Below are positions 1 through 49,298 of a DNA stretch of 49,298 nt, in pieces. Both the position numbers and the translations under genes were made by a program. This stretch comes from Clostridiaceae bacterium. Its GTDB lineage: Bacteria > Bacillota > Clostridia > DSM-8532. The DNA lies in contig JAAYFY010000047.1 in NCBI GenBank assembly GCA_012728015.1, positions 1 to 49,298 on the forward strand, read 5' to 3'. The notes beneath the pieces were generated by a model. That model worked only from the letters and a program-made list of their open reading frames with translations. It ran no database searches and was not told the origin of the DNA. The stretch's first letter is position 1; each line of letters starts with the position of its first letter.

Positions 1-896
1 CCCGTGGAGCTCATGGCCCCATACAGGTAATGGATATGGTCGTTTACACCGGTAAGGTGGGAAAGCCTGATGGTGGTCAGCGGCTCGCTCAGGCCAATGA
101 GCATGACCGATGACGTGCCGGTCATCTCAAGGGCGATATTCTGCTGGACGCCTGCTTCCAGCGCCGCCACTGAGGCATCCACAGCGCCTGCCAGGACCGG
201 TGTGCCCGCCTTTAAACCTGTAAGTTCCGCCGCCTTGCGCGTGACATATCCGATAACCTCCCCGCAATCGTAAACCTGCGGCAATACGGATGGGTCGACA
301 TCAATGGCTTCAGCCAGTTCCCTGCTCCAGCAGTTCCCTTTCAGGTCGTTGATCTGGGTGAGGGACAGGTTGGAACTGTCTATGGTGAATTCCCCCGTAA
401 GCTTTAGGTTTACATATCCGTTGGCCTGCAGGATTTTATAGGTTTTTTCCATCAGCTCCGGATGGTTGCGCCTGAACCACAGGAGTTCAGAGAGCATGAA
501 ATAGGTGTCCAGGCGGTTTCCGCTAATCTCGAAGACCCTTTGTGATCCAATGGTCCTGTCCAGAAATTCCAGTTCATCGGTGCTCCTTCTGTCCATCCAG
601 ATCAGCGCATCGTGCAGCGGGTTTCCGTCTCTGTCCACAAGCAGCGCGCATGGGGACTGACAGCTTACGGCAACAGCCCTGATACCTGAGGCATCGATGC
701 CGCTTTGGGAAAGCACGGACCTTATGGTGGCTATAGTGCCTTCCCACCAGTGCTCCGGATCCTGCTCGGCCCATGAAGGGGCCGGGAACGCGGTGGGGTA
801 TTCATAGGCCGCCTCCGCAACCGCCTTGGGGCCTTCCCCGAACAGAACGCATTTTACATTGGTGGTACCGATGTCGATTCCCAGAGTATATGTCAT
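1..896 (-). CDS. FGGY-family carbohydrate kinase, 3' end outside the window
   Basis: ATP-dependent sugar kinase of the FGGY (xylulokinase/gluconokinase-like) superfamily. The reading frame starts at the ATG at 896 and stays open to position 1, so about 298 N-terminal residues are visible and the C-terminal domain is missing. The start reads MTYTLGIDIGTTNVK, the phosphate-binding loop of the actin-like N-terminal lobe. Further on are WWEG, ALIWMDRRS and GAVDASVAALEAG, all typical of the family. The start codon overlaps the stop of the upstream dehydrogenase (ATGA), which indicates translational coupling in the long minus-strand operon. The substrate cannot be fixed from sequence. In this context a ketose, or a product of the two neighbouring 2-hydroxyacid dehydrogenases, is possible. 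It is clearly different from the FGGY kinase at 3731-5221, so the operon encodes two kinases of the family. Confidence 0.88.
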   Translation of the reverse strand, partial: MTYTLGIDIGTTNVKCVLFGEGPKAVAEAAYEYPTAFPAPSWAEQDPEHWWEGTIATIRSVLSQSGIDASGIRAVAVSCQSPCALLVDRDGNPLHDALIWMDRRSTDELEFLDRTIGSQRVFEISGNRLDTYFMLSELLWFRRNHPELMEKTYKILQANGYVNLKLTGEFTIDSSNLSLTQINDLKGNCWSRELAEAIDVDPSVLPQVYDCGEVIGYVTRKAAELTGLKAGTPVLAGAVDASVAALEAGVQQNIALEMTGTSSVMLIGLSEPLTTIRLSHLTGVNDHIHYLYGAMSST

Positions 897-1948
897 GTCT
901 TCATCACCTGCGGGTTGCAGATGAAGCGCGGCTTGCCCCCGCTTAGCAGTATTTTCAGCTGTTCCATTATTATTTCGGTCTGGTGCCCTATAATATCCCG
1001 GGATGAGCCCGCCAGGTGGGGCGTCAGCACCGTATTTTTCAGGCTGAGGAACCTGTCACCGGAAGGGATGGGCTCAACAGGGAACACGTCAAGCCCGGCG
1101 CCCGCAATGCGCTTTTCTTTCAGCGCGTCATACAGGGCATCGTAATCCATAATTGGCGCCCTGGCCGTGTTCACCAGGTATGCGGTGGGCTTCATCAGGT
1201 CTATCATTTCCCTGCTGATCATTCCCCTGGTTTCGGGCGTTACGTTGCAGTTAATAGAAATGAAGTCGGATTCGCGCATAAGGGTTTCAAGGTCCACCAA
1301 TTTAGCTTCCAGGTGTTCAACCTCTTCCTGCTTTACATAGGGATCGTAGATCAAAAGGTTCATGTCCAGGGCATAGGCCCGTTTGGCCACTTCCCTTCCG
1401 ATAGAGCCAAACCCGATCTGCCCGAAGGTCTTGCCGTACATCTCGGGTCCGCCTCCGTACAGGGCAAAGGGGGCCCTGGGGTCCATGGACCACTCTGAGA
1501 TGATGTTCCTGCGCTCTCCCTGCTTGTCACTGTAGGAGCAGCTTGTCAGCTCATCGGTGTATTTCAGCAGATGATCTGTAAGGGCAATGTTCTTGGATAC
1601 GCACATGAGAAGGGCTATGGCGTGTTCTGCCACGGCTATGGCGTTCCTTCCCCCGGAGTAGAGGACCGGTATACCCTTTTCAGTGGCCGCCTTTATATCC
1701 ACGCTGGCAAAGGCCTCGTTGCGGCAGCAGACTATTATTTTGAGCGAGTCAGCCTTATCCAGCACTTCCCGGGTGATATCCTCAAACTCGCTGATCAGAA
1801 GCTCCACGCCCTCAAGGGCCTTTATCAGCGCCTCCTTTTTCATTTTGACACCATGGACGCCATAGCCGTCAAAATGCAGTTCGGTGGCGATAGTCTTCAA
1901 CTCGTCAAGATATCTTTTGTCAAACCTTGCGGTAATCAGTGTCTTCAT
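893..1948 (-). CDS. D-2-hydroxyacid dehydrogenase (phosphoglycerate dehydrogenase-like), copy 1
   Basis: NAD(P)-dependent oxidoreductase of the D-isomer-specific 2-hydroxyacid dehydrogenase family, 351 aa, cytosolic. The Rossmann motif GFGSIGREVAKRA is followed by an acidic residue in IYDPYV, which suggests NAD preference. The catalytic Arg-Glu-His set is visible as NTAR, DVFPVEP and TPHLAG. I chose the ATG at 1948 (MKTLITARF) because a GGGGGG-type Shine-Dalgarno lies just upstream; the GTG five codons earlier lies inside that site. The gene ends in an ATGA overlap with the FGGY kinase. A paralogue of the same architecture lies immediately upstream (1984-3048). The substrate is unknown. Family members reduce hydroxypyruvate, glyoxylate or longer 2-keto acids, so a role in disposing of or supplying a sugar-acid intermediate is an inference. 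Confidence 0.88.
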   Translation of the reverse strand: MKTLITARFDKRYLDELKTIATELHFDGYGVHGVKMKKEALIKALEGVELLISEFEDITREVLDKADSLKIIVCCRNEAFASVDIKAATEKGIPVLYSGGRNAIAVAEHAIALLMCVSKNIALTDHLLKYTDELTSCSYSDKQGERRNIISEWSMDPRAPFALYGGGPEMYGKTFGQIGFGSIGREVAKRAYALDMNLLIYDPYVKQEEVEHLEAKLVDLETLMRESDFISINCNVTPETRGMISREMIDLMKPTAYLVNTARAPIMDYDALYDALKEKRIAGAGLDVFPVEPIPSGDRFLSLKNTVLTPHLAGSSRDIIGHQTEIIMEQLKILLSGGKPRFICNPQVMKT

Positions 1949-1983
1949 GTCTTTCCCCCCCACCGGCCCATCATTATGAGCCG

Positions 1984-3048
1984 TTATTCAATGTTTCGCA
2001 TTACATCCCTGTTGAACAGGCGCTTCGGGCTTTCCCCTTTCACATAGCGGGACACTTCATCCACAACCATCAGCGAATGCTGCACCGGAACGTCCCTGGA
2101 TGCCCCCGCGATATGGGGCGTGATAAGCACGTTATCCATCCCGAGCAGCGGATGGTTTGACGGCAGCGGCTCCTCCCAGAAAACATCCAGGACAGCGCCG
2201 GCAATCCTCTTTTCTGTCAGCGCGTCCATCAGCGCCTTCTGATCCACAATGACCGCCCGTGCCGTGTTGATGAAGATGGCCGTGGGCTTCATAAGCGAGA
2301 ATTCCCGTGGTCCGATCATGCCCTTTGTCTCCTCGGTAACCTTGCACTGGATCGAAACGAAATCGGACCTGGAAAACACATCCTCCATGGATGCTGGTTC
2401 TATACCGTCGGCTGCCAGTTCTTCAGGCGGTACATAAGGATCGAAAGCCATAACTCTCATCCCCATTGCAAGGAGAATCCCGGACAGTTTCCTCCCCACT
2501 GCCCCATAGCCCACCATGCCGAAGGTTTTTCCGTAGACTTCAAATCCCTTGAATTCAAGATAGGGATTGGCCCCCGGCGTATTCATGGACCAGACCATGT
2601 CATCCCTGTATTTCACATCATAGATGTCCTCTTTCGGCTCACCGAGGAACCTGCCATTGCGGATCTCATGATAGGAACGGGCGATGCTGCGGACCAGTGA
2701 GATCATGGCGCCTACGATATATTCGGCCACCGAGTTTGCGTTGCGGCCAGGCGCGAAGAGCAGGGGTATGCCCCTGGCGGTACAGGCTGCCGCATCCACA
2801 TTTACAGGATTTCCGCGGACGCACATGACGAGCTTAAGGTCCGGGCAGGATCCGATCACCCGCCTGGTCACCTGCTCAAATTCCACAATGAAAACTTCCG
2901 CGCCCTTTAAGTGCCCTATCAGTTCTTCCTCGGGCATGAGCCTTTTTTTGCTTGCCCACCCGCAGACCGTTACATCGCACAGTTCTTTTATCTGGGACAG
3001 ATAAGGTTCAACCACTTCGGCGGTGATAACACATTTGGGCTTAGCCAT
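1984..3048 (-). CDS. D-2-hydroxyacid dehydrogenase, copy 2
   Basis: Second member of the D-isomer-specific 2-hydroxyacid dehydrogenase family, 354 aa. It has GYGAVGRKLSGILLAMG as nucleotide-binding loop with the acidic residue in AFDPYV, and the catalytic set NTAR, DVFWEEP and TPHIAG. The start MAKPKCVITAEVV at 3048 is preceded by GAGGTG with a 6-nt spacer; two earlier in-frame starts lie within that site. The Shine-Dalgarno overlaps the stop of the aldolase gene, a sign of coupling. It is similar in layout to copy 1 (both carry SRDI/SRDV after the catalytic His) but clearly diverged, so the pair looks like an old tandem duplication with possible specialisation. The exact keto-acid substrate cannot be read from sequence. 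Confidence 0.88.
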   Translation of the reverse strand: MAKPKCVITAEVVEPYLSQIKELCDVTVCGWASKKRLMPEEELIGHLKGAEVFIVEFEQVTRRVIGSCPDLKLVMCVRGNPVNVDAAACTARGIPLLFAPGRNANSVAEYIVGAMISLVRSIARSYHEIRNGRFLGEPKEDIYDVKYRDDMVWSMNTPGANPYLEFKGFEVYGKTFGMVGYGAVGRKLSGILLAMGMRVMAFDPYVPPEELAADGIEPASMEDVFSRSDFVSIQCKVTEETKGMIGPREFSLMKPTAIFINTARAVIVDQKALMDALTEKRIAGAVLDVFWEEPLPSNHPLLGMDNVLITPHIAGASRDVPVQHSLMVVDEVSRYVKGESPKRLFNRDVMRNIE

Positions 3049-3053
3049 ACCCA

Positions 3054-3707
3054 TCACCTCTGTCCGTACTTGTTCATGAAAAAGTCATACATGAACGCGA
3101 TATCTTCCTTGCACAGTTCCACGCCGCCTCCTACAGCCCGGGTTCCGACATAAACCTGCGCTGCTTTTTCGAGAACGGTGGCAGCCGTAAAGGCTTCGTC
3201 CAGGTTTCTTCCGCATGCCACAGCCCCGTGGTTGGCGATTAGAGCGCCCATTCTGCCTTCAAGGGCTTCCAACACCGCTTTGGCCATCTCTCCGGTCCCA
3301 GGCAGGGTGTAGCGGGCAACCCTCACTTCACCGCCCAGGATCTGGACCTGGTCATCGCAGATTGGCGGGATGGGCTTGTGAGCAGCGGCCATGACCAGGG
3401 CGTAGGTGGAATGGGTATGGATAACCGCGTTGATTTCAGGCCTTTCCAGCAGTATCCTGGCATGCATGGGCGTTTCCACCGTGGGCTTAAGTTTTCCCTC
3501 GTAGCTCAGGTCATGCATGTTGACGATAACCATGTCCTCAGGCTTAAGGGTTTCATAAGGCATACCGGACGGCGTTACCACCATGTGGTCGTCGTCCAGC
3601 CTGGCGCTCACATTGCCCCAGGTTCCTGCCACAAGATTGCTTGAGGCGAGTTTCTTTGCCGCCGCGCAAACAGCCGCCTGGACCTGTTTTGCTTTTTCTA
3701 TGTTCAT
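3054..3707 (-). CDS. Class II aldolase/adducin-family protein (fuculose-phosphate aldolase-like)
   Basis: Zinc-dependent aldolase or epimerase of the class II aldolase/adducin fold, 217 aa, near the usual size for L-fuculose-1-phosphate aldolase and L-ribulose-5-phosphate 4-epimerase. The metal ligands are visible as HTHS and ANHGA, and the candidate catalytic Glu lies in VETPMHARILLERP. TWGNVSAR and VTPSGMPYETL are phosphate-binding stretches of the family. The start MNIEKAKQVQAAV at 3707 is chosen for the GGAGGG 8 nt upstream. It follows an FGGY kinase by 23 nt. That pairing is typical of pathways where a ketose is phosphorylated and then split to dihydroxyacetone phosphate plus an aldehyde (fuculose, rhamnulose and apulose pathways). 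The substrate here is undetermined. Confidence 0.85.
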   Translation of the reverse strand: MNIEKAKQVQAAVCAAAKKLASSNLVAGTWGNVSARLDDDHMVVTPSGMPYETLKPEDMVIVNMHDLSYEGKLKPTVETPMHARILLERPEINAVIHTHSTYALVMAAAHKPIPPICDDQVQILGGEVRVARYTLPGTGEMAKAVLEALEGRMGALIANHGAVACGRNLDEAFTAATVLEKAAQVYVGTRAVGGGVELCKEDIAFMYDFFMNKYGQR

Positions 3708-3730
3708 AATGATTCCCTCCATGTTTCTAT

Positions 3731-5221
3731 CTAAAACTTGATTCGGTTTCTTTCCTTCCAGAAGTATTCCATAGTGCCCTGCAGTTCTTTAAAGAGGCTG
3801 TAAACCTCCATGTATTTAGCGTGCCTGCCCTCATCCGGCTGGAAGACGGTCACATCCTGCCGGGGAAAGGCCGAATAGTCCTTCGCGTATCCCAAGGCAA
3901 CCTGCAGGACGCGGATGATGCCTAAAACCCCCATCTCCTTCTTCCCGATCCGGCGAGCCGGCTTTCCCAACATGTCGCTGAACATCTGGCATACAAACGG
4001 GCTGACCGAAGCGCCGCCCGACAGGTACAGGTTTTTTGTCCTGTCGCCGAAAACCTGGAAGCAGTCATAAAATGAGCAGGCAAGCCCTTCAAAGACACTC
4101 CGCATCATGTGGAGTTTGGAATGGGCCTGGGTGATTCCGAAGAATCCGGCTGTGGCAAAAGGATTCCTGATGGGCGCCCTTTCGCCGCATATATAAGGAT
4201 GGTAGATGATCCCGTCGCTGCCGATGGGAACATCCTCCAATTGTTTTTCAAGCCCGGGCCATGAGATATCGGGAAACAGCATGGATTTGAAAAAATCCAT
4301 GGTGGACGCGCCCGAAAGGGTGGGCAGGATCCACAGATAGGTGTTGGGGACCACATTATGCATAAGGAGCCCCCGTTTTTCGTCCGGGTCCATGTCCCTG
4401 GGGTCGATGATGATCTCGTTTCCAAGGGTGGTGCCGATAATGGTACACGAATCGCCGGTTTCCCTGACGTCGGTGCCGAGGGCCACCGTGCATACATCGA
4501 TGGCGCCCTCGATAACCGGCGTGCCTTCCCGGATGCCCGTAAGTTCAGAGACCTGGCGAGAAATATAGCCTATTATCCGAGTGGACTCAACAACCTCGGG
4601 AAGGACGCGCCTGCACTCAGGTATATCCAGCACATCCAGTATCCTCTGGCTGTATTCTCCCTTTTTTATGTTGAACAGAGTGGTGCTGGCATCGGTATAG
4701 TCTGTATAGACCTTGCCGGTGAGCTTGTAGTTGAGCCAGTCCTTGCAGTGCAGGGCCCATCTGATCCGGGAAAAGTTCTCGGGTTCGTAAAGCTTCATCC
4801 ACTTCAGAAGCGCCGCCACCGAGCCGGTGTACACAGCATTGGCGTATTCGCTCCTTATGGCCTCATCCAGCCCCTCAATCCTATCGAAATCAATAACTTT
4901 TGAGCGTGTGTCATTCCACAGTATGGCATTCCGGACAGGATTCCCGTCCGCATCTATGGGCCAGAGCCCGTCGCCTTGTCCCGTGACGCCCACACCCGCG
5001 ATCTGGTCCCAGATATCCGGGTTGCGTGCTTTAAGCGCATGTGTCATACGACACATGCGCTTCCAATAGTCACTCATATCAGTTTCGCTCGCTCCGTCAA
5101 AGGGTGTGTGCACTGAAACGCATTCCCGCTCTTCGTCCAAAAGGTTAAAATTACAGTCCATTATTGAGGCTTTTATGTAGGAGGTCCCCCCGTCGATTCC
5201 AAGAAAGTATTGTTTACACAC
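3731..5221 (-). CDS. FGGY-family carbohydrate kinase with GQGDG motif (erythritol/ketose kinase-like)
   Basis: Full-length FGGY sugar kinase, 496 aa. The N-terminal lobe has FLGIDGGTSYIKASI (phosphate loop), the substrate region has VGVTGQGDGLWPID, and the second nucleotide half has GTTLGNEI and YLSGGASVSPFVCQMFSDML. The GQGDG motif is one I associate with erythritol kinase-type members rather than xylulokinase, which usually has GQMHG. The start is a GTG at 5221 (MCKQYFLG) with GAGGG 6 nt upstream. The next gene downstream is a class II aldolase (gap 23 nt), and DhaL lies 37 nt upstream. The likely substrates are a tetritol, a ketopentose or a branched ketose such as apulose, and I cannot choose between them from sequence. 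Confidence 0.88.
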   Translation of the reverse strand: MCKQYFLGIDGGTSYIKASIMDCNFNLLDEERECVSVHTPFDGASETDMSDYWKRMCRMTHALKARNPDIWDQIAGVGVTGQGDGLWPIDADGNPVRNAILWNDTRSKVIDFDRIEGLDEAIRSEYANAVYTGSVAALLKWMKLYEPENFSRIRWALHCKDWLNYKLTGKVYTDYTDASTTLFNIKKGEYSQRILDVLDIPECRRVLPEVVESTRIIGYISRQVSELTGIREGTPVIEGAIDVCTVALGTDVRETGDSCTIIGTTLGNEIIIDPRDMDPDEKRGLLMHNVVPNTYLWILPTLSGASTMDFFKSMLFPDISWPGLEKQLEDVPIGSDGIIYHPYICGERAPIRNPFATAGFFGITQAHSKLHMMRSVFEGLACSFYDCFQVFGDRTKNLYLSGGASVSPFVCQMFSDMLGKPARRIGKKEMGVLGIIRVLQVALGYAKDYSAFPRQDVTVFQPDEGRHAKYMEVYSLFKELQGTMEYFWKERNRIKF

Positions 5222-5258
5222 ATTGCTCCCTCGTTCCTTGTTTGTCTATGAGTGACTA

Positions 5259-5903
5259 TCAGTTTCCAAGCAGTTGTACTATGCTGTCGGCCATTGATGT
5301 GACAATAAGGCAGCAGGACACAGCCCCGGCATCCAGGACGCCCCTTGAGCGCTCTCCCAGCCTGCTGGCCCGGCCCACTTTGGCCACCATGTCCCTGGTG
5401 GATTCCATACCTGACTTCGCGGCAGCCTTCATATCCTCAAGCGCCCCAGGAAAGCCCTTGTTCTCGTTAAGGGCCTTGTTGTAGGCTTCGGTGGCAGGAA
5501 TTAGCACGTCCATCAGGGTCTTGTCCCCCACCTTGGCGTTGCCCAGCTCGGATACCCCCGCAAGGGCTTCGTTCAGCATATCCCTGAATACGGCCTTGTC
5601 TATCTTTTCGGCGTCCTTACACTTGCGTGCCATCCTGTTGAAGAAAGTCCCGTATAACGGCCCCATGGAACCGCCTATCTCGGTGAGAAGAACCCGGCCT
5701 AATGTCCTCAGGGATTCGGAGAGATTCGTGTCGGTATCCTTCAGCCTTTCCCCGCAGATCGTGAAGCCCTTGTTCATGTTGATTCCGTGATCCCCGTCGC
5801 CTATGAGCCCATCCACTTCGCTCAGGTAATCCTTGTTCTCCTGGATGGTCTTCACCAGGTTCATGACGATCACTTTTCCGTCTTTGTTAAGGAATTTTTC
5901 CAT
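5259..5903 (-). CDS. dhaL: Dihydroxyacetone kinase subunit DhaL (ATP/ADP-binding)
   Basis: Nucleotide-binding subunit of the dihydroxyacetone kinase family, 214 aa, the usual size. The magnesium-binding loop DGLIGDGDHGINMNKGF is present, as are GGSMGPLYGTFF and KVGRASRLGERSRGVLDAG, all expected for DhaL. The ATG at 5903 has GGAAGG upstream. It lies 17 nt downstream of dhaK in the same operon. No DhaM phosphotransferase subunit is present in the window, so either the enzyme uses ATP directly or DhaM is encoded elsewhere. The neighbours (polyol dehydrogenase and RpiB homologue) suggest that the phosphate acceptor may be a tetrulose such as erythrulose rather than dihydroxyacetone itself. That is an inference from the mycobacterial DerK/LerK systems. 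Confidence 0.92.
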   Translation of the reverse strand: MEKFLNKDGKVIVMNLVKTIQENKDYLSEVDGLIGDGDHGINMNKGFTICGERLKDTDTNLSESLRTLGRVLLTEIGGSMGPLYGTFFNRMARKCKDAEKIDKAVFRDMLNEALAGVSELGNAKVGDKTLMDVLIPATEAYNKALNENKGFPGALEDMKAAAKSGMESTRDMVAKVGRASRLGERSRGVLDAGAVSCCLIVTSMADSIVQLLGN

Positions 5904-5920
5904 AATCCCGCTTCCTTTCC

Positions 5921-6925
5921 TTACTTGCCGAATACCTTGAGCCCCATGGAATTGGCCTCCAGGTCAAGGAGTTGTTTGAGCTCGTCGTCCAGCTTCATGG
6001 CGGTGAATGTGGCACCCATCATCTCGAGGGATGTGAAGTAGTTTCCGACAAACGCCTTATAGACGCGAATCCCTTTTTCGGCAAGAAGTTTTTCGATTTC
6101 ATCATACAGGATATACAGTTCCATGACTGGTGTGGCGCCAAGGCCCGATACGATCACAGCCACATCATCGCCATCAACAAACGGCAGATCGGGGACCACT
6201 ATATCCACCATCATCTTTGCCATCTCTTTGGCGCTCTTAAGCTCGCATATCTCAACGCCAGGCTCGCCGTGATGGCCGATCCCGACTTCCATGGTACCCG
6301 GCTTTATCTCAAAATTGGGGTGCCCGACAGCCGGTATGGTACAAGGTGTAAGACCTATTCCAACCGAGCGCGTGTTGTCGATGGCCTTCTGAGCCGTGGC
6401 GATTACCTCGTCCAGGCTCCCGCCTAAAGCGGCCTTCGCTCCGCCGATCTTCCACATCAGTACTTCTCCTGCCACGCCCCTTCTCTTATGTAGTTCATCC
6501 TTCGGGGCAGAAGCCACGTCATCGTTTGCCACAACGGTCTTTACCTCTATCCCGTCGTCAGCGGCAAGCTCCACGGCCATCTTGACGTTCATGTTGTCGC
6601 CGGCGTAATTTCCGTACAGGCAGGCCACACCCCTGCCGGAGTCGGCTTCCCTGAACGCGTCGTAAAACGCCTGGGCTGTTGGGGACGAGAACACTTCTCC
6701 CACCGCGACAGCATCGCACAGGTTCTTTCCGATATAACCGATGAACGCCGGCTTATGGCCGGAGCCGCCACCTGTCACCACACCTACCTTGCCCTCTACG
6801 GGCGCGTCCTTGAACTTTAAAACCCTGGGATTGGAGGTTGCCGCCAGAATATCGCCGTGGGCTTTCACAAAGCCCTTGAGCATATCCTCAACCACCATAT
6901 CGGGCTTGTTGATGATCCTTTGCAT
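5921..6925 (-). CDS. dhaK: Dihydroxyacetone kinase subunit DhaK (substrate-binding)
   Basis: Substrate-binding subunit of the dihydroxyacetone/tetrulose kinase family, 334 aa. The active-site signature GGGSGHKPAFIGYIG lies near residue 50, followed by LYGNYAGDNMN and GIGHHGEPGVE. The His of the last motif corresponds to the residue that binds the ketose covalently as a hemiaminal in DhaK. The start MQRIINKPDMVVEDML at 6925 is the standard family N-terminus and is preceded by GAGGGGGAG; the ATG 24 nt upstream lacks a site. It sits between the RpiB homologue and dhaL, forming a dehydrogenase-isomerase-kinase block. The split DhaK/DhaL arrangement differs from the fused kinases of mycobacterial tetritol pathways but carries the same two domains. 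Confidence 0.92.
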   Translation of the reverse strand: MQRIINKPDMVVEDMLKGFVKAHGDILAATSNPRVLKFKDAPVEGKVGVVTGGGSGHKPAFIGYIGKNLCDAVAVGEVFSSPTAQAFYDAFREADSGRGVACLYGNYAGDNMNVKMAVELAADDGIEVKTVVANDDVASAPKDELHKRRGVAGEVLMWKIGGAKAALGGSLDEVIATAQKAIDNTRSVGIGLTPCTIPAVGHPNFEIKPGTMEVGIGHHGEPGVEICELKSAKEMAKMMVDIVVPDLPFVDGDDVAVIVSGLGATPVMELYILYDEIEKLLAEKGIRVYKAFVGNYFTSLEMMGATFTAMKLDDELKQLLDLEANSMGLKVFGK

Positions 6926-6955
6926 AATACTCCCCCTCGCTTTCCGCAAAAGCTT

Positions 6956-7411
6956 TTAATTTTGATGGAATTGGCCCTCGTATTCCTTGATGCGCTGTAC
7001 CTTCGGAGCAGAGCCTCCACCTTCGAAATCGCACTGCAGCCATTGTTCCACCAGCATCTTCCCTAGCTGAGGAGCGATGATGCGGGCGCCCATACACATG
7101 ATCTGCGCATCGTTGCTCTTCCTGGATCTCGCCGTGCTGAAAGGATCGTGGCATACCGCCGCCCGGATTCCAGGGACCTTGTTGGCGGTTATGGCCATGC
7201 CTATCCCGGTACCGCAGATAAGTATTCCCCTGTCATGCTTCCCTTCCTTTATGGACTGGGCTACCGCAACGGCTATGTCGGGATACAGCACCGGCTTGTC
7301 GTTAAATGTTCCGAAGTCTTCTACCTCATATCCCTTTTCAATTAGCATTTCTTTAATTGCGTCGCGGAATGCGCATCCCGCTTCATCGCATCCTATAGCT
7401 ATGGAAATCAT
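6956..7411 (-). CDS. RpiB/LacAB-family sugar-phosphate isomerase
   Basis: Sugar-phosphate isomerase of the RpiB/LacA/LacB family, 151 aa. The N-terminus MISIAIGCDEAG contains the family Asp, and the catalytic Cys is in LICGTGIGMAITANKVPGIRAA. AVCHDPFSTARSRKSNDAQIMCMGAR carries the phosphate-binding residues. It is a little longer at the C-terminus than classical RpiB. Located directly upstream of dhaK and downstream of a polyol dehydrogenase, it matches the gene set of the tetritol pathway, where an RpiB homologue (DerI) turns erythrulose 4-phosphate into erythrose 4-phosphate. Ribose-5-phosphate isomerase activity remains an alternative, but a housekeeping copy would not be expected inside an ABC-transporter catabolic operon. 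Confidence 0.9.
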   Translation of the reverse strand: MISIAIGCDEAGCAFRDAIKEMLIEKGYEVEDFGTFNDKPVLYPDIAVAVAQSIKEGKHDRGILICGTGIGMAITANKVPGIRAAVCHDPFSTARSRKSNDAQIMCMGARIIAPQLGKMLVEQWLQCDFEGGGSAPKVQRIKEYEGQFHQN

Positions 7412-7441
7412 CTATTTACCCCCCCAAATTACTGGATTTTT

Positions 7442-8524
7442 CTACATACCAGGGATGATGGCGACCTTGATCGCGTTGTCCGCCCCGGACGCAGCCAGTT
7501 CAAAAGCCTTCTGCCAGTCATCAAGGCTGAATTTATGGGTTACTACCCCGTCGGTGGGAAGAGAACCATCTGAAATCCACTTGATAACCGGTTCGTAGCA
7601 ATACGGGCTCAGGTGCGCGCCGTAAAGGTCAAGCTCCTTGCGGTCAGATATGATACTCCAATCCACTGTCACCAGGTCGCCGAACACTGAGAATTCCACG
7701 AAGGTTCCCATCTTGCGGATCATCTCCAGACCCTGCTTGACGCTGGAGGGATGCCCGGTCGCTTCTATGTAGATGTCACATCCGTATCCGTCGGTCATCT
7801 CGGTTATCTTCTTAACAACATCCACTTCACCCGGGTTGAGCACGATATCGGCGCCGAATTCCTTCGCCTTGGCAAGGCGCGTGTTGTTCATGTCAAGAAC
7901 TACAAAAGTCGCAGGATTGCGCTTGCGGATGGCTCCCACCATGCCAAGCCCCAGGGTTCCCGCTCCCGACAGGACCACGAAATCCTCGTTGGTGATGTTC
8001 GCCCTGTCAACGCAATGCTTCGAGCATGCATAGGGCTCGATCAGCAATGCCTTATCAATGGGCATGTCCTTCGGGATCCTGTACTTCAAAGCTTCGGCGG
8101 GATAGCGCATGTACTCCGCCATGCCCCCGTTCACGTTGTTCTGGAAGCCGTAAAGGTCATGCTTCTGGCACATCCAGTAACGGCCTGTCTTGCAGAACTT
8201 GCACTTCCAGCAGGGGACGATCTGGTCTGAAACCACGCGATCACCCACCTGGAACTCTTTCTGGTCCGGGCCTACTTCCACTACGGTTCCAACAAATTCA
8301 TGCCCCGGGATCACAGGCGCCTTGATGTAGGCCGGGCTGCCTTCGCCGCCCCAGAAGCTGGGAGCGCCATGGAAGGCTTTTACGTCGCCGGCGCATACAC
8401 CGCAGCCCTCTACCTTTACGATGATCTCATCCCCTGTCGCGCGGGGAGTGGGAACCATCTCAAGGCGGTAGTCACCCGGCGCGTAAGCTACAAGTGCTTT
8501 CATCCTTTCCGGAATCTTACTCAT
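7442..8524 (-). CDS. Zinc-dependent polyol dehydrogenase (medium-chain; erythritol/threitol or iditol dehydrogenase-like)
   Basis: Medium-chain dehydrogenase, 360 aa. The catalytic zinc site is visible as GCGVCAGD and GHEFVG with LIEPYAC, the structural zinc lobe as CWKCKFCKTGRYWMC (four Cys), and the Rossmann loop as SGAGTLGLGMVGAI followed by VLDMN, which suggests NAD. The start at 8524 has GGAGGT upstream. It presumably oxidises a polyol imported by the adjacent ABC transporter to a ketose. Together with the RpiB homologue and DhaK/DhaL it mirrors the EltD-DerI-DerK tetritol route known from Mycobacterium smegmatis. Other polyols (sorbitol, iditol, xylitol) are handled by the same family, so the substrate assignment is by context only. 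Confidence 0.88.
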   Translation of the reverse strand: MSKIPERMKALVAYAPGDYRLEMVPTPRATGDEIIVKVEGCGVCAGDVKAFHGAPSFWGGEGSPAYIKAPVIPGHEFVGTVVEVGPDQKEFQVGDRVVSDQIVPCWKCKFCKTGRYWMCQKHDLYGFQNNVNGGMAEYMRYPAEALKYRIPKDMPIDKALLIEPYACSKHCVDRANITNEDFVVLSGAGTLGLGMVGAIRKRNPATFVVLDMNNTRLAKAKEFGADIVLNPGEVDVVKKITEMTDGYGCDIYIEATGHPSSVKQGLEMIRKMGTFVEFSVFGDLVTVDWSIISDRKELDLYGAHLSPYCYEPVIKWISDGSLPTDGVVTHKFSLDDWQKAFELAASGADNAIKVAIIPGM

Positions 8525-8540
8525 TTCTCATACCTCCGTT

Positions 8541-9662
8541 TCATTTTTTGGACCTAATTCTATTGCCGGTATTAAGGTCAAACAGGTGGGTCTTTTCCCC
8601 GTTCACCTCAAGCTTGATCATCTCACCCTGCCTGTAACGTGTGTCATCCTCGGTGATCATCATGACGAGTTCATCTCCCACCCTGACACCAATTCTTCTC
8701 TCGCTGCAGAGGTCCTCGTACACAGCCACCCTTACCGGGGTTCCCTTTGAATCCGGACCGCCCACATAGATGTCGGTGGGACGGACGCCCATCTTCACCT
8801 GCATACCGTCACTTAACAGGTCATAATATCTCCTGGGCGCAATTATGCGCAGATCACTGTTTTCGAAAGTGAAGTAGTAGTCATTCTCATGTTTGATGAT
8901 AGTTGTCTTGAGTATGTTCATTGGCGGCTCGCCGATGAATCCGGCAACGAATTCGTTGGCCGGGTCATCATAAACCTCCATGGGAGTTCCGAACTGCTGG
9001 AGCACGCCCAGGTTCATTATGGCGATGCGGTCAGCAAGGGACATGGCCTCAAGCTGGTCATGGGTAACATAAACCGTGGTGCACTTTATCTCGTTATGGA
9101 GGCGTTTGATCTCGATCCTTAGCGCCTGGCGCATCTTTCCATCCAGGTGGGAAAGGGGTTCGTCCAAAAGCAAAATCCCGGGACGGCGCACTATGGCGCG
9201 GGCAATGTTCACGCGCTGCTTCTGCCCGCCTGAAAGCGAAATGGGCATCTTGTCCAGCAGGTCCTCCACTTTAAGGAGCGGAGCTATATCCATGACACGC
9301 TGTTTTATCTCATCCTTGGAAACACCTTTGGCTTTCAGGTTGAAAGCTATATTGTCGTATACCGTCAGCGGCGGATATAGGGCATAGTCCTCGAAGGCAA
9401 GCCCGATATTGCGGTTCTTGGGATGAAGGTCGTTGACCCTCTGGTCCCCGATATAGATATCACCCGCGGTAATATCCTCGAGCCCTGCGATCATGCGGAG
9501 TGTAGTTGTCTTGCCGCAGCCCGACGGACCCAGTATACCGATGAATTCGCCATCTTCGCATTCCAGTGACAAATCGTTGACCGCAAAATCATTCGGCTGG
9601 GTTTTCTTCTTTCCCTTGTTTTCATAACGCTTATAAAGGTTCTTTATGATAAGCTTTGACAT
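8541..9662 (-). CDS. ABC sugar transporter ATP-binding protein, canonical copy (MalK/UgpC-type)
   Basis: Cytoplasmic ATPase of a carbohydrate importer, 373 aa. It has Walker A GPSGCGKTTTL, signature LSGGQKQRVNIARAI, Walker B ILLLDEPLSHLD and H-loop VTHDQLEAMS, followed by a C-terminal OB-type regulatory domain (about residues 240-373) with GVRPTDIYVGG. It follows the other ATPase gene with a 1-base TAATG overlap, indicating coupled translation. Two unequal ATPases encoded side by side is the arrangement of the rhizobial glycerol transporter GlpSTPQV and some other polyol importers, so a heterodimeric ATPase is likely. The signature motif is intact in this copy. Confidence 0.93.
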   Translation of the reverse strand: MSKLIIKNLYKRYENKGKKKTQPNDFAVNDLSLECEDGEFIGILGPSGCGKTTTLRMIAGLEDITAGDIYIGDQRVNDLHPKNRNIGLAFEDYALYPPLTVYDNIAFNLKAKGVSKDEIKQRVMDIAPLLKVEDLLDKMPISLSGGQKQRVNIARAIVRRPGILLLDEPLSHLDGKMRQALRIEIKRLHNEIKCTTVYVTHDQLEAMSLADRIAIMNLGVLQQFGTPMEVYDDPANEFVAGFIGEPPMNILKTTIIKHENDYYFTFENSDLRIIAPRRYYDLLSDGMQVKMGVRPTDIYVGGPDSKGTPVRVAVYEDLCSERRIGVRVGDELVMMITEDDTRYRQGEMIKLEVNGEKTHLFDLNTGNRIRSKK

Positions 9663-10828
9663 TATTGCACCCCCTTGCTCAGCTGCTCTTGCACAAGCCT
9701 GTATATGGCAGCCTCATCAGAGGTGCCGATAAACCTGGTGGTTTGCGCGTCGAAGAATATGGCTTTATGGATCGGCAGTTCCACATAGACAGCCTGGTCC
9801 AGCCTGACCTTAAGGTCGTTGGGGGCGATCATACGGACAAACTTGTCTCCGATCTTGGCTATCAGGACGGCTTTGTTGCCGATGGACTCAAAGCTGTACA
9901 CCGTTCCCTTAAGCAGGCCATCCTTCTTTTCAAAGGTATATCTGACATTGTTGGGTCTGAAACCGATATGGTATTCATTTACGCCTGAATCAACCAGCTT
10001 TCTGATGATCCCGGAGCTTTCAGGCAGGGGCAGCAGGTAACCCTTTTCCAGCACTTCAACGTAGTATTTGCCGTTTTCGGCAAACAGCCGCCCGTCCACA
10101 AGGTTGATCTCGGGTTCGCCCACAAGGGCTGCCACGAATTCGTTGCAGGGTGTATAATACACTTCCTCACGGGTTCCTACCTGGACTATACTCCCCTCGT
10201 TGATGATGGCGATCCTGTCGCCCAGACTTACAGCTTCAAGAAAGTCATGGGTTACATAAATACAGGTCGTGTTGAAGCTGGACTGCATCTCCTTCAGCTC
10301 ACTGCGCATGTAGTGGCGCAGTTTGGCATCCAGGTGCGCGAGGGGCTCGTCCATCAGGAATACGTTGGGATCCCTGACCAATGCCCTGCCTATCGCCACG
10401 CGCTGCTTCTGGCCGTTGCTTATCTGGCTTGGCAGCCTTTCCAGCAGATGGTCAATCCTTAAGAGCTCGGCGACGCGATGGACCTCCCTGTCAACGGTGG
10501 CGTTGTCTTTCTTATACAGCGGACTGCGCAGCGGGGACGCGATATTCTCATAAACAGTCAGGTTAGGATACAGGGCGTAGTTTTCAAACACCATTGCCAC
10601 ATTGCGGTGCGCCGGATCAATCTTGTTCATTATCTCTCCGTTGAATCTGATCAACCCTTCTTCCGGTATCTGGATCCCCGCGACGTTGTTCAGAAGCGTT
10701 GTCTTGCCGGCACCCGCAGGTCCGAACAGTACGAAGAACTCGTTGTCCTTTATCTCAAGGTTTACATTGTTAAGAGCGGTAAACTTACCGAATCTTTTTG
10801 TTACGTTAACAACTTCTATCTTTGCCAT
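9662..10828 (-). CDS. ABC sugar transporter ATP-binding protein, copy with altered signature motif
   Basis: Second MalK-type ATPase, 388 aa. Walker A is GPAGAGKTTLL, Walker B VFLMDEPLAHLD, H-loop VTHDFLEAVSLGD, with a C-terminal regulatory domain from about residue 240. The ABC signature reads ISNGQKQRVAIGRAL instead of LSGGQ, so one composite ATP site of a heterodimer could be degenerate. The start at 10828 has a GGTGAG site. It lies 9 nt downstream of the MalG-like permease gene and overlaps the other ATPase gene by one base. An asymmetric pair of ATPases is consistent with a glycerol/polyol-type importer. It could also be two alternative ATPases serving one channel. Confidence 0.93.
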   Translation of the reverse strand: MAKIEVVNVTKRFGKFTALNNVNLEIKDNEFFVLFGPAGAGKTTLLNNVAGIQIPEEGLIRFNGEIMNKIDPAHRNVAMVFENYALYPNLTVYENIASPLRSPLYKKDNATVDREVHRVAELLRIDHLLERLPSQISNGQKQRVAIGRALVRDPNVFLMDEPLAHLDAKLRHYMRSELKEMQSSFNTTCIYVTHDFLEAVSLGDRIAIINEGSIVQVGTREEVYYTPCNEFVAALVGEPEINLVDGRLFAENGKYYVEVLEKGYLLPLPESSGIIRKLVDSGVNEYHIGFRPNNVRYTFEKKDGLLKGTVYSFESIGNKAVLIAKIGDKFVRMIAPNDLKVRLDQAVYVELPIHKAIFFDAQTTRFIGTSDEAAIYRLVQEQLSKGVQ

Positions 10829-10837
10829 TTTCTCACC

Positions 10838-11659
10838 TTATCCCTTCACCGCGCCAAAGCTAAGGCCACGTACCAGATGTTTTTGAATCAGCAGCGCGAA
10901 TATGACAGCCGGGAGCGCCGATACAGTCGCGGCAACAGCCATCTGTCCGTAGTGCACCGTATCCGACGCAATGTACTTGAGTGAAGCAACCGTGATGGTT
11001 TCAACATGTGTGCCGCTCAGCATAAGAGGGAACGTGAAGTTGTTCCAGGCAAATATGAAGGCCAGGAGGCTCGCCGAAACCAGTCCCGGTTTTATCAGGG
11101 GCAGGAGCCTCTTCAGGAATACCTGCCACCAGGAATAACCGTCCACCTGCGCCGCATGCTCGATCTCAACTGAAATATCCTCAAAGTAACCGCGGATAAC
11201 CCATATGAGCAGTGGCATGGTTATTAGCTGATACACCCAGATCAGGCCGAAATATGTATCATAAAGGCCGATCTTCTGGTATATCATGAACAGCGGAAGG
11301 ACCACCAGGATCTCAGGCGCGAACCTGAATGACAGTATGGTAAAAGCCAGGCTCTCCTTCTTCTTGAAATTGTACCTGGCCAGGGCATATGCCGCCGGAA
11401 CTCCGGCCAGGACCGAAATCAAAACCGCGACGACCGATACGATAATACTGTCAAGGAAGTATTTGAAATAATCGGTGCGAAGGAGAACCGCATCGTAGTT
11501 TTCCAACGTGGGATCAAATATAAATGTGGTGTTGAACATTTGGGCGTCCGACTTGAACGAAATCAGCACCATCCAGAACAGCGGGAACAGCGCAAATATG
11601 GCATAAAGCGCCAGAAGACCGTTTTTAACCGCATTGCCGACTATTCTCTTCCGTTTCAT
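10838..11659 (-). CDS. ABC sugar transporter permease, MalG-type
   Basis: Integral-membrane permease of a carbohydrate ABC importer, 273 aa, with about six transmembrane segments; the first is LLALYAIFALFPLFWMVLIS. The EAA loop for ATPase contact is seen as EHAAQVDGYSWWQVFLKRLLPLIKPG around residues 165-190. The start at 11659 overlaps the stop of the MalF-type gene (ATGA), with GGAGGT upstream. Together with the MalF-type permease it forms the translocation channel, with the two MalK-type ATPases encoded next and the binding protein encoded first in the operon. Confidence 0.93.
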   Translation of the reverse strand: MKRKRIVGNAVKNGLLALYAIFALFPLFWMVLISFKSDAQMFNTTFIFDPTLENYDAVLLRTDYFKYFLDSIIVSVVAVLISVLAGVPAAYALARYNFKKKESLAFTILSFRFAPEILVVLPLFMIYQKIGLYDTYFGLIWVYQLITMPLLIWVIRGYFEDISVEIEHAAQVDGYSWWQVFLKRLLPLIKPGLVSASLLAFIFAWNNFTFPLMLSGTHVETITVASLKYIASDTVHYGQMAVAATVSALPAVIFALLIQKHLVRGLSFGAVKG

Positions 11660-12627
11660 GATTTACCTCCTTCTTCCGCGGCGGCGTCCCTGCCGCTGGC
11701 TACCTTCTGTGAATGCATCCAGCGCTTTACAATCTGTTTGGCCACGAGGTTAACGATGAACCAAAGCACCAGTATATAAGGCAGCGAAGCGCCGAATTTC
11801 TGGAAGGCGAAGCCGGTGTTATATGCTGTAACCGACAGGTTCATCAGGGTATCCCCAGGTCCTCCCTTGGTAAGGGCGAATATAATCGAGAATTCCTGCA
11901 GGGATGCCATCAGGCGGAACAGCAGCGCAATATATATGCAGGGCTTGATCATGGGCAGGGTCAAATTCTTAAATGTAAACCAGGCACTTCCGCCATCGAT
12001 CTTTGCGGATTCAAAGGGCGACTTGGGAAGGGACTGGATACCAGCAAGTATGAGTATGATGACAAAGGGACAATAAACCCACAGATCGATCAGGACTGCC
12101 GTGAACATCGCCGTGGCATGTGAAGCGGCCCAGGGGAAGTTATAAATTCCGAACAGGTTCAGGAATTTTTCAAGTATCCCCACCGAGTTGTTGGTCATCA
12201 GCTGCCATATGATCGTGCCGATAACAGGAGCCACCATGAGCGGGAAGGTAAGCACAACCCTCAGGACCTTTGTGAACTTGTTCTCGGTATTGCCGAGCAG
12301 CAGGGCGATGCCCAGTCCCAGCAGCATTTCAAGTATTGTAGCGAAGAACGCGAAGCGTACCGTGACCCAGACGGCATGCCAGAAGGCCCTGTCGGTGAAC
12401 ATGTTAATCCAGTTGCGAAGCCCTACAAAGGAATGCTTGGGCAGCCTGAAGGAATAGTTTGTTAGGGAATAGAATATCGCCATTCCAAACGGTATCAGGA
12501 TACCAATTGTAATCAGCAGCGACGGCGCCATGATCAGGTAGGGCCTTGCTTTGGTAAGCCATGGAACCGTATTTAGATCATTTTGGGCCGCACCTTTTGG
12601 TTGTTTGCCTTTTATGTTGAAAGCCAT
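11656..12627 (-). CDS. ABC sugar transporter permease, MalF-type
   Basis: Membrane permease of the MalF/UgpA type, 323 aa, six predicted transmembrane helices starting near residue 32 (YLIMAPSLLITIGILIPFGM). The EAA loop is visible as ESAKIDGGSAWFTFKNLTLP near residues 210-230. The start at 12627 has GAGGAGG 7 nt upstream. It is separated from the binding-protein gene by about 410 nt that contain a strong stem-loop, so its level may be lower than that of the binding protein. It partners with the MalG-type permease in an ATGA overlap. Confidence 0.93.
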   Translation of the reverse strand: MAFNIKGKQPKGAAQNDLNTVPWLTKARPYLIMAPSLLITIGILIPFGMAIFYSLTNYSFRLPKHSFVGLRNWINMFTDRAFWHAVWVTVRFAFFATILEMLLGLGIALLLGNTENKFTKVLRVVLTFPLMVAPVIGTIIWQLMTNNSVGILEKFLNLFGIYNFPWAASHATAMFTAVLIDLWVYCPFVIILILAGIQSLPKSPFESAKIDGGSAWFTFKNLTLPMIKPCIYIALLFRLMASLQEFSIIFALTKGGPGDTLMNLSVTAYNTGFAFQKFGASLPYILVLWFIVNLVAKQIVKRWMHSQKVASGRDAAAEEGGKS

Positions 12628-13040
12628 CTTTTTGCCTCCTCAATCCATTATCTTTTGAGGTTTTGGGGTATAAAGAACCAAACTTTGTAAGTCATCAAGC
12701 TTTACAAGGTATCGGGTTGAAGCTATTGAGCTTTGCTAATGCTCTCGTTTATGGGAAATCTGTCTGGATTCATCCGTCATCCGCAGACTGACAGATAATC
12801 TTTACCAGCTGGTTTGACTCATCCATACGACCTGATACTTATGCGGGAACCGAACGCTGTAAGCGGATATATTGCGAGAATTTGCTGAACAGGGAACCGG
12901 GGACATTAATAAAACTCAATAACCTCATCCCGCAGAAACTGTAACATTCAACTTCCTCGTCTCTCCTTTGATTTGGTGATGCAGGCGGGGGCGTAAACCC
13001 CCAGCCTCGCATCAAAGTCTCGCAATAAGAAACCTTCGTA
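12628..13040 (-). other. Intergenic region between binding-protein and permease genes
   Basis: About 410 nt without a convincing gene. On the minus strand it contains, in order, the strong stem-loop at 12978-13013, two very short reading frames (13 and 18 codons) without a clear role, a second possible hairpin (ATCTGTC paired with GACAGAT, around 12755-12800), and the GAGGAGG site of the permease gene. An open frame of 69 codons (12839-13048) crosses the stem-loop and has no ribosome-binding site or protein-like composition. The region most likely serves differential expression or mRNA processing rather than coding. Confidence 0.6.
12978..13013 (-). promoter_or_regulatory. Stem-loop 3' of the solute-binding-protein gene
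   Basis: On the minus strand the RNA can pair GATGC with GCATC, AGGC with GCCT and GGGGG with CCCCC around a short TTTAC loop, with single bulged bases. It begins 28 nt after the stop of the binding-protein gene and has no U-run behind it, so it is more likely a 3' stabiliser or attenuating processing element than a full terminator. Such elements are known to raise binding-protein mRNA above that of the permease genes. Confidence 0.6.
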
Positions 13041-14480
13041 TTATTCAACCTCGATGTCCGCTACAATACGATTCAGTTTCTCGGTGAGCTGTTTCATGGC
13101 TTCCTCGGTGGATGAATACTTACCGCCGACCAGATCCTGCAGGGTAGCTGCCCATTCAGTGGTGGTTTCAAAGAAGTAGGGCTGCGGTGTAAACTGAATG
13201 GTAGCGTTGGGAAGACCCTTGTCGAGAGCTTCCAGGTAGCCGTAAGCCTTGCCTACAACTTCCTTGTACTTGTCGCTCTCAGCAACCGACGCACGGGGAG
13301 CGTCAACGCAATTGCCGTCGGTGCCGGACCAGAGCATGAACTCGGGGCTGGTGAAGTACTGGATAAAGTACCAGGCAGCGTCCTTGTTCTTGGAAGCGGA
13401 GTTCATAGCCAGAGACCATACCCAGACGTTGGAATAGGATTCGGTCTTTCCAGGAGGCAGCGGAACGTCAACCCATGCGAGGTTGCCGGCTTCAGCCGAA
13501 GCGCCTTCCGGGTTCTGGAAGTATCCGTTACAGGTCGCGTCGAACAGCATGGCGGCTTTTCCTGCGCCAAGGTCCGCACCGGCCTGGTACCAGGTATAGG
13601 TTGACCACTGGGGAGATCCGCCGGCCTTAATCAGCTTCACCCAGTAATCGGTCATGGCGATAGCCTCAGGGGAATCCAGCTTACATACGAGCTTGCCGTT
13701 TTCAATGGCGAAGTCCTGAGCGCCCCATGTGGCAAACAGCGACATGTAACCGGGATGGATGGTAGCCCAGTTCCTTGTACCGCGAAGGGCTATACCGTAG
13801 CTGCCAGAGCCATTGAATTCCTGAAGCTGGGAAGCAATCTGGAGCAGTTCATCGGTGTTCGTCGGAGGCTTAAGGCCCAGTTCGTCAAACACTTTCTTGT
13901 TGTAAGCCAGGTTGTTGATCTCGTAGCCCATGGGGATTGCCCACTGTGAGCCTGTACCCACCTTGTGACCGGGAATAAGATCCCAGCGGAGGGTTCCCAC
14001 AATTGAGGGATAGAAGTCGTCAAAGTTGTAGTCGCCAGACGTCTTGTTGGGGTCGTTGATGTAGTTTTCCAAGGGCTCAATATAGCCGGCTGGAGCATAT
14101 TCCCAAACCTGGTAGGCGCCTGTCATGAAGATGTCAGGATTGCCAGAACGGCTGTTCAGAGCGGTGGTCAGCTTGTCAAAGTAGTTTTCTTCCGGAGTAA
14201 CCGAGTACTGAACTGTTATTCCGGTCTTGGCCTCAAAATCGGCCAGTTTGGTAATGACTGCGTCAGCGTAGGTGTGCTGGTTGAACATAACGTTCAGCGT
14301 TGTGCCTTCATGCGCCCGCCAGTCGAAGCCCGAGGATGAACCCGGATCCTTCTGGCCTGTTCCCTGGTTCGAGCCAGGCGTCGGAGTAGTGTTGGTTCCG
14401 CCCTGGGAACCGCAGGCTACAAATGTCAGCGCCAGAGCCAATGCCATAATCAGCACTAATGCCCGTCTGAACTTCTTCAT
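13041..14480 (-). CDS. Extracellular solute-binding lipoprotein of the ABC polyol/sugar importer
   Basis: Family 1-type sugar-binding protein, 479 aa. The N-terminus MKKFRRALVLIMALALALTF is a signal sequence ending in a lipobox FVAC, so Cys23 should be lipidated and the protein anchored outside the membrane. A Gly/Thr/Pro/Ser-rich linker (about residues 26-50) leads to the mature fold. The family stretch FMTGAYQVWEYAPAGYIEPL and the late ERxxP-like region near NCVDAPRASVAES fit this class. It is the first gene of the 14-gene operon and lies downstream of a long upstream region likely bound by the YesN-type regulator. The ligand is unknown; by context it is a polyol or short sugar. Confidence 0.92.
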   Translation of the reverse strand: MKKFRRALVLIMALALALTFVACGSQGGTNTTPTPGSNQGTGQKDPGSSSGFDWRAHEGTTLNVMFNQHTYADAVITKLADFEAKTGITVQYSVTPEENYFDKLTTALNSRSGNPDIFMTGAYQVWEYAPAGYIEPLENYINDPNKTSGDYNFDDFYPSIVGTLRWDLIPGHKVGTGSQWAIPMGYEINNLAYNKKVFDELGLKPPTNTDELLQIASQLQEFNGSGSYGIALRGTRNWATIHPGYMSLFATWGAQDFAIENGKLVCKLDSPEAIAMTDYWVKLIKAGGSPQWSTYTWYQAGADLGAGKAAMLFDATCNGYFQNPEGASAEAGNLAWVDVPLPPGKTESYSNVWVWSLAMNSASKNKDAAWYFIQYFTSPEFMLWSGTDGNCVDAPRASVAESDKYKEVVGKAYGYLEALDKGLPNATIQFTPQPYFFETTTEWAATLQDLVGGKYSSTEEAMKQLTEKLNRIVADIEVE

Positions 14481-14733
14481 TCATTAATTCCCCCTTTGAT
14501 TATTATGAATTGCTTTGGTGTCGCTAAAATGCAAGGGAGCTTTCGCGACCTTTGCATCGCAGCTGACCTATGGATCGCATGCAATTTCCATATCAGCCTC
14601 TTCATATTCTCATTTTAGTATCCCCGGTAACACTTCTAAATGGAGCATCTTTGTATTTTCTGCACAGTGTTTAGGTCGAACTTGGTTATATTTTTGTCAA
14701 TCCTGCAAAAATATTTGATAAGCTATAAAATTT
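14481..14733 (-). promoter_or_regulatory. Upstream region of the transporter/catabolic operon with a TTGACA element
   Basis: AT-rich stretch of about 250 nt upstream of the binding-protein gene. On the minus strand a perfect TTGACA lies at 14695-14700. At 17 nt spacing the -10 match is poor (GACCTA), with TAAACA slightly further on. A good -35 with a weak -10 fits a promoter that needs an activator, and the adjacent YesN-type regulator is the obvious candidate. If this promoter is used, the leader would be about 190 nt long. No operator could be defined by eye. Confidence 0.35.
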
Positions 14734-14967
14734 TTAGGTACTATCTGGAAGGTTCAATAAAAAAACAAGAAAAGGGAGATATCCTGTAAACGCCGTTGGG
14801 TAAGGACAGATGTGGAGGATTTGGATATCCTGGCCGAAACGCCTTTCTAAAAAAACTGGCCGGGCCACGGGAATCCACTGGATCCCATGACCTGGCACAG
14901 ACAGTTCCTGGTAAGTCCCTACAGACAGGGAAACTACGTTCATGATATGCGGAGGCTCACTGCCCAT
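14734..14967 (-). pseudogene. Small open frame resembling a decayed N-terminal MOSC-domain fragment
   Basis: A 77-codon frame whose start overlaps the stop of the response-regulator gene (TGATG). An internal Met gives MNVVSLSVGTYQEL, which resembles the first strand of YiiM-like MOSC proteins (consensus of the type VVSLNVG), followed by RPVFLERRFGQDIQ, resembling the PVEGPVFLE-GDGQ part. The conserved HHGGPDKAV segment is absent in this frame; a weak trace (PHLSLPNGVY) appears in another frame about 15 codons later, as expected after a frameshift. It may be a decayed remnant or only chance similarity. There is no Shine-Dalgarno of its own. Confidence 0.3.
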
Positions 14968-16532
14968 CAGCGCCTTCCGGCATTCTTATCCTTATACTCT
15001 TTGCATGTGAGGCCTGTATATTCCTTAAAAACCTTGCTGAAATAATACGGGCTGGAGAACCCGATATCTTCCGCAATCTCATAAATCTTTTTGTTTGTGT
15101 TGACCAGCATCTTCTTGGCCATTTCCATACGGTAATCGGTCAGGTAGTTGCTAAAATTCACACCTGTTTCCTGTTTGAAGATCAGGGACAGATAGCTGCT
15201 GCTTACCTCGGCTGCCTCTGCCGCGTCGGAAAGGCTGATGTTTTTGGAATAGTTGCTCCTTATATAGGCAATGGTGTTCTGCACCAGGGCGGAATAGCCC
15301 GACTCATGGTTTATGGCCGCATCGGCAATGGCGGCATAAAGCTCCTGCATATAGGTTTCAGCATTATCGATAAAAGGCATAACCAGGCAGTTCTCATGGG
15401 AGAATTTTGCGGGGGACAGGGATGATGTCTGGTCGATTTTCTGCTCCTCGCAGATGGTTCTGGCCACCGAGAGCAGGTCTATAACTGCATTTTTGAACGT
15501 TCCGTAGCTCTTTTCGGATTTAAGTTCATTGAAAATACCTAAAATGTATTCCTTAAGACCTGCCTTATCCTTTTCATCGATAAACGAGGACAGTTTGCTG
15601 CGACTGATCCTTATATGTTTCTCCTTCCCCCGGGCCATCTCCGGGTAAAACACCTCAACAGGCTGCATCGAGAAAAAGCAGACCTTCCTGGCAAGTTCGG
15701 CCTCTCCTATCATGGCCGGGAACCGTTCAGGCTTCCCCAGCATGCTCAGGCCGACCTGCACCACCACTTCAAAATACTGCCTGATATTCCTTATCAGCTG
15801 CTGCATGGCTTTCACAGCGTCCTGCAGACCTGTTATGATACTGCCGTCTTTTGCGTTTACAATGGAAGTAAAGTATAACTGGTCCTTGTAGAAGAACATG
15901 ACCGTCGACGCGTCGGAAAAGGCCTTGTCCACAATGGTCTTTACTGTCTTGGACAGCATTTTCCTTGAGTCCTCGTGCAGCATCGAAGTTTCACAGAACC
16001 CTCTTATGGCTATATATGCGCTCCCGCTGAAAAGACCGGCTGGCGGAGCAGCGCCATCCTCGGCGGTGAAATCGTCATCGGGAGCTTTTCCGAAAAGAAG
16101 GTCCTTCAGATAATTCTCGCTTTCGGCCTTTATATCGGGTTCCTCAACAGGCTGGCTTTTATCCTTAAGGGAAAGCTTCTGCAAAAGGTCAATCAACTTC
16201 TGTTCATTCATCTCAGATTTGAGGATATACTGGACGGCCCCGAATTCAAGGGCTTTTTGCACATAGGTAAACTCGTCGTAATGGCTTAATATGACCACCT
16301 GAAGGTTCTTTTTCCTTTTCCGGGCTTCCTCTATCAGCTTGAACCCGTCCATGACAGGCATCTTGATGTCGGTCAGTAAAATATCGGGGTCTGCCTCATC
16401 AAACATTTCCAGGGCTTCCCTGCCGTTTGAGGCCTCCCCGACTATCTCGTATCCATGGGCTTCCCAATCCATTGTTGTCCTTAAGCCAAGCCTTACGAGA
16501 AACTCATCGTCGACGACCAGAACCCTTTTCAT
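14967..16532 (-). CDS. YesN-type response regulator (REC + AraC DNA-binding domain)
   Basis: Two-component response regulator, 521 aa. Residues 1-120 form a receiver domain with the phospho-acceptor Asp in DPDILLTDIKMPVMDGF and the conserved Lys in ILKSEM. A long middle region (about 130-400) is typical of YesN relatives. The last 100 residues are an AraC-type double helix-turn-helix, with SLSDAAEAAEVSSSYLSLIF and KIYEIAEDIGFSSPYYFSKV. It is divergent from the YesM-type kinase gene (16886-18676) and lies upstream of the transporter operon on the same strand. It probably activates the binding-protein promoter in response to extracellular polyol or sugar sensed by the kinase. Confidence 0.93.
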   Translation of the reverse strand: MKRVLVVDDEFLVRLGLRTTMDWEAHGYEIVGEASNGREALEMFDEADPDILLTDIKMPVMDGFKLIEEARKRKKNLQVVILSHYDEFTYVQKALEFGAVQYILKSEMNEQKLIDLLQKLSLKDKSQPVEEPDIKAESENYLKDLLFGKAPDDDFTAEDGAAPPAGLFSGSAYIAIRGFCETSMLHEDSRKMLSKTVKTIVDKAFSDASTVMFFYKDQLYFTSIVNAKDGSIITGLQDAVKAMQQLIRNIRQYFEVVVQVGLSMLGKPERFPAMIGEAELARKVCFFSMQPVEVFYPEMARGKEKHIRISRSKLSSFIDEKDKAGLKEYILGIFNELKSEKSYGTFKNAVIDLLSVARTICEEQKIDQTSSLSPAKFSHENCLVMPFIDNAETYMQELYAAIADAAINHESGYSALVQNTIAYIRSNYSKNISLSDAAEAAEVSSSYLSLIFKQETGVNFSNYLTDYRMEMAKKMLVNTNKKIYEIAEDIGFSSPYYFSKVFKEYTGLTCKEYKDKNAGRR

Positions 16533-16641
16533 TTACTGTCCACCCCCCCTTTACAAAAACGAAATGCCTGGTTGAATAACGCGGCCGTTTTATGTCTGCG
16601 TTTGTCTAACGGCGCGTTTATGAAACAAAACGTATGTTTAT

Positions 16642-16670
16642 ATAATAAAGCAAAAAAATCAATAAAACAA
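16642..16670 (-). promoter_or_regulatory. Candidate sigma-A promoter for the response-regulator gene
   Basis: On the minus strand TTGTTT (16665-16670) and TATTAT (16642-16647) are separated by 17 nt in an AT-rich stretch about 110 nt upstream of the start at 16532. This is prediction by eye, and other AT-rich hexamers nearby could serve. Confidence 0.35.
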
Positions 16671-16768
16671 ATAAATATTTTACCTGTCCCGGTAAAGGTT
16701 TTGGTACAAAGTCATAAATCATCATACAGTTGATTCCGGGAGATCCAAAAACACGGCAAACAGGCTTA

Positions 16769-16797
16769 TTGAAGAAAGGTAAGACAAAAGCTATATA
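16769..16797 (+). promoter_or_regulatory. Candidate sigma-A promoter for the histidine-kinase gene
   Basis: TTGAAG (16769-16774) and TATATA (16792-16797) with 17 nt spacing, about 90 nt upstream of the kinase start at 16886. It is back to back with the candidate promoter of the regulator gene in the 353-nt divergent region, so a shared control site between them is plausible. Confidence 0.4.
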
Positions 16798-16885
16798 AGA
16801 ATAAACAAGTTTTGGTATATCACTGGCGCTGCCCGTTGAGTTATAATAACGGTACATTGTTGTATTTTTTTTGGGGGGCGCTGTG

Positions 16886-18676
16886 ATGGGTTTCAGATCT
16901 GTTTCTTTCAGGATATTTATAGGGATGGCCGGCCTCACGTTTTTCCTGCTGGTCATCATGTGGGCTACCAACCGTTATGTCTACCTTGAGGAGTTCCGCA
17001 AGTATGAGGTGGACTATAATGTATTGGTCACCAATAAAATCAAGTCCCAGTTCGATTTCACAACCGACATCATCCGCAGCACGGGAAACGCGCTGGGTTC
17101 AAACCCCAGGGTGATGGAGCTTCTGTCGGAATCAGATTTTGGATCCGACAAGGAACTGATCGAGCGGCGTAATGAGATCAGTTCTTTGCTTCTTGGAATT
17201 ATCGGCACCCAGCCCTTCATCAAGGGCGCCCATATCGTCAGTGAAAGCGGCAATGTCTATTCCAGCACGCTTTCCATAGATGAAACACAGGTTTTAGAGT
17301 TTGCTTCCAGCTATTTTGACATCATGCGTGAAAAAAAGACGAAAGAACTGTGGACCACTGTCCACGAGGTGGAATACTATCCCGACAACTATTTCAGCGT
17401 CATGTCCTATATATGTCCCGTCTACAACATGGAAACACAACGGCTCTCAGGGCTTATCGCCCTTGATATCGATTACCAGGTTGTCCGTGAAATGTTTTCA
17501 ACCTCCACCATGGAGCTTGACGAAAAGATCATGGTGGTGGATACCGAGGGCAGTATAATATTCAACCACCCATTTTTAAGTAATTTTGAGCCCATCCTCG
17601 ATCAGTATCCGCAAATCCTTACCTCAAAGAATCTGCAGCTCAGGGGCACTGTGTTTGGGCGGGACAGCATAATAGTAACCGAAACCATCGGCATAGCCGA
17701 CTGGAAGCTTGTCAGGATGATTGAAGCCCTGCCCATTACAGAAAGAAGCCGCAGCCTGCTGTTTATCTTCAACACCATCCTGGTTGTCTCGGGCATCATC
17801 TCCTTCGCTTTTATCCTGTTCTCCACCCGGACCATCTCAAAGCCTGTAAAAACCCTGATAAAGGCATGCAAGCGCATTGAGCGGGGAGACCTGGGCTTCA
17901 GGGTATCCCTGAAACTCAAGAATGAACTGGGTATTTTGGGTGATACGTTCAATATCATGATGGACCAGATCCAAAGTTACTACGAGAAAGAGTTTGAGGA
18001 GCAGAAACGCAAGTCGGAACTGGAGTTCCAGGTACTGCAGGCACAGATCAATCCGCATTTTTTGTATAACACCCTCGATTCCATCAAATGGCTTGCGGTA
18101 CTTCAGAACATGAACAATATCGCGGACATGTGCACATCCCTGATCAACTTGCTGAAATACAACCTTGCCCAGCCGGGCACCATGACCACTCTGAGCGATG
18201 AGGTTGAGAACCTGAAGAATTATATCAGGATACAGAAATTCCGGTACGGCGACACCTTTGAGTTCTCAACCCATCTGGATCCTGAAACCTGTGACTGCGA
18301 AATGATCCGCTTTGTCCTCCAGCCGTTGGTTGAGAATTGCATCATCCATGCCTTTGACGATATGGAAGACAAGGGTTTCATCAAGGTCCTGTCCTTTATC
18401 AAGAACGGCAAGCTCCACATAGAGGTGATAGACAACGGCTCGGGGATGGATCTGGCCACTGTGTTCACCCTTAACCAGAACGAATCAAGCAAAGGAAAAC
18501 GCTTTAACGCCATTGGCATACACAATATTAAGGAGAGGATACGGCTACAGTACGGCGAGGGATATGGGCTGTATTATATCAGCGAACCGGGCGTCGAGAC
18601 TATCGCCGAGATGGTGCTCCCAGTAATAAAGAAAGGCATGCAGCCCGAAACAGACGTGGATATGAATAACCTGTAA
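16886..18676 (+). CDS. YesM-type sensor histidine kinase
   Basis: Membrane histidine kinase of the YesM (LytS-like) family, 596 aa. TM1 is at about residues 8-30 (IFIGMAGLTFFLLVIMWAT), followed by an extracellular sensor domain of about 260 residues, TM2 near 290-310 (NTILVVSGIISFAFILF), a HAMP domain, and the phospho-acceptor His in QINPHFLYNTL. The ATPase domain has N-box PLVENCIIHAF, a GSGMD motif and GIHNIKERIRLQYG. The start ATG at 16886 is chosen for GGGGGG 7 nt upstream; a TTG five codons earlier lies on that site. It is divergent from its YesN-type partner, and the pair probably senses an extracellular carbohydrate and controls the adjacent importer operon. Confidence 0.93.
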   Translation: MGFRSVSFRIFIGMAGLTFFLLVIMWATNRYVYLEEFRKYEVDYNVLVTNKIKSQFDFTTDIIRSTGNALGSNPRVMELLSESDFGSDKELIERRNEISSLLLGIIGTQPFIKGAHIVSESGNVYSSTLSIDETQVLEFASSYFDIMREKKTKELWTTVHEVEYYPDNYFSVMSYICPVYNMETQRLSGLIALDIDYQVVREMFSTSTMELDEKIMVVDTEGSIIFNHPFLSNFEPILDQYPQILTSKNLQLRGTVFGRDSIIVTETIGIADWKLVRMIEALPITERSRSLLFIFNTILVVSGIISFAFILFSTRTISKPVKTLIKACKRIERGDLGFRVSLKLKNELGILGDTFNIMMDQIQSYYEKEFEEQKRKSELEFQVLQAQINPHFLYNTLDSIKWLAVLQNMNNIADMCTSLINLLKYNLAQPGTMTTLSDEVENLKNYIRIQKFRYGDTFEFSTHLDPETCDCEMIRFVLQPLVENCIIHAFDDMEDKGFIKVLSFIKNGKLHIEVIDNGSGMDLATVFTLNQNESSKGKRFNAIGIHNIKERIRLQYGEGYGLYYISEPGVETIAEMVLPVIKKGMQPETDVDMNNL

Positions 18677-18681
18677 CAAGA

Positions 18682-18701
18682 GGCATCCCCTTTGGGATGC
18701 C
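18682..18701. terminator. Hairpin after the histidine-kinase gene, no U-tract
   Basis: GGCATCCC and GGGATGCC pair around a CTTT loop, 5 nt after the kinase stop codon. No clear T-run follows on either strand, so it is a weak or factor-assisted terminator candidate between the kinase gene and the convergent small gene. Confidence 0.45.
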
Positions 18702-18731
18702 CCAAATGATCGACCCTAAAGCTGTTTCGGA

Positions 18732-19085
18732 TCAATCCAGCAGGTCAATGAACCAGAACAGGGGGCCGCGTCGGAAAAGGAACCCTCTCGGTCGGCGACG
18801 TATGGGAAACCTGAACCCCGGCATGAAAACCGGACCATATATTGGCCTTCGTATGATTGGAAACTGCCTGGGAAAGCGCCTGCCTCTGAAAGAGCCTGGG
18901 AAAAAGCCTGGAATGATACCATCCGGCATGAATAACACCTCTTGCTTAACATACTCCACAAAATCAGCATATGTCTGTGGGGACAAGAAGGTGAACGACC
19001 ATGAAATGCCGTCATAGGCCAATAAGCGTGACTGGTTTTTACCGTCTGTATGTATCTTGACAAGTACATGGGAATCTGATAGCAT
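18732..19085 (-). CDS. Hypothetical small protein with Arg/Phe/Pro-rich C-terminus
   Basis: A 117-residue reading frame of unknown function. The first 50 residues look like a small globular domain (LLAYDGISWSFTFLSPQTYADFVEYVKQ). The second half is rich in Arg, Pro, Phe and Gly (PGFFPGSFRGRRFPRQFP, FRFPIRRRPRGFLFRRGP), very basic and probably disordered or nucleic-acid/membrane-binding. I prefer this frame to the overlapping one at 18716-19069 because its N-terminal half looks like protein. No good Shine-Dalgarno precedes the ATG at 19085, and the likely promoter of the opposite-strand T-box transcript overlaps its first codons. It is convergent with the histidine-kinase gene. Confidence 0.5.
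   Translation of the reverse strand: MLSDSHVLVKIHTDGKNQSRLLAYDGISWSFTFLSPQTYADFVEYVKQEVLFMPDGIIPGFFPGSFRGRRFPRQFPIIRRPIYGPVFMPGFRFPIRRRPRGFLFRRGPLFWFIDLLD
19057..19085 (+). promoter_or_regulatory. Sigma-A promoter of the T-box transcript
   Basis: Perfect TTGACA (19057-19062), a 17-nt spacer and TAGCAT (19080-19085). The transcript would begin near 19092, just before the first conserved part of the T-box leader, which makes the assignment convincing. It lies inside the 5' end of the small opposite-strand gene. Confidence 0.6.
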
Positions 19086-19094
19086 ACATAAAAA

Positions 19095-19392
19095 ATGAAT
19101 GAACCAAATGCGATGACAGGGAAAACACGCTGCTTACGCAGCCTCAGAGAGCTGTCGCTTGGTGCGAGACAGTGCGCGGGGCAGAATGTGAACTCACCCT
19201 TTAGCAGTCACCTGAACCCTGGAGGCAGAGTTGCTTTCGGCAAGTAGGCGTGAACGGGCTTCCCGCCGTTACAACGGGAGGGCATTAGCCTTATTGCGGT
19301 TGGATGCCTTATGAGCGGGCAATTGCGCCAAGAGAAGTGGTACCGCGGAAGTTTAAGCTTTCGTCTTCTTGCAGGAAGACGGAAGCTTTTTT
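19095..19392 (+). promoter_or_regulatory. T-box riboswitch, probable leucine specifier (CUC)
   Basis: The leader has the expected T-box order. Stem I contains a GATGACAGG/CCTGAAC kink-turn-like base, a GGGAAAA left side of the specifier loop, an AGAGAG bulge, and the right side GTGAACTCACC. In the usual register the codon after GAA is CTC at 19193-19195, giving leucine. The antiterminator T-box sequence is AAGTGGTACCGCGG at 19336-19349. Its TGGT would pair with an ACCA tRNA end, meaning an A discriminator, which fits tRNA-Leu among others. The terminator (19355-19392) follows, and the Shine-Dalgarno and start of the TIM-barrel/acyl-CoA synthetase gene lie 20-30 nt later. Uncharged tRNA should therefore turn on that gene. 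T-box identity is very likely; the amino acid is moderately certain. Confidence 0.85.
19355..19392 (+). terminator. T-box intrinsic terminator
   Basis: AAGCTT-CGTCTTC pairs with GAAGACG-GAAGCTT around a TTGCAG loop and is followed by a run of Ts. It sits directly after the conserved T-box sequence and would be prevented by the alternative antiterminator helix. Confidence 0.85.
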
Positions 19393-19423
19393 CATTAATC
19401 CATTTTTTCAGGAGGAGTGTTGT

Positions 19424-21955
19424 ATGAAACTCGCATTTTCTACCTTAGGCTGCCCCGATTTTGACTGGCCGGATATCTACTCCATGGCCAAAGACCTTGG
19501 ATTTGACGGTATTGAAATACGCGGCCTGGGCAAGGACATCTTCGCGGTCCGGGCAAAACCCTTTACCGAGACCGAACTTCCCAACACCATCAAAAAGCTG
19601 AAGCAGTTACACCTGGAGATACCCTGCCTTTCGTCGGGCTGCTGCCTGAAGTTTGCCGAAAAGGCTGAAGAGAACCATAATGAAATCATCCAGTATATAG
19701 AACTGGCCGCAAAGCTTAAAACCCCGTATATCCGTGTCCTGGCGGACCTGGAACCCCAGCCCATGGGAGAGGTGGACGACGGGGTTGTTATTGCGTCCCT
19801 GAAAAAGCTGGCTCCCGTCGCCTCGGAAAAGGGTGTAACCCTTCTTGTGGAAACAAACGGTGTTTATTCCGATACCCGCAGGCTTTTCAACCTGCTTAAC
19901 GCGGTGGGAAGCGAGGCGGTAGGAGCCCTTTGGGATATCCATCATCCCTACCGGTTCGCAAACGAAGCCCCCGGCCAGACCATCCAGAACCTTGGCGCCT
20001 ATATCAAATACGTCCATGTTAAGGATTCTGTCATGGAAGACGGCAAGGTCTCTTATCGCATGATGGGCGAGGGGGATCTCCCCATAGATGATTTTATGCT
20101 GGCCCTGCGGTCCATCAACTACAACGGTTACATATCCCTTGAATGGGTCAAGAGATGGGCTCCCGACCTGGATGACGCCGGCGTTGTATTCCCTAATTTT
20201 GCCAATTACATGTCCAGGTATCTGAAAAAGGATACCCGCAGAGGCCGCCTGTATACCAATAACGCAGGTACAGGGCATTATATCTGGGAGAAATACTCCC
20301 TCATCGACCTTACCCTGTCCCAGGTGCTGGACCGCATGGTTGATGAATTCCCGGATCAATATGCATTCAGGTACATCACCCATGATTACACCAGGACCTA
20401 TGCGGAATTCAGGGACGATGTGGATACCTTTGCCCGTTCCCTGATAGCGCTGGGCGTCAAGCCCGGCGACCATGTAGCCATATGGGCCACCAATGTGCCC
20501 CAGTGGTTTATCACCTTCTGGGCTACAGTTAAGATCGGGGCAGTTCTGGTAACAGTCAATACAGCCTACAAGATCCATGAGACCGAGTATTTGCTGCGCC
20601 AGTCCGATACCCATACCCTGGTCATGATCGATGGATATAAGGACTCAGATTACGTGGCCATTGTGAAAGAACTCTGCCCTGAGCTTGAAACCGCGGAGGC
20701 GGGAAAACCCCTGTTCATAAAGCGCCTTCCATTTTTGCGGAACATAATTACCATCGATTCAAGACAGAAGGGCTGCCTGACATGGGACGAAGCCATGGCT
20801 TTTGCTGAAAGGGTTCCCGTTGAAGAAGTCTATCGGCGGGCTTTTTCCCTGCAGAAAGACGACGTCTGCAACATGCAGTATACATCTGGAACCACCGGAT
20901 TCCCGAAAGGTGTAATGCTGACCCATTACAATGTGGTTAACAACGGCAAGTGCATCGGGGACTGCATGGATTTCTCAACCGCGGACCGGCTGCTTATCCA
21001 TGTTCCCATGTTCCATTGCTTCGGCATGGTCCTGGCCATGTTAGCCGCGATGACCCATGGCACCACCATGTGCCCCATACCCTATTTCTCTCCGAGAGTA
21101 TCACTGGAATGCATTAACAGGGAGAAAATAACCGCCTGCCACGGCGTTCCCACCATGTTCATCGCCATGCTTGAGCATGAGGACTTCGCGAAAACAGATT
21201 TCTCCCAAATGAGGACGGGCATTATGGCAGGAAGCCCCTGCCCCATCAAGGTCATGCAGGACGTTGTGGACAAGATGAATATGAAGGAGATCACCATCGT
21301 CTATGGGCAGACCGAGGCCTCTCCCGGATGTACCCAGAGCCGTGTGGACGACCCCATAGAACTCAGGGTCAATACCGTGGGCCGTGCCCTTCCCGGAGTG
21401 GAGTGCAAAATCGTGCACCCTGCCACCGGCGAGGATCTCCCCCCCAATACCGACGGTGAATTTGTCGCCAGGGGCTATAATATCATGAAGGGTTACTATA
21501 AGATGCCCGAAGCCACAGCTGCCGTCATCGACGAGGATGGCTGGCTGCACACCGGAGATATGGCCAGGATGGACGAGAACGGCTACTTCAAGATTACCGG
21601 CAGGATCAAGGACATGATCATCCGCGGCGGCGAGAATATCTACCCCAAGGAGATCGAGGACTTCATCTATACCCATCCCAAGGTAAGCGATGTCCAGGTT
21701 ATCGGGGTCCCCGACAAGCAGTACGGGGAGGAAATCATGGCCTGTGTCATCCTGAAAGAAGGCATGGAGATGACCGGTGAAGAGCTGAAGGATTATGTCC
21801 GCACCCATATGGCCAAGCATAAAACGCCCAGGTATGTGGCGTTTGTGAAGGAGTTTCCCATGAATGCGGCTGGCAAGATCATGAAGTACAAAATGCGCGA
21901 ATGGGCCGTGGAGTATCTTGGCCTCACAGCTGAAAGCAGGATCGAAACGGCATAG
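19424..21955 (+). CDS. Fusion protein: xylose-isomerase-like TIM barrel + AMP-forming acyl-CoA synthetase
   Basis: An 843-residue two-domain enzyme. Residues 1 to about 270 are a sugar-phosphate isomerase/epimerase (AP endonuclease 2 type) TIM barrel with the metal-ligand set LLVETNG, ALWDIHHPYR, KYVHVKDS and ISLEW (Glu-Asp-His-Glu). After a linker, residues from about 290 to 843 form an acyl-CoA synthetase of the ANL family: P-loop YTSGTTGFPKGV (near 485), YGQTEASP, TGDMARMDENGY, the hinge GRIKDMIIRGGENIYP (near 725) and the catalytic Lys in NAAGKIMKYKMRE. The start ATG at 19424 has AGGAGGAG 6 nt upstream; the frame stays open further upstream through the T-box and that part is not coding. 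It is expressed under the T-box. The acyl substrate and the barrel substrate are unknown. A branched-chain acid is suggested by the leucine specifier. Confidence 0.92.
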   Translation: MKLAFSTLGCPDFDWPDIYSMAKDLGFDGIEIRGLGKDIFAVRAKPFTETELPNTIKKLKQLHLEIPCLSSGCCLKFAEKAEENHNEIIQYIELAAKLKTPYIRVLADLEPQPMGEVDDGVVIASLKKLAPVASEKGVTLLVETNGVYSDTRRLFNLLNAVGSEAVGALWDIHHPYRFANEAPGQTIQNLGAYIKYVHVKDSVMEDGKVSYRMMGEGDLPIDDFMLALRSINYNGYISLEWVKRWAPDLDDAGVVFPNFANYMSRYLKKDTRRGRLYTNNAGTGHYIWEKYSLIDLTLSQVLDRMVDEFPDQYAFRYITHDYTRTYAEFRDDVDTFARSLIALGVKPGDHVAIWATNVPQWFITFWATVKIGAVLVTVNTAYKIHETEYLLRQSDTHTLVMIDGYKDSDYVAIVKELCPELETAEAGKPLFIKRLPFLRNIITIDSRQKGCLTWDEAMAFAERVPVEEVYRRAFSLQKDDVCNMQYTSGTTGFPKGVMLTHYNVVNNGKCIGDCMDFSTADRLLIHVPMFHCFGMVLAMLAAMTHGTTMCPIPYFSPRVSLECINREKITACHGVPTMFIAMLEHEDFAKTDFSQMRTGIMAGSPCPIKVMQDVVDKMNMKEITIVYGQTEASPGCTQSRVDDPIELRVNTVGRALPGVECKIVHPATGEDLPPNTDGEFVARGYNIMKGYYKMPEATAAVIDEDGWLHTGDMARMDENGYFKITGRIKDMIIRGGENIYPKEIEDFIYTHPKVSDVQVIGVPDKQYGEEIMACVILKEGMEMTGEELKDYVRTHMAKHKTPRYVAFVKEFPMNAAGKIMKYKMREWAVEYLGLTAESRIETA

Positions 21956-21973
21956 TACCAAAAAAGCATTTAA

Positions 21974-22000
21974 AAAGGGCGGTGTTCAAACCGCCCTTTA
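21974..22000. terminator. Intrinsic terminator hairpin after the fusion gene
   Basis: AAAGGGCGGT pairs perfectly with ACCGCCCTTT around a GTTCAA loop, 18 nt after the stop codon, followed by TAGTTT. The A-rich left flank gives a T-run on the other strand, so it can also serve the convergent chemoreceptor gene. Confidence 0.7.
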
Positions 22001-22108
22001 GTTTAAAAGAAACCATTCTTCCATTCCATAAACCCTAACCCCCTGAACTGTCAATGCGGGTGGAACCGGGTGGACTCTCCGCAATGACGCCTTCGCTTCG
22101 CCACAAGA

Positions 22109-23602
22109 TTATGATACAAACTCTTGCAGTTCCTTGCTCAGCTTTGCGATGTTCTCCATGGATTCATGTATCTGCACGATGCTGTTGTTCTGGTCTTCAA
22201 GTGTGGCAAGGACTTCTTCTGTGGAAGCCGCGTTTTCTTCTGAAATGCTGGCCACATTCTCGATCTGCTGCTGGATTTCTATAAATATCTCGGTTATCTT
22301 TTTGGTGCCTTCAAGGCCTTCAAGCAGCTTCCTGTTCGTTTCCTCCACAGATGCCCTCATATTGCTGAAGAAGTCGGAGATGCTTTCCAGGATCCCGTTA
22401 CCTTCACGTACGGCTTCGTCACCTTCATACACCTTGTTGAGGGTGTCCTCGGACCGGTCGGTAAGCTCCTGTATGATCTGATTGATGTTATCAGCGGTGT
22501 TCTTACTTTGCTCCGCAAGCTTTCTGATCTCGTCAGCCACCACGGCAAAGCCTTTGCCCTGTTCGCCGGCCCGTGCTGCCTCGATGGCCGCATTGAGAGC
22601 CAGCATATTGGTTTGCTCGGCTATATCCAGGATCTCCTCCAGCGCCTGGTTAACTCTTTCCATGCTCTGGTTGAGCTCATTAACCGTCTCCCTGGCTGAT
22701 CCCACGGCACTGCTTATGACCTTGTTATGTTCCACCATCTCCGAGATCTTTTGATTGCCTTCCTCGATGCTTTTGCCCATTTCCATGGTTCTCTCGGTCA
22801 ATGTACCCGATATGGACTGGGTCTGGTTTACCAGGTCCATGGAACTGCTCATGGCCTCGTTGGTTTTATGGATGCTGGAGGCTTCTTCCTGGATCGCTTT
22901 CGACATCTCGTTCATGGATATGAAGATGCCGCTGCTGGATTCCTTTACCGAACCCATGACTTTGTTAACGGTTTCGATATGGGTGTTCAGGTTATGGGAA
23001 CTGTCTTCCACCTGGGCAAGAATGTTCTGGAGCCTGGCAAGAATCCCGCTGGCCTTCTCGTTCTCGGAAGCCGCGTTTTTGACAAGCTCGCCTGCCCACC
23101 TGGTAAGGAAGTACAGGACCACTATCGCTCCGTCATAGGCGAGGAGTACTTTCAAAAACTCAGCGAACGACACCGAAAAGCCCATAAAATTCTCACTTGC
23201 CAATATGTAGACCGTAACAAGCAGAACATTGCATATTATTCCATATACCATTATCAATCGTTCGTTGAAGTAGAGCGCCACCATGGTAATGGACGCATAG
23301 ACGATATAATGGTTCCCAAGATCAAACCCTGATATTACGAATAGCGCCATCATAGCCAAAAACGGTATCAGGCCGAACAGCAGGGATTTGACAAAACGGT
23401 TGAGTTTCAGAAAATAAAGCCCTGTGGCCAAAAGTCCAACCGCCAGGGATTTTGCCATATCGCCCAGCCCGGACGCAAATCCGTCGGTTGTAAAGTTCAG
23501 TAATATGAAAACAAAGGCAACGCTCCAGGTGGCAATCAGATTAACTGTGTCAACACGCTTCAGGTCATAGCCCGTATAGCTTTTCCCCGTAGTTTCTTCC
23601 AT
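22109..23602 (-). CDS. Methyl-accepting chemotaxis protein with polytopic membrane N-terminus
   Basis: Chemoreceptor-type signalling protein, 497 aa. The first 180 residues hold about five or six transmembrane helices (for example [20 protein letters not shown] and [16 protein letters not shown]) instead of the usual two helices flanking a periplasmic sensor, so signals are probably sensed within or near the membrane. There is no HAMP domain. From about residue 190 a long coiled coil leads to the conserved signalling tip ([20 protein letters not shown] and [20 protein letters not shown]), which binds CheW/CheA. The start at 23602 has GGGGGTG upstream. No che genes are in the window. It is convergent with the fusion gene and appears to be a single-gene unit. 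Confidence 0.9.
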
Positions 23603-23734
23603 AATATGAACACCCCCGCTACTCTGAGCAATGTAATAGGCAACAATAATTTTTTACCACTATATTCTTTTCCGAAACACTGCCAGATGATATCATCCAC
23701 CCGGAGGGCGCTGCCCGGGCAGGGCTTGTCACAC

Positions 23735-23762
23735 TTGTCCAATTCGGTGAATAAACTATAAC
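23735..23762 (+). promoter_or_regulatory. Sigma-A promoter in the chemoreceptor upstream region
   Basis: TTGTCC (23735-23740), a 16-nt spacer and TATAAC (23757-23762), followed after about 60 nt by a strong intrinsic terminator on the same strand. It drives either a small RNA or the attenuated leader of a lost gene. Confidence 0.5.
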
Positions 23763-23768
23763 AGGGAA

Positions 23769-23857
23769 GGATTCATCTTTAATGGTTTCCCGTAAGGAGG
23801 CGCCTCTCCTCCTTTATGCCGGGTGCCGGACTTAGGCTGCTAAGTCCGGCTTTTTTT
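23769..23857 (+). ncRNA. Candidate small RNA or attenuated leader (about 90 nt)
   Basis: Bounded by the promoter at 23735-23762 and the terminator at 23825-23857. It can form a first hairpin (AAGGAGG with CCTCCTT, about 23793-23813) and then the terminator stem. A 17-codon frame from ATG at 23782 has no good Shine-Dalgarno. I do not recognise a known riboswitch in it. Its position before the apparent GntR/ABC remnants suggests it may be what is left of their leader. Confidence 0.4.
23825..23857 (+). terminator. Strong intrinsic terminator
   Basis: GCCGGACTTA pairs perfectly with TAAGTCCGGC around GGCTGC and is followed by seven Ts. There is no complete gene directly upstream on this strand, so it ends a short transcript. 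Confidence 0.8.
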
Positions 23858-23860
23858 ACG

Positions 23861-24026
23861 GTAAGGAAAACCAGAGCCAGGATAGCCAGGGGACAGGTGT
23901 CGGAATTCCTGGAGAAAATGCAGAAACCGGGCTATGAGAAAAAAGAGATCCTGTCCATCATAACCGAGGTGACAAAGAGGTGAAGGAATGAATCCCATTT
24001 TGAAATGCAGCGGGCTACAAAAAGAG
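23861..24026 (+). pseudogene. Apparent remnants of a GntR (YtrA-like) regulator and the start of an ABC ATPase
   Basis: An open frame ending at TGA 23981-23983 encodes VSEFLEKMQKPGYEKKEIL followed by SIITEVTKR, which looks like the C-terminal helix pair of small YtrA-type GntR regulators. Six bases after the stop, behind GGTGAAGGA, an ATG begins MNPILKCSGLQKE, the usual opening of an ABC-transporter ATPase of the type often encoded after such regulators. After about 13 codons this second frame runs into the terminator and the opposite-strand gene, with no Walker A. The regulator lacks its DNA-binding domain. I read this as the scar of a deleted GntR-ABC operon; the similarity is judged by eye only. 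Confidence 0.45.
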
Positions 24027-24045
24027 ACCTGTTACAGGTCTCTTT
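24021..24045 (-). terminator. Intrinsic terminator overlapping the end of the secreted-protein gene
   Basis: On the minus strand AAAGAGACCTG pairs perfectly with CAGGTCTCTTT around TAA and is followed by further Ts. The stop codon of the gene at 24032 lies in the loop, so the last codons form the left arm. Confidence 0.75.
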
Positions 24046-24655
24046 CCTTCTTGCCCTCTTTTGCCTTTCCAAACTTTCTTAGAAACCTGGGGTACCCCGT
24101 CCCGTCCCACTTGTTTATCTTCTCGGTGTAATCCTTGAGAATCCTTCCGGCCTTATCCCTGTCCATCTCGCCTCTTTCAACCAGGCTGTCCAGGTAGTCC
24201 TTGCAGTCTTTGATCAGCCGTGCCCGTTTTTCCTCAAGGGGCAGCGCGCTGAATTTCTTTATCTCGGCGATGCCTGTTTCAATTCTTTTGAGAATGGCAT
24301 CGGCCTCCTCCCTGGAAATCCTGCCCTCCTTCAGTTGTTTTTTGATTTCTTCTTTTCTGTTTTCAAGGACGGTTAAGGGGTCTTTCACGAACTCCTCCCA
24401 CATTTTTTGCCTTTCCCGTTTTTCTTTCTTCCGAGGAACTTCTTTTCCGGGGTCTTTCTTTTCGGGGGCTTCCTTTCCGGGATATTGCGTTTCCGGTTCT
24501 TTTGCTTCCGGCACCTTCTCCCCAGGCACTTTATCACGGCCTTTCCATTCCTCTTGCATAGTTTTTTCTTCCACGGCACATGGGACCGTAAAAGCGTCAA
24601 ATGCGGTCAGCATACAAAAAATTACGGCTGCCGCAACAATTCCTTTTATTCGCAA
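24032..24655 (-). CDS. Secreted charged hypothetical protein, TTG start
   Basis: A 207-residue protein of unknown function. I set the start at a TTG (24655) because GGGAGGTGAT lies 7 nt upstream and it gives a clear signal peptide (MRIKGIVAAAVIFCMLTAFD); the longer frame to 24994 is antisense to the next gene. After the signal comes a low-complexity Lys/Glu/Pro tract with repeats of the type PGKEAPEKKDPGKEVP (about residues 45-85), and then a helical charged domain (about 90-207) with two similar stretches, KKQLKEGRISREEADAILKR and LVERGEMDRDKAGRILKDY, both of the SHOCT-like pattern. It may be a cell-envelope or exported stress protein. Convergent remnants end at its terminator. Confidence 0.65.
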   Translation of the reverse strand: MRIKGIVAAAVIFCMLTAFDAFTVPCAVEEKTMQEEWKGRDKVPGEKVPEAKEPETQYPGKEAPEKKDPGKEVPRKKEKRERQKMWEEFVKDPLTVLENRKEEIKKQLKEGRISREEADAILKRIETGIAEIKKFSALPLEEKRARLIKDCKDYLDSLVERGEMDRDKAGRILKDYTEKINKWDGTGYPRFLRKFGKAKEGKKERDL

Positions 24656-24809
24656 TCTATCACCTCCCGAAATTATTCTCCCCGGATTTATAAAAGTCAT
24701 GGGTGACAATATTTTATAATTCATGTATACAAAAAACATTCCAGATGCAGTAATTTTCCCTTGCTTCAATCCTTCCATAAGTGTTAAAGTTATATGCGGG
24801 GTGATTCGT

Positions 24810-25373
24810 ATGAATAAGTCATACAAAATTACGATAGCGGGCCTGGAAAGGGAATTGCCTCTTTGCAGCGTCAGTGAAGATCTTAAGATAGCGGCTTTTG
24901 TTATTCTCGGCGATGTGGAGCTGACCTCTGCCTGTGCCGCAGAGCTGGTAAAAAGGATCCCCGAGCATGATATCATGATAACCGCCGAGGCCAAGGGAAT
25001 CCCGCTGATCCATGAAATGGCGCGCCAAATGGGCGAAAATAAGTATCTTGTGGCGAGAAAAGCCGAAAAGCTTTACATGGTCGATCCCATAAATGTGGAA
25101 GTGCAGTCTATTACCACCGCGAGGAAACAGACCCTCTATATCGATAAGAACGATGCGCTGCATCTTAAGGGAAAACGGGTTTTAATCATCGACGATGTTA
25201 TCAGTACAGGAGAGTCCATCTTCGCGGTTGAGAAGCTTGTTAAAATGTCTGGCGGAACAGTGGTGGGAAAGGCTGCCATACTGGCAGAAGGCGATGCCAA
25301 GTACAGGGAAGATATCATTTATCTTGAATACCTCCCCCTGTTCAACAGGGACGGTGAGATAATCGATACCTGA
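24810..25373 (+). CDS. Phosphoribosyltransferase (adenine phosphoribosyltransferase-like)
   Basis: Type I PRTase fold protein, 187 aa. The PRPP-binding motif is VLIIDDVISTGES (about residues 128-140) and the pyrophosphate loop region is ITAEAKGIPLIHEMA. It is close in size to Apt/Xpt. The N-terminus (YKITIAGLERELPLCSVSED) differs from housekeeping Apt, and such divergent copies are common in Clostridia with unknown base specificity. The ATG at 24810 has GGGGTGAT 7 nt upstream; the longer frame to 24723 lacks a site. It is transcribed divergently from the secreted-protein gene and stands alone. Confidence 0.85.
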   Translation: MNKSYKITIAGLERELPLCSVSEDLKIAAFVILGDVELTSACAAELVKRIPEHDIMITAEAKGIPLIHEMARQMGENKYLVARKAEKLYMVDPINVEVQSITTARKQTLYIDKNDALHLKGKRVLIIDDVISTGESIFAVEKLVKMSGGTVVGKAAILAEGDAKYREDIIYLEYLPLFNRDGEIIDT

Positions 25374-25418
25374 AAACCGCAGGAACCGCTTTACCGCGGT
25401 ATGCCAAAAGGGTGAACA

Positions 25419-25445
25419 AAAGGCTATGATTGATTCATAGCCTTT
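25419..25445. terminator. Perfect 11-bp hairpin after the phosphoribosyltransferase gene
   Basis: AAAGGCTATGA pairs with TCATAGCCTTT around TTGAT. The T-run is short on both strands (CCTTTCATG on plus, CCTTTTGTTC on minus), so it may act from both directions. Confidence 0.6.
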
Positions 25446-25474
25446 CATGATATAAAAACTACCTCCGGATTATG

Positions 25475-25500
25475 ATGGTTCATATTAAGAACCATTTTTT
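25475..25500 (+). terminator. Short hairpin with T-run
   Basis: ATGGTTC pairs with GAACCAT around ATATTAA and is followed by TTTTT on the plus strand. It probably reinforces termination of the phosphoribosyltransferase transcript. Confidence 0.5.
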
Positions 25501-25633
25501 CTCTCTGTTCAGTCTTTGGGGGGGCAAAGACATCTGGGGTTTATATTGGACAACCATCCGGAGTTTATATAAACCCTTATACCATATTATACCCATTTGG
25601 AAAAACCAATCAAGTGATTTTAGTCATCTTTTC

Positions 25634-25650
25634 CAGTGCAATTTGCACTG
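25634..25650. repeat. 17-bp perfect palindrome
   Basis: CAGTGCAA and TTGCACTG flank a single central base, 4 nt beyond the stop of the histidine-kinase gene. There is no T-run on either side, so it looks more like a protein-binding site than a terminator. No partner copy was found nearby. Confidence 0.5.
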
Positions 25651-25654
25651 ATTG

Positions 25655-27214
25655 TTACGGCTGAAAGTCATTTATGACCAGCGGGATGGAAGCGTGAACC
25701 ATAAATCCCCTGTCGTCCTCAAAGCTGCTGAATCCGACTATGCCCCCAAGGCTTTTTGCCCGTTCCTCCATGCCCTTAAGACCGTTTCCTTTAATAACCT
25801 TTTTGCACCCTTTTCCGTTATCAATAATATGGATGTGCAGCAAGCCCGTTTTTTCCCTGACCGATATTGTTATCTGATCGGCTTTTCCATGCCTGATGGC
25901 ATTGGTGGTCGCTTCCTGGCAGATCCTGTATATGGCTTTGATTTGCTCATCGGTCAGTTTCCCCGGCCACCCGGAACGGATCACATCAAGCCTGACGCCT
26001 ATTTCTTCCATACGGCCCGCCATCTCGTCCAACAGCGGCCAAAGCGGTAACTGGTCCTCCCCGAACCCGGTGGCGTGCGCCGCGATTTCACCGATGCCCC
26101 TGTCTATATCGCTAATAACCTGTCTGAGCCTCATTATGGCCTTTTCAGGATGCCTGTCCAGGATCAGGCGATTGCTTTCCAGGGTGTGAAGGGCAAGGTT
26201 AAGGGAATGCCCCATCACGTCATGGATCTCTTTTGCAAGGGTGTTCCTTTCCTCAAGGGCGGCCAGATGGGCTATCCGGTCCTGGAGCCTTTTTATGCTG
26301 CTGTTCATCTTCACAAGCTCTTCATTCTTTTCCTTCAGTTTGTTAATGGCAGCTTTAAGGGCGGTATCGTCATGTATGAGACATATCAGGCCGAGCCTGC
26401 GCTGCAGCAGTGTTTTGGAAGGGCGAATTGAAACGGTGTACAATCCTTTATTATTCTCTACCTCCTGCACCCTTTCCTGCTGCCCCGGTTCCCTGAAATG
26501 CCGGGTCTCCCTGGCGCAGGCGTCATAGATGACCTGAAATGTTTCCAGGCCAAGCATGGCGCATGCAGGATTCATGTATGTCATGTTCCCCCTGCTGTCC
26601 AGAATAAAGACAGGCTCGCTGTAAAGCTCCAGGCTCCTCTTTAACCCCAGCGACAAGGTGATAAGCATCCCAAGCCGGGCCGAACCAAAGAACAACAGGC
26701 TGAAAATCGTCAAAGCGATTATGGGCCCGATGGCAGGCAGATAAACAGGCTGATGGAACGAAACCAGGATTTTGAACGTGAAGGACGCCTGGGCAAATAC
26801 CACCATGAACACTTCAAAAGGGGATATCCTTATCCTCTGTGCCACGGTCACCGCCAGCACGACGCAGCCCGCCACCCGCAGCAAGTATTCCAGTCCAGAA
26901 TTCAGCCTGTACAGCAGGCCGGGCTTTTGGATGCCGGAAACCGGTTCAAGGATGAGTGTTTGATCTGTAAGGATGCATACGATAAGGCAAATGGCCGGTA
27001 AAGAGTAAAGCAGCGCTACAAGGAGCCGGTCCATGCTCTTTCTCCTAAAAAGGACCAGCCCAAAGCACAGCAGGGCAACCGCTCCCAGAACGCCTCCCGC
27101 AGATGATAGAACCGCAAAGACATGCCGGAGTTCTGTTCCCTGGGCAAGCAGGGCAAAAAAATCCAGCATCAGGGAGAGGACCGCAAAAAAATGAACGGCA
27201 ATAAAGCTGCTCAC
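25655..27214 (-). CDS. NarL-type sensor histidine kinase with membrane and PAS domains
   Basis: Histidine kinase of the HisKA_3 class, at least 519 aa. The N-terminal third is hydrophobic (about six helices), followed by a PAS domain (ELYSEPVFILDSRGNMTYMN), a coiled coil, the phospho-acceptor His in NTLAKEIHDVMGHSLN, and an ATPase domain with EATTNAIRHGKA and GNGLKGMEERAKSLGG. The given start is GTG 27214, which has no Shine-Dalgarno. The frame continues upstream without ATG, GTG or TTG to a stop at 27326-27328 and encodes another hydrophobic helix; a GGAGGGGG site precedes an ACG at 27307. The true protein is thus probably about 550 aa with an unusual start. Partner of the LuxR-type regulator just upstream. 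Confidence 0.85.
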   Translation of the reverse strand: MSSFIAVHFFAVLSLMLDFFALLAQGTELRHVFAVLSSAGGVLGAVALLCFGLVLFRRKSMDRLLVALLYSLPAICLIVCILTDQTLILEPVSGIQKPGLLYRLNSGLEYLLRVAGCVVLAVTVAQRIRISPFEVFMVVFAQASFTFKILVSFHQPVYLPAIGPIIALTIFSLLFFGSARLGMLITLSLGLKRSLELYSEPVFILDSRGNMTYMNPACAMLGLETFQVIYDACARETRHFREPGQQERVQEVENNKGLYTVSIRPSKTLLQRRLGLICLIHDDTALKAAINKLKEKNEELVKMNSSIKRLQDRIAHLAALEERNTLAKEIHDVMGHSLNLALHTLESNRLILDRHPEKAIMRLRQVISDIDRGIGEIAAHATGFGEDQLPLWPLLDEMAGRMEEIGVRLDVIRSGWPGKLTDEQIKAIYRICQEATTNAIRHGKADQITISVREKTGLLHIHIIDNGKGCKKVIKGNGLKGMEERAKSLGGIVGFSSFEDDRGFMVHASIPLVINDFQP

Positions 27215-27354
27215 CAGTTCGGTTTTAATGGAGGCATGGTATATATACGCCGTGTATGCCGATAAACCCGCTATACAGACAGTGTATACCAGAATGCTTA
27301 AAGTCGTAGCGCCACCCCCTCCGGATCATAACGCGGCCGGGCGCCAATCCGGCT

Positions 27355-27996
27355 TCAGATTAAATTGTGCTTCAGGGCAAACATGACCAGCTGTGCCCGG
27401 TTGCCCGTTCCGGTGATTTCCAGCAGACGGGTAATCTTGTTTTTTACCGTTCCATTGGCGTACCCGAAGATCTCAGCGATGTCACTGTTGTTCTTTCCTT
27501 CACTGATGCATCTTATGATCTCTATATCCTCTTCCTTGAGCATATCCAGTACCTTGTCGCGCTTATTCTCGGCCTTTTTTCTCCTGTCCGCTGACTCCAG
27601 AAGGCCTTTGATCTCACCACTGATTATGCTGTGTCCCCAATGAACGCACTGGATCAGGACTTTCAGGCGGTCCGGCGGCGTATCCTTCAACAGGTAGGCA
27701 TCCGCGCCGTTCATAAAAGCCCTGAGGATATGGTCATTTTCTTCCAGGGACGTCAGGATTATAACCTTGATACCTGGGCAAAGGGCCTTTATCCTGGCAA
27801 TGGCATCAATCCCGTCCAACACAGGCATCTTTATGTCCATCAATACAACATCGGGCTTTATCTCCCTGCATATTTCGCAGGCCTGGATTCCATCGTGGGC
27901 CACTCCCGCAACCTCAAAACCGCTGAAGCTTTCCAGGACAATTTTCAGGCTGTCTGTTAAGAGAGCGTGATCATCCGCTATCAATACCCGTATCAT
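27355..27996 (-). CDS. NarL/LuxR-type response regulator
   Basis: Response regulator, 213 aa. The receiver domain (1-120) has DDHALLTDSLK, the phospho-acceptor Asp in VVLMDIKMPVLDG and the conserved Lys in YLLKDTPP. The C-terminal LuxR-type helix-turn-helix lies at about 148-210 (NNSDIAEIFGYANGTVKNKI). The start at 27996 has GGAGG 10 nt upstream. It is encoded between a degenerate sensor and a full sensor kinase in one minus-strand operon. Target promoters are unknown. The operon promoter at 29368-29396 could be autoregulated. Confidence 0.92.
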   Translation of the reverse strand: MIRVLIADDHALLTDSLKIVLESFSGFEVAGVAHDGIQACEICREIKPDVVLMDIKMPVLDGIDAIARIKALCPGIKVIILTSLEENDHILRAFMNGADAYLLKDTPPDRLKVLIQCVHWGHSIISGEIKGLLESADRRKKAENKRDKVLDMLKEEDIEIIRCISEGKNNSDIAEIFGYANGTVKNKITRLLEITGTGNRAQLVMFALKHNLI

Positions 27997-28023
27997 AGCC
28001 CAAACCTCCTTTTCTTCGGTATC

Positions 28024-28917
28024 CTATTCCATATCTTCGGGTTTTTCGCGTGCCGCGGGTTTCAGGTTCAACTTTTTTACGGTAGCCCGTATTTCCTCAA
28101 TAGCGCTCCGAGTAAAATCCAGCAGCTGGTCGTTCATCATCCTTACCCTATGATGAAAACCGGGGCCAGCGGCTGCTTCGGATTCGAGCCGGGCCACATC
28201 CTGGCGGATCCTGCCGATATAGGCATTGGCGGCAGAATTGACCTTGTCAAGTATCCTGGCCCGTTCTTTTTCCATGGCCAGATGTCGTATGGCCTTTGTC
28301 ACCCGTTGTTTTCTTTCAAAGGCCAGCTCCAGCTGCCTGTTTTTCCCGGACAGCTCCATTTGCAGCTCAACCATCTCAGACACATCGCGTAGGGTGATAA
28401 TCCTGCCGAACACCTTATCCTTTGCCTGGAGGATTGAACCCCTATACTGGAGATGGACGGGCTTTCCATCCCCTATGGTGATCCGGCCTTCCGAAAGGGA
28501 GCCAGAATCGTTTAGAGCGCCTGCTTCCATGAGCCTTGTATAAATATCCTCAAGCCTGTCAGAAAGCCTGATGGCCTTGAGCCCATCATGGACATAAACT
28601 ACACGGCCTTTCTTGTCGTAGATGATTATGGCCTCGGAAAAGCCGTCAAGAATATTGAGGGGAGACAGGTACTTTTGATCCCTTCTGGTTAAGGGCATAG
28701 CCTTCATATTCGCGGCCAAACCGCCAAGGAACAGAAAAATGTGCAAACCATCATGGACAATATCCCGTTTTGACAGATAAATCACCGGTAATGCCGCGAT
28801 GCTCAACAGCAGCAACGCGACAATGACAGAATCGGCGGTGGATTTTCGCTCCAGGGGTTTGCAGCAGAGCACCACGACTGCCGACATCACCAGGCATAAC
28901 ATGCCGGGCACAATCAA
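28024..28917 (-). CDS. Membrane PAS sensor with degenerate histidine-kinase dimerisation region, no ATPase domain
   Basis: A 297-residue protein with two or three N-terminal helices (CLVMSAVVVLCC and VIVALLLLSIAALPVIYL), a PAS domain (ILDGFSEAIIIYDKKGRVVY, about residues 88-190), and a coiled coil ending in a region that aligns by eye with the HisKA_3 motif (MEKERARILDKVNSAANAYI). At the place of the phospho-acceptor EIHD there is KVNS, and the protein stops without an ATPase domain. It may be a non-catalytic partner of the kinase at 25655-27214, which has the same layout with a working motif. The start overlaps the stop of the upstream membrane-protein gene (ATGA). Confidence 0.75.
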   Translation of the reverse strand: MIVPGMLCLVMSAVVVLCCKPLERKSTADSVIVALLLLSIAALPVIYLSKRDIVHDGLHIFLFLGGLAANMKAMPLTRRDQKYLSPLNILDGFSEAIIIYDKKGRVVYVHDGLKAIRLSDRLEDIYTRLMEAGALNDSGSLSEGRITIGDGKPVHLQYRGSILQAKDKVFGRIITLRDVSEMVELQMELSGKNRQLELAFERKQRVTKAIRHLAMEKERARILDKVNSAANAYIGRIRQDVARLESEAAAGPGFHHRVRMMNDQLLDFTRSAIEEIRATVKKLNLKPAAREKPEDME

Positions 28918-29315
28918 ATTTCAAAGTTTATAACGGCATTTGCCCACCCGCTGTTGTGAATAAGAAACAGCACCTGGCCCATGGACATCAGGTGGATGCC
29001 ATGGGATAATGCCTTCAGCCAGCGCCTTTGGGTATAAAATCCAGCAAAGAGCAGCAGGGCTGATTTAAAAAGATAGGCGGAGGATACTTTCATTATAACA
29101 GAGAACCTGAACATCCCTGTTGATGACGCGTAAAAAACAAGCAGGGAGCTGCATTCATGGACAAACACAAAGAATGCCAGATAAAGGAACGACCTCTTAG
29201 CCCTCGCCGATGAACTGCCGGTTAGCACAAGGGTGCAGCCACAGCCCGACAGGGCTATGCAGAAGGTTATGAGTATGCTGAGCATCAACCTTTCATTATG
29301 GACAAAAAAGCTCAT
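28914..29315 (-). CDS. Small membrane protein, first gene of the NarL-type signalling operon
   Basis: A 133-residue protein with about four transmembrane helices (LSILITFCIALSGCGCTLVL, FLYLAFFVFVHECSSLLVFY, SAYLFKSALLLFAGFY, MGQVLFLIHNSGW). I do not recognise the family. The start ATG at 29315 has GGAG 8 nt upstream. The stop overlaps the start of the degenerate sensor, so the two halves may form one split sensor: together they resemble the seven-helix N-terminus of the kinase encoded downstream. Confidence 0.75.
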   Translation of the reverse strand: MSFFVHNERLMLSILITFCIALSGCGCTLVLTGSSSARAKRSFLYLAFFVFVHECSSLLVFYASSTGMFRFSVIMKVSSAYLFKSALLLFAGFYTQRRWLKALSHGIHLMSMGQVLFLIHNSGWANAVINFEI

Positions 29316-29353
29316 ACTTCAAACTCCGCCAATTACCGACAGATCTCATTCAT

Positions 29354-29382
29354 TTGTACTATTTTTTATTATATACTATGCA
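29354..29382 (+). promoter_or_regulatory. Candidate sigma-A promoter for the TVP38-family gene
   Basis: TTGTAC (29354-29359), a 17-nt spacer and TATGCA (29377-29382), about 80 nt upstream of the start at 29467 and overlapping the opposite promoter. Confidence 0.35.
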
Positions 29383-29396
29383 ACCAGCAGTTACAA
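29368..29396 (-). promoter_or_regulatory. Sigma-A promoter of the NarL-type signalling operon
   Basis: On the minus strand TTGTAA (29391-29396), a 17-nt spacer and TATAAT (29368-29373), with the first gene starting about 45 nt downstream. It overlaps the candidate promoter of the divergent TVP38 gene, so the two directions may compete. Confidence 0.55.
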
Positions 29397-29466
29397 AAAA
29401 ATCCCATGCCATGGCTTGGGGACTATCGCCATAGAATATATAAGCATCCATTCAGGGCAGGTTGAT

Positions 29467-30150
29467 ATGAATAAGAGGCAGCGGCATACCCTCTTCAAAT
29501 CCATTCTCGCCATTTCGGCGCTGGTGGCGGGCATTGCCTTATCGGTAAGGTATCTGCCGCTTATAACGCGGCTTGCAAAAAATCCCGACGCCTTTGCGGA
29601 ATACATCGCCTCGTTCGGTTATGGCGGGTACCTGGTCTTCGTTTTGCTGGAGATAATCCAGGTCGTGATTGCCGTCATACCGGGAGACATTTTCCACATA
29701 ACGGCCGGCTACATTTTTCGAATGCCTCTCGGATTCCTGCTGGCCTACGGCGGCGAAGCGGCCGGGGCTGTCATAGCCTTTCTGCTGGCAAGGCTTTTTG
29801 GAGAAAAAATAGTATCCCGATTCGTTCAAAAGGAACAGCTGGAAAGGATGGGCAGCCTGCTCAACTCTGCCGGGGGGATCGTCGGGACGCTGGTCTTATG
29901 CCTTATTCCTGCAGTTCCCAAGGATGTTCTTGTTTATGCGGCAGGCATTACCCCCATAAAGCCTTCCCGGTTTCTTACCGTCTTTCTCCTTTGCAGGATT
30001 CCTGACATACTTGTGAAATCGGGCGGCGGCGCGGCTTTCAGCCGGCGGGATTATGCCGGTCTGATTGTCGTGATGCTGTCTTTCCTGGCCCTGCTTGGCA
30101 TCGGATATATCCTGAAAAAAAGGTTTATTGATTCGCAGCGGTTGAAATAA
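29467..30150 (+). CDS. TVP38/TMEM64 (DedA-superfamily) membrane protein
   Basis: Polytopic inner-membrane protein, 227 aa, with about six helices. The SNARE-associated/VTT core is seen as YLVFVLLEIIQVVIAVIPGD, AGAVIAFLLARLFGEKIV and LCLIPAVPKDVLVYAAGITP, which includes the family P-x-x-P-K region. The family is linked to lipid scrambling or undecaprenyl-phosphate recycling in bacteria, but this member is untested. The ATG at 29467 is preceded by CAGGTTG. Its gene is divergent from the signalling operon and is followed after 100 nt by the CYTH gene. Confidence 0.85.
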   Translation: MNKRQRHTLFKSILAISALVAGIALSVRYLPLITRLAKNPDAFAEYIASFGYGGYLVFVLLEIIQVVIAVIPGDIFHITAGYIFRMPLGFLLAYGGEAAGAVIAFLLARLFGEKIVSRFVQKEQLERMGSLLNSAGGIVGTLVLCLIPAVPKDVLVYAAGITPIKPSRFLTVFLLCRIPDILVKSGGGAAFSRRDYAGLIVVMLSFLALLGIGYILKKRFIDSQRLK

Positions 30151-30249
30151 CCTCCCTGAACCGGTATATTGTAAGCGTATCCATCCCTTTTTTCAAAGAG
30201 GCGTTTAAAATGCACGGCCATATCGGTGGGCGATATTGGGAGATGGAAT

Positions 30250-30729
30250 ATGGGAAAAGAGATTGAAAGAAAATTCCTGGTGAAGGATCATTCCTACAGA
30301 AACAATGCCGTTGCCTGCAAGGCTTACCGTCAGGGGTATATCTCCATCGGTCCCGACAGGATTGTCCGGGTCAGGACCGATGGCGAGAAGGCTTTTCTGA
30401 CCCTGAAAGGGCACTCCCACGGCGCTGTGCGGCTGGAATACGAATATGAAATCCCCCTGACCGACGCCGAAGACATACTGGCATCAATGTGTGAGAAACC
30501 CATTATCGAGAAACACCGCTATACCGTTTTCCATGAAGGTATGGCATGGGAAGTAGACGAGTTTGACGGCGAAAACCAGGGACTCTATATCGCCGAGATA
30601 GAGCTTGAGCTGGAAGACCAAAGCCTCATCCTTCCTCCCTGGGTTGGACCCGAGGTAACGGGTGATCCCAGGTACTATAACGCAAATCTGGTTAAATTCC
30701 CTTACAAGAGTTGGAAGCAGCAGGGATAA
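30250..30729 (+). CDS. CYTH-domain protein (triphosphate tunnel metalloenzyme-like)
   Basis: Small cytosolic protein, 159 aa, the size of bacterial single-domain CYTH proteins. The diagnostic N-terminal motif EIERKF is present, followed by RVRTDGEKAFLTLKG, the acidic EYEYEIP strand, IIEKHRY and the late WEVDEFDG and EIELE strands, which together form the metal-binding tunnel. Known members hydrolyse inorganic triphosphate or long polyphosphate. The ATG at 30250 has GGGAGATGG upstream; an earlier in-frame ATG at 30226 has weaker context. It is followed after 86 nt by a DUF3298-type gene on the same strand. Confidence 0.88.
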   Translation: MGKEIERKFLVKDHSYRNNAVACKAYRQGYISIGPDRIVRVRTDGEKAFLTLKGHSHGAVRLEYEYEIPLTDAEDILASMCEKPIIEKHRYTVFHEGMAWEVDEFDGENQGLYIAEIELELEDQSLILPPWVGPEVTGDPRYYNANLVKFPYKSWKQQG

Positions 30730-30815
30730 TCCCATCCGGATTCATTGAAATATTTCGGTCCGAACAGGCACCTAAACAAAGCAGCCTCAATAGAATACTG
30801 TTGAGGTGGTATGGG

Positions 30816-31487
30816 ATGAACTGCGATTTCATCAAGTCACAGGTGTTCAAGGACACTCTCTATTACAGAAGGATTCCGATGGTGAACATCGACCTGACGG
30901 TTCCGAATATGACCGGGCATGATCGCGTGGTATCCCGGTTCAACATGTACTACAGACAGCAGGCAGCCGCCAGTTTCAGCCATGCGAGGACACAACTCTA
31001 TTCCCAGGCGATCAGGCAATACCACAACGCCATGTCACAGGGCTTCCCTTTCCATGGCTTTGAACTGGTCCAGACCTTTGAACCCACATACTGCAAAAAA
31101 CCCGTCATCAGCCTTTACTATGACCGGTACGAGTATACGGGAGGCGCCCATGGCAGTACCTACAGGACCGGCAATACATGGGATCTGGAACGCGGGGACC
31201 TCCTCAGGCTGAGGGATCTGTTCAAACCGGGCTACGATTACAGGAAAATCATCATCAGGACTATTGAAGGCGAGGCCAGGCACCGACAGGCGACAGGGCA
31301 GGTAACGTACCTGGACAATCTCACCGAGAATATCTCCAAATACTACGATGACGGCAATTTCTACCTCTCCGGCGCCGGAATTGTGATCTTCTATCCGCTG
31401 TACACCATCGCTCCATACGTTGCGGGTATCCAGACCTTCACCATACCCTGGGTGCTTTTTGGTGATAGTCTGGCAATCAAGCCGTAA
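30816..31487 (+). CDS. DUF3298/RsiV-like domain protein
   Basis: A 223-residue protein resembling the extracellular part of RsiV-type proteins (DUF4163 plus DUF3298): DLTVPNMTGHDRVVSRFNMYY, then SLYYDRYEYTGGAHGSTYR, and the late DGNFYLSGAGIVIFYPLYTIAP. In the family this fold binds ligands such as lysozyme. Unlike RsiV there is no transmembrane segment or signal peptide from the chosen start, and no sigma-factor gene is nearby, so the protein may stay in the cytosol or use an unrecognised export route. The ATG at 30816 is chosen for GAGGTGG; the longer frame to 30711 overlaps the CYTH gene. Confidence 0.8.
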   Translation: MNCDFIKSQVFKDTLYYRRIPMVNIDLTVPNMTGHDRVVSRFNMYYRQQAAASFSHARTQLYSQAIRQYHNAMSQGFPFHGFELVQTFEPTYCKKPVISLYYDRYEYTGGAHGSTYRTGNTWDLERGDLLRLRDLFKPGYDYRKIIIRTIEGEARHRQATGQVTYLDNLTENISKYYDDGNFYLSGAGIVIFYPLYTIAPYVAGIQTFTIPWVLFGDSLAIKP

Positions 31488-31489
31488 CT

Positions 31490-31514
31490 AAAAAAGGGGG
31501 GTGTCCCCCTTTTT
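31490..31514. terminator. Bidirectional intrinsic terminator
   Basis: AAAAAGGGGG pairs perfectly with CCCCCTTTTT around GTGT between the convergent DUF3298-type gene and prfA. It gives a T-run on either strand. The prfA stop codon overlaps its right arm. Confidence 0.85.
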
Positions 31515-32589
31515 ACTCCTCCTCGCTTGCGCTGAGCTTTTCAGCCTGGTGGGAAGTGATCAGCGCATCCAGGATCTCGTCCATTTCTCCGTTGAGGAAT
31601 TCTTCGATCCTGTACAGCGTGTATCCGATACGGTGGTCGGTGACGCGCCTCTGGGGGAAATTATAAGTCCTGATGCGCTCGCTTCTGTCCCCGGTGCCCA
31701 CCTGCGCCTTCCTGTTCTCAGCCACTTCGCTGTCACGTTTCCGCCTTTCTATTTCGTTGAGCTTCGTCTTAAGCACCCTCATGGCTTTCTCCCTGTTCTT
31801 GTGCTGGGAGCGCTGGTCCTGGCAGGTTACCACTATTCCGGTCGGGATATGGGTGATCCTGATGGCCGAGGATGTCTTGTTGACATGCTGTCCGCCTGCC
31901 CCAGATGCCCGGTAGGTGTCAACTTCAATATCGTTCGGGTTGATTTCGATCTCATCCAGCTCGTCTGCCTCAGGAAGCACGGCGACTGTTACGGTGGAGG
32001 TATGTATCCTGCCGCTGGATTCGGTATCGGGCACCCTCTGGACCCTGTGTACCCCGCTTTCAAACTTGAGGCGGCTGTAAGCTCCCTTACCTTCCACCTC
32101 AAAGACCACTTCCTTGAAACCGCCGATTTCGGTGGGATGGGAATCGATCATATTGACCGCCCAGCCCTTGCTCTCGGCATAATGTGTATACATCCTCATG
32201 AGCTCTGCCGCGAAAAGCGCGGCTTCTTCGCCGCCCGCGCCCGCCCTGATCTCCATGATGACATCCTTCTCATCATTGGGATCCCTGGGCATGAGCAGGA
32301 TCTTCAGCTCCCTTTCGGTCCTTTCCATGCCTGATCCGGCATCTTCCATCTCCTGCCGGATCATCTCCTCAAGCTCCGGGTCCGGTTTTTCATCCAGCAT
32401 GGACCTGGCATCTTCCAGGGCTTTTTTAAAACCTTTCCACTCCCTGTATTTCTCAACAATACCCGAAAGTTCGGAATGCTCCTTCATAAGCTTCATATAA
32501 TGGTTCTGGTCATTGATTGCGCCGGGCTCGGCCAGCCTCATATTAAGTTCTTCAAACCGGCTTTCTATTGCTTCAAGCTTTTCAAACAT
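31513..32589 (-). CDS. prfA: Peptide chain release factor 1
   Basis: Class I release factor recognising UAA and UAG, 358 aa, full length. The peptidyl-tRNA hydrolysis motif [15 protein letters not shown] is present. The codon-recognition tripeptide region reads [16 protein letters not shown], giving P-D-T where E. coli RF1 has P-A-T, which still marks RF1 rather than RF2 (SPF). Start [12 protein letters not shown] at 32589 is chosen from three closely spaced candidates because AGGTG is 6 nt upstream and the sequence matches the family N-terminus. No PrmC methyltransferase gene is adjacent, although in many genomes prmC is next to prfA. Confidence 0.96.
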
Positions 32590-32647
32590 CATTTTCACCT
32601 CATGCGTCCACGTTCCAAAAGGTGATAAAGGAATGACTGTATTCTGT

Positions 32648-32677
32648 ATTATACTGGTCAGCCTCTCCTGGATACAA
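32648..32677 (-). promoter_or_regulatory. Sigma-A promoter for prfA
   Basis: On the minus strand TTGTAT (32672-32677), an 18-nt spacer and TATAAT (32648-32653). It overlaps the 3' end of the PHP-domain gene, about 55 nt upstream of the prfA start. Confidence 0.5.
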
Positions 32678-33377
32678 GCTTCTTTTTAAGGCGTTCAACA
32701 TTGGCATTGGCTATCAGCTCTTTCGGGAAACCCATCTTCCGAAGCATAAAAAGGGCTTCTCCAAACTCGCCTATATCGGTGTGGATGTGGGAATCGGAGT
32801 TTACGATTACCGAGGCCTTGTGTTTAACGCAGCCCTCAAGAAGGCGGACGTAGTTGTCCTCGGCATTAATCCTGTATGAGTTGGGTTTAAGGGATGAGTT
32901 GTTTATTTCAAGAAGGACATCATTTGCCGCGGCGGCCTGGGCAAGCACGTCGTAATCAAGTGGTATCCTGCTGTCGTCAGGATGTCCTATTATGTTGACG
33001 TATTTATTCTCCATGGCCCGGATTAAAACCCTTGTATTCTCCTGGATGGTTCCGGGCTTCAGGCAGGGCAGATGGAAACTGGCTATCAGGACGTCCAGTT
33101 CGGAAGGGTCCAGTTTATCAGTGTCCAATGATCCATCCATGCCAATTATGTTTGCTTCCATACCCTTGAGTATCTCAACTTCATAAAGGTAGTCGGGTAT
33201 GACCTTCAGATTATGAAAATGGTAAACATGGGCGCCGCCGGGCATGGCAGGTCCATGGTCAGTAATGGCAATAAGTTCCAGGCCTTTCATGGAAGCTTCC
33301 CTTGCATATTCATCCAGGGTGCTGTATGCGTGTCCGCTTGAAACCGTATGAAAATGGCAATCCGCCATGAGCCTCAT
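32658..33377 (-). CDS. PHP-domain phosphatase/hydrolase (YcdX-like)
   Basis: Polymerase-and-histidinol-phosphatase fold metallohydrolase, 239 aa, the size of YcdX relatives. Metal ligands are visible as [44 protein letters not shown] and [11 protein letters not shown]. Members bind a trinuclear zinc site and hydrolyse phosphate esters; the physiological substrate is unknown. The start at 33377 is picked among three adjacent ATGs for best spacing to AGGAGGT. It precedes prfA on the same strand but prfA appears to have its own promoter. Confidence 0.88.
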
Positions 33378-33513
33378 CATCATACCTCCTGCTGGCCCGA
33401 CCCTTTTCGCCACATAGCCTCGTCATTTACCCTATCAATTATACATAACTCCCCAGACCCATGCAAATTAATAAATAGAGGCCAGAGGTCAGAAATGAGA
33501 TGTGAGAAAACAA

Positions 33514-33535
33514 AAAGACCGGAGGGCCGGTCTTT
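33514..33535 (-). terminator. Intrinsic terminator after hsp20
   Basis: AAAGACCGG pairs with CCGGTCTTT around a GCCC-side loop. On the minus strand it is followed by TTTTGTTTTC. It separates hsp20 from the PHP gene. Confidence 0.75.
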
Positions 33536-33602
33536 CGCTTCATGCCGCATCCGGCAAACAAAACCCGGTCTGCCGAATGCCACTTTAAAAAAGAAAGGTT
33601 GA

Positions 33603-34052
33603 TCAATCAATGGAAATCCTCTTGGCGCCTTTTGCCTTTTCATCCTTGGGAAGAACAATGGTCAGGATGCCATCCTTGTATGAAGCCTTCACTTCGTCGT
33701 GCTTAATGTTCTGGATATGGAAGCTGCGCTTGAAGGAACCGGAGGAACGCTCCCTGTAGATGTACCCCTCGGATTCCTCATTCACTTCATTTTTGGTATC
33801 CACACCAAGTGTCAGAACATCGTCCGATATCTCGATGGTTATGTCTTCCTTGCGAACGCCCGGCATTTCAGCTTCCACGATGTACTCACGGTCGTTCTCC
33901 TTCACGTCGGCACGAATAGGTGACGCAAAGGGCGAAAACCTTGAAAAGAACGGATCCCTGAAGAAATCGTTAAAAAACCGGTCCAGTCCGAAGAAATCGT
34001 CTTTTCTGGAAACACCGCTGTTTTTTCTGGAAAATGGAATCAAGCCGAACAT
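33603..34052 (-). CDS. Hsp20 family small heat-shock protein
   Basis: ATP-independent holdase chaperone, 149 aa. The alpha-crystallin domain spans about residues 45-140 (YIVEAEMPGVRKEDITIEIS, and the conserved ASYKDGILTIVLPK with the A-x-x-x-G-I-L motif), preceded by a Phe-rich N-terminal arm (FFGLDRFFNDFFRDPFFSRF) that drives oligomerisation. The C-terminal tail ends in AKRISID, which holds an I-x-I-like assembly motif. Start at 34052 with GGAGGTG upstream. Expression is very likely controlled by CtsR through the operator at 34118-34134. Confidence 0.95.
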   Translation of the reverse strand: MFGLIPFSRKNSGVSRKDDFFGLDRFFNDFFRDPFFSRFSPFASPIRADVKENDREYIVEAEMPGVRKEDITIEISDDVLTLGVDTKNEVNEESEGYIYRERSSGSFKRSFHIQNIKHDEVKASYKDGILTIVLPKDEKAKGAKRISID

Positions 34053-34117
34053 AATAACACCTCCATTTTTATTATTAGTTTGTTTTGACCTCAACCCTTT
34101 TATCCGGGTTGCTTTGG

Positions 34118-34134
34118 TTTGACCTTCTTTGACC
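34118..34134 (-). promoter_or_regulatory. CtsR operator
   Basis: On the minus strand the sequence is GGTCAAA-GAA-GGTCAAA, a perfect match to the tandem heptamer bound by the heat-shock repressor CtsR. It lies just downstream of the hsp20 promoter -10 element. Extra half-sites occur at 34084-34090 and, as GGTCAAG, at 34191-34197. Confidence 0.85.
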
Positions 34135-34143
34135 TTCAAATCT

Positions 34144-34173
34144 ATTCTACCTCCTATTTCCTGCATATATCAA
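34144..34173 (-). promoter_or_regulatory. Sigma-A promoter of hsp20
   Basis: On the minus strand TTGATA (34168-34173), 18 nt, TAGAAT (34144-34149). The start of transcription would fall next to the CtsR box, as expected for repression by occlusion. Confidence 0.55.
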
Positions 34174-34274
34174 GTCTGATTTTGACTTACCTTGACCTTT
34201 AAACATGGATTATATCCCCCATATTCCCGTTTTCTCTTGATATCTTTATTTTTCTCCCCTTTATGGATTTGCTG

Positions 34275-34313
34275 GGATATCAGGCGCTTCCGCGGGTCCA
34301 GCGCCTGATATCC
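34275..34313 (-). terminator. 14-bp perfect hairpin overlapping the flippase stop codon
   Basis: GGATATCAGGCGCT pairs perfectly with AGCGCCTGATATCC around an 11-nt loop. The stop codon of the flippase gene (34280) lies in the arm. There is no T-run, so it may protect the 3' end or act with Rho. Confidence 0.6.
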
Positions 34314-35818
34314 TCAACCTTAATAACCCCTGTCAGCATAAACGCGGTTCCGATAATGGCAAAGGAAACGGCAATGGGTACGAGCAACTGGAACCTCCCC
34401 CCGCAAGCCCATAATACGGGAGCCCGTTTAAACAGCAATGAAAGGAGCGTTCCGGTCAAAGCGGCCGAAAGCGGCTTGACAAGCCACTCTCCTATATCAA
34501 CCAACATGCCGGTTATCCTTGACACCTCCAGGAAATTCAGCACAATGGTGATAAGGCTTCCCACAATCACTCCTATAATATATGCATTAACCCCCCAAAT
34601 GGGAAGACAGAACCAGACCAGGGCAATCCGGATGATGCTTCCCGCCAGGGTATTTATAAGGATGGCAGACTCCCTGGCCAATCCGTTGAGTATGCCCAGC
34701 ATTGTCTGCTGAAGGTACAGAAAAACCCCGGTATATGACAGCAGGTGCAGGATACCGCCCACATCCTTCCCAGGGAAAATGAACTCGGCTATTTCATGGC
34801 TGCAAACGGCAAAAAATGACGTGAACAACATTCCCGTGGTCAGGGTCAGTCGAATGGACTGTGATATCTGCCTGTTGGCTGCCTGGTACCTTCCCGACGA
34901 CACAGCCCCGGCGATGGCGGGAACCAGTGCGGTGGCCAGCGCCATGGGCAGCATGGACGGGAAAAACACCAGCGGGGCCGCCATACCGCTGAGCCGGCCC
35001 AAAACCTTGAGACTCTCCTGGAAAGTCAGCCCGTAAAGGACCAGCCTTTGTGGAATGATCAGGCTTTCGGCCGTGCCAAGTATCGAAAGCACCAGCCTGT
35101 TGGCCGAAATCGGCGCCGCTGCCCTGACAAGCTTTACGGCAAGGTTGCGGGTACCTGGTTCAGGCTCGCGATTGACGCGGTTCTTCATCCTGTCAAGCTG
35201 AAAGGCGCAAAACACGGTGAGGACATTGACCGTTTCACCCACCATGAGCCCAAGGGTGGCAAGCAGGCACATGCTTTCGATGCCCTTGTTGACAAAATGC
35301 GGGTGCATGGCCATAACAAAAGCGAGCTTGGACAGTTGTTCCGCCACCTGGCCCACGGCATTGGGGATAACCTGCTCCTTCCCGTAAAAATAGCCTTTAT
35401 AGGCCGAAGCGGCGGCAATCGGCGGAACCAGGCACAACATCCAAAGTAGGGATTTACGGGCTCTCAGGTCCTTTGCAAAAGCCAGGAGCATGGTATCCAC
35501 ATTCAGTATTAGTACCAGCGAAACCACGATCCCCGCGAGCAGGACAATCCCCGCTGCCAACGACGCGATCTTCATGCCTGAGCGGATCCTGCCTGAGGAT
35601 GTCTCTTCTGCCACAAACCTGGATACAGCCACTGAAATCCCCGCCGACAGGACCAGGACCAATAAAGAATATATGGGAACTATCAGCTGGTACAGTCCCA
35701 GGCCTTCGGTACCTATGCAGTTGGCTATGAAGATGCGGTAGAAGAAACCTATAGCCTTAACAAGGAAACCGGTTAACGACAGTATGGCCGCATTGTACTT
35801 CAGTGATCGACGGGCCAT
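34280..35818 (-). CDS. Polysaccharide/lipid flippase of the SpoVB/MurJ-like MATE superfamily
   Basis: Integral membrane protein of 512 aa with about 14 helices, starting SLKYNAAILSLTGFLVKAIG and containing RIFIANCIGTEGLGLYQLI and the later ISANRLVLSILGTAESLIIP, hallmarks of the SpoVB/YtgP group. Such proteins flip lipid-linked oligosaccharides or peptidoglycan precursors; SpoVB itself is needed for spore cortex. The ATG at 35818 has GAGGGAG upstream. It is a single-gene unit divergent from the lipoprotein gene. Whether it is the sporulation member or a vegetative flippase cannot be told from sequence. Confidence 0.88.
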   Translation of the reverse strand: MARRSLKYNAAILSLTGFLVKAIGFFYRIFIANCIGTEGLGLYQLIVPIYSLLVLVLSAGISVAVSRFVAEETSSGRIRSGMKIASLAAGIVLLAGIVVSLVLILNVDTMLLAFAKDLRARKSLLWMLCLVPPIAAASAYKGYFYGKEQVIPNAVGQVAEQLSKLAFVMAMHPHFVNKGIESMCLLATLGLMVGETVNVLTVFCAFQLDRMKNRVNREPEPGTRNLAVKLVRAAAPISANRLVLSILGTAESLIIPQRLVLYGLTFQESLKVLGRLSGMAAPLVFFPSMLPMALATALVPAIAGAVSSGRYQAANRQISQSIRLTLTTGMLFTSFFAVCSHEIAEFIFPGKDVGGILHLLSYTGVFLYLQQTMLGILNGLARESAILINTLAGSIIRIALVWFCLPIWGVNAYIIGVIVGSLITIVLNFLEVSRITGMLVDIGEWLVKPLSAALTGTLLSLLFKRAPVLWACGGRFQLLVPIAVSFAIIGTAFMLTGVIKVEDIRRWTRGSA

Positions 35819-36017
35819 GAACAGACTCCCTCTGCGAATATCCGTCCCTTTAGCTTATGAAACATCGCATGGTTATATGTGGAAAAGATAAACCTTAGTC
35901 CGCCATAACAAAAGTGTGACTATTTTGCAGAATATAGTTCATTCCTGCCCCTGTTTATTTCTGATATGTTTATTGTGTAAATTCCGGATTTCCTTATTAG
36001 GGAAAGGAGAAATAACC

Positions 36018-37070
36018 ATGAAAGCTAAAAAAATATGGGCGCTGGTCCTGGTAATTTGCATGGTCTTTGCCTCTGCTGCCTGCGGAAGTTCTTCGCGTGA
36101 TGATGACGATGATGACAGAAGTTCAAGGAAAACTGCCAGGGATAAGGAAGGAGACAATGATAAGGATGAAGCCGGGCTTTTGCCAGGCCTGGCCGACCTG
36201 GGCAAGGATGACGGCAAAAAAGATGACCGTGACGACAGGGACGACGGGGAAGTAAGAAGTGACCGTGATAACAGGGAGGACGAAGATACATTAAGCGGAC
36301 GCGATGACTGGGATGACCAGGATACAGGGTCTGACACTGAACCGGGTGTTGTATATGAAGACTCCGACGTCACCATACATAAGGCCCAACTGCCGGAGGG
36401 TTATCCTGAAGACAAGTTTCCTTTTATGGAGGGGACTACTATAGAAGGCTCCTATCGGGATAATAGCCGGCCTACCGCATCTTTCGCCGTCTTTTGCTCG
36501 GTCAGCGCTCCGTTTGATGAGGTTTCGGCGTATTATGCCAATTTCCTGGCCCAGAACGCGACATGGGAAGCACAAAGCGCTCCGGGCATCGATTATTTTA
36601 AAGGAACCTGTTTCGGATACGAGTTTCAAATACAAATTGTAGCCGATACCACGTCCGATGAAAAGACTTCGGTAACCATCATTCTTGAGGAAGCCATGTC
36701 CGCCGACGCGGCTCTCGCCGAATTGGACGTATATAACCTGCCCACCGGATACCCGGAAGACCTGTTCCCCATCATAGATAATCACGCCATAAGTCACTCC
36801 ACCAAATCGGTCTACAGGGATGAAACCACCGAGCAAACATCATATCATCTCGAAATATACACAACTCACACTCTTGACGAGGTGCTGGCATTTTATGAGG
36901 AAGTCCTCGGGGATATCAGTGATATGGATTTAATGACCGATGAAATTTCATTCGATTTTAGCGGACACGCAAATGGCTATGATTTCGACATCAGGGCCAA
37001 TAAGGAAGTTGTAGACGGCGCTGAACTGATCTATTATACCCTTGATCTTCAATATACCTCGGATAATTGA
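36018..37070 (+). CDS. Lipoprotein with Asp/Arg-rich linker and tandem repeated domain
   Basis: A 350-residue exported protein of unknown function. The signal sequence MKAKKIWALVLVICMVFASA ends in a lipobox (ASAAC), so Cys21 should be lipidated. Residues about 25-115 form a highly charged linker of Asp, Arg and Lys runs (a DDDDDDR stretch, and repeated D-R-D-D units). Two copies of a domain of roughly 110 residues follow, each opening with a GYPEDxFP motif (LPEGYPEDKFPFMEG near 122, LPTGYPEDLFPIIDN near 240) and each with an aromatic FDEVSAYY/LDEVLAFY helix. The start has GGAAAGGAGA upstream. It is divergent from the flippase gene and ends in its own terminator. Confidence 0.85.
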   Translation: MKAKKIWALVLVICMVFASAACGSSSRDDDDDDRSSRKTARDKEGDNDKDEAGLLPGLADLGKDDGKKDDRDDRDDGEVRSDRDNREDEDTLSGRDDWDDQDTGSDTEPGVVYEDSDVTIHKAQLPEGYPEDKFPFMEGTTIEGSYRDNSRPTASFAVFCSVSAPFDEVSAYYANFLAQNATWEAQSAPGIDYFKGTCFGYEFQIQIVADTTSDEKTSVTIILEEAMSADAALAELDVYNLPTGYPEDLFPIIDNHAISHSTKSVYRDETTEQTSYHLEIYTTHTLDEVLAFYEEVLGDISDMDLMTDEISFDFSGHANGYDFDIRANKEVVDGAELIYYTLDLQYTSDN

Positions 37071-37100
37071 CCCACTGTCAGAACAAACCGCTGCTAAATC

Positions 37101-37131
37101 AGGGGCTGCTTCAGGTGGAAGCGGCCCTTTT
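37101..37131 (+). terminator. Intrinsic terminator after the lipoprotein gene
   Basis: AGGGGCTGCTTC pairs with GAAGCGGCCCTTT (one G-T pair) around AGGTG, followed by TTTT and TACTG. Confidence 0.7.
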
Positions 37132-37186
37132 ACTGCCATGTAATAAGGCTCTTGCCGGTATATTGGCAAAACTGATAATCGTCACC

Positions 37187-37215
37187 TTCACTAATAAATA
37201 CGCAGCGTGTATAAT
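37187..37215 (+). promoter_or_regulatory. Sigma-A promoter of the flavoprotein pair
   Basis: TTCACT (37187-37192), a 17-nt spacer and a perfect TATAAT (37210-37215), about 35 nt upstream of the start codon at 37249. Confidence 0.6.
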
Positions 37216-37248
37216 AAAACCTGTAGCTTAAACAAAGGAGTTATAAAG

Positions 37249-38094
37249 ATGTACAGGATCCTGCGAAAGGAAATACTGAATTCTCAGGTTACACTGCTTG
37301 AGATAAACGCGCCATATGTGGCCCGCAAGGCCGAACCCGGCCAGTTTGTCATACTGCGGGCCCATGAAGAAGGGGAGAGAATCCCGCTGACTATTGCCGA
37401 TTATGACAGGGATAAGGGCTCGGTGACCATCATATTCCAGGAGGTGGGCGCCACCACAAAACTCCTGGGAAGTCTTGAGGCGGGAGACAACATTGCAGAC
37501 TTCTGCGGCCCCTTGGGCAACCCATCCCATCTTGAAGGTGTCAGGAAAGCAGCCGTGATAGGCGGCGGCCTGGGCACAGCCATAGCCTATCCCCAGGCAA
37601 AGAAGCTTTTTTCAATGGGTGCTGACACCGACGTTATCATGGGTTTCAGGAGCAAGGACCTCATCATTCTCGAGGATGAGATGGCCAAGGTTTCCAGCCG
37701 TTTGTTTGTCACCACCGATGACGGTTCCAACGGAACCCGCGGTTTTGTTTCCGACATCCTGAAGAAGCTCCTTGAGGAGGGCAAGCGGTATGATGTGGTC
37801 ATAGCCATCGGCCCTCCCATCATGATGAAAGTTGTCTGCGATGTCACAAGACCCTATGGCATAAAAACCATTGTCAGCCTCAACCCCATCATGATCGACG
37901 GCACAGGCATGTGCGGAGGATGCCGGGTTACTGTGGGCGGCGAAACAAAATTTGCCTGTGTGGACGGGCCCGACTTTGATGGGCACCAGGTGGATTTCAC
38001 GGAACTGATAAGGCGGCTTTCCATGTACAGGGAAGATGAAAGGGAATCCCTTGAACGCCACGAATGCCGGCTGGGAGGTGTGCTGAATGGCTAA
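37249..38094 (+). CDS. nfnA: NfnA/SudB-like FAD/NAD-binding [2Fe-2S] flavoprotein subunit
   Basis: Ferredoxin-NAD(P) reductase-fold subunit, 281 aa. N-terminal FAD domain with GQFVILRAHEEGERIPLTI, NAD-binding domain with AAVIGGGLGTAIAYPQA, and a C-terminal [2Fe-2S] site with GMCGGCRV and KFACVDGPDFDGH. The family includes NfnA of the electron-bifurcating transhydrogenase NfnAB, sulfide dehydrogenase subunit B, and subunits annotated as dihydroorotate dehydrogenase-like. Start at 37249 with AAAGGAG 8 nt upstream; it overlaps the next gene by 8 nt. It probably exchanges electrons between NADH, NADPH and ferredoxin with its partner. The sequence alone does not separate Nfn from Sud function. Confidence 0.85.
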   Translation: MYRILRKEILNSQVTLLEINAPYVARKAEPGQFVILRAHEEGERIPLTIADYDRDKGSVTIIFQEVGATTKLLGSLEAGDNIADFCGPLGNPSHLEGVRKAAVIGGGLGTAIAYPQAKKLFSMGADTDVIMGFRSKDLIILEDEMAKVSSRLFVTTDDGSNGTRGFVSDILKKLLEEGKRYDVVIAIGPPIMMKVVCDVTRPYGIKTIVSLNPIMIDGTGMCGGCRVTVGGETKFACVDGPDFDGHQVDFTELIRRLSMYREDERESLERHECRLGGVLNG

Positions 38095-39478
38095 TATGTC
38101 CCTTAAGAAGGTCCCTATGCCAGAACAGGATCCCGAGGTCAGAAACAGGAACTTCTCAGAGGTTGCCCTGGGATATACCGGGGAAATGGCAATGGAAGAA
38201 GCCAGGCGATGCCTGAACTGCAAGCACAAGCCATGTATGTCCGGCTGCCCCGTTAATGTCAGGATACCCGAGTTTATTATGCATATAGCCGCCGGAGATT
38301 TTGAAAAAGCCTATGAAACCATATATGACACCAACAGCCTTCCGGCAGTATGCGGAAGGGTCTGTCCCCAGGAAACCCAGTGCGAGCAAAAATGCGTCCG
38401 CGGCATCAAGGGCGAACCGGTAGCCATCGGAAGGCTGGAACGCTTTGCCGCCGACTGGTACATGGAGAACATAAAGAAGCAGGCGGTTAAAACCCCGAGA
38501 AACGGGAAAAAGGCTGCTGTAATAGGCTCCGGACCGGCGGGACTCACCTGTGCCGGCGACCTGGCCAAAATGGGCTATGATGTTACAGTATTTGAAGCCT
38601 TCCACAAGGCCGGAGGTGTGCTGGTATACGGCATACCGGAGTTCAGGCTTCCCAAGGACCTGGTTGAAAAGGAAATCGGGTCATTGAAGGCCCTTGGTGT
38701 GGAGATCCGTACCAATATGGTCATAGGGAAAACTCTGACCATAGATGAAATCTTCGAAGAAGGATATGAGGCGATATTCATCGGATCAGGCGCGGGGCTG
38801 CCCACGTTTATGGGCATACCCGGCGAAAACCTGAACGGTGTCTTCTCGGCCAATGAGTTCCTCACCAGGATAAACCTGATGAAGGCCTATATGTTCCCTC
38901 AAACCGGCACGCCAGTTAAGTGCGGCAGGAATGTAGCTGTGGTGGGCGGCGGAAATGTGGCCATGGATGCCGCCAGGAGCGCCAGGCGGCTTGGCGCGGA
39001 GAACGTATATATCGTTTACAGGCGTTCCGAGGCTGAGATGCCGGCAAGGATCGAAGAGGTCCATCATGCCAGGGAAGAGGGTATCATCTTCAAGCTCCTC
39101 ACCAACCCCTTCAGGATCATTGGCGATGACAATGGCTGGGTCTGCGGTATGGAATGCGTAAAGATGGAGCTGGGTGAGCCTGACGCCTCGGGAAGGAGGC
39201 GCCCGGTACCGGTTCAGGGATCAGAGCATGTCATCGACGTGGATACCGTCATCATAGCCATCGGTACCTCACCCAATCCCCTTATCAGGAGCACTACCCC
39301 GGGTCTTGAGACCAATAAATGGGGATGCATCGTGGCCGACGAAGATGGCAGAACCTCCAGGGAGGGTGTCTTTGCGGGAGGAGATGCCGTGACCGGCGCG
39401 GCTACCGTGATTCTGGCCATGGGCGCCGGGAAAAAAGCCGCAAAGGCCATGGACGAATATATAAGGTCAAAAGGTTAA
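38087..39478 (+). CDS. nfnB: NfnB/GltA-like iron-sulfur flavoprotein (glutamate synthase small-subunit family)
   Basis: 463-residue member of the GltD/GltA family. The N-terminal part has two [4Fe-4S] Cys groups (CLNCKHKPCMSGCP and CGRVCPQETQCEQKCVRG). The FAD site is AAVIGSGPAGLTCAGDLAKM and the NADP site is VAVVGGGNVAMDAARSARRLG, with VIIAIGTSPNP and FAGGDAVTGAATVILAMGAG at the C-terminus. Often annotated as homotetrameric NADPH glutamate synthase (gltA), but next to an NfnA-like subunit it more likely forms the bifurcating NfnAB transhydrogenase. The frame overlaps nfnA by 8 nt. A terminator follows, then glutamate dehydrogenase, which uses NADPH. Confidence 0.88.
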   Translation: MANMSLKKVPMPEQDPEVRNRNFSEVALGYTGEMAMEEARRCLNCKHKPCMSGCPVNVRIPEFIMHIAAGDFEKAYETIYDTNSLPAVCGRVCPQETQCEQKCVRGIKGEPVAIGRLERFAADWYMENIKKQAVKTPRNGKKAAVIGSGPAGLTCAGDLAKMGYDVTVFEAFHKAGGVLVYGIPEFRLPKDLVEKEIGSLKALGVEIRTNMVIGKTLTIDEIFEEGYEAIFIGSGAGLPTFMGIPGENLNGVFSANEFLTRINLMKAYMFPQTGTPVKCGRNVAVVGGGNVAMDAARSARRLGAENVYIVYRRSEAEMPARIEEVHHAREEGIIFKLLTNPFRIIGDDNGWVCGMECVKMELGEPDASGRRRPVPVQGSEHVIDVDTVIIAIGTSPNPLIRSTTPGLETNKWGCIVADEDGRTSREGVFAGGDAVTGAATVILAMGAGKKAAKAMDEYIRSKG

Positions 39479-39495
39479 AATATATACAACAAGCG

Positions 39496-39522
39496 GAGAT
39501 GCCAGAAGGCATCTCTTTTTTT
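39496..39522 (+). terminator. Intrinsic terminator after the flavoprotein pair
   Basis: GAGATGCC pairs with GGCATCTC around AGAA and is followed by seven Ts, 17 nt after the stop codon. Confidence 0.85.
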
Positions 39523-39608
39523 GCATCTGAAAACCTGTGCGGTTTTCCGGGATAACAACTATCACAACTTAACCGAGTTATTGAATTTGCAATTTGTGAA
39601 ATCTGATC

Positions 39609-39637
39609 TTGCATTTAAGGGCCTGAGCTGTTATAAT
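39609..39637 (+). promoter_or_regulatory. Sigma-A promoter of glutamate dehydrogenase
   Basis: TTGCAT (39609-39614), a 17-nt spacer and a perfect TATAAT (39632-39637). Transcription would start near 39644, leaving an untranslated leader of about 175 nt. Confidence 0.6.
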
Positions 39638-39643
39638 TTCTAT

Positions 39644-41155
<1,512 letters not shown>

Positions 41156-41218
41156 CGAGCCGGATCCTGCCCGGAAGCGAAAAGGCGCTCCAGCACCATA
41201 ATGTTAGACTCCCATAAA

Positions 41219-41256
41219 GACGGACCGGGCTTTTGCAGCCCTGGCCGTCCTTTTTA
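41219..41256 (+). terminator. Intrinsic terminator after gdhA
   Basis: GACGG and CCGTC enclose a second helix (GGGCT with AGCCC) and are followed by CTTTTTATTT. Confidence 0.75.
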
Positions 41257-41304
41257 TTTCGACAAAAACCGACCGCGCCGGTCTTGGGGAAAACATGGGG
41301 CCAA

Positions 41305-41399
41305 GGTCTTGCCGGCCCGCTCTTCCATGTCCTTTATTCTGCGGTTCTAAAAAACGGGCAAGACCATATACATTTAAACGGCTGGCTTAAACGCCGTTT
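41305..41399 (+). promoter_or_regulatory. Inverted repeats upstream of the MotAB/ZorAB-like pair
   Basis: GGTCTTGCC (41305-41313) and GGCAAGACC (41357-41365) can pair across 43 nt, and AAACGGC with GCCGTTT form a hairpin at 41376-41399, 15 nt before the first ATG. A weak promoter candidate (TTCTAA-16-TATACA) overlaps them. They may be a regulatory leader or operator for the motor genes. Confidence 0.35.
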
Positions 41400-41414
41400 G
41401 CCCGAACTTGGGAC

Positions 41415-42545
41415 ATGCCGACGGGGGATGTGTTTACTGTGCTGGAAGGTTTGATAGTATTATACAGGCAGCTGGGCGGTGTGGGCACCTTTATAACCCT
41501 GCTGATCATGGTCATCTTTATCGGCGCGTCCTATGCCAATGTACTGGTAAGGCGAAAGTATATCAGCCTTTCGGAAGAACTGGCCGGTTACTGCGCCGGT
41601 GATCTTAAAGCCTTTTCTTCCAGCATGCTTCGCTGGATTGACGAAGAATACCGGGAAGCGGCCAGAAGCGGCCTCTCAGGTATCAATACCCTCTCAATAA
41701 TACAAACGGGCATGGAAATCTTTTTAAAGCCCTGCATACTGGCGGAACGCCTGCTGAAAAAAACCAACGGGCTCCTCATCACCACCGGCCTTTTTGGAAC
41801 ATTTATCGGGCTGACATATGCCGTGGGGAACATGGGCAACATCATGTCCAATACCAGCACCGATACCCTGATGCGTGAAACCGGCGCCGACATCCTGGTG
41901 CTCCTGGTGTCGTCCTTTCAGGGCATGGCCGTGGCCTTTGTGACAAGCCTCTTTGGGACAGGCTTCTCCATCCTCTTCATGATCATCTCCTCCCTGTTCA
42001 GTGCCGCCGGGGCAAAAGATCTGCTGGTAGCCCAGCTGGAAGAATACCTGGATGTAAAAGCGGCATCTGAGGCCATGGAGGAACTGCGGCTGAAAGGGAG
42101 AAAGGATGAGGAACAGGTCCAGAAGACAACACGGGTATTGAACGATGCCATCCGCACCTTCGAGAAGGTGGTGTCAGACTTCTCAGAAAGCCTTAGGGGC
42201 GTCAGGAACTTCAACGAGGATCTCTCCGCCAATATTGACAGGATACAGGCTAGCGCCGGGTTTCTCGCAAGTTCCCTGGACAGGACTTCCGAAACCCTTT
42301 ACGAAAACAGCGTAAGGATCGACAAATGCGCGGGGACGCTGGAATCTGTCTCGGCAGAAATACAGGTCGGAAACCATCGGCTGGAAAACATGGCATCGGT
42401 CATCTCCCAGCTAAGGCTCAGCCTGGATGACTCACGAAAAGACCGGGAAGTATTCCTCAAAACCGTCCATGATATACCCGACAAGCTCTTAAACTACCAT
42501 GAAGCCGCTGTCGCCAGCGTCGACAGGAAGCAGGTGAATCCATGA
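41415..42545 (+). CDS. MotA/TolQ/ExbB-like (ZorA-like) ion-channel subunit
   Basis: Membrane stator subunit, 376 aa from the first ATG. TM1 at about 22-44 (TFITLLIMVIFIGASYANVL), a cytoplasmic loop, TM2 at about 118-140 (GLLITTGLFGTFIGLTYAVG) and TM3 at about 159-193 (ILVLLVSSFQGMAVAFVTSL, FGTGFSILFMIIS). The GTFIGL element is typical of ExbB/TolQ and ZorA channels. Residues from about 195 to 376 form a largely helical cytoplasmic tail rich in charged residues, shorter than in ZorA of Zorya defence systems. The start is uncertain: the ATG at 41415 lacks a clear Shine-Dalgarno and GTG codons at 41430 or 41439 follow GGGGG. It is coupled to the MotB-like gene by ATGA. The load of the motor is unknown. 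Confidence 0.82.
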   Translation: MPTGDVFTVLEGLIVLYRQLGGVGTFITLLIMVIFIGASYANVLVRRKYISLSEELAGYCAGDLKAFSSSMLRWIDEEYREAARSGLSGINTLSIIQTGMEIFLKPCILAERLLKKTNGLLITTGLFGTFIGLTYAVGNMGNIMSNTSTDTLMRETGADILVLLVSSFQGMAVAFVTSLFGTGFSILFMIISSLFSAAGAKDLLVAQLEEYLDVKAASEAMEELRLKGRKDEEQVQKTTRVLNDAIRTFEKVVSDFSESLRGVRNFNEDLSANIDRIQASAGFLASSLDRTSETLYENSVRIDKCAGTLESVSAEIQVGNHRLENMASVISQLRLSLDDSRKDREVFLKTVHDIPDKLLNYHEAAVASVDRKQVNP

Positions 42546-43474
42546 GACTATCAGGATTAAAACGGCAGCCCGAGGAAGAATCTTTCTGGCCTTCCTTTAC
42601 CGATGTAATGTCGTCCCTGGTGTTCGTCCTGTTCTTATTTAGCATAATAATGGTCATACGCCAGATAGTTAATGCCAGCATATGGGATACCAGGCTCCTT
42701 GAGGCTGACCAGGCCCTGGCGGGCAAGCAGCGGCTGCTTGAATCCTTAAACCAAAGCCTCGAATCGGTAAACCGGGAACTGGACATCAAGATGGGACAGC
42801 TGGAGGACCTGGAGAGCACCCTGGGTGAAAAGGAAGCAGAGATAGACATCCTCATGGGCCAGCTGGAGCAGGACAGGGCCGCCCTTTCCCAGAAGGAACA
42901 GGAACTGGCCGAGGTAAGGGCTCGCCTTCAGGAAATATCAGTCCTGCGCCTTAGCATACTGGAACAGGTGAGGGATTCCATAGAAAAAGAGCTGGGACCG
43001 GTCCTTTCTGACAGGGGAGAACCCCTGGTAGCCATTGACCATAACGCAAACCTTGTCATCAACAGCAGCCTGCTTTTCGACAAGGGAAGCAGTCGTATAT
43101 CCCCCGGCGGACACAAGCTTCTGGAGAAGTTCGCGCTGGCTTTTGAAAGGATACTAAGTGATCCGGAAACGAGGAAGAATATAGATTCCATCACCATTAC
43201 GGGATACGCCGATTCCGACGATACCTTCGACTACAACTACGATTTGTCCTGCCAACGCGCAATAGCAGTCATCGTTTCCATGATGAAAAACAACCCGGTG
43301 CTGGAAACCACATACGGAGCCTATTTTCAGGCATCGGGTTTCTCGGAGTTCAGGCCTGTCGCGTTGGGAGAGGACGAAGCCGCCAAGAGCAAGAACAGGC
43401 GCATCCAGATCTCCATCAATATCAAGGACGCCAATATCCAGAATATAATCACCGATTATATGTCAGGGCGGTAG
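42542..43474 (+). CDS. MotB/OmpA-like (ZorB-like) peptidoglycan-binding stator subunit
   Basis: A 310-residue partner of the channel subunit. A single TM helix (about 19-40) carries the likely ion-carrying Asp21 in SFTDVMSSLVFVLFLF, the same place as Asp32 of MotB. A long coiled coil (about 47-140) with KQRLLESLNQSLESV and LEQDRAALSQKEQEL follows on the outside. An OmpA/MotB peptidoglycan-binding domain occupies about 155-305 (LLFDKGSSRISPGGHKLLEK, ITGYADSDDTFDYNY, KSKNRRIQIS). It overlaps the channel gene by ATGA, and its last 26 bases overlap the convergent M20 peptidase gene. No ZorC, ZorD or ZorE gene is present. Confidence 0.85.
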   Translation: MRLSGLKRQPEEESFWPSFTDVMSSLVFVLFLFSIIMVIRQIVNASIWDTRLLEADQALAGKQRLLESLNQSLESVNRELDIKMGQLEDLESTLGEKEAEIDILMGQLEQDRAALSQKEQELAEVRARLQEISVLRLSILEQVRDSIEKELGPVLSDRGEPLVAIDHNANLVINSSLLFDKGSSRISPGGHKLLEKFALAFERILSDPETRKNIDSITITGYADSDDTFDYNYDLSCQRAIAVIVSMMKNNPVLETTYGAYFQASGFSEFRPVALGEDEAAKSKNRRIQISINIKDANIQNIITDYMSGR

Positions 43475-44576
43475 TTATGATGGCCTCAAGGAAACAACAG
43501 GCCTTTTCCATATCGGAAATCCTGATCCTTTCCTCGGTGCTGTGGATCCTGTCCATGCCTACGCTGATGTCCACAGCGGGTATCCCATAGCCGTTTATCA
43601 CGTTGGTATCGCTGCCGCCACCGGTCGCGCGGAGGTTAAGGGGGAGGCCTGCCTTCCTGGCCGCTTCCTTCAGCAGGCAGACAATGGGGCTGGACTCTTC
43701 CAGGCAGTAACCGGGGTACATGCGCTCAACCTCTGTTTCAACGCATCCCCCCAGCTTTTCGGTCACGTCCCGGATATGGTCCAGGATCTCCCTGGTGTAC
43801 CGCTCAAGGCGGTCCTCATGGATGGAGCGCACCTCTCCCTCTACCGTGCAGGTTTCGCTCACAATATTTCGGGCTATGCCTCCGTTGATAATGCCTATAT
43901 TGCAAGTGCTTTCCGCGTCGATGCGACCCATATGGGGCAGCCCCGCAAGGGCTTTGGAGGCCAGTATTATGGCGTTAAGCCCCTTTTCGGGCTCCAGCCC
44001 CGCATGGGCCGCCCGCCCTTTGAATAATACCTTGAACCGGTTGTAGAACGGGGCTTTTACGGCCGCGGTAGCAATAGGACCTTCGTCATCCATGATGAAG
44101 GCATAATCCGCCGGTATCCTGCTGATATCCAGGTTTCTTGCCCCGAACAGCCCGCCCTCCTCGGCCACGGTAAACACCAGGTACAGGTCGCCGTGCGGTG
44201 TTCCATCCTCCTTAAGGGAGCGTATGGTTTCGAGGATAACCGCGATCCCTGCCGCATCATCGCCGCCCAGCACCGTTGTCCCATCGGATCGGATAGTATC
44301 ACCATCAACCACGGGCTTTTTTCCTATACCCGGAGCCACTGTGTCCATATGGGCCATGAGCAGCAAAACGGGCTTTTCGGGTATGCCCGGCACGCGGCAG
44401 ATGACATTTCCCGCATTTCCCCCTATTTTAGACCCTGTATCGTCTTCATACGGATCAAAGCCCATCTCCCTCAGCTTTTTCAAAAGGTGATCGGCCATAT
44501 CCCTTTCCTTTTTGCTCAGGCTGTCAATGCGCGCCATCTCAATGAAACAGTTTGTAAGCCTGTCCCTGCTGATCAA
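43449..44576 (-). CDS. M20-family metallopeptidase (PepT-like)
   Basis: Dinuclear zinc aminopeptidase of the M20 family, 375 aa from the chosen start. Metal ligands and catalytic residues are LLMAHMDTVAPG (His, Asp), LGGDDAAGIA (Asp), FTVAEEGGLFGA (Glu pair), IMDDEGP, and the late His in RIHSTEE; the lid domain carries GRAAHAGLEPEKG. It resembles tripeptidase T-type enzymes. The start is a TTG at 44576 (MISRDRLTNCFIEMARIDS) because AAAGGA is 9 nt upstream and the N-terminus matches the family. Other possible starts are TTG 44582 and ATG 44624. The 3' end overlaps the convergent motor gene by 26 nt. Confidence 0.88.
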   Translation of the reverse strand: MISRDRLTNCFIEMARIDSLSKKERDMADHLLKKLREMGFDPYEDDTGSKIGGNAGNVICRVPGIPEKPVLLLMAHMDTVAPGIGKKPVVDGDTIRSDGTTVLGGDDAAGIAVILETIRSLKEDGTPHGDLYLVFTVAEEGGLFGARNLDISRIPADYAFIMDDEGPIATAAVKAPFYNRFKVLFKGRAAHAGLEPEKGLNAIILASKALAGLPHMGRIDAESTCNIGIINGGIARNIVSETCTVEGEVRSIHEDRLERYTREILDHIRDVTEKLGGCVETEVERMYPGYCLEESSPIVCLLKEAARKAGLPLNLRATGGGSDTNVINGYGIPAVDISVGMDRIHSTEERIRISDMEKACCFLEAIITTALTYNR

Positions 44577-44631
44577 TTTCAACCATCCTTTCCCATGTTC
44601 AAAAATGGCGGTTTGCCTCGGCATGTGCCTT

Positions 44632-45132
44632 TTATTTTACTCCTGTTGACCCAAAGCCGCCTCCCCGGTCCCTGCCAATTTCTTTCACCGAATCCACAAC
44701 CCGAAGCCGCATCCGCGGCACTTCGGCCAGCACCAGCTGTGCTATCCTGTCGCCTTTCCTGATAAGGTATGTTCCCTGGCGGTTGCCCTTTGAGCTCACC
44801 CGCAACGGTTCGCCGCCATCCGGCTGATTCTGCGGCGAGGCATTTGTCATAATAATGCCAAGCTCATCGCGATACCCGGCATCTATGGTTCCGGGGGAAT
44901 TGGAAATCCTGAGCGGCGTGTTTAAGCTTATTCCGCTCCTGGGCCTTACCTGTATCTCGTAGCCCTCGGGTATGGCAAGCTTGAGCCCGGTGGGCACGAT
45001 CACGGTTTCCCCGGGCCGTATCAGTGTGTCACATGCCGCACAAACGTCCATTCCCGCGTCCCATGGATTTGCGTAGGAAGGCAGTGCGGCCCCCTCCCTC
45101 ACTATTTCAACAAGAACCTCAATTTCCCTCAT
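44632..45132 (-). CDS. dut: Deoxyuridine 5'-triphosphate nucleotidohydrolase
   Basis: Trimeric dUTPase, 166 aa. It removes dUTP and supplies dUMP for thymidylate synthesis. All five motifs are visible: DAGMDVCA, RPRSGIS, NSPGTIDAGYRDELGI, KGDRIAQLVL and RGGGFGSTG. It has an insertion of about 20 residues between motifs III and IV (around NQPDGGEPLRVSSKGNRQ), so it is longer than the E. coli enzyme. The ATG at 45132 has GGGGTGA upstream. It lies between the U32 peptidase gene and the M20 peptidase gene on the same strand. Confidence 0.95.
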   Translation of the reverse strand: MREIEVLVEIVREGAALPSYANPWDAGMDVCAACDTLIRPGETVIVPTGLKLAIPEGYEIQVRPRSGISLNTPLRISNSPGTIDAGYRDELGIIMTNASPQNQPDGGEPLRVSSKGNRQGTYLIRKGDRIAQLVLAEVPRMRLRVVDSVKEIGRDRGGGFGSTGVK

Positions 45133-45164
45133 AAATTCACCCCTGTCATGTTTTCTTCGGCTTC

Positions 45165-47615
45165 CTACACGCCCCAGAACCAGTTGCCCTTGCTCGTGCC
45201 CCTGTCAAGCAGCCTATCAAGGACTTCCCTGCCTTTTTTATCCAGGATGGTGGAAGACCCAAAAAGGCGGTTATGGAACCAGGCGGACACGGCCTTTACT
45301 TCATCCTCGTCCTCATCTGTAAACGTCAGCCTGTACAGCCGGACACCGCTATCCAAAAGTTTTTCGGGCTGATCCATGAAAACCGGCTCAGGGCTGAAAA
45401 TCCGGATCCTGCCATAATTGCAATCCCTTATATACGGGAACGCCTTGTTCTTCCTGTCCCGCAAAAAGCCTTCGGTCGCGCCGCAGTCGGCGCACCGCGT
45501 CCCGCATTCTCCCAAAACGCTTGAAGGGCAGTACTCAAGCGTCATGAGCTGGACCCTGCCATAAACCTGGGTTTCCAGCGCAATGCCCTGGGGATTAAGC
45601 CTTGCGGCCTCATCCAGCCTCAGCTCAGGGGAAACAGTCGCGGAGGACGCTCCCCAATCCGCCGCCACGGCTAAAGAATACGAGTTTAGCAGGTTCATCT
45701 GGTAATCGGCATGTATACTGAAGGCTCCATGGTATTTTAGCAGCATCCGCATGGTACCGGGGTTTGCCGCGCTGACCCCGTCAATTACCTTCTCAAGGCC
45801 GTCAAGGACGCCCATCAGTCTATCCGGTTCCCCGTCCCTGAGGATGTTGGGCGTCCATACAAAGATTTCGCCTTTATAGGTCTCCCTGATGGATTCCAGT
45901 TCGCCTTTTTCCATCAGCGGAAGGTATATGCGTGACACCTTATTGTCATAGCTTGCCGGAAGCCGCGGTTTTGTACAGAAAAACGCGGTCAGTGCCGGTT
46001 CAGCTTTCCGCCGCTTTGGACCCGGCGCCAATAACGGCAGGCGGGCTCTTGGTTCCACCCTTTCGCGGGTTTTAGACTTCCTCCTGATCGCTGATAGCTT
46101 TAAAATGGCCTCACGCCTCATGGCGTTAAGGACTGATACCGGCAATGTGCCGATCCCGTCGGTCTCAACCTGAACCTGCGGCGCTTCATAGGGAGTATCC
46201 CCGGTTTTCTGTATCTGCCGGATGATCCTCTCTTTATCAAGGGGCCGTATCTCGGCTTTTTCAGCGGTGATACCGGAGAAGACCTCAACCCGGTTGCCAT
46301 CAGGGTCTTCCAGCACAAGGGAGGCGCGTTCGCCTGCCTTAAGGCGGAAGGAAGCCGTAAGCGGAACCCGGCGGGCTTCGCCCCTTTCAAATGACCCCCT
46401 GGCTTCCAGCATCAGGGGTTTTGAGTAGGTGCGCCATACCTGGCATCCCTTTTCAACCCGTACCTTCATATCCCCAACCCAGGGTGATGACCCGGCGGGA
46501 GCATGGCGCGCATGCCTGCCATCTATCACTATGGAACTTACTATGATACCGGGAACACCCCGCTTAAAATCCCAGACCTCTATGCCATCGCCCATCTCCA
46601 GCGGTTTCTCCAGGTCCACGCGCACGGCGTCACTCCTGGAGTCTGCAACTGTCCCTATCCTTATTCCGCGGTTCTTGGGATGAACCGGATAAACCAGCGA
46701 CCTGTAATTCCTGATACCTTTAAGATAGGCGGCGGTGACACCGCCCCTGTTGAATATCTGGGCGAGTTTTTCAAGATCGGTGTCGTCTATGCGGTATTCA
46801 TCTTCGCCATACGCTTTCAGCCTGTCCAGGTGTTTCCTGTAAATACCCGTAACCACAGCCACATATTCAGGGGACTTCATGCGCCCTTCTATCTTCAGCG
46901 AGGCGACGCCGGCATTTTTGAGGTCGGGAAGCAGGGTAAGCCCCATAAGGTCTTTCGGGCTTAAAAGATAAGATTCCTCCGACCATGAGCCGTCCTTGCG
47001 CCGGACGCTCCAGGGAAGCCTGCAGGGCTGCGCGCACCTGCCCCTGTTCCCGCTCCTGCCGCCTATAAAGCTGCTCATGAGGCATTGGCCCGAATAGCTT
47101 ACACAGAGCGCGCCGTGTATAAAGACCTCCAGCTCGGTATGGCTGGACCCGCCCAGGGCCTCAATTTCCTTAAGCGTCAGCTCCCTTGCCAAGACTACCC
47201 GGCTGATTCCCATCTCTTCGCATTGCCTGATGCCCGGCAAGTTGGTTATGGTCATCTGGGTGCTGGCATGAAGCCTGAGATCCGGAAAGTGGCGGCGCAG
47301 GAGCCTGACAAGCCCAATATCCTGCACGATAACGGCGTCTGCGCCCTTTTCATAAACAAAGCCCGCAAACTGCAGGGCTTCATCCATCTCACTGTCTTTA
47401 GTGAGAGTATTCAATGTGATATATACTCTTACGCCTCTCTCCCCGGCATAGCCCAGTGCGGCCTCAAGCGCGTCACCCGAAAAATTATCGGCGCCCTCCC
47501 TGGCATTGAAATACTCACCGCCCAGGTATACCGCATCAGCCCCGTTGGCGATGGCCGCCTTCAGGCATTCGAAATTGCCAGCCGGCGCGAGAAGCTCCAT
47601 GTCATGCTTCTTCAC
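45165..47615 (-). CDS. U32 family peptidase with DUF3656 (RlhA/TrhP-type RNA hydroxylation family)
   Basis: An 816-residue member of the U32 collagenase-like family. The N-terminus MELLAPAGNFECLKAAIANG and the U32 signature EVFIHGALCVSYSGQC followed by GRSGNRGRCAQPCRLPW are clear. A DUF3656-type region lies at about 380-500. A Cys-rich stretch near the C-terminus (PSSVLGECGTRCADCG) may bind a metal cluster. Family members such as RlhA and TrhP make hydroxylated bases in 23S rRNA or tRNA; a proteolytic role is also claimed for some. The GTG at 47615 is chosen (MKKHDMELL) because GGAG is 8 nt upstream and it directly follows the stop of the DUF948-like gene. Confidence 0.88.
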   Translation of the reverse strand: MKKHDMELLAPAGNFECLKAAIANGADAVYLGGEYFNAREGADNFSGDALEAALGYAGERGVRVYITLNTLTKDSEMDEALQFAGFVYEKGADAVIVQDIGLVRLLRRHFPDLRLHASTQMTITNLPGIRQCEEMGISRVVLARELTLKEIEALGGSSHTELEVFIHGALCVSYSGQCLMSSFIGGRSGNRGRCAQPCRLPWSVRRKDGSWSEESYLLSPKDLMGLTLLPDLKNAGVASLKIEGRMKSPEYVAVVTGIYRKHLDRLKAYGEDEYRIDDTDLEKLAQIFNRGGVTAAYLKGIRNYRSLVYPVHPKNRGIRIGTVADSRSDAVRVDLEKPLEMGDGIEVWDFKRGVPGIIVSSIVIDGRHARHAPAGSSPWVGDMKVRVEKGCQVWRTYSKPLMLEARGSFERGEARRVPLTASFRLKAGERASLVLEDPDGNRVEVFSGITAEKAEIRPLDKERIIRQIQKTGDTPYEAPQVQVETDGIGTLPVSVLNAMRREAILKLSAIRRKSKTRERVEPRARLPLLAPGPKRRKAEPALTAFFCTKPRLPASYDNKVSRIYLPLMEKGELESIRETYKGEIFVWTPNILRDGEPDRLMGVLDGLEKVIDGVSAANPGTMRMLLKYHGAFSIHADYQMNLLNSYSLAVAADWGASSATVSPELRLDEAARLNPQGIALETQVYGRVQLMTLEYCPSSVLGECGTRCADCGATEGFLRDRKNKAFPYIRDCNYGRIRIFSPEPVFMDQPEKLLDSGVRLYRLTFTDEDEDEVKAVSAWFHNRLFGSSTILDKKGREVLDRLLDRGTSKGNWFWGV

Positions 47616-47616
47616 G

Positions 47617-48318
47617 TTACTGTTCTCCGGTATCCTCCCTGTCTGCTGAATCCGAAACATCTATTGAATCATCCAGGCTGACTGCGGACGTGTCTTCGAG
47701 AGCATCTGGCTGATGGTACACCGGATCTGCCGCCGAAGCATCATCCGGACCGTCTGCCGCGTCTTTTTCCGAACCGGCTTCCAGCTCCCCGTCGCCCGTA
47801 TCAGCCGCATAATCCGCATAGGGCTCTTCTTCAATCTCCCCGTTGGTCTGTATCTCGACCTCCTCGGGTTTTTCCTGGTCCTTTTTATACTTATACCTGT
47901 ATACCGTTGTTCCCTTTTTCTTCGAGGGAGATGCCTTCTTCTTCTTTTCAAAGAAACCTTTTATGGCATTAATTATATCCAGGAATATCGTGGCTTTTGC
48001 CAGTATGTCTTTCTGGACCGTTTCAACGCCTTTCCTGACCGACGTTGATATTTTGCCCACATCCTGTACGACTTTATCAATACCCTCCATGTTATTCTTA
48101 AGGGACTCGGTGATCTTTTCGGCATTGCTGGCTATCTTGGGCAGCTTTTCTATCGTCCCGTTGATGTTATCCTTATTGCGGTCCATAATGCGGTTGACAT
48201 TCTTAAGGATCCTTACCAGGTTCGCGACTGCGAGTATCAGATAAAAAAGAAGAGCGGCTCCCAGCAGGAAAAGAACAACTGTGATGAGCTCTCCCCAGGA
48301 AATAGGTCTGTCGAACAT
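47617..48318 (-). CDS. DUF948-like membrane protein with acidic tail
   Basis: A 233-residue protein. One N-terminal transmembrane helix (ITVVLFLLGAALLFYLILAV, about 12-31) is followed by an amphipathic coiled coil (about 35-115) with regularly spaced Ile/Val as in DUF948 proteins such as YtxG. Next come a Lys-rich patch (FFEKKKKASPSKKKG) and an acidic, Asp/Glu/Ser-rich disordered C-terminal tail (about 145-233). Function is unknown; relatives associate with the cell envelope and division. GGAGGAGGT lies upstream of the start at 48318. It sits between zapA and the U32 gene with small spacing, which suggests co-transcription. Confidence 0.8.
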   Translation of the reverse strand: MFDRPISWGELITVVLFLLGAALLFYLILAVANLVRILKNVNRIMDRNKDNINGTIEKLPKIASNAEKITESLKNNMEGIDKVVQDVGKISTSVRKGVETVQKDILAKATIFLDIINAIKGFFEKKKKASPSKKKGTTVYRYKYKKDQEKPEEVEIQTNGEIEEEPYADYAADTGDGELEAGSEKDAADGPDDASAADPVYHQPDALEDTSAVSLDDSIDVSDSADREDTGEQ

Positions 48319-48344
48319 TGTCTGATACCTCCTCCTTCAGCATC

Positions 48345-48755
48345 TCACGGCTTCGTATCGGTCAGGGAGGATAAGGCCTTCCTGACCTCCTTAAGCTCGG
48401 TTTCCCTTTTGGTCAGCTCGATCTGGAGCTGGGACTGGACTTCCTTCAGCTTCTCGTTTTCCTGCTTGTACCGGTAGACATTTTCCCGAAGCTCCTGCAA
48501 TTTTTTCTTTAATTCCTTTAGCTCATATTCCGATTTGTCATAGGCTTCCTGCATCTTGACCAGTTCATCGGCCATGTTGACGGCAGTCAGTACCGAAGCC
48601 ATGGACGTACTTAGCAAATGGTTCTTGCGGGTGATGTCCCTTAGCTTTTTATCCACCATGAAGGCAATTTTCTGTATATACTCCGGCGGCTCGGTGCCGC
48701 ACAGGATATATTCATTTCCAGCAATCCTTACAGTCACTTTGTTCTTTTCAGACAT
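48345..48755 (-). CDS. zapA: Cell division protein ZapA
   Basis: FtsZ-ring stabiliser, 136 aa. The N-terminal ZapA head has KVTVRIAGNEYILCGTEPPE and KIAFMVDKKLRDI, and a long coiled coil follows (about 60-130: AYDKSEYELKELKKKLQEL). It promotes FtsZ protofilament bundling at mid-cell. The ATG at 48755 is preceded by GGGAG at a long spacing (13 nt). It is the first gene of a probable operon with the DUF948-like and U32 genes. A promoter probably lies in the AT-rich region at 48870-48900, but I could not fix it. Confidence 0.92.
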   Translation of the reverse strand: MSEKNKVTVRIAGNEYILCGTEPPEYIQKIAFMVDKKLRDITRKNHLLSTSMASVLTAVNMADELVKMQEAYDKSEYELKELKKKLQELRENVYRYKQENEKLKEVQSQLQIELTKRETELKEVRKALSSLTDTKP

Positions 48756-49121
48756 TCTGACAGCTCATCTCCCAAATTTTATCGCCAGCCAGGGTATTAT
48801 CGCTACCCTGTCAATTAACTGATCGCCGGATGATATCTTTATACAGCTTAAGGTAACGCGGGCCTGCCTATTAGATTATTATACTATATTTTGTCAAGTT
48901 AAACATTAAGATGGCCGGCAACAGAAAGCCTTTTATATAAAGCGGTACCGGGATGCCGGTTCCCAGATTATAGCCATACTTTTATTTCTTGTTTCTTGCT
49001 ATTTCGACATTTTTCATTTATACTTAATCATGACACTGATACCTTAACATACTTTTACCTCCTTTTTAGCACATTTCTATGATATTCGCCTGTTGATCAT
49101 CCAACAGGCGCTCTTGTTTTC
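48756..49121 (-). other. Intergenic region between sigH and zapA
   Basis: About 365 nt without a convincing gene. It contains a CAGGGTA/TACCCTG hairpin at about 48791-48811, AT-rich promoter-like hexamers on the minus strand (TTGACA at 48892-48897 and TATAAT at 48878-48883, whose 8-nt spacing means they do not belong to one promoter), an 8-codon frame behind a strong GGAGG near 49060, and the hairpin after sigH at 49087-49110. The ribosomal protein L33 gene that often follows sigH is absent. Confidence 0.5.
49087..49110 (-). terminator. Hairpin after sigH
   Basis: CGCCTGTTG pairs perfectly with CAACAGGCG around a 6-nt loop, 11 nt after the sigH stop codon. On the sigH strand the following bases (AATATCATAG) are not a T-run, so termination may be weak. 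Confidence 0.55.
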
Positions 49122-49298
49122 TTAATACTGTTTTTCTGCCCCGTTCCTGCCGCCCAACAGGCTTTTCTCAATTTTCTTCTTTAACCTCTGGAGGGCGTTA
49201 TCAATGGATTTCACAGGCCTTTTGAGCTGGCGGGCAATATCCTGGTAGGCCGTACCGCTCAGATACATGCTTAGAACCTGCTTTTCAAACGGGCTTAA
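49122..49298 (-). CDS. sigH: RNA polymerase sigma-H factor, C-terminal part
   Basis: Only the last 58 codons are inside the window. The sequence LSPFEKQVLSMYLSGTAYQD followed by IARQLKRPVKSIDNALQRLK is sigma region 4 with its helix-turn-helix, and the VKSIDNALQRLKKK stretch is characteristic of the early sporulation sigma factor SigH. The protein directs RNA polymerase to transition-state and early sporulation promoters. It marks the organism as probably spore-forming. The start lies beyond the right edge. Confidence 0.88.
   Translation of the reverse strand, partial: LSPFEKQVLSMYLSGTAYQDIARQLKRPVKSIDNALQRLKKKIEKSLLGGRNGAEKQY

Follow-up and report, generated by a model that had tools for sequence, protein, structure and literature searches.

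A putative wall-anchored motor of Clostridia related to ZorAB and its TPR-repeat partner gene

Results and Discussion

The gene pair in the window

The window analysed here is a whole stretch of 49,298 nucleotides (contig JAAYFY010000047.1, assembly GCA_012728015.1) from a Clostridiaceae bacterium of the GTDB lineage DSM-8532. A sequence-only reading had pointed to two adjacent genes resembling ZorA and ZorB of Zorya phage defence, and both open reading frames are indeed found at 41415-43474 (Table 1). They are called A and B below, and their reading frames share a 4 nt overlap. The neighbourhood consists of gdhA, an M20 peptidase gene, dut, a U32 peptidase gene, a DUF948-like gene (Pfam score slightly below the cut-off) and zapA. 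As had been claimed, no zorC, zorD or zorE is found among these flanking genes, and the pair, at a fixed chromosomal locus with no defence-gene neighbours, lies outside any defence island. Promoter and terminator scans of the pair gave nothing on the coding strand that exceeded shuffled sequences. Within the genus, dN/dS was 0.09-0.15 for A and 0.09-0.10 for B, similar to that of the adjoining peptidase gene; A and B are kept by purifying selection.

Table 1. Position of the gene pair, the candidate ion-carrying residue and the neighbouring genes in the window.
Feature	Coordinates	Strand	Evidence and remarks
Gene A, ExbB/ZorA-type channel subunit, 376 aa, short-tailed form	41415..42545	+	ORF, ZorA profile, family alignment, hydropathy
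Gene B, MotB/ZorB-type axle and wall anchor, 310 aa	42542..43474	+	ORF, PF00691, ZorB1 profile, AlphaFold2
Codons Thr20, Asp21 and Val22 of B	42600..42608	+	Sequence; Asp21 (42602-42604) is the candidate ion-carrying residue
M20-type peptidase, convergent neighbour	43449..44624	-	Pfam, synteny; not included in the proposed system
gdhA, upstream neighbour	39815..41155	+	ORF, synteny; not included in the proposed system

The product of gene A has hydrophobic segments near residues 20-38, 120-138 and 160-201 by hydropathy, followed by a nearly all-helical cytoplasmic tail spanning roughly residues 205-345. Its channel motifs are GLFGTFIGLT (125-134) and GMAVAFVTSLFG (170-181), and a further motif, IPDKLLNYHEAA (354-365), lies at the C-terminus. 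The match to Pfam MotA_ExbB is weak (E 0.026, below the cut-off), while the ZorA profiles (PADLOC; ZorA1) fit better (2.7e-8) and aligning profiles with A subunits of ZorA and PRK09039 type gave 95-99%. Taken together, these matches identify A as a channel subunit of the MotA/TolQ/ExbB type, with the helical tail that the first reading had described. Four channel residues (G132, M171, T177 and L179) are invariant across 51 family A subunits. The AlphaFold2 model of A is poor (pLDDT 38.8) and unusable, so the topology given here rests on hydropathy and the family alignment. The start codon of A is uncertain, as relatives start up to about 9 codons downstream.

Gene B encodes a partner with a single TM helix (about 20-39) carrying the motif FWPSFTDVMS, in which Asp21 is invariant (22 of 22 B proteins), and an OmpA-type domain, PF00691, at residues 178-286 (Pfam 3.8e-9). 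The description of B as a MotB/OmpA-type subunit with a TM Asp therefore holds. It matches the ZorB1 profile at 5.5e-32, and the AlphaFold2 model (mean pLDDT 68.8) consists of one helix (19-155) followed by the wall-binding domain; its best PDB fold matches are ZorB types I and II (8vvn best), the nearest solved folds being ZorB and MotB. A coiled coil of about 90 residues had been predicted between membrane and wall-binding domain: the helical linker is there, with a hydrophobic heptad signal equalled by only 2 of 500 shuffles, but it spans about 110 residues (ca. 46-155) instead.

A family at a fixed locus in Clostridia

Searching 391 sampled Clostridia genomes with the A profile gave matches in 57, of which six Zorya-like, partial or weak ones were set aside. 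The family is thus present in 51 genomes, spread over some 15 families within the class. Among 398 genomes sampled across the phylum there were just four further matches, one of them strong (genome G670), and a contig search with A as query recovered three close relatives. The window pair itself scores 491 bits (profile A1) and 448 bits (B) against the family profiles, with A and B adjacent, and is a member. One outlying locus, L124, was excluded from family counts: it sits on a long branch, lacks the third gene described below and has a different one in its place.

In one family (f1) the pair adjoins the same convergent block, formed by the M20 peptidase, dut, U32 peptidase and DUF948-like genes and zapA. 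The sister genus (g2) includes seven genomes without the pair, and the block from M20 to zapA is intact in all seven. Six of them have gdhA as the nearest annotated gene on that side of the block (one of these six has a 210-aa ORF between gdhA and M20), and the seventh has other genes there. The pair is a vertically inherited, fixed chromosomal locus with losses and no mobile island. We found no relatives of A in 50,697 phage records, and carriage by mobile elements was discarded on that ground and because the plasmid matches to B are distant. A link with cell division through zapA was also considered and rejected, as this synteny is confined to f1 and is not seen at the loci of other families; inherited gene order is the more likely reason for it. 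Nor does a sporulation machine fit, SpoIVA being found in 34 of 51 carriers vs 244 of 340 non-carriers (p 0.51, relatedness uncorrected). The survey of gene neighbourhoods in Clostridia, which the sequence-only reading had proposed, revealed this fixed locus in f1 and, in most relatives, a third gene (T); besides T, no conserved neighbour was found among the loci of the 15 families.

The third gene and the length of the tail

Most relatives outside the genus of the window and its sister genus have an operon A-B-T, in which T directly follows B, mostly at gaps of <60 nt. T encodes a soluble protein of about 320 aa (no TM segment) with TPR repeats near the N-terminus, and searches with it gave no notable match to nucleases, helicases or defence profiles. 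The A-B-T operon with its TPR partner is previously unnoticed, and no published description of the clostridial A-B(-T) family was found in the papers searched. The pair had been called standalone; this does not describe the family, whose typical state is A-B-T, the window's genus having a reduced two-gene form.

The presence of T follows the length of the A tail. With L124 omitted, T accompanies 27 of 27 long-tailed A subunits (481-532 aa) and none of the 23 short-tailed ones (289-392 aa), and in a 123-genome sample the T profile was found in A-tail genomes alone (10/10). The Fisher p value of this association (1e-13) is overstated because the relatives are non-independent. The tree offers two independent contrasts, or three at most, and these agree in direction; an independent-pairs test (p 0.5) is without power given 2-3 events. 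Monophyly of the two short-tailed groups is rejected (p-AU 0.0005), so a short tail and the lack of T came to be combined on at least two occasions.

In the B tree the T-less group formed by the window's genus and its sister (g1/g2) is nested inside T-bearing relatives (97/93), from which it follows that this group most likely lost T. The A tree does not place g1/g2 inside the T-bearing group, and the nesting is based on the B tree, taxonomy and synteny. We regard the window's genus as most likely a reduced two-gene form that lost T together with part of the A tail. In the family alignment its short A keeps the C-terminal motif of the long forms, which suggests that the middle of the tail was deleted. 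Neither the window nor the rest of its genome contains T (a weak generic TPR match occurs elsewhere), as expected since this A is short-tailed. An unknown cytoplasmic load had been proposed for the pair; in its relatives, T is a candidate for this load.

Three loci represent a kind of natural dissection of this operon. In L109, A and T are present and B is missing from the operon, which we examined; this one A without B differs from the 51 family A subunits at the four otherwise invariant channel residues, G132, M171, T177 and L179 being replaced by S, I, A and F, and has Lys at 170. In two others (L123:4507-7019 and L125:8010-10456, operons also examined) a single TM helix and a duplicated A-type tail are followed by T, and both channel and B are gone. 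With tail and T kept in the absence of the motor, the output module appears able to outlive it.

Relation to known motors

By profile and structure, ZorAB are the nearest described relatives of the pair, which was rightly called ZorAB-like. The pair shares with ZorA and ZorB of Zorya types I and II (PDB 8VVN, 8VVI, 8QYD) a channel subunit with a helical tail, the TM Asp and the OmpA-type domain, and they are its best PADLOC matches and, for B, the best PDB fold matches. Zorya function needs the ZorA tail, wall binding by ZorB and the ion-path Asp (PMC11890865). The differences are several. Unlike Zorya, the clostridial family has no ZorC, ZorD or ZorE nearby and occupies a fixed core locus; its long-tailed members pair with a TPR gene, whereas Zorya pairs with nuclease/helicase genes; and the distance from the TM Asp to GHxD is 200 residues in the window B and 188-223 in most of the family, but 104-126 in Zorya. 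The B tree splits the family from clostridial Zorya at 100/100, and a quick A tree, with weaker support (81), sets it apart from ZorA, MotA and ExbB/TolQ and groups it with the outlier L124. NCBIfam scores of the window pair are 31.5 bits for ZorA_2 (cut-off 100) and 38.8 for ZorB1 (cut-off 400).

A broken Zorya system was also considered. ZorC (PF15611) was detected in one of 54 genomes searched, mostly carriers, and this genome (G223) has a true Zorya; full-length ZorD was found in G223 alone, the other matches among the genomes searched being to the helicase part and elsewhere in the genome. G223 served as positive control, with a complete clostridial type I locus (L129, G223:C221:1-14000) of ZorA (680 aa), ZorB (244 aa), ZorC (396 aa) and ZorD (1150 aa). 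Neither zorC nor zorD lies just outside the pair in any family member, and we rejected this explanation.

Flagellar MotA/MotB belong to the same superfamily and share a B subunit with TM Asp and OmpA-type wall-binding domain. Unlike flagellar MotA, A has an ExbB/ZorA-like layout and a MotA profile match near nil. Neither trees nor profile comparison clustered the pair with flagellar MotAB; A falls outside the MotA branch, and the window's genome encodes a separate flagellar MotAB, so that the pair was rejected as the flagellar stator. With ExbBD/TolQR, A shares the three-TM layout and the TM2-TM3 channel motifs, but ExbD and TolR, unlike B, have no OmpA domain, and profile comparison with ExbBD/TolQR gave a probability of just 10-23%.

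The PRK09039 “peptidoglycan-binding protein” with its adjacent MotA/TolQ/ExbB gene, for example on pSymB of Sinorhizobium meliloti (L131), is likewise a free-standing pair, and in its B, as in that of the window, a long coiled coil separates the TM helix from the OmpA domain. PRK09039 is the best NCBIfam match of the window B (3.4e-23; 83 bits against a cut-off of 305), and both A and B of this type match the clostridial family profile. These pairs are alphaproteobacterial, have no adjacent T and form a long branch of uncertain position in the B tree; a function for them was not found in the papers searched. Since the window pair lies below every curated cut-off, we place it within the 5:2 superfamily, in neither ZorAB nor PRK09039. 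The family forms its own clade in the trees, in agreement with the proposed separate class of wall-anchored motor, and the comparisons support a separate clade of predicted wall-anchored motors in this superfamily, beyond ZorAB and PRK09039. A published split leaves non-flagellar B subunits without an OmpA-type domain (PMC12505986); the OmpA-bearing, non-flagellar B of this family does not fit it.

A proposed motor and its alternatives

We think it rather probable that A and B form an ion-driven, peptidoglycan-anchored 5:2 rotary motor with a tail coupled to a cytoplasmic partner, in the relatives most likely T. By analogy with known motors, five A subunits would surround two copies of B acting as the axle, whose TM Asp21 would bind an ion inside the A ring. 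The coiled-coil linker of B would extend outwards, with the OmpA domain holding the peptidoglycan wall, and ion flow past Asp21 would turn the A ring together with its bundled cytoplasmic tails. These tails would link the motor to its cytoplasmic partner, in most of the family probably T docked on the tail. In the lineage of the window, an A-B-T ancestor would have lost T and the middle of the tail while keeping the C-terminal motif, and the remaining motor might either drive another partner through this motif or work as a simplified form. A cytoplasmic role without defence or flagellar task fits best. More tentatively, and with somewhat less than even confidence, we would see here a distinct clostridial wall-anchored motor with a tail-plus-TPR output module, for a cytoplasmic task that has no connection with flagella, sporulation or known phage defence; some lineages would have dismantled the motor and kept the module.

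There are other possible explanations. The pair could belong to an anti-phage system not recognised so far, in which a Zorya-like motor acts as sensor; the effector would be T in the relatives and an unlinked gene in the genus of the window. The proximity to ZorAB in profile and structure and the patchy presence in the sister genus speak for it. However, T has no nuclease, helicase or notable defence-profile match, ZorC and full-length ZorD are confined to the same single genome, A has no relatives in the phage records searched, and inheritance is vertical at one fixed site with absences that resemble clean losses, unlike a mobile defence island. We consider this unlikely.

We are similarly doubtful about a static tether between wall and cytoplasm, or a tension sensor, that keeps a MotAB-like fold and is not a rotary motor. 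That tail and T outlive channel and B in L123 and L125 makes a scaffold role without ion flow possible. Against it, wherever B is present the ion-path residues are strictly conserved, and the sole changes occur where B is missing; this pattern points to a channel under selection. That the pair is a secondary stator for flagella or for another form of surface motility is very improbable: carriers are richer in flagellar MotB (36 of 51 vs 108 of 340 non-carriers; odds ratio 5.2, relatedness uncorrected), but 15 of the 51 have no MotB_plug match, including most of a family (f40) that retains A-B-T, and the pair has no flagellar neighbours, besides the separate MotAB of the window's genome, the near-nil MotA profile match and the position of A outside the MotA branch.

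To our knowledge, few 5:2 motors have a known load. If the rotary motor proposed above is correct, the family adds to them one that is widespread in Gram-positive Clostridia, cells without an outer membrane for it to act on. The soluble partner T of most members turns the question of the load into a direct binding test, and the series from A-B-T through A-T with altered channel residues to a channel-less tail with T amounts to a separation of motor and output by natural evolution. It also follows that motor genes alone are insufficient to call ZorAB-like proteins outside the curated families phage defence.

Other ZorAB-like pairs

Several further loci came up in the searches. At L124 (8514-14372) a ZorAB-like pair precedes a 1133-aa protein that matches nothing in Pfam or PADLOC, and this may be a further type of motor. 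L126 and L127 contain ZorAB-like pairs with A of 442-452 aa and B of 207-210 aa, in genomes without a ZorC match and with no obvious Zorya partners adjoining. At L145 (435-6060) two PALP-family (pyridoxal-phosphate) enzymes are encoded after a ZorAB-like pair, without a defence gene. L146 (5406-9671) carries ZorA, ZorB, ZorC and a 276-aa ORF whose match to ZorD is confined to the N-terminal part, and this Zorya locus may be truncated or frame-broken. Finally, on the 7.5-kb mobilizable Psychrobacter plasmid pA17BP1 (L133) an HNH endonuclease gene comes directly after a ZorAB-like pair, an arrangement resembling type II Zorya.
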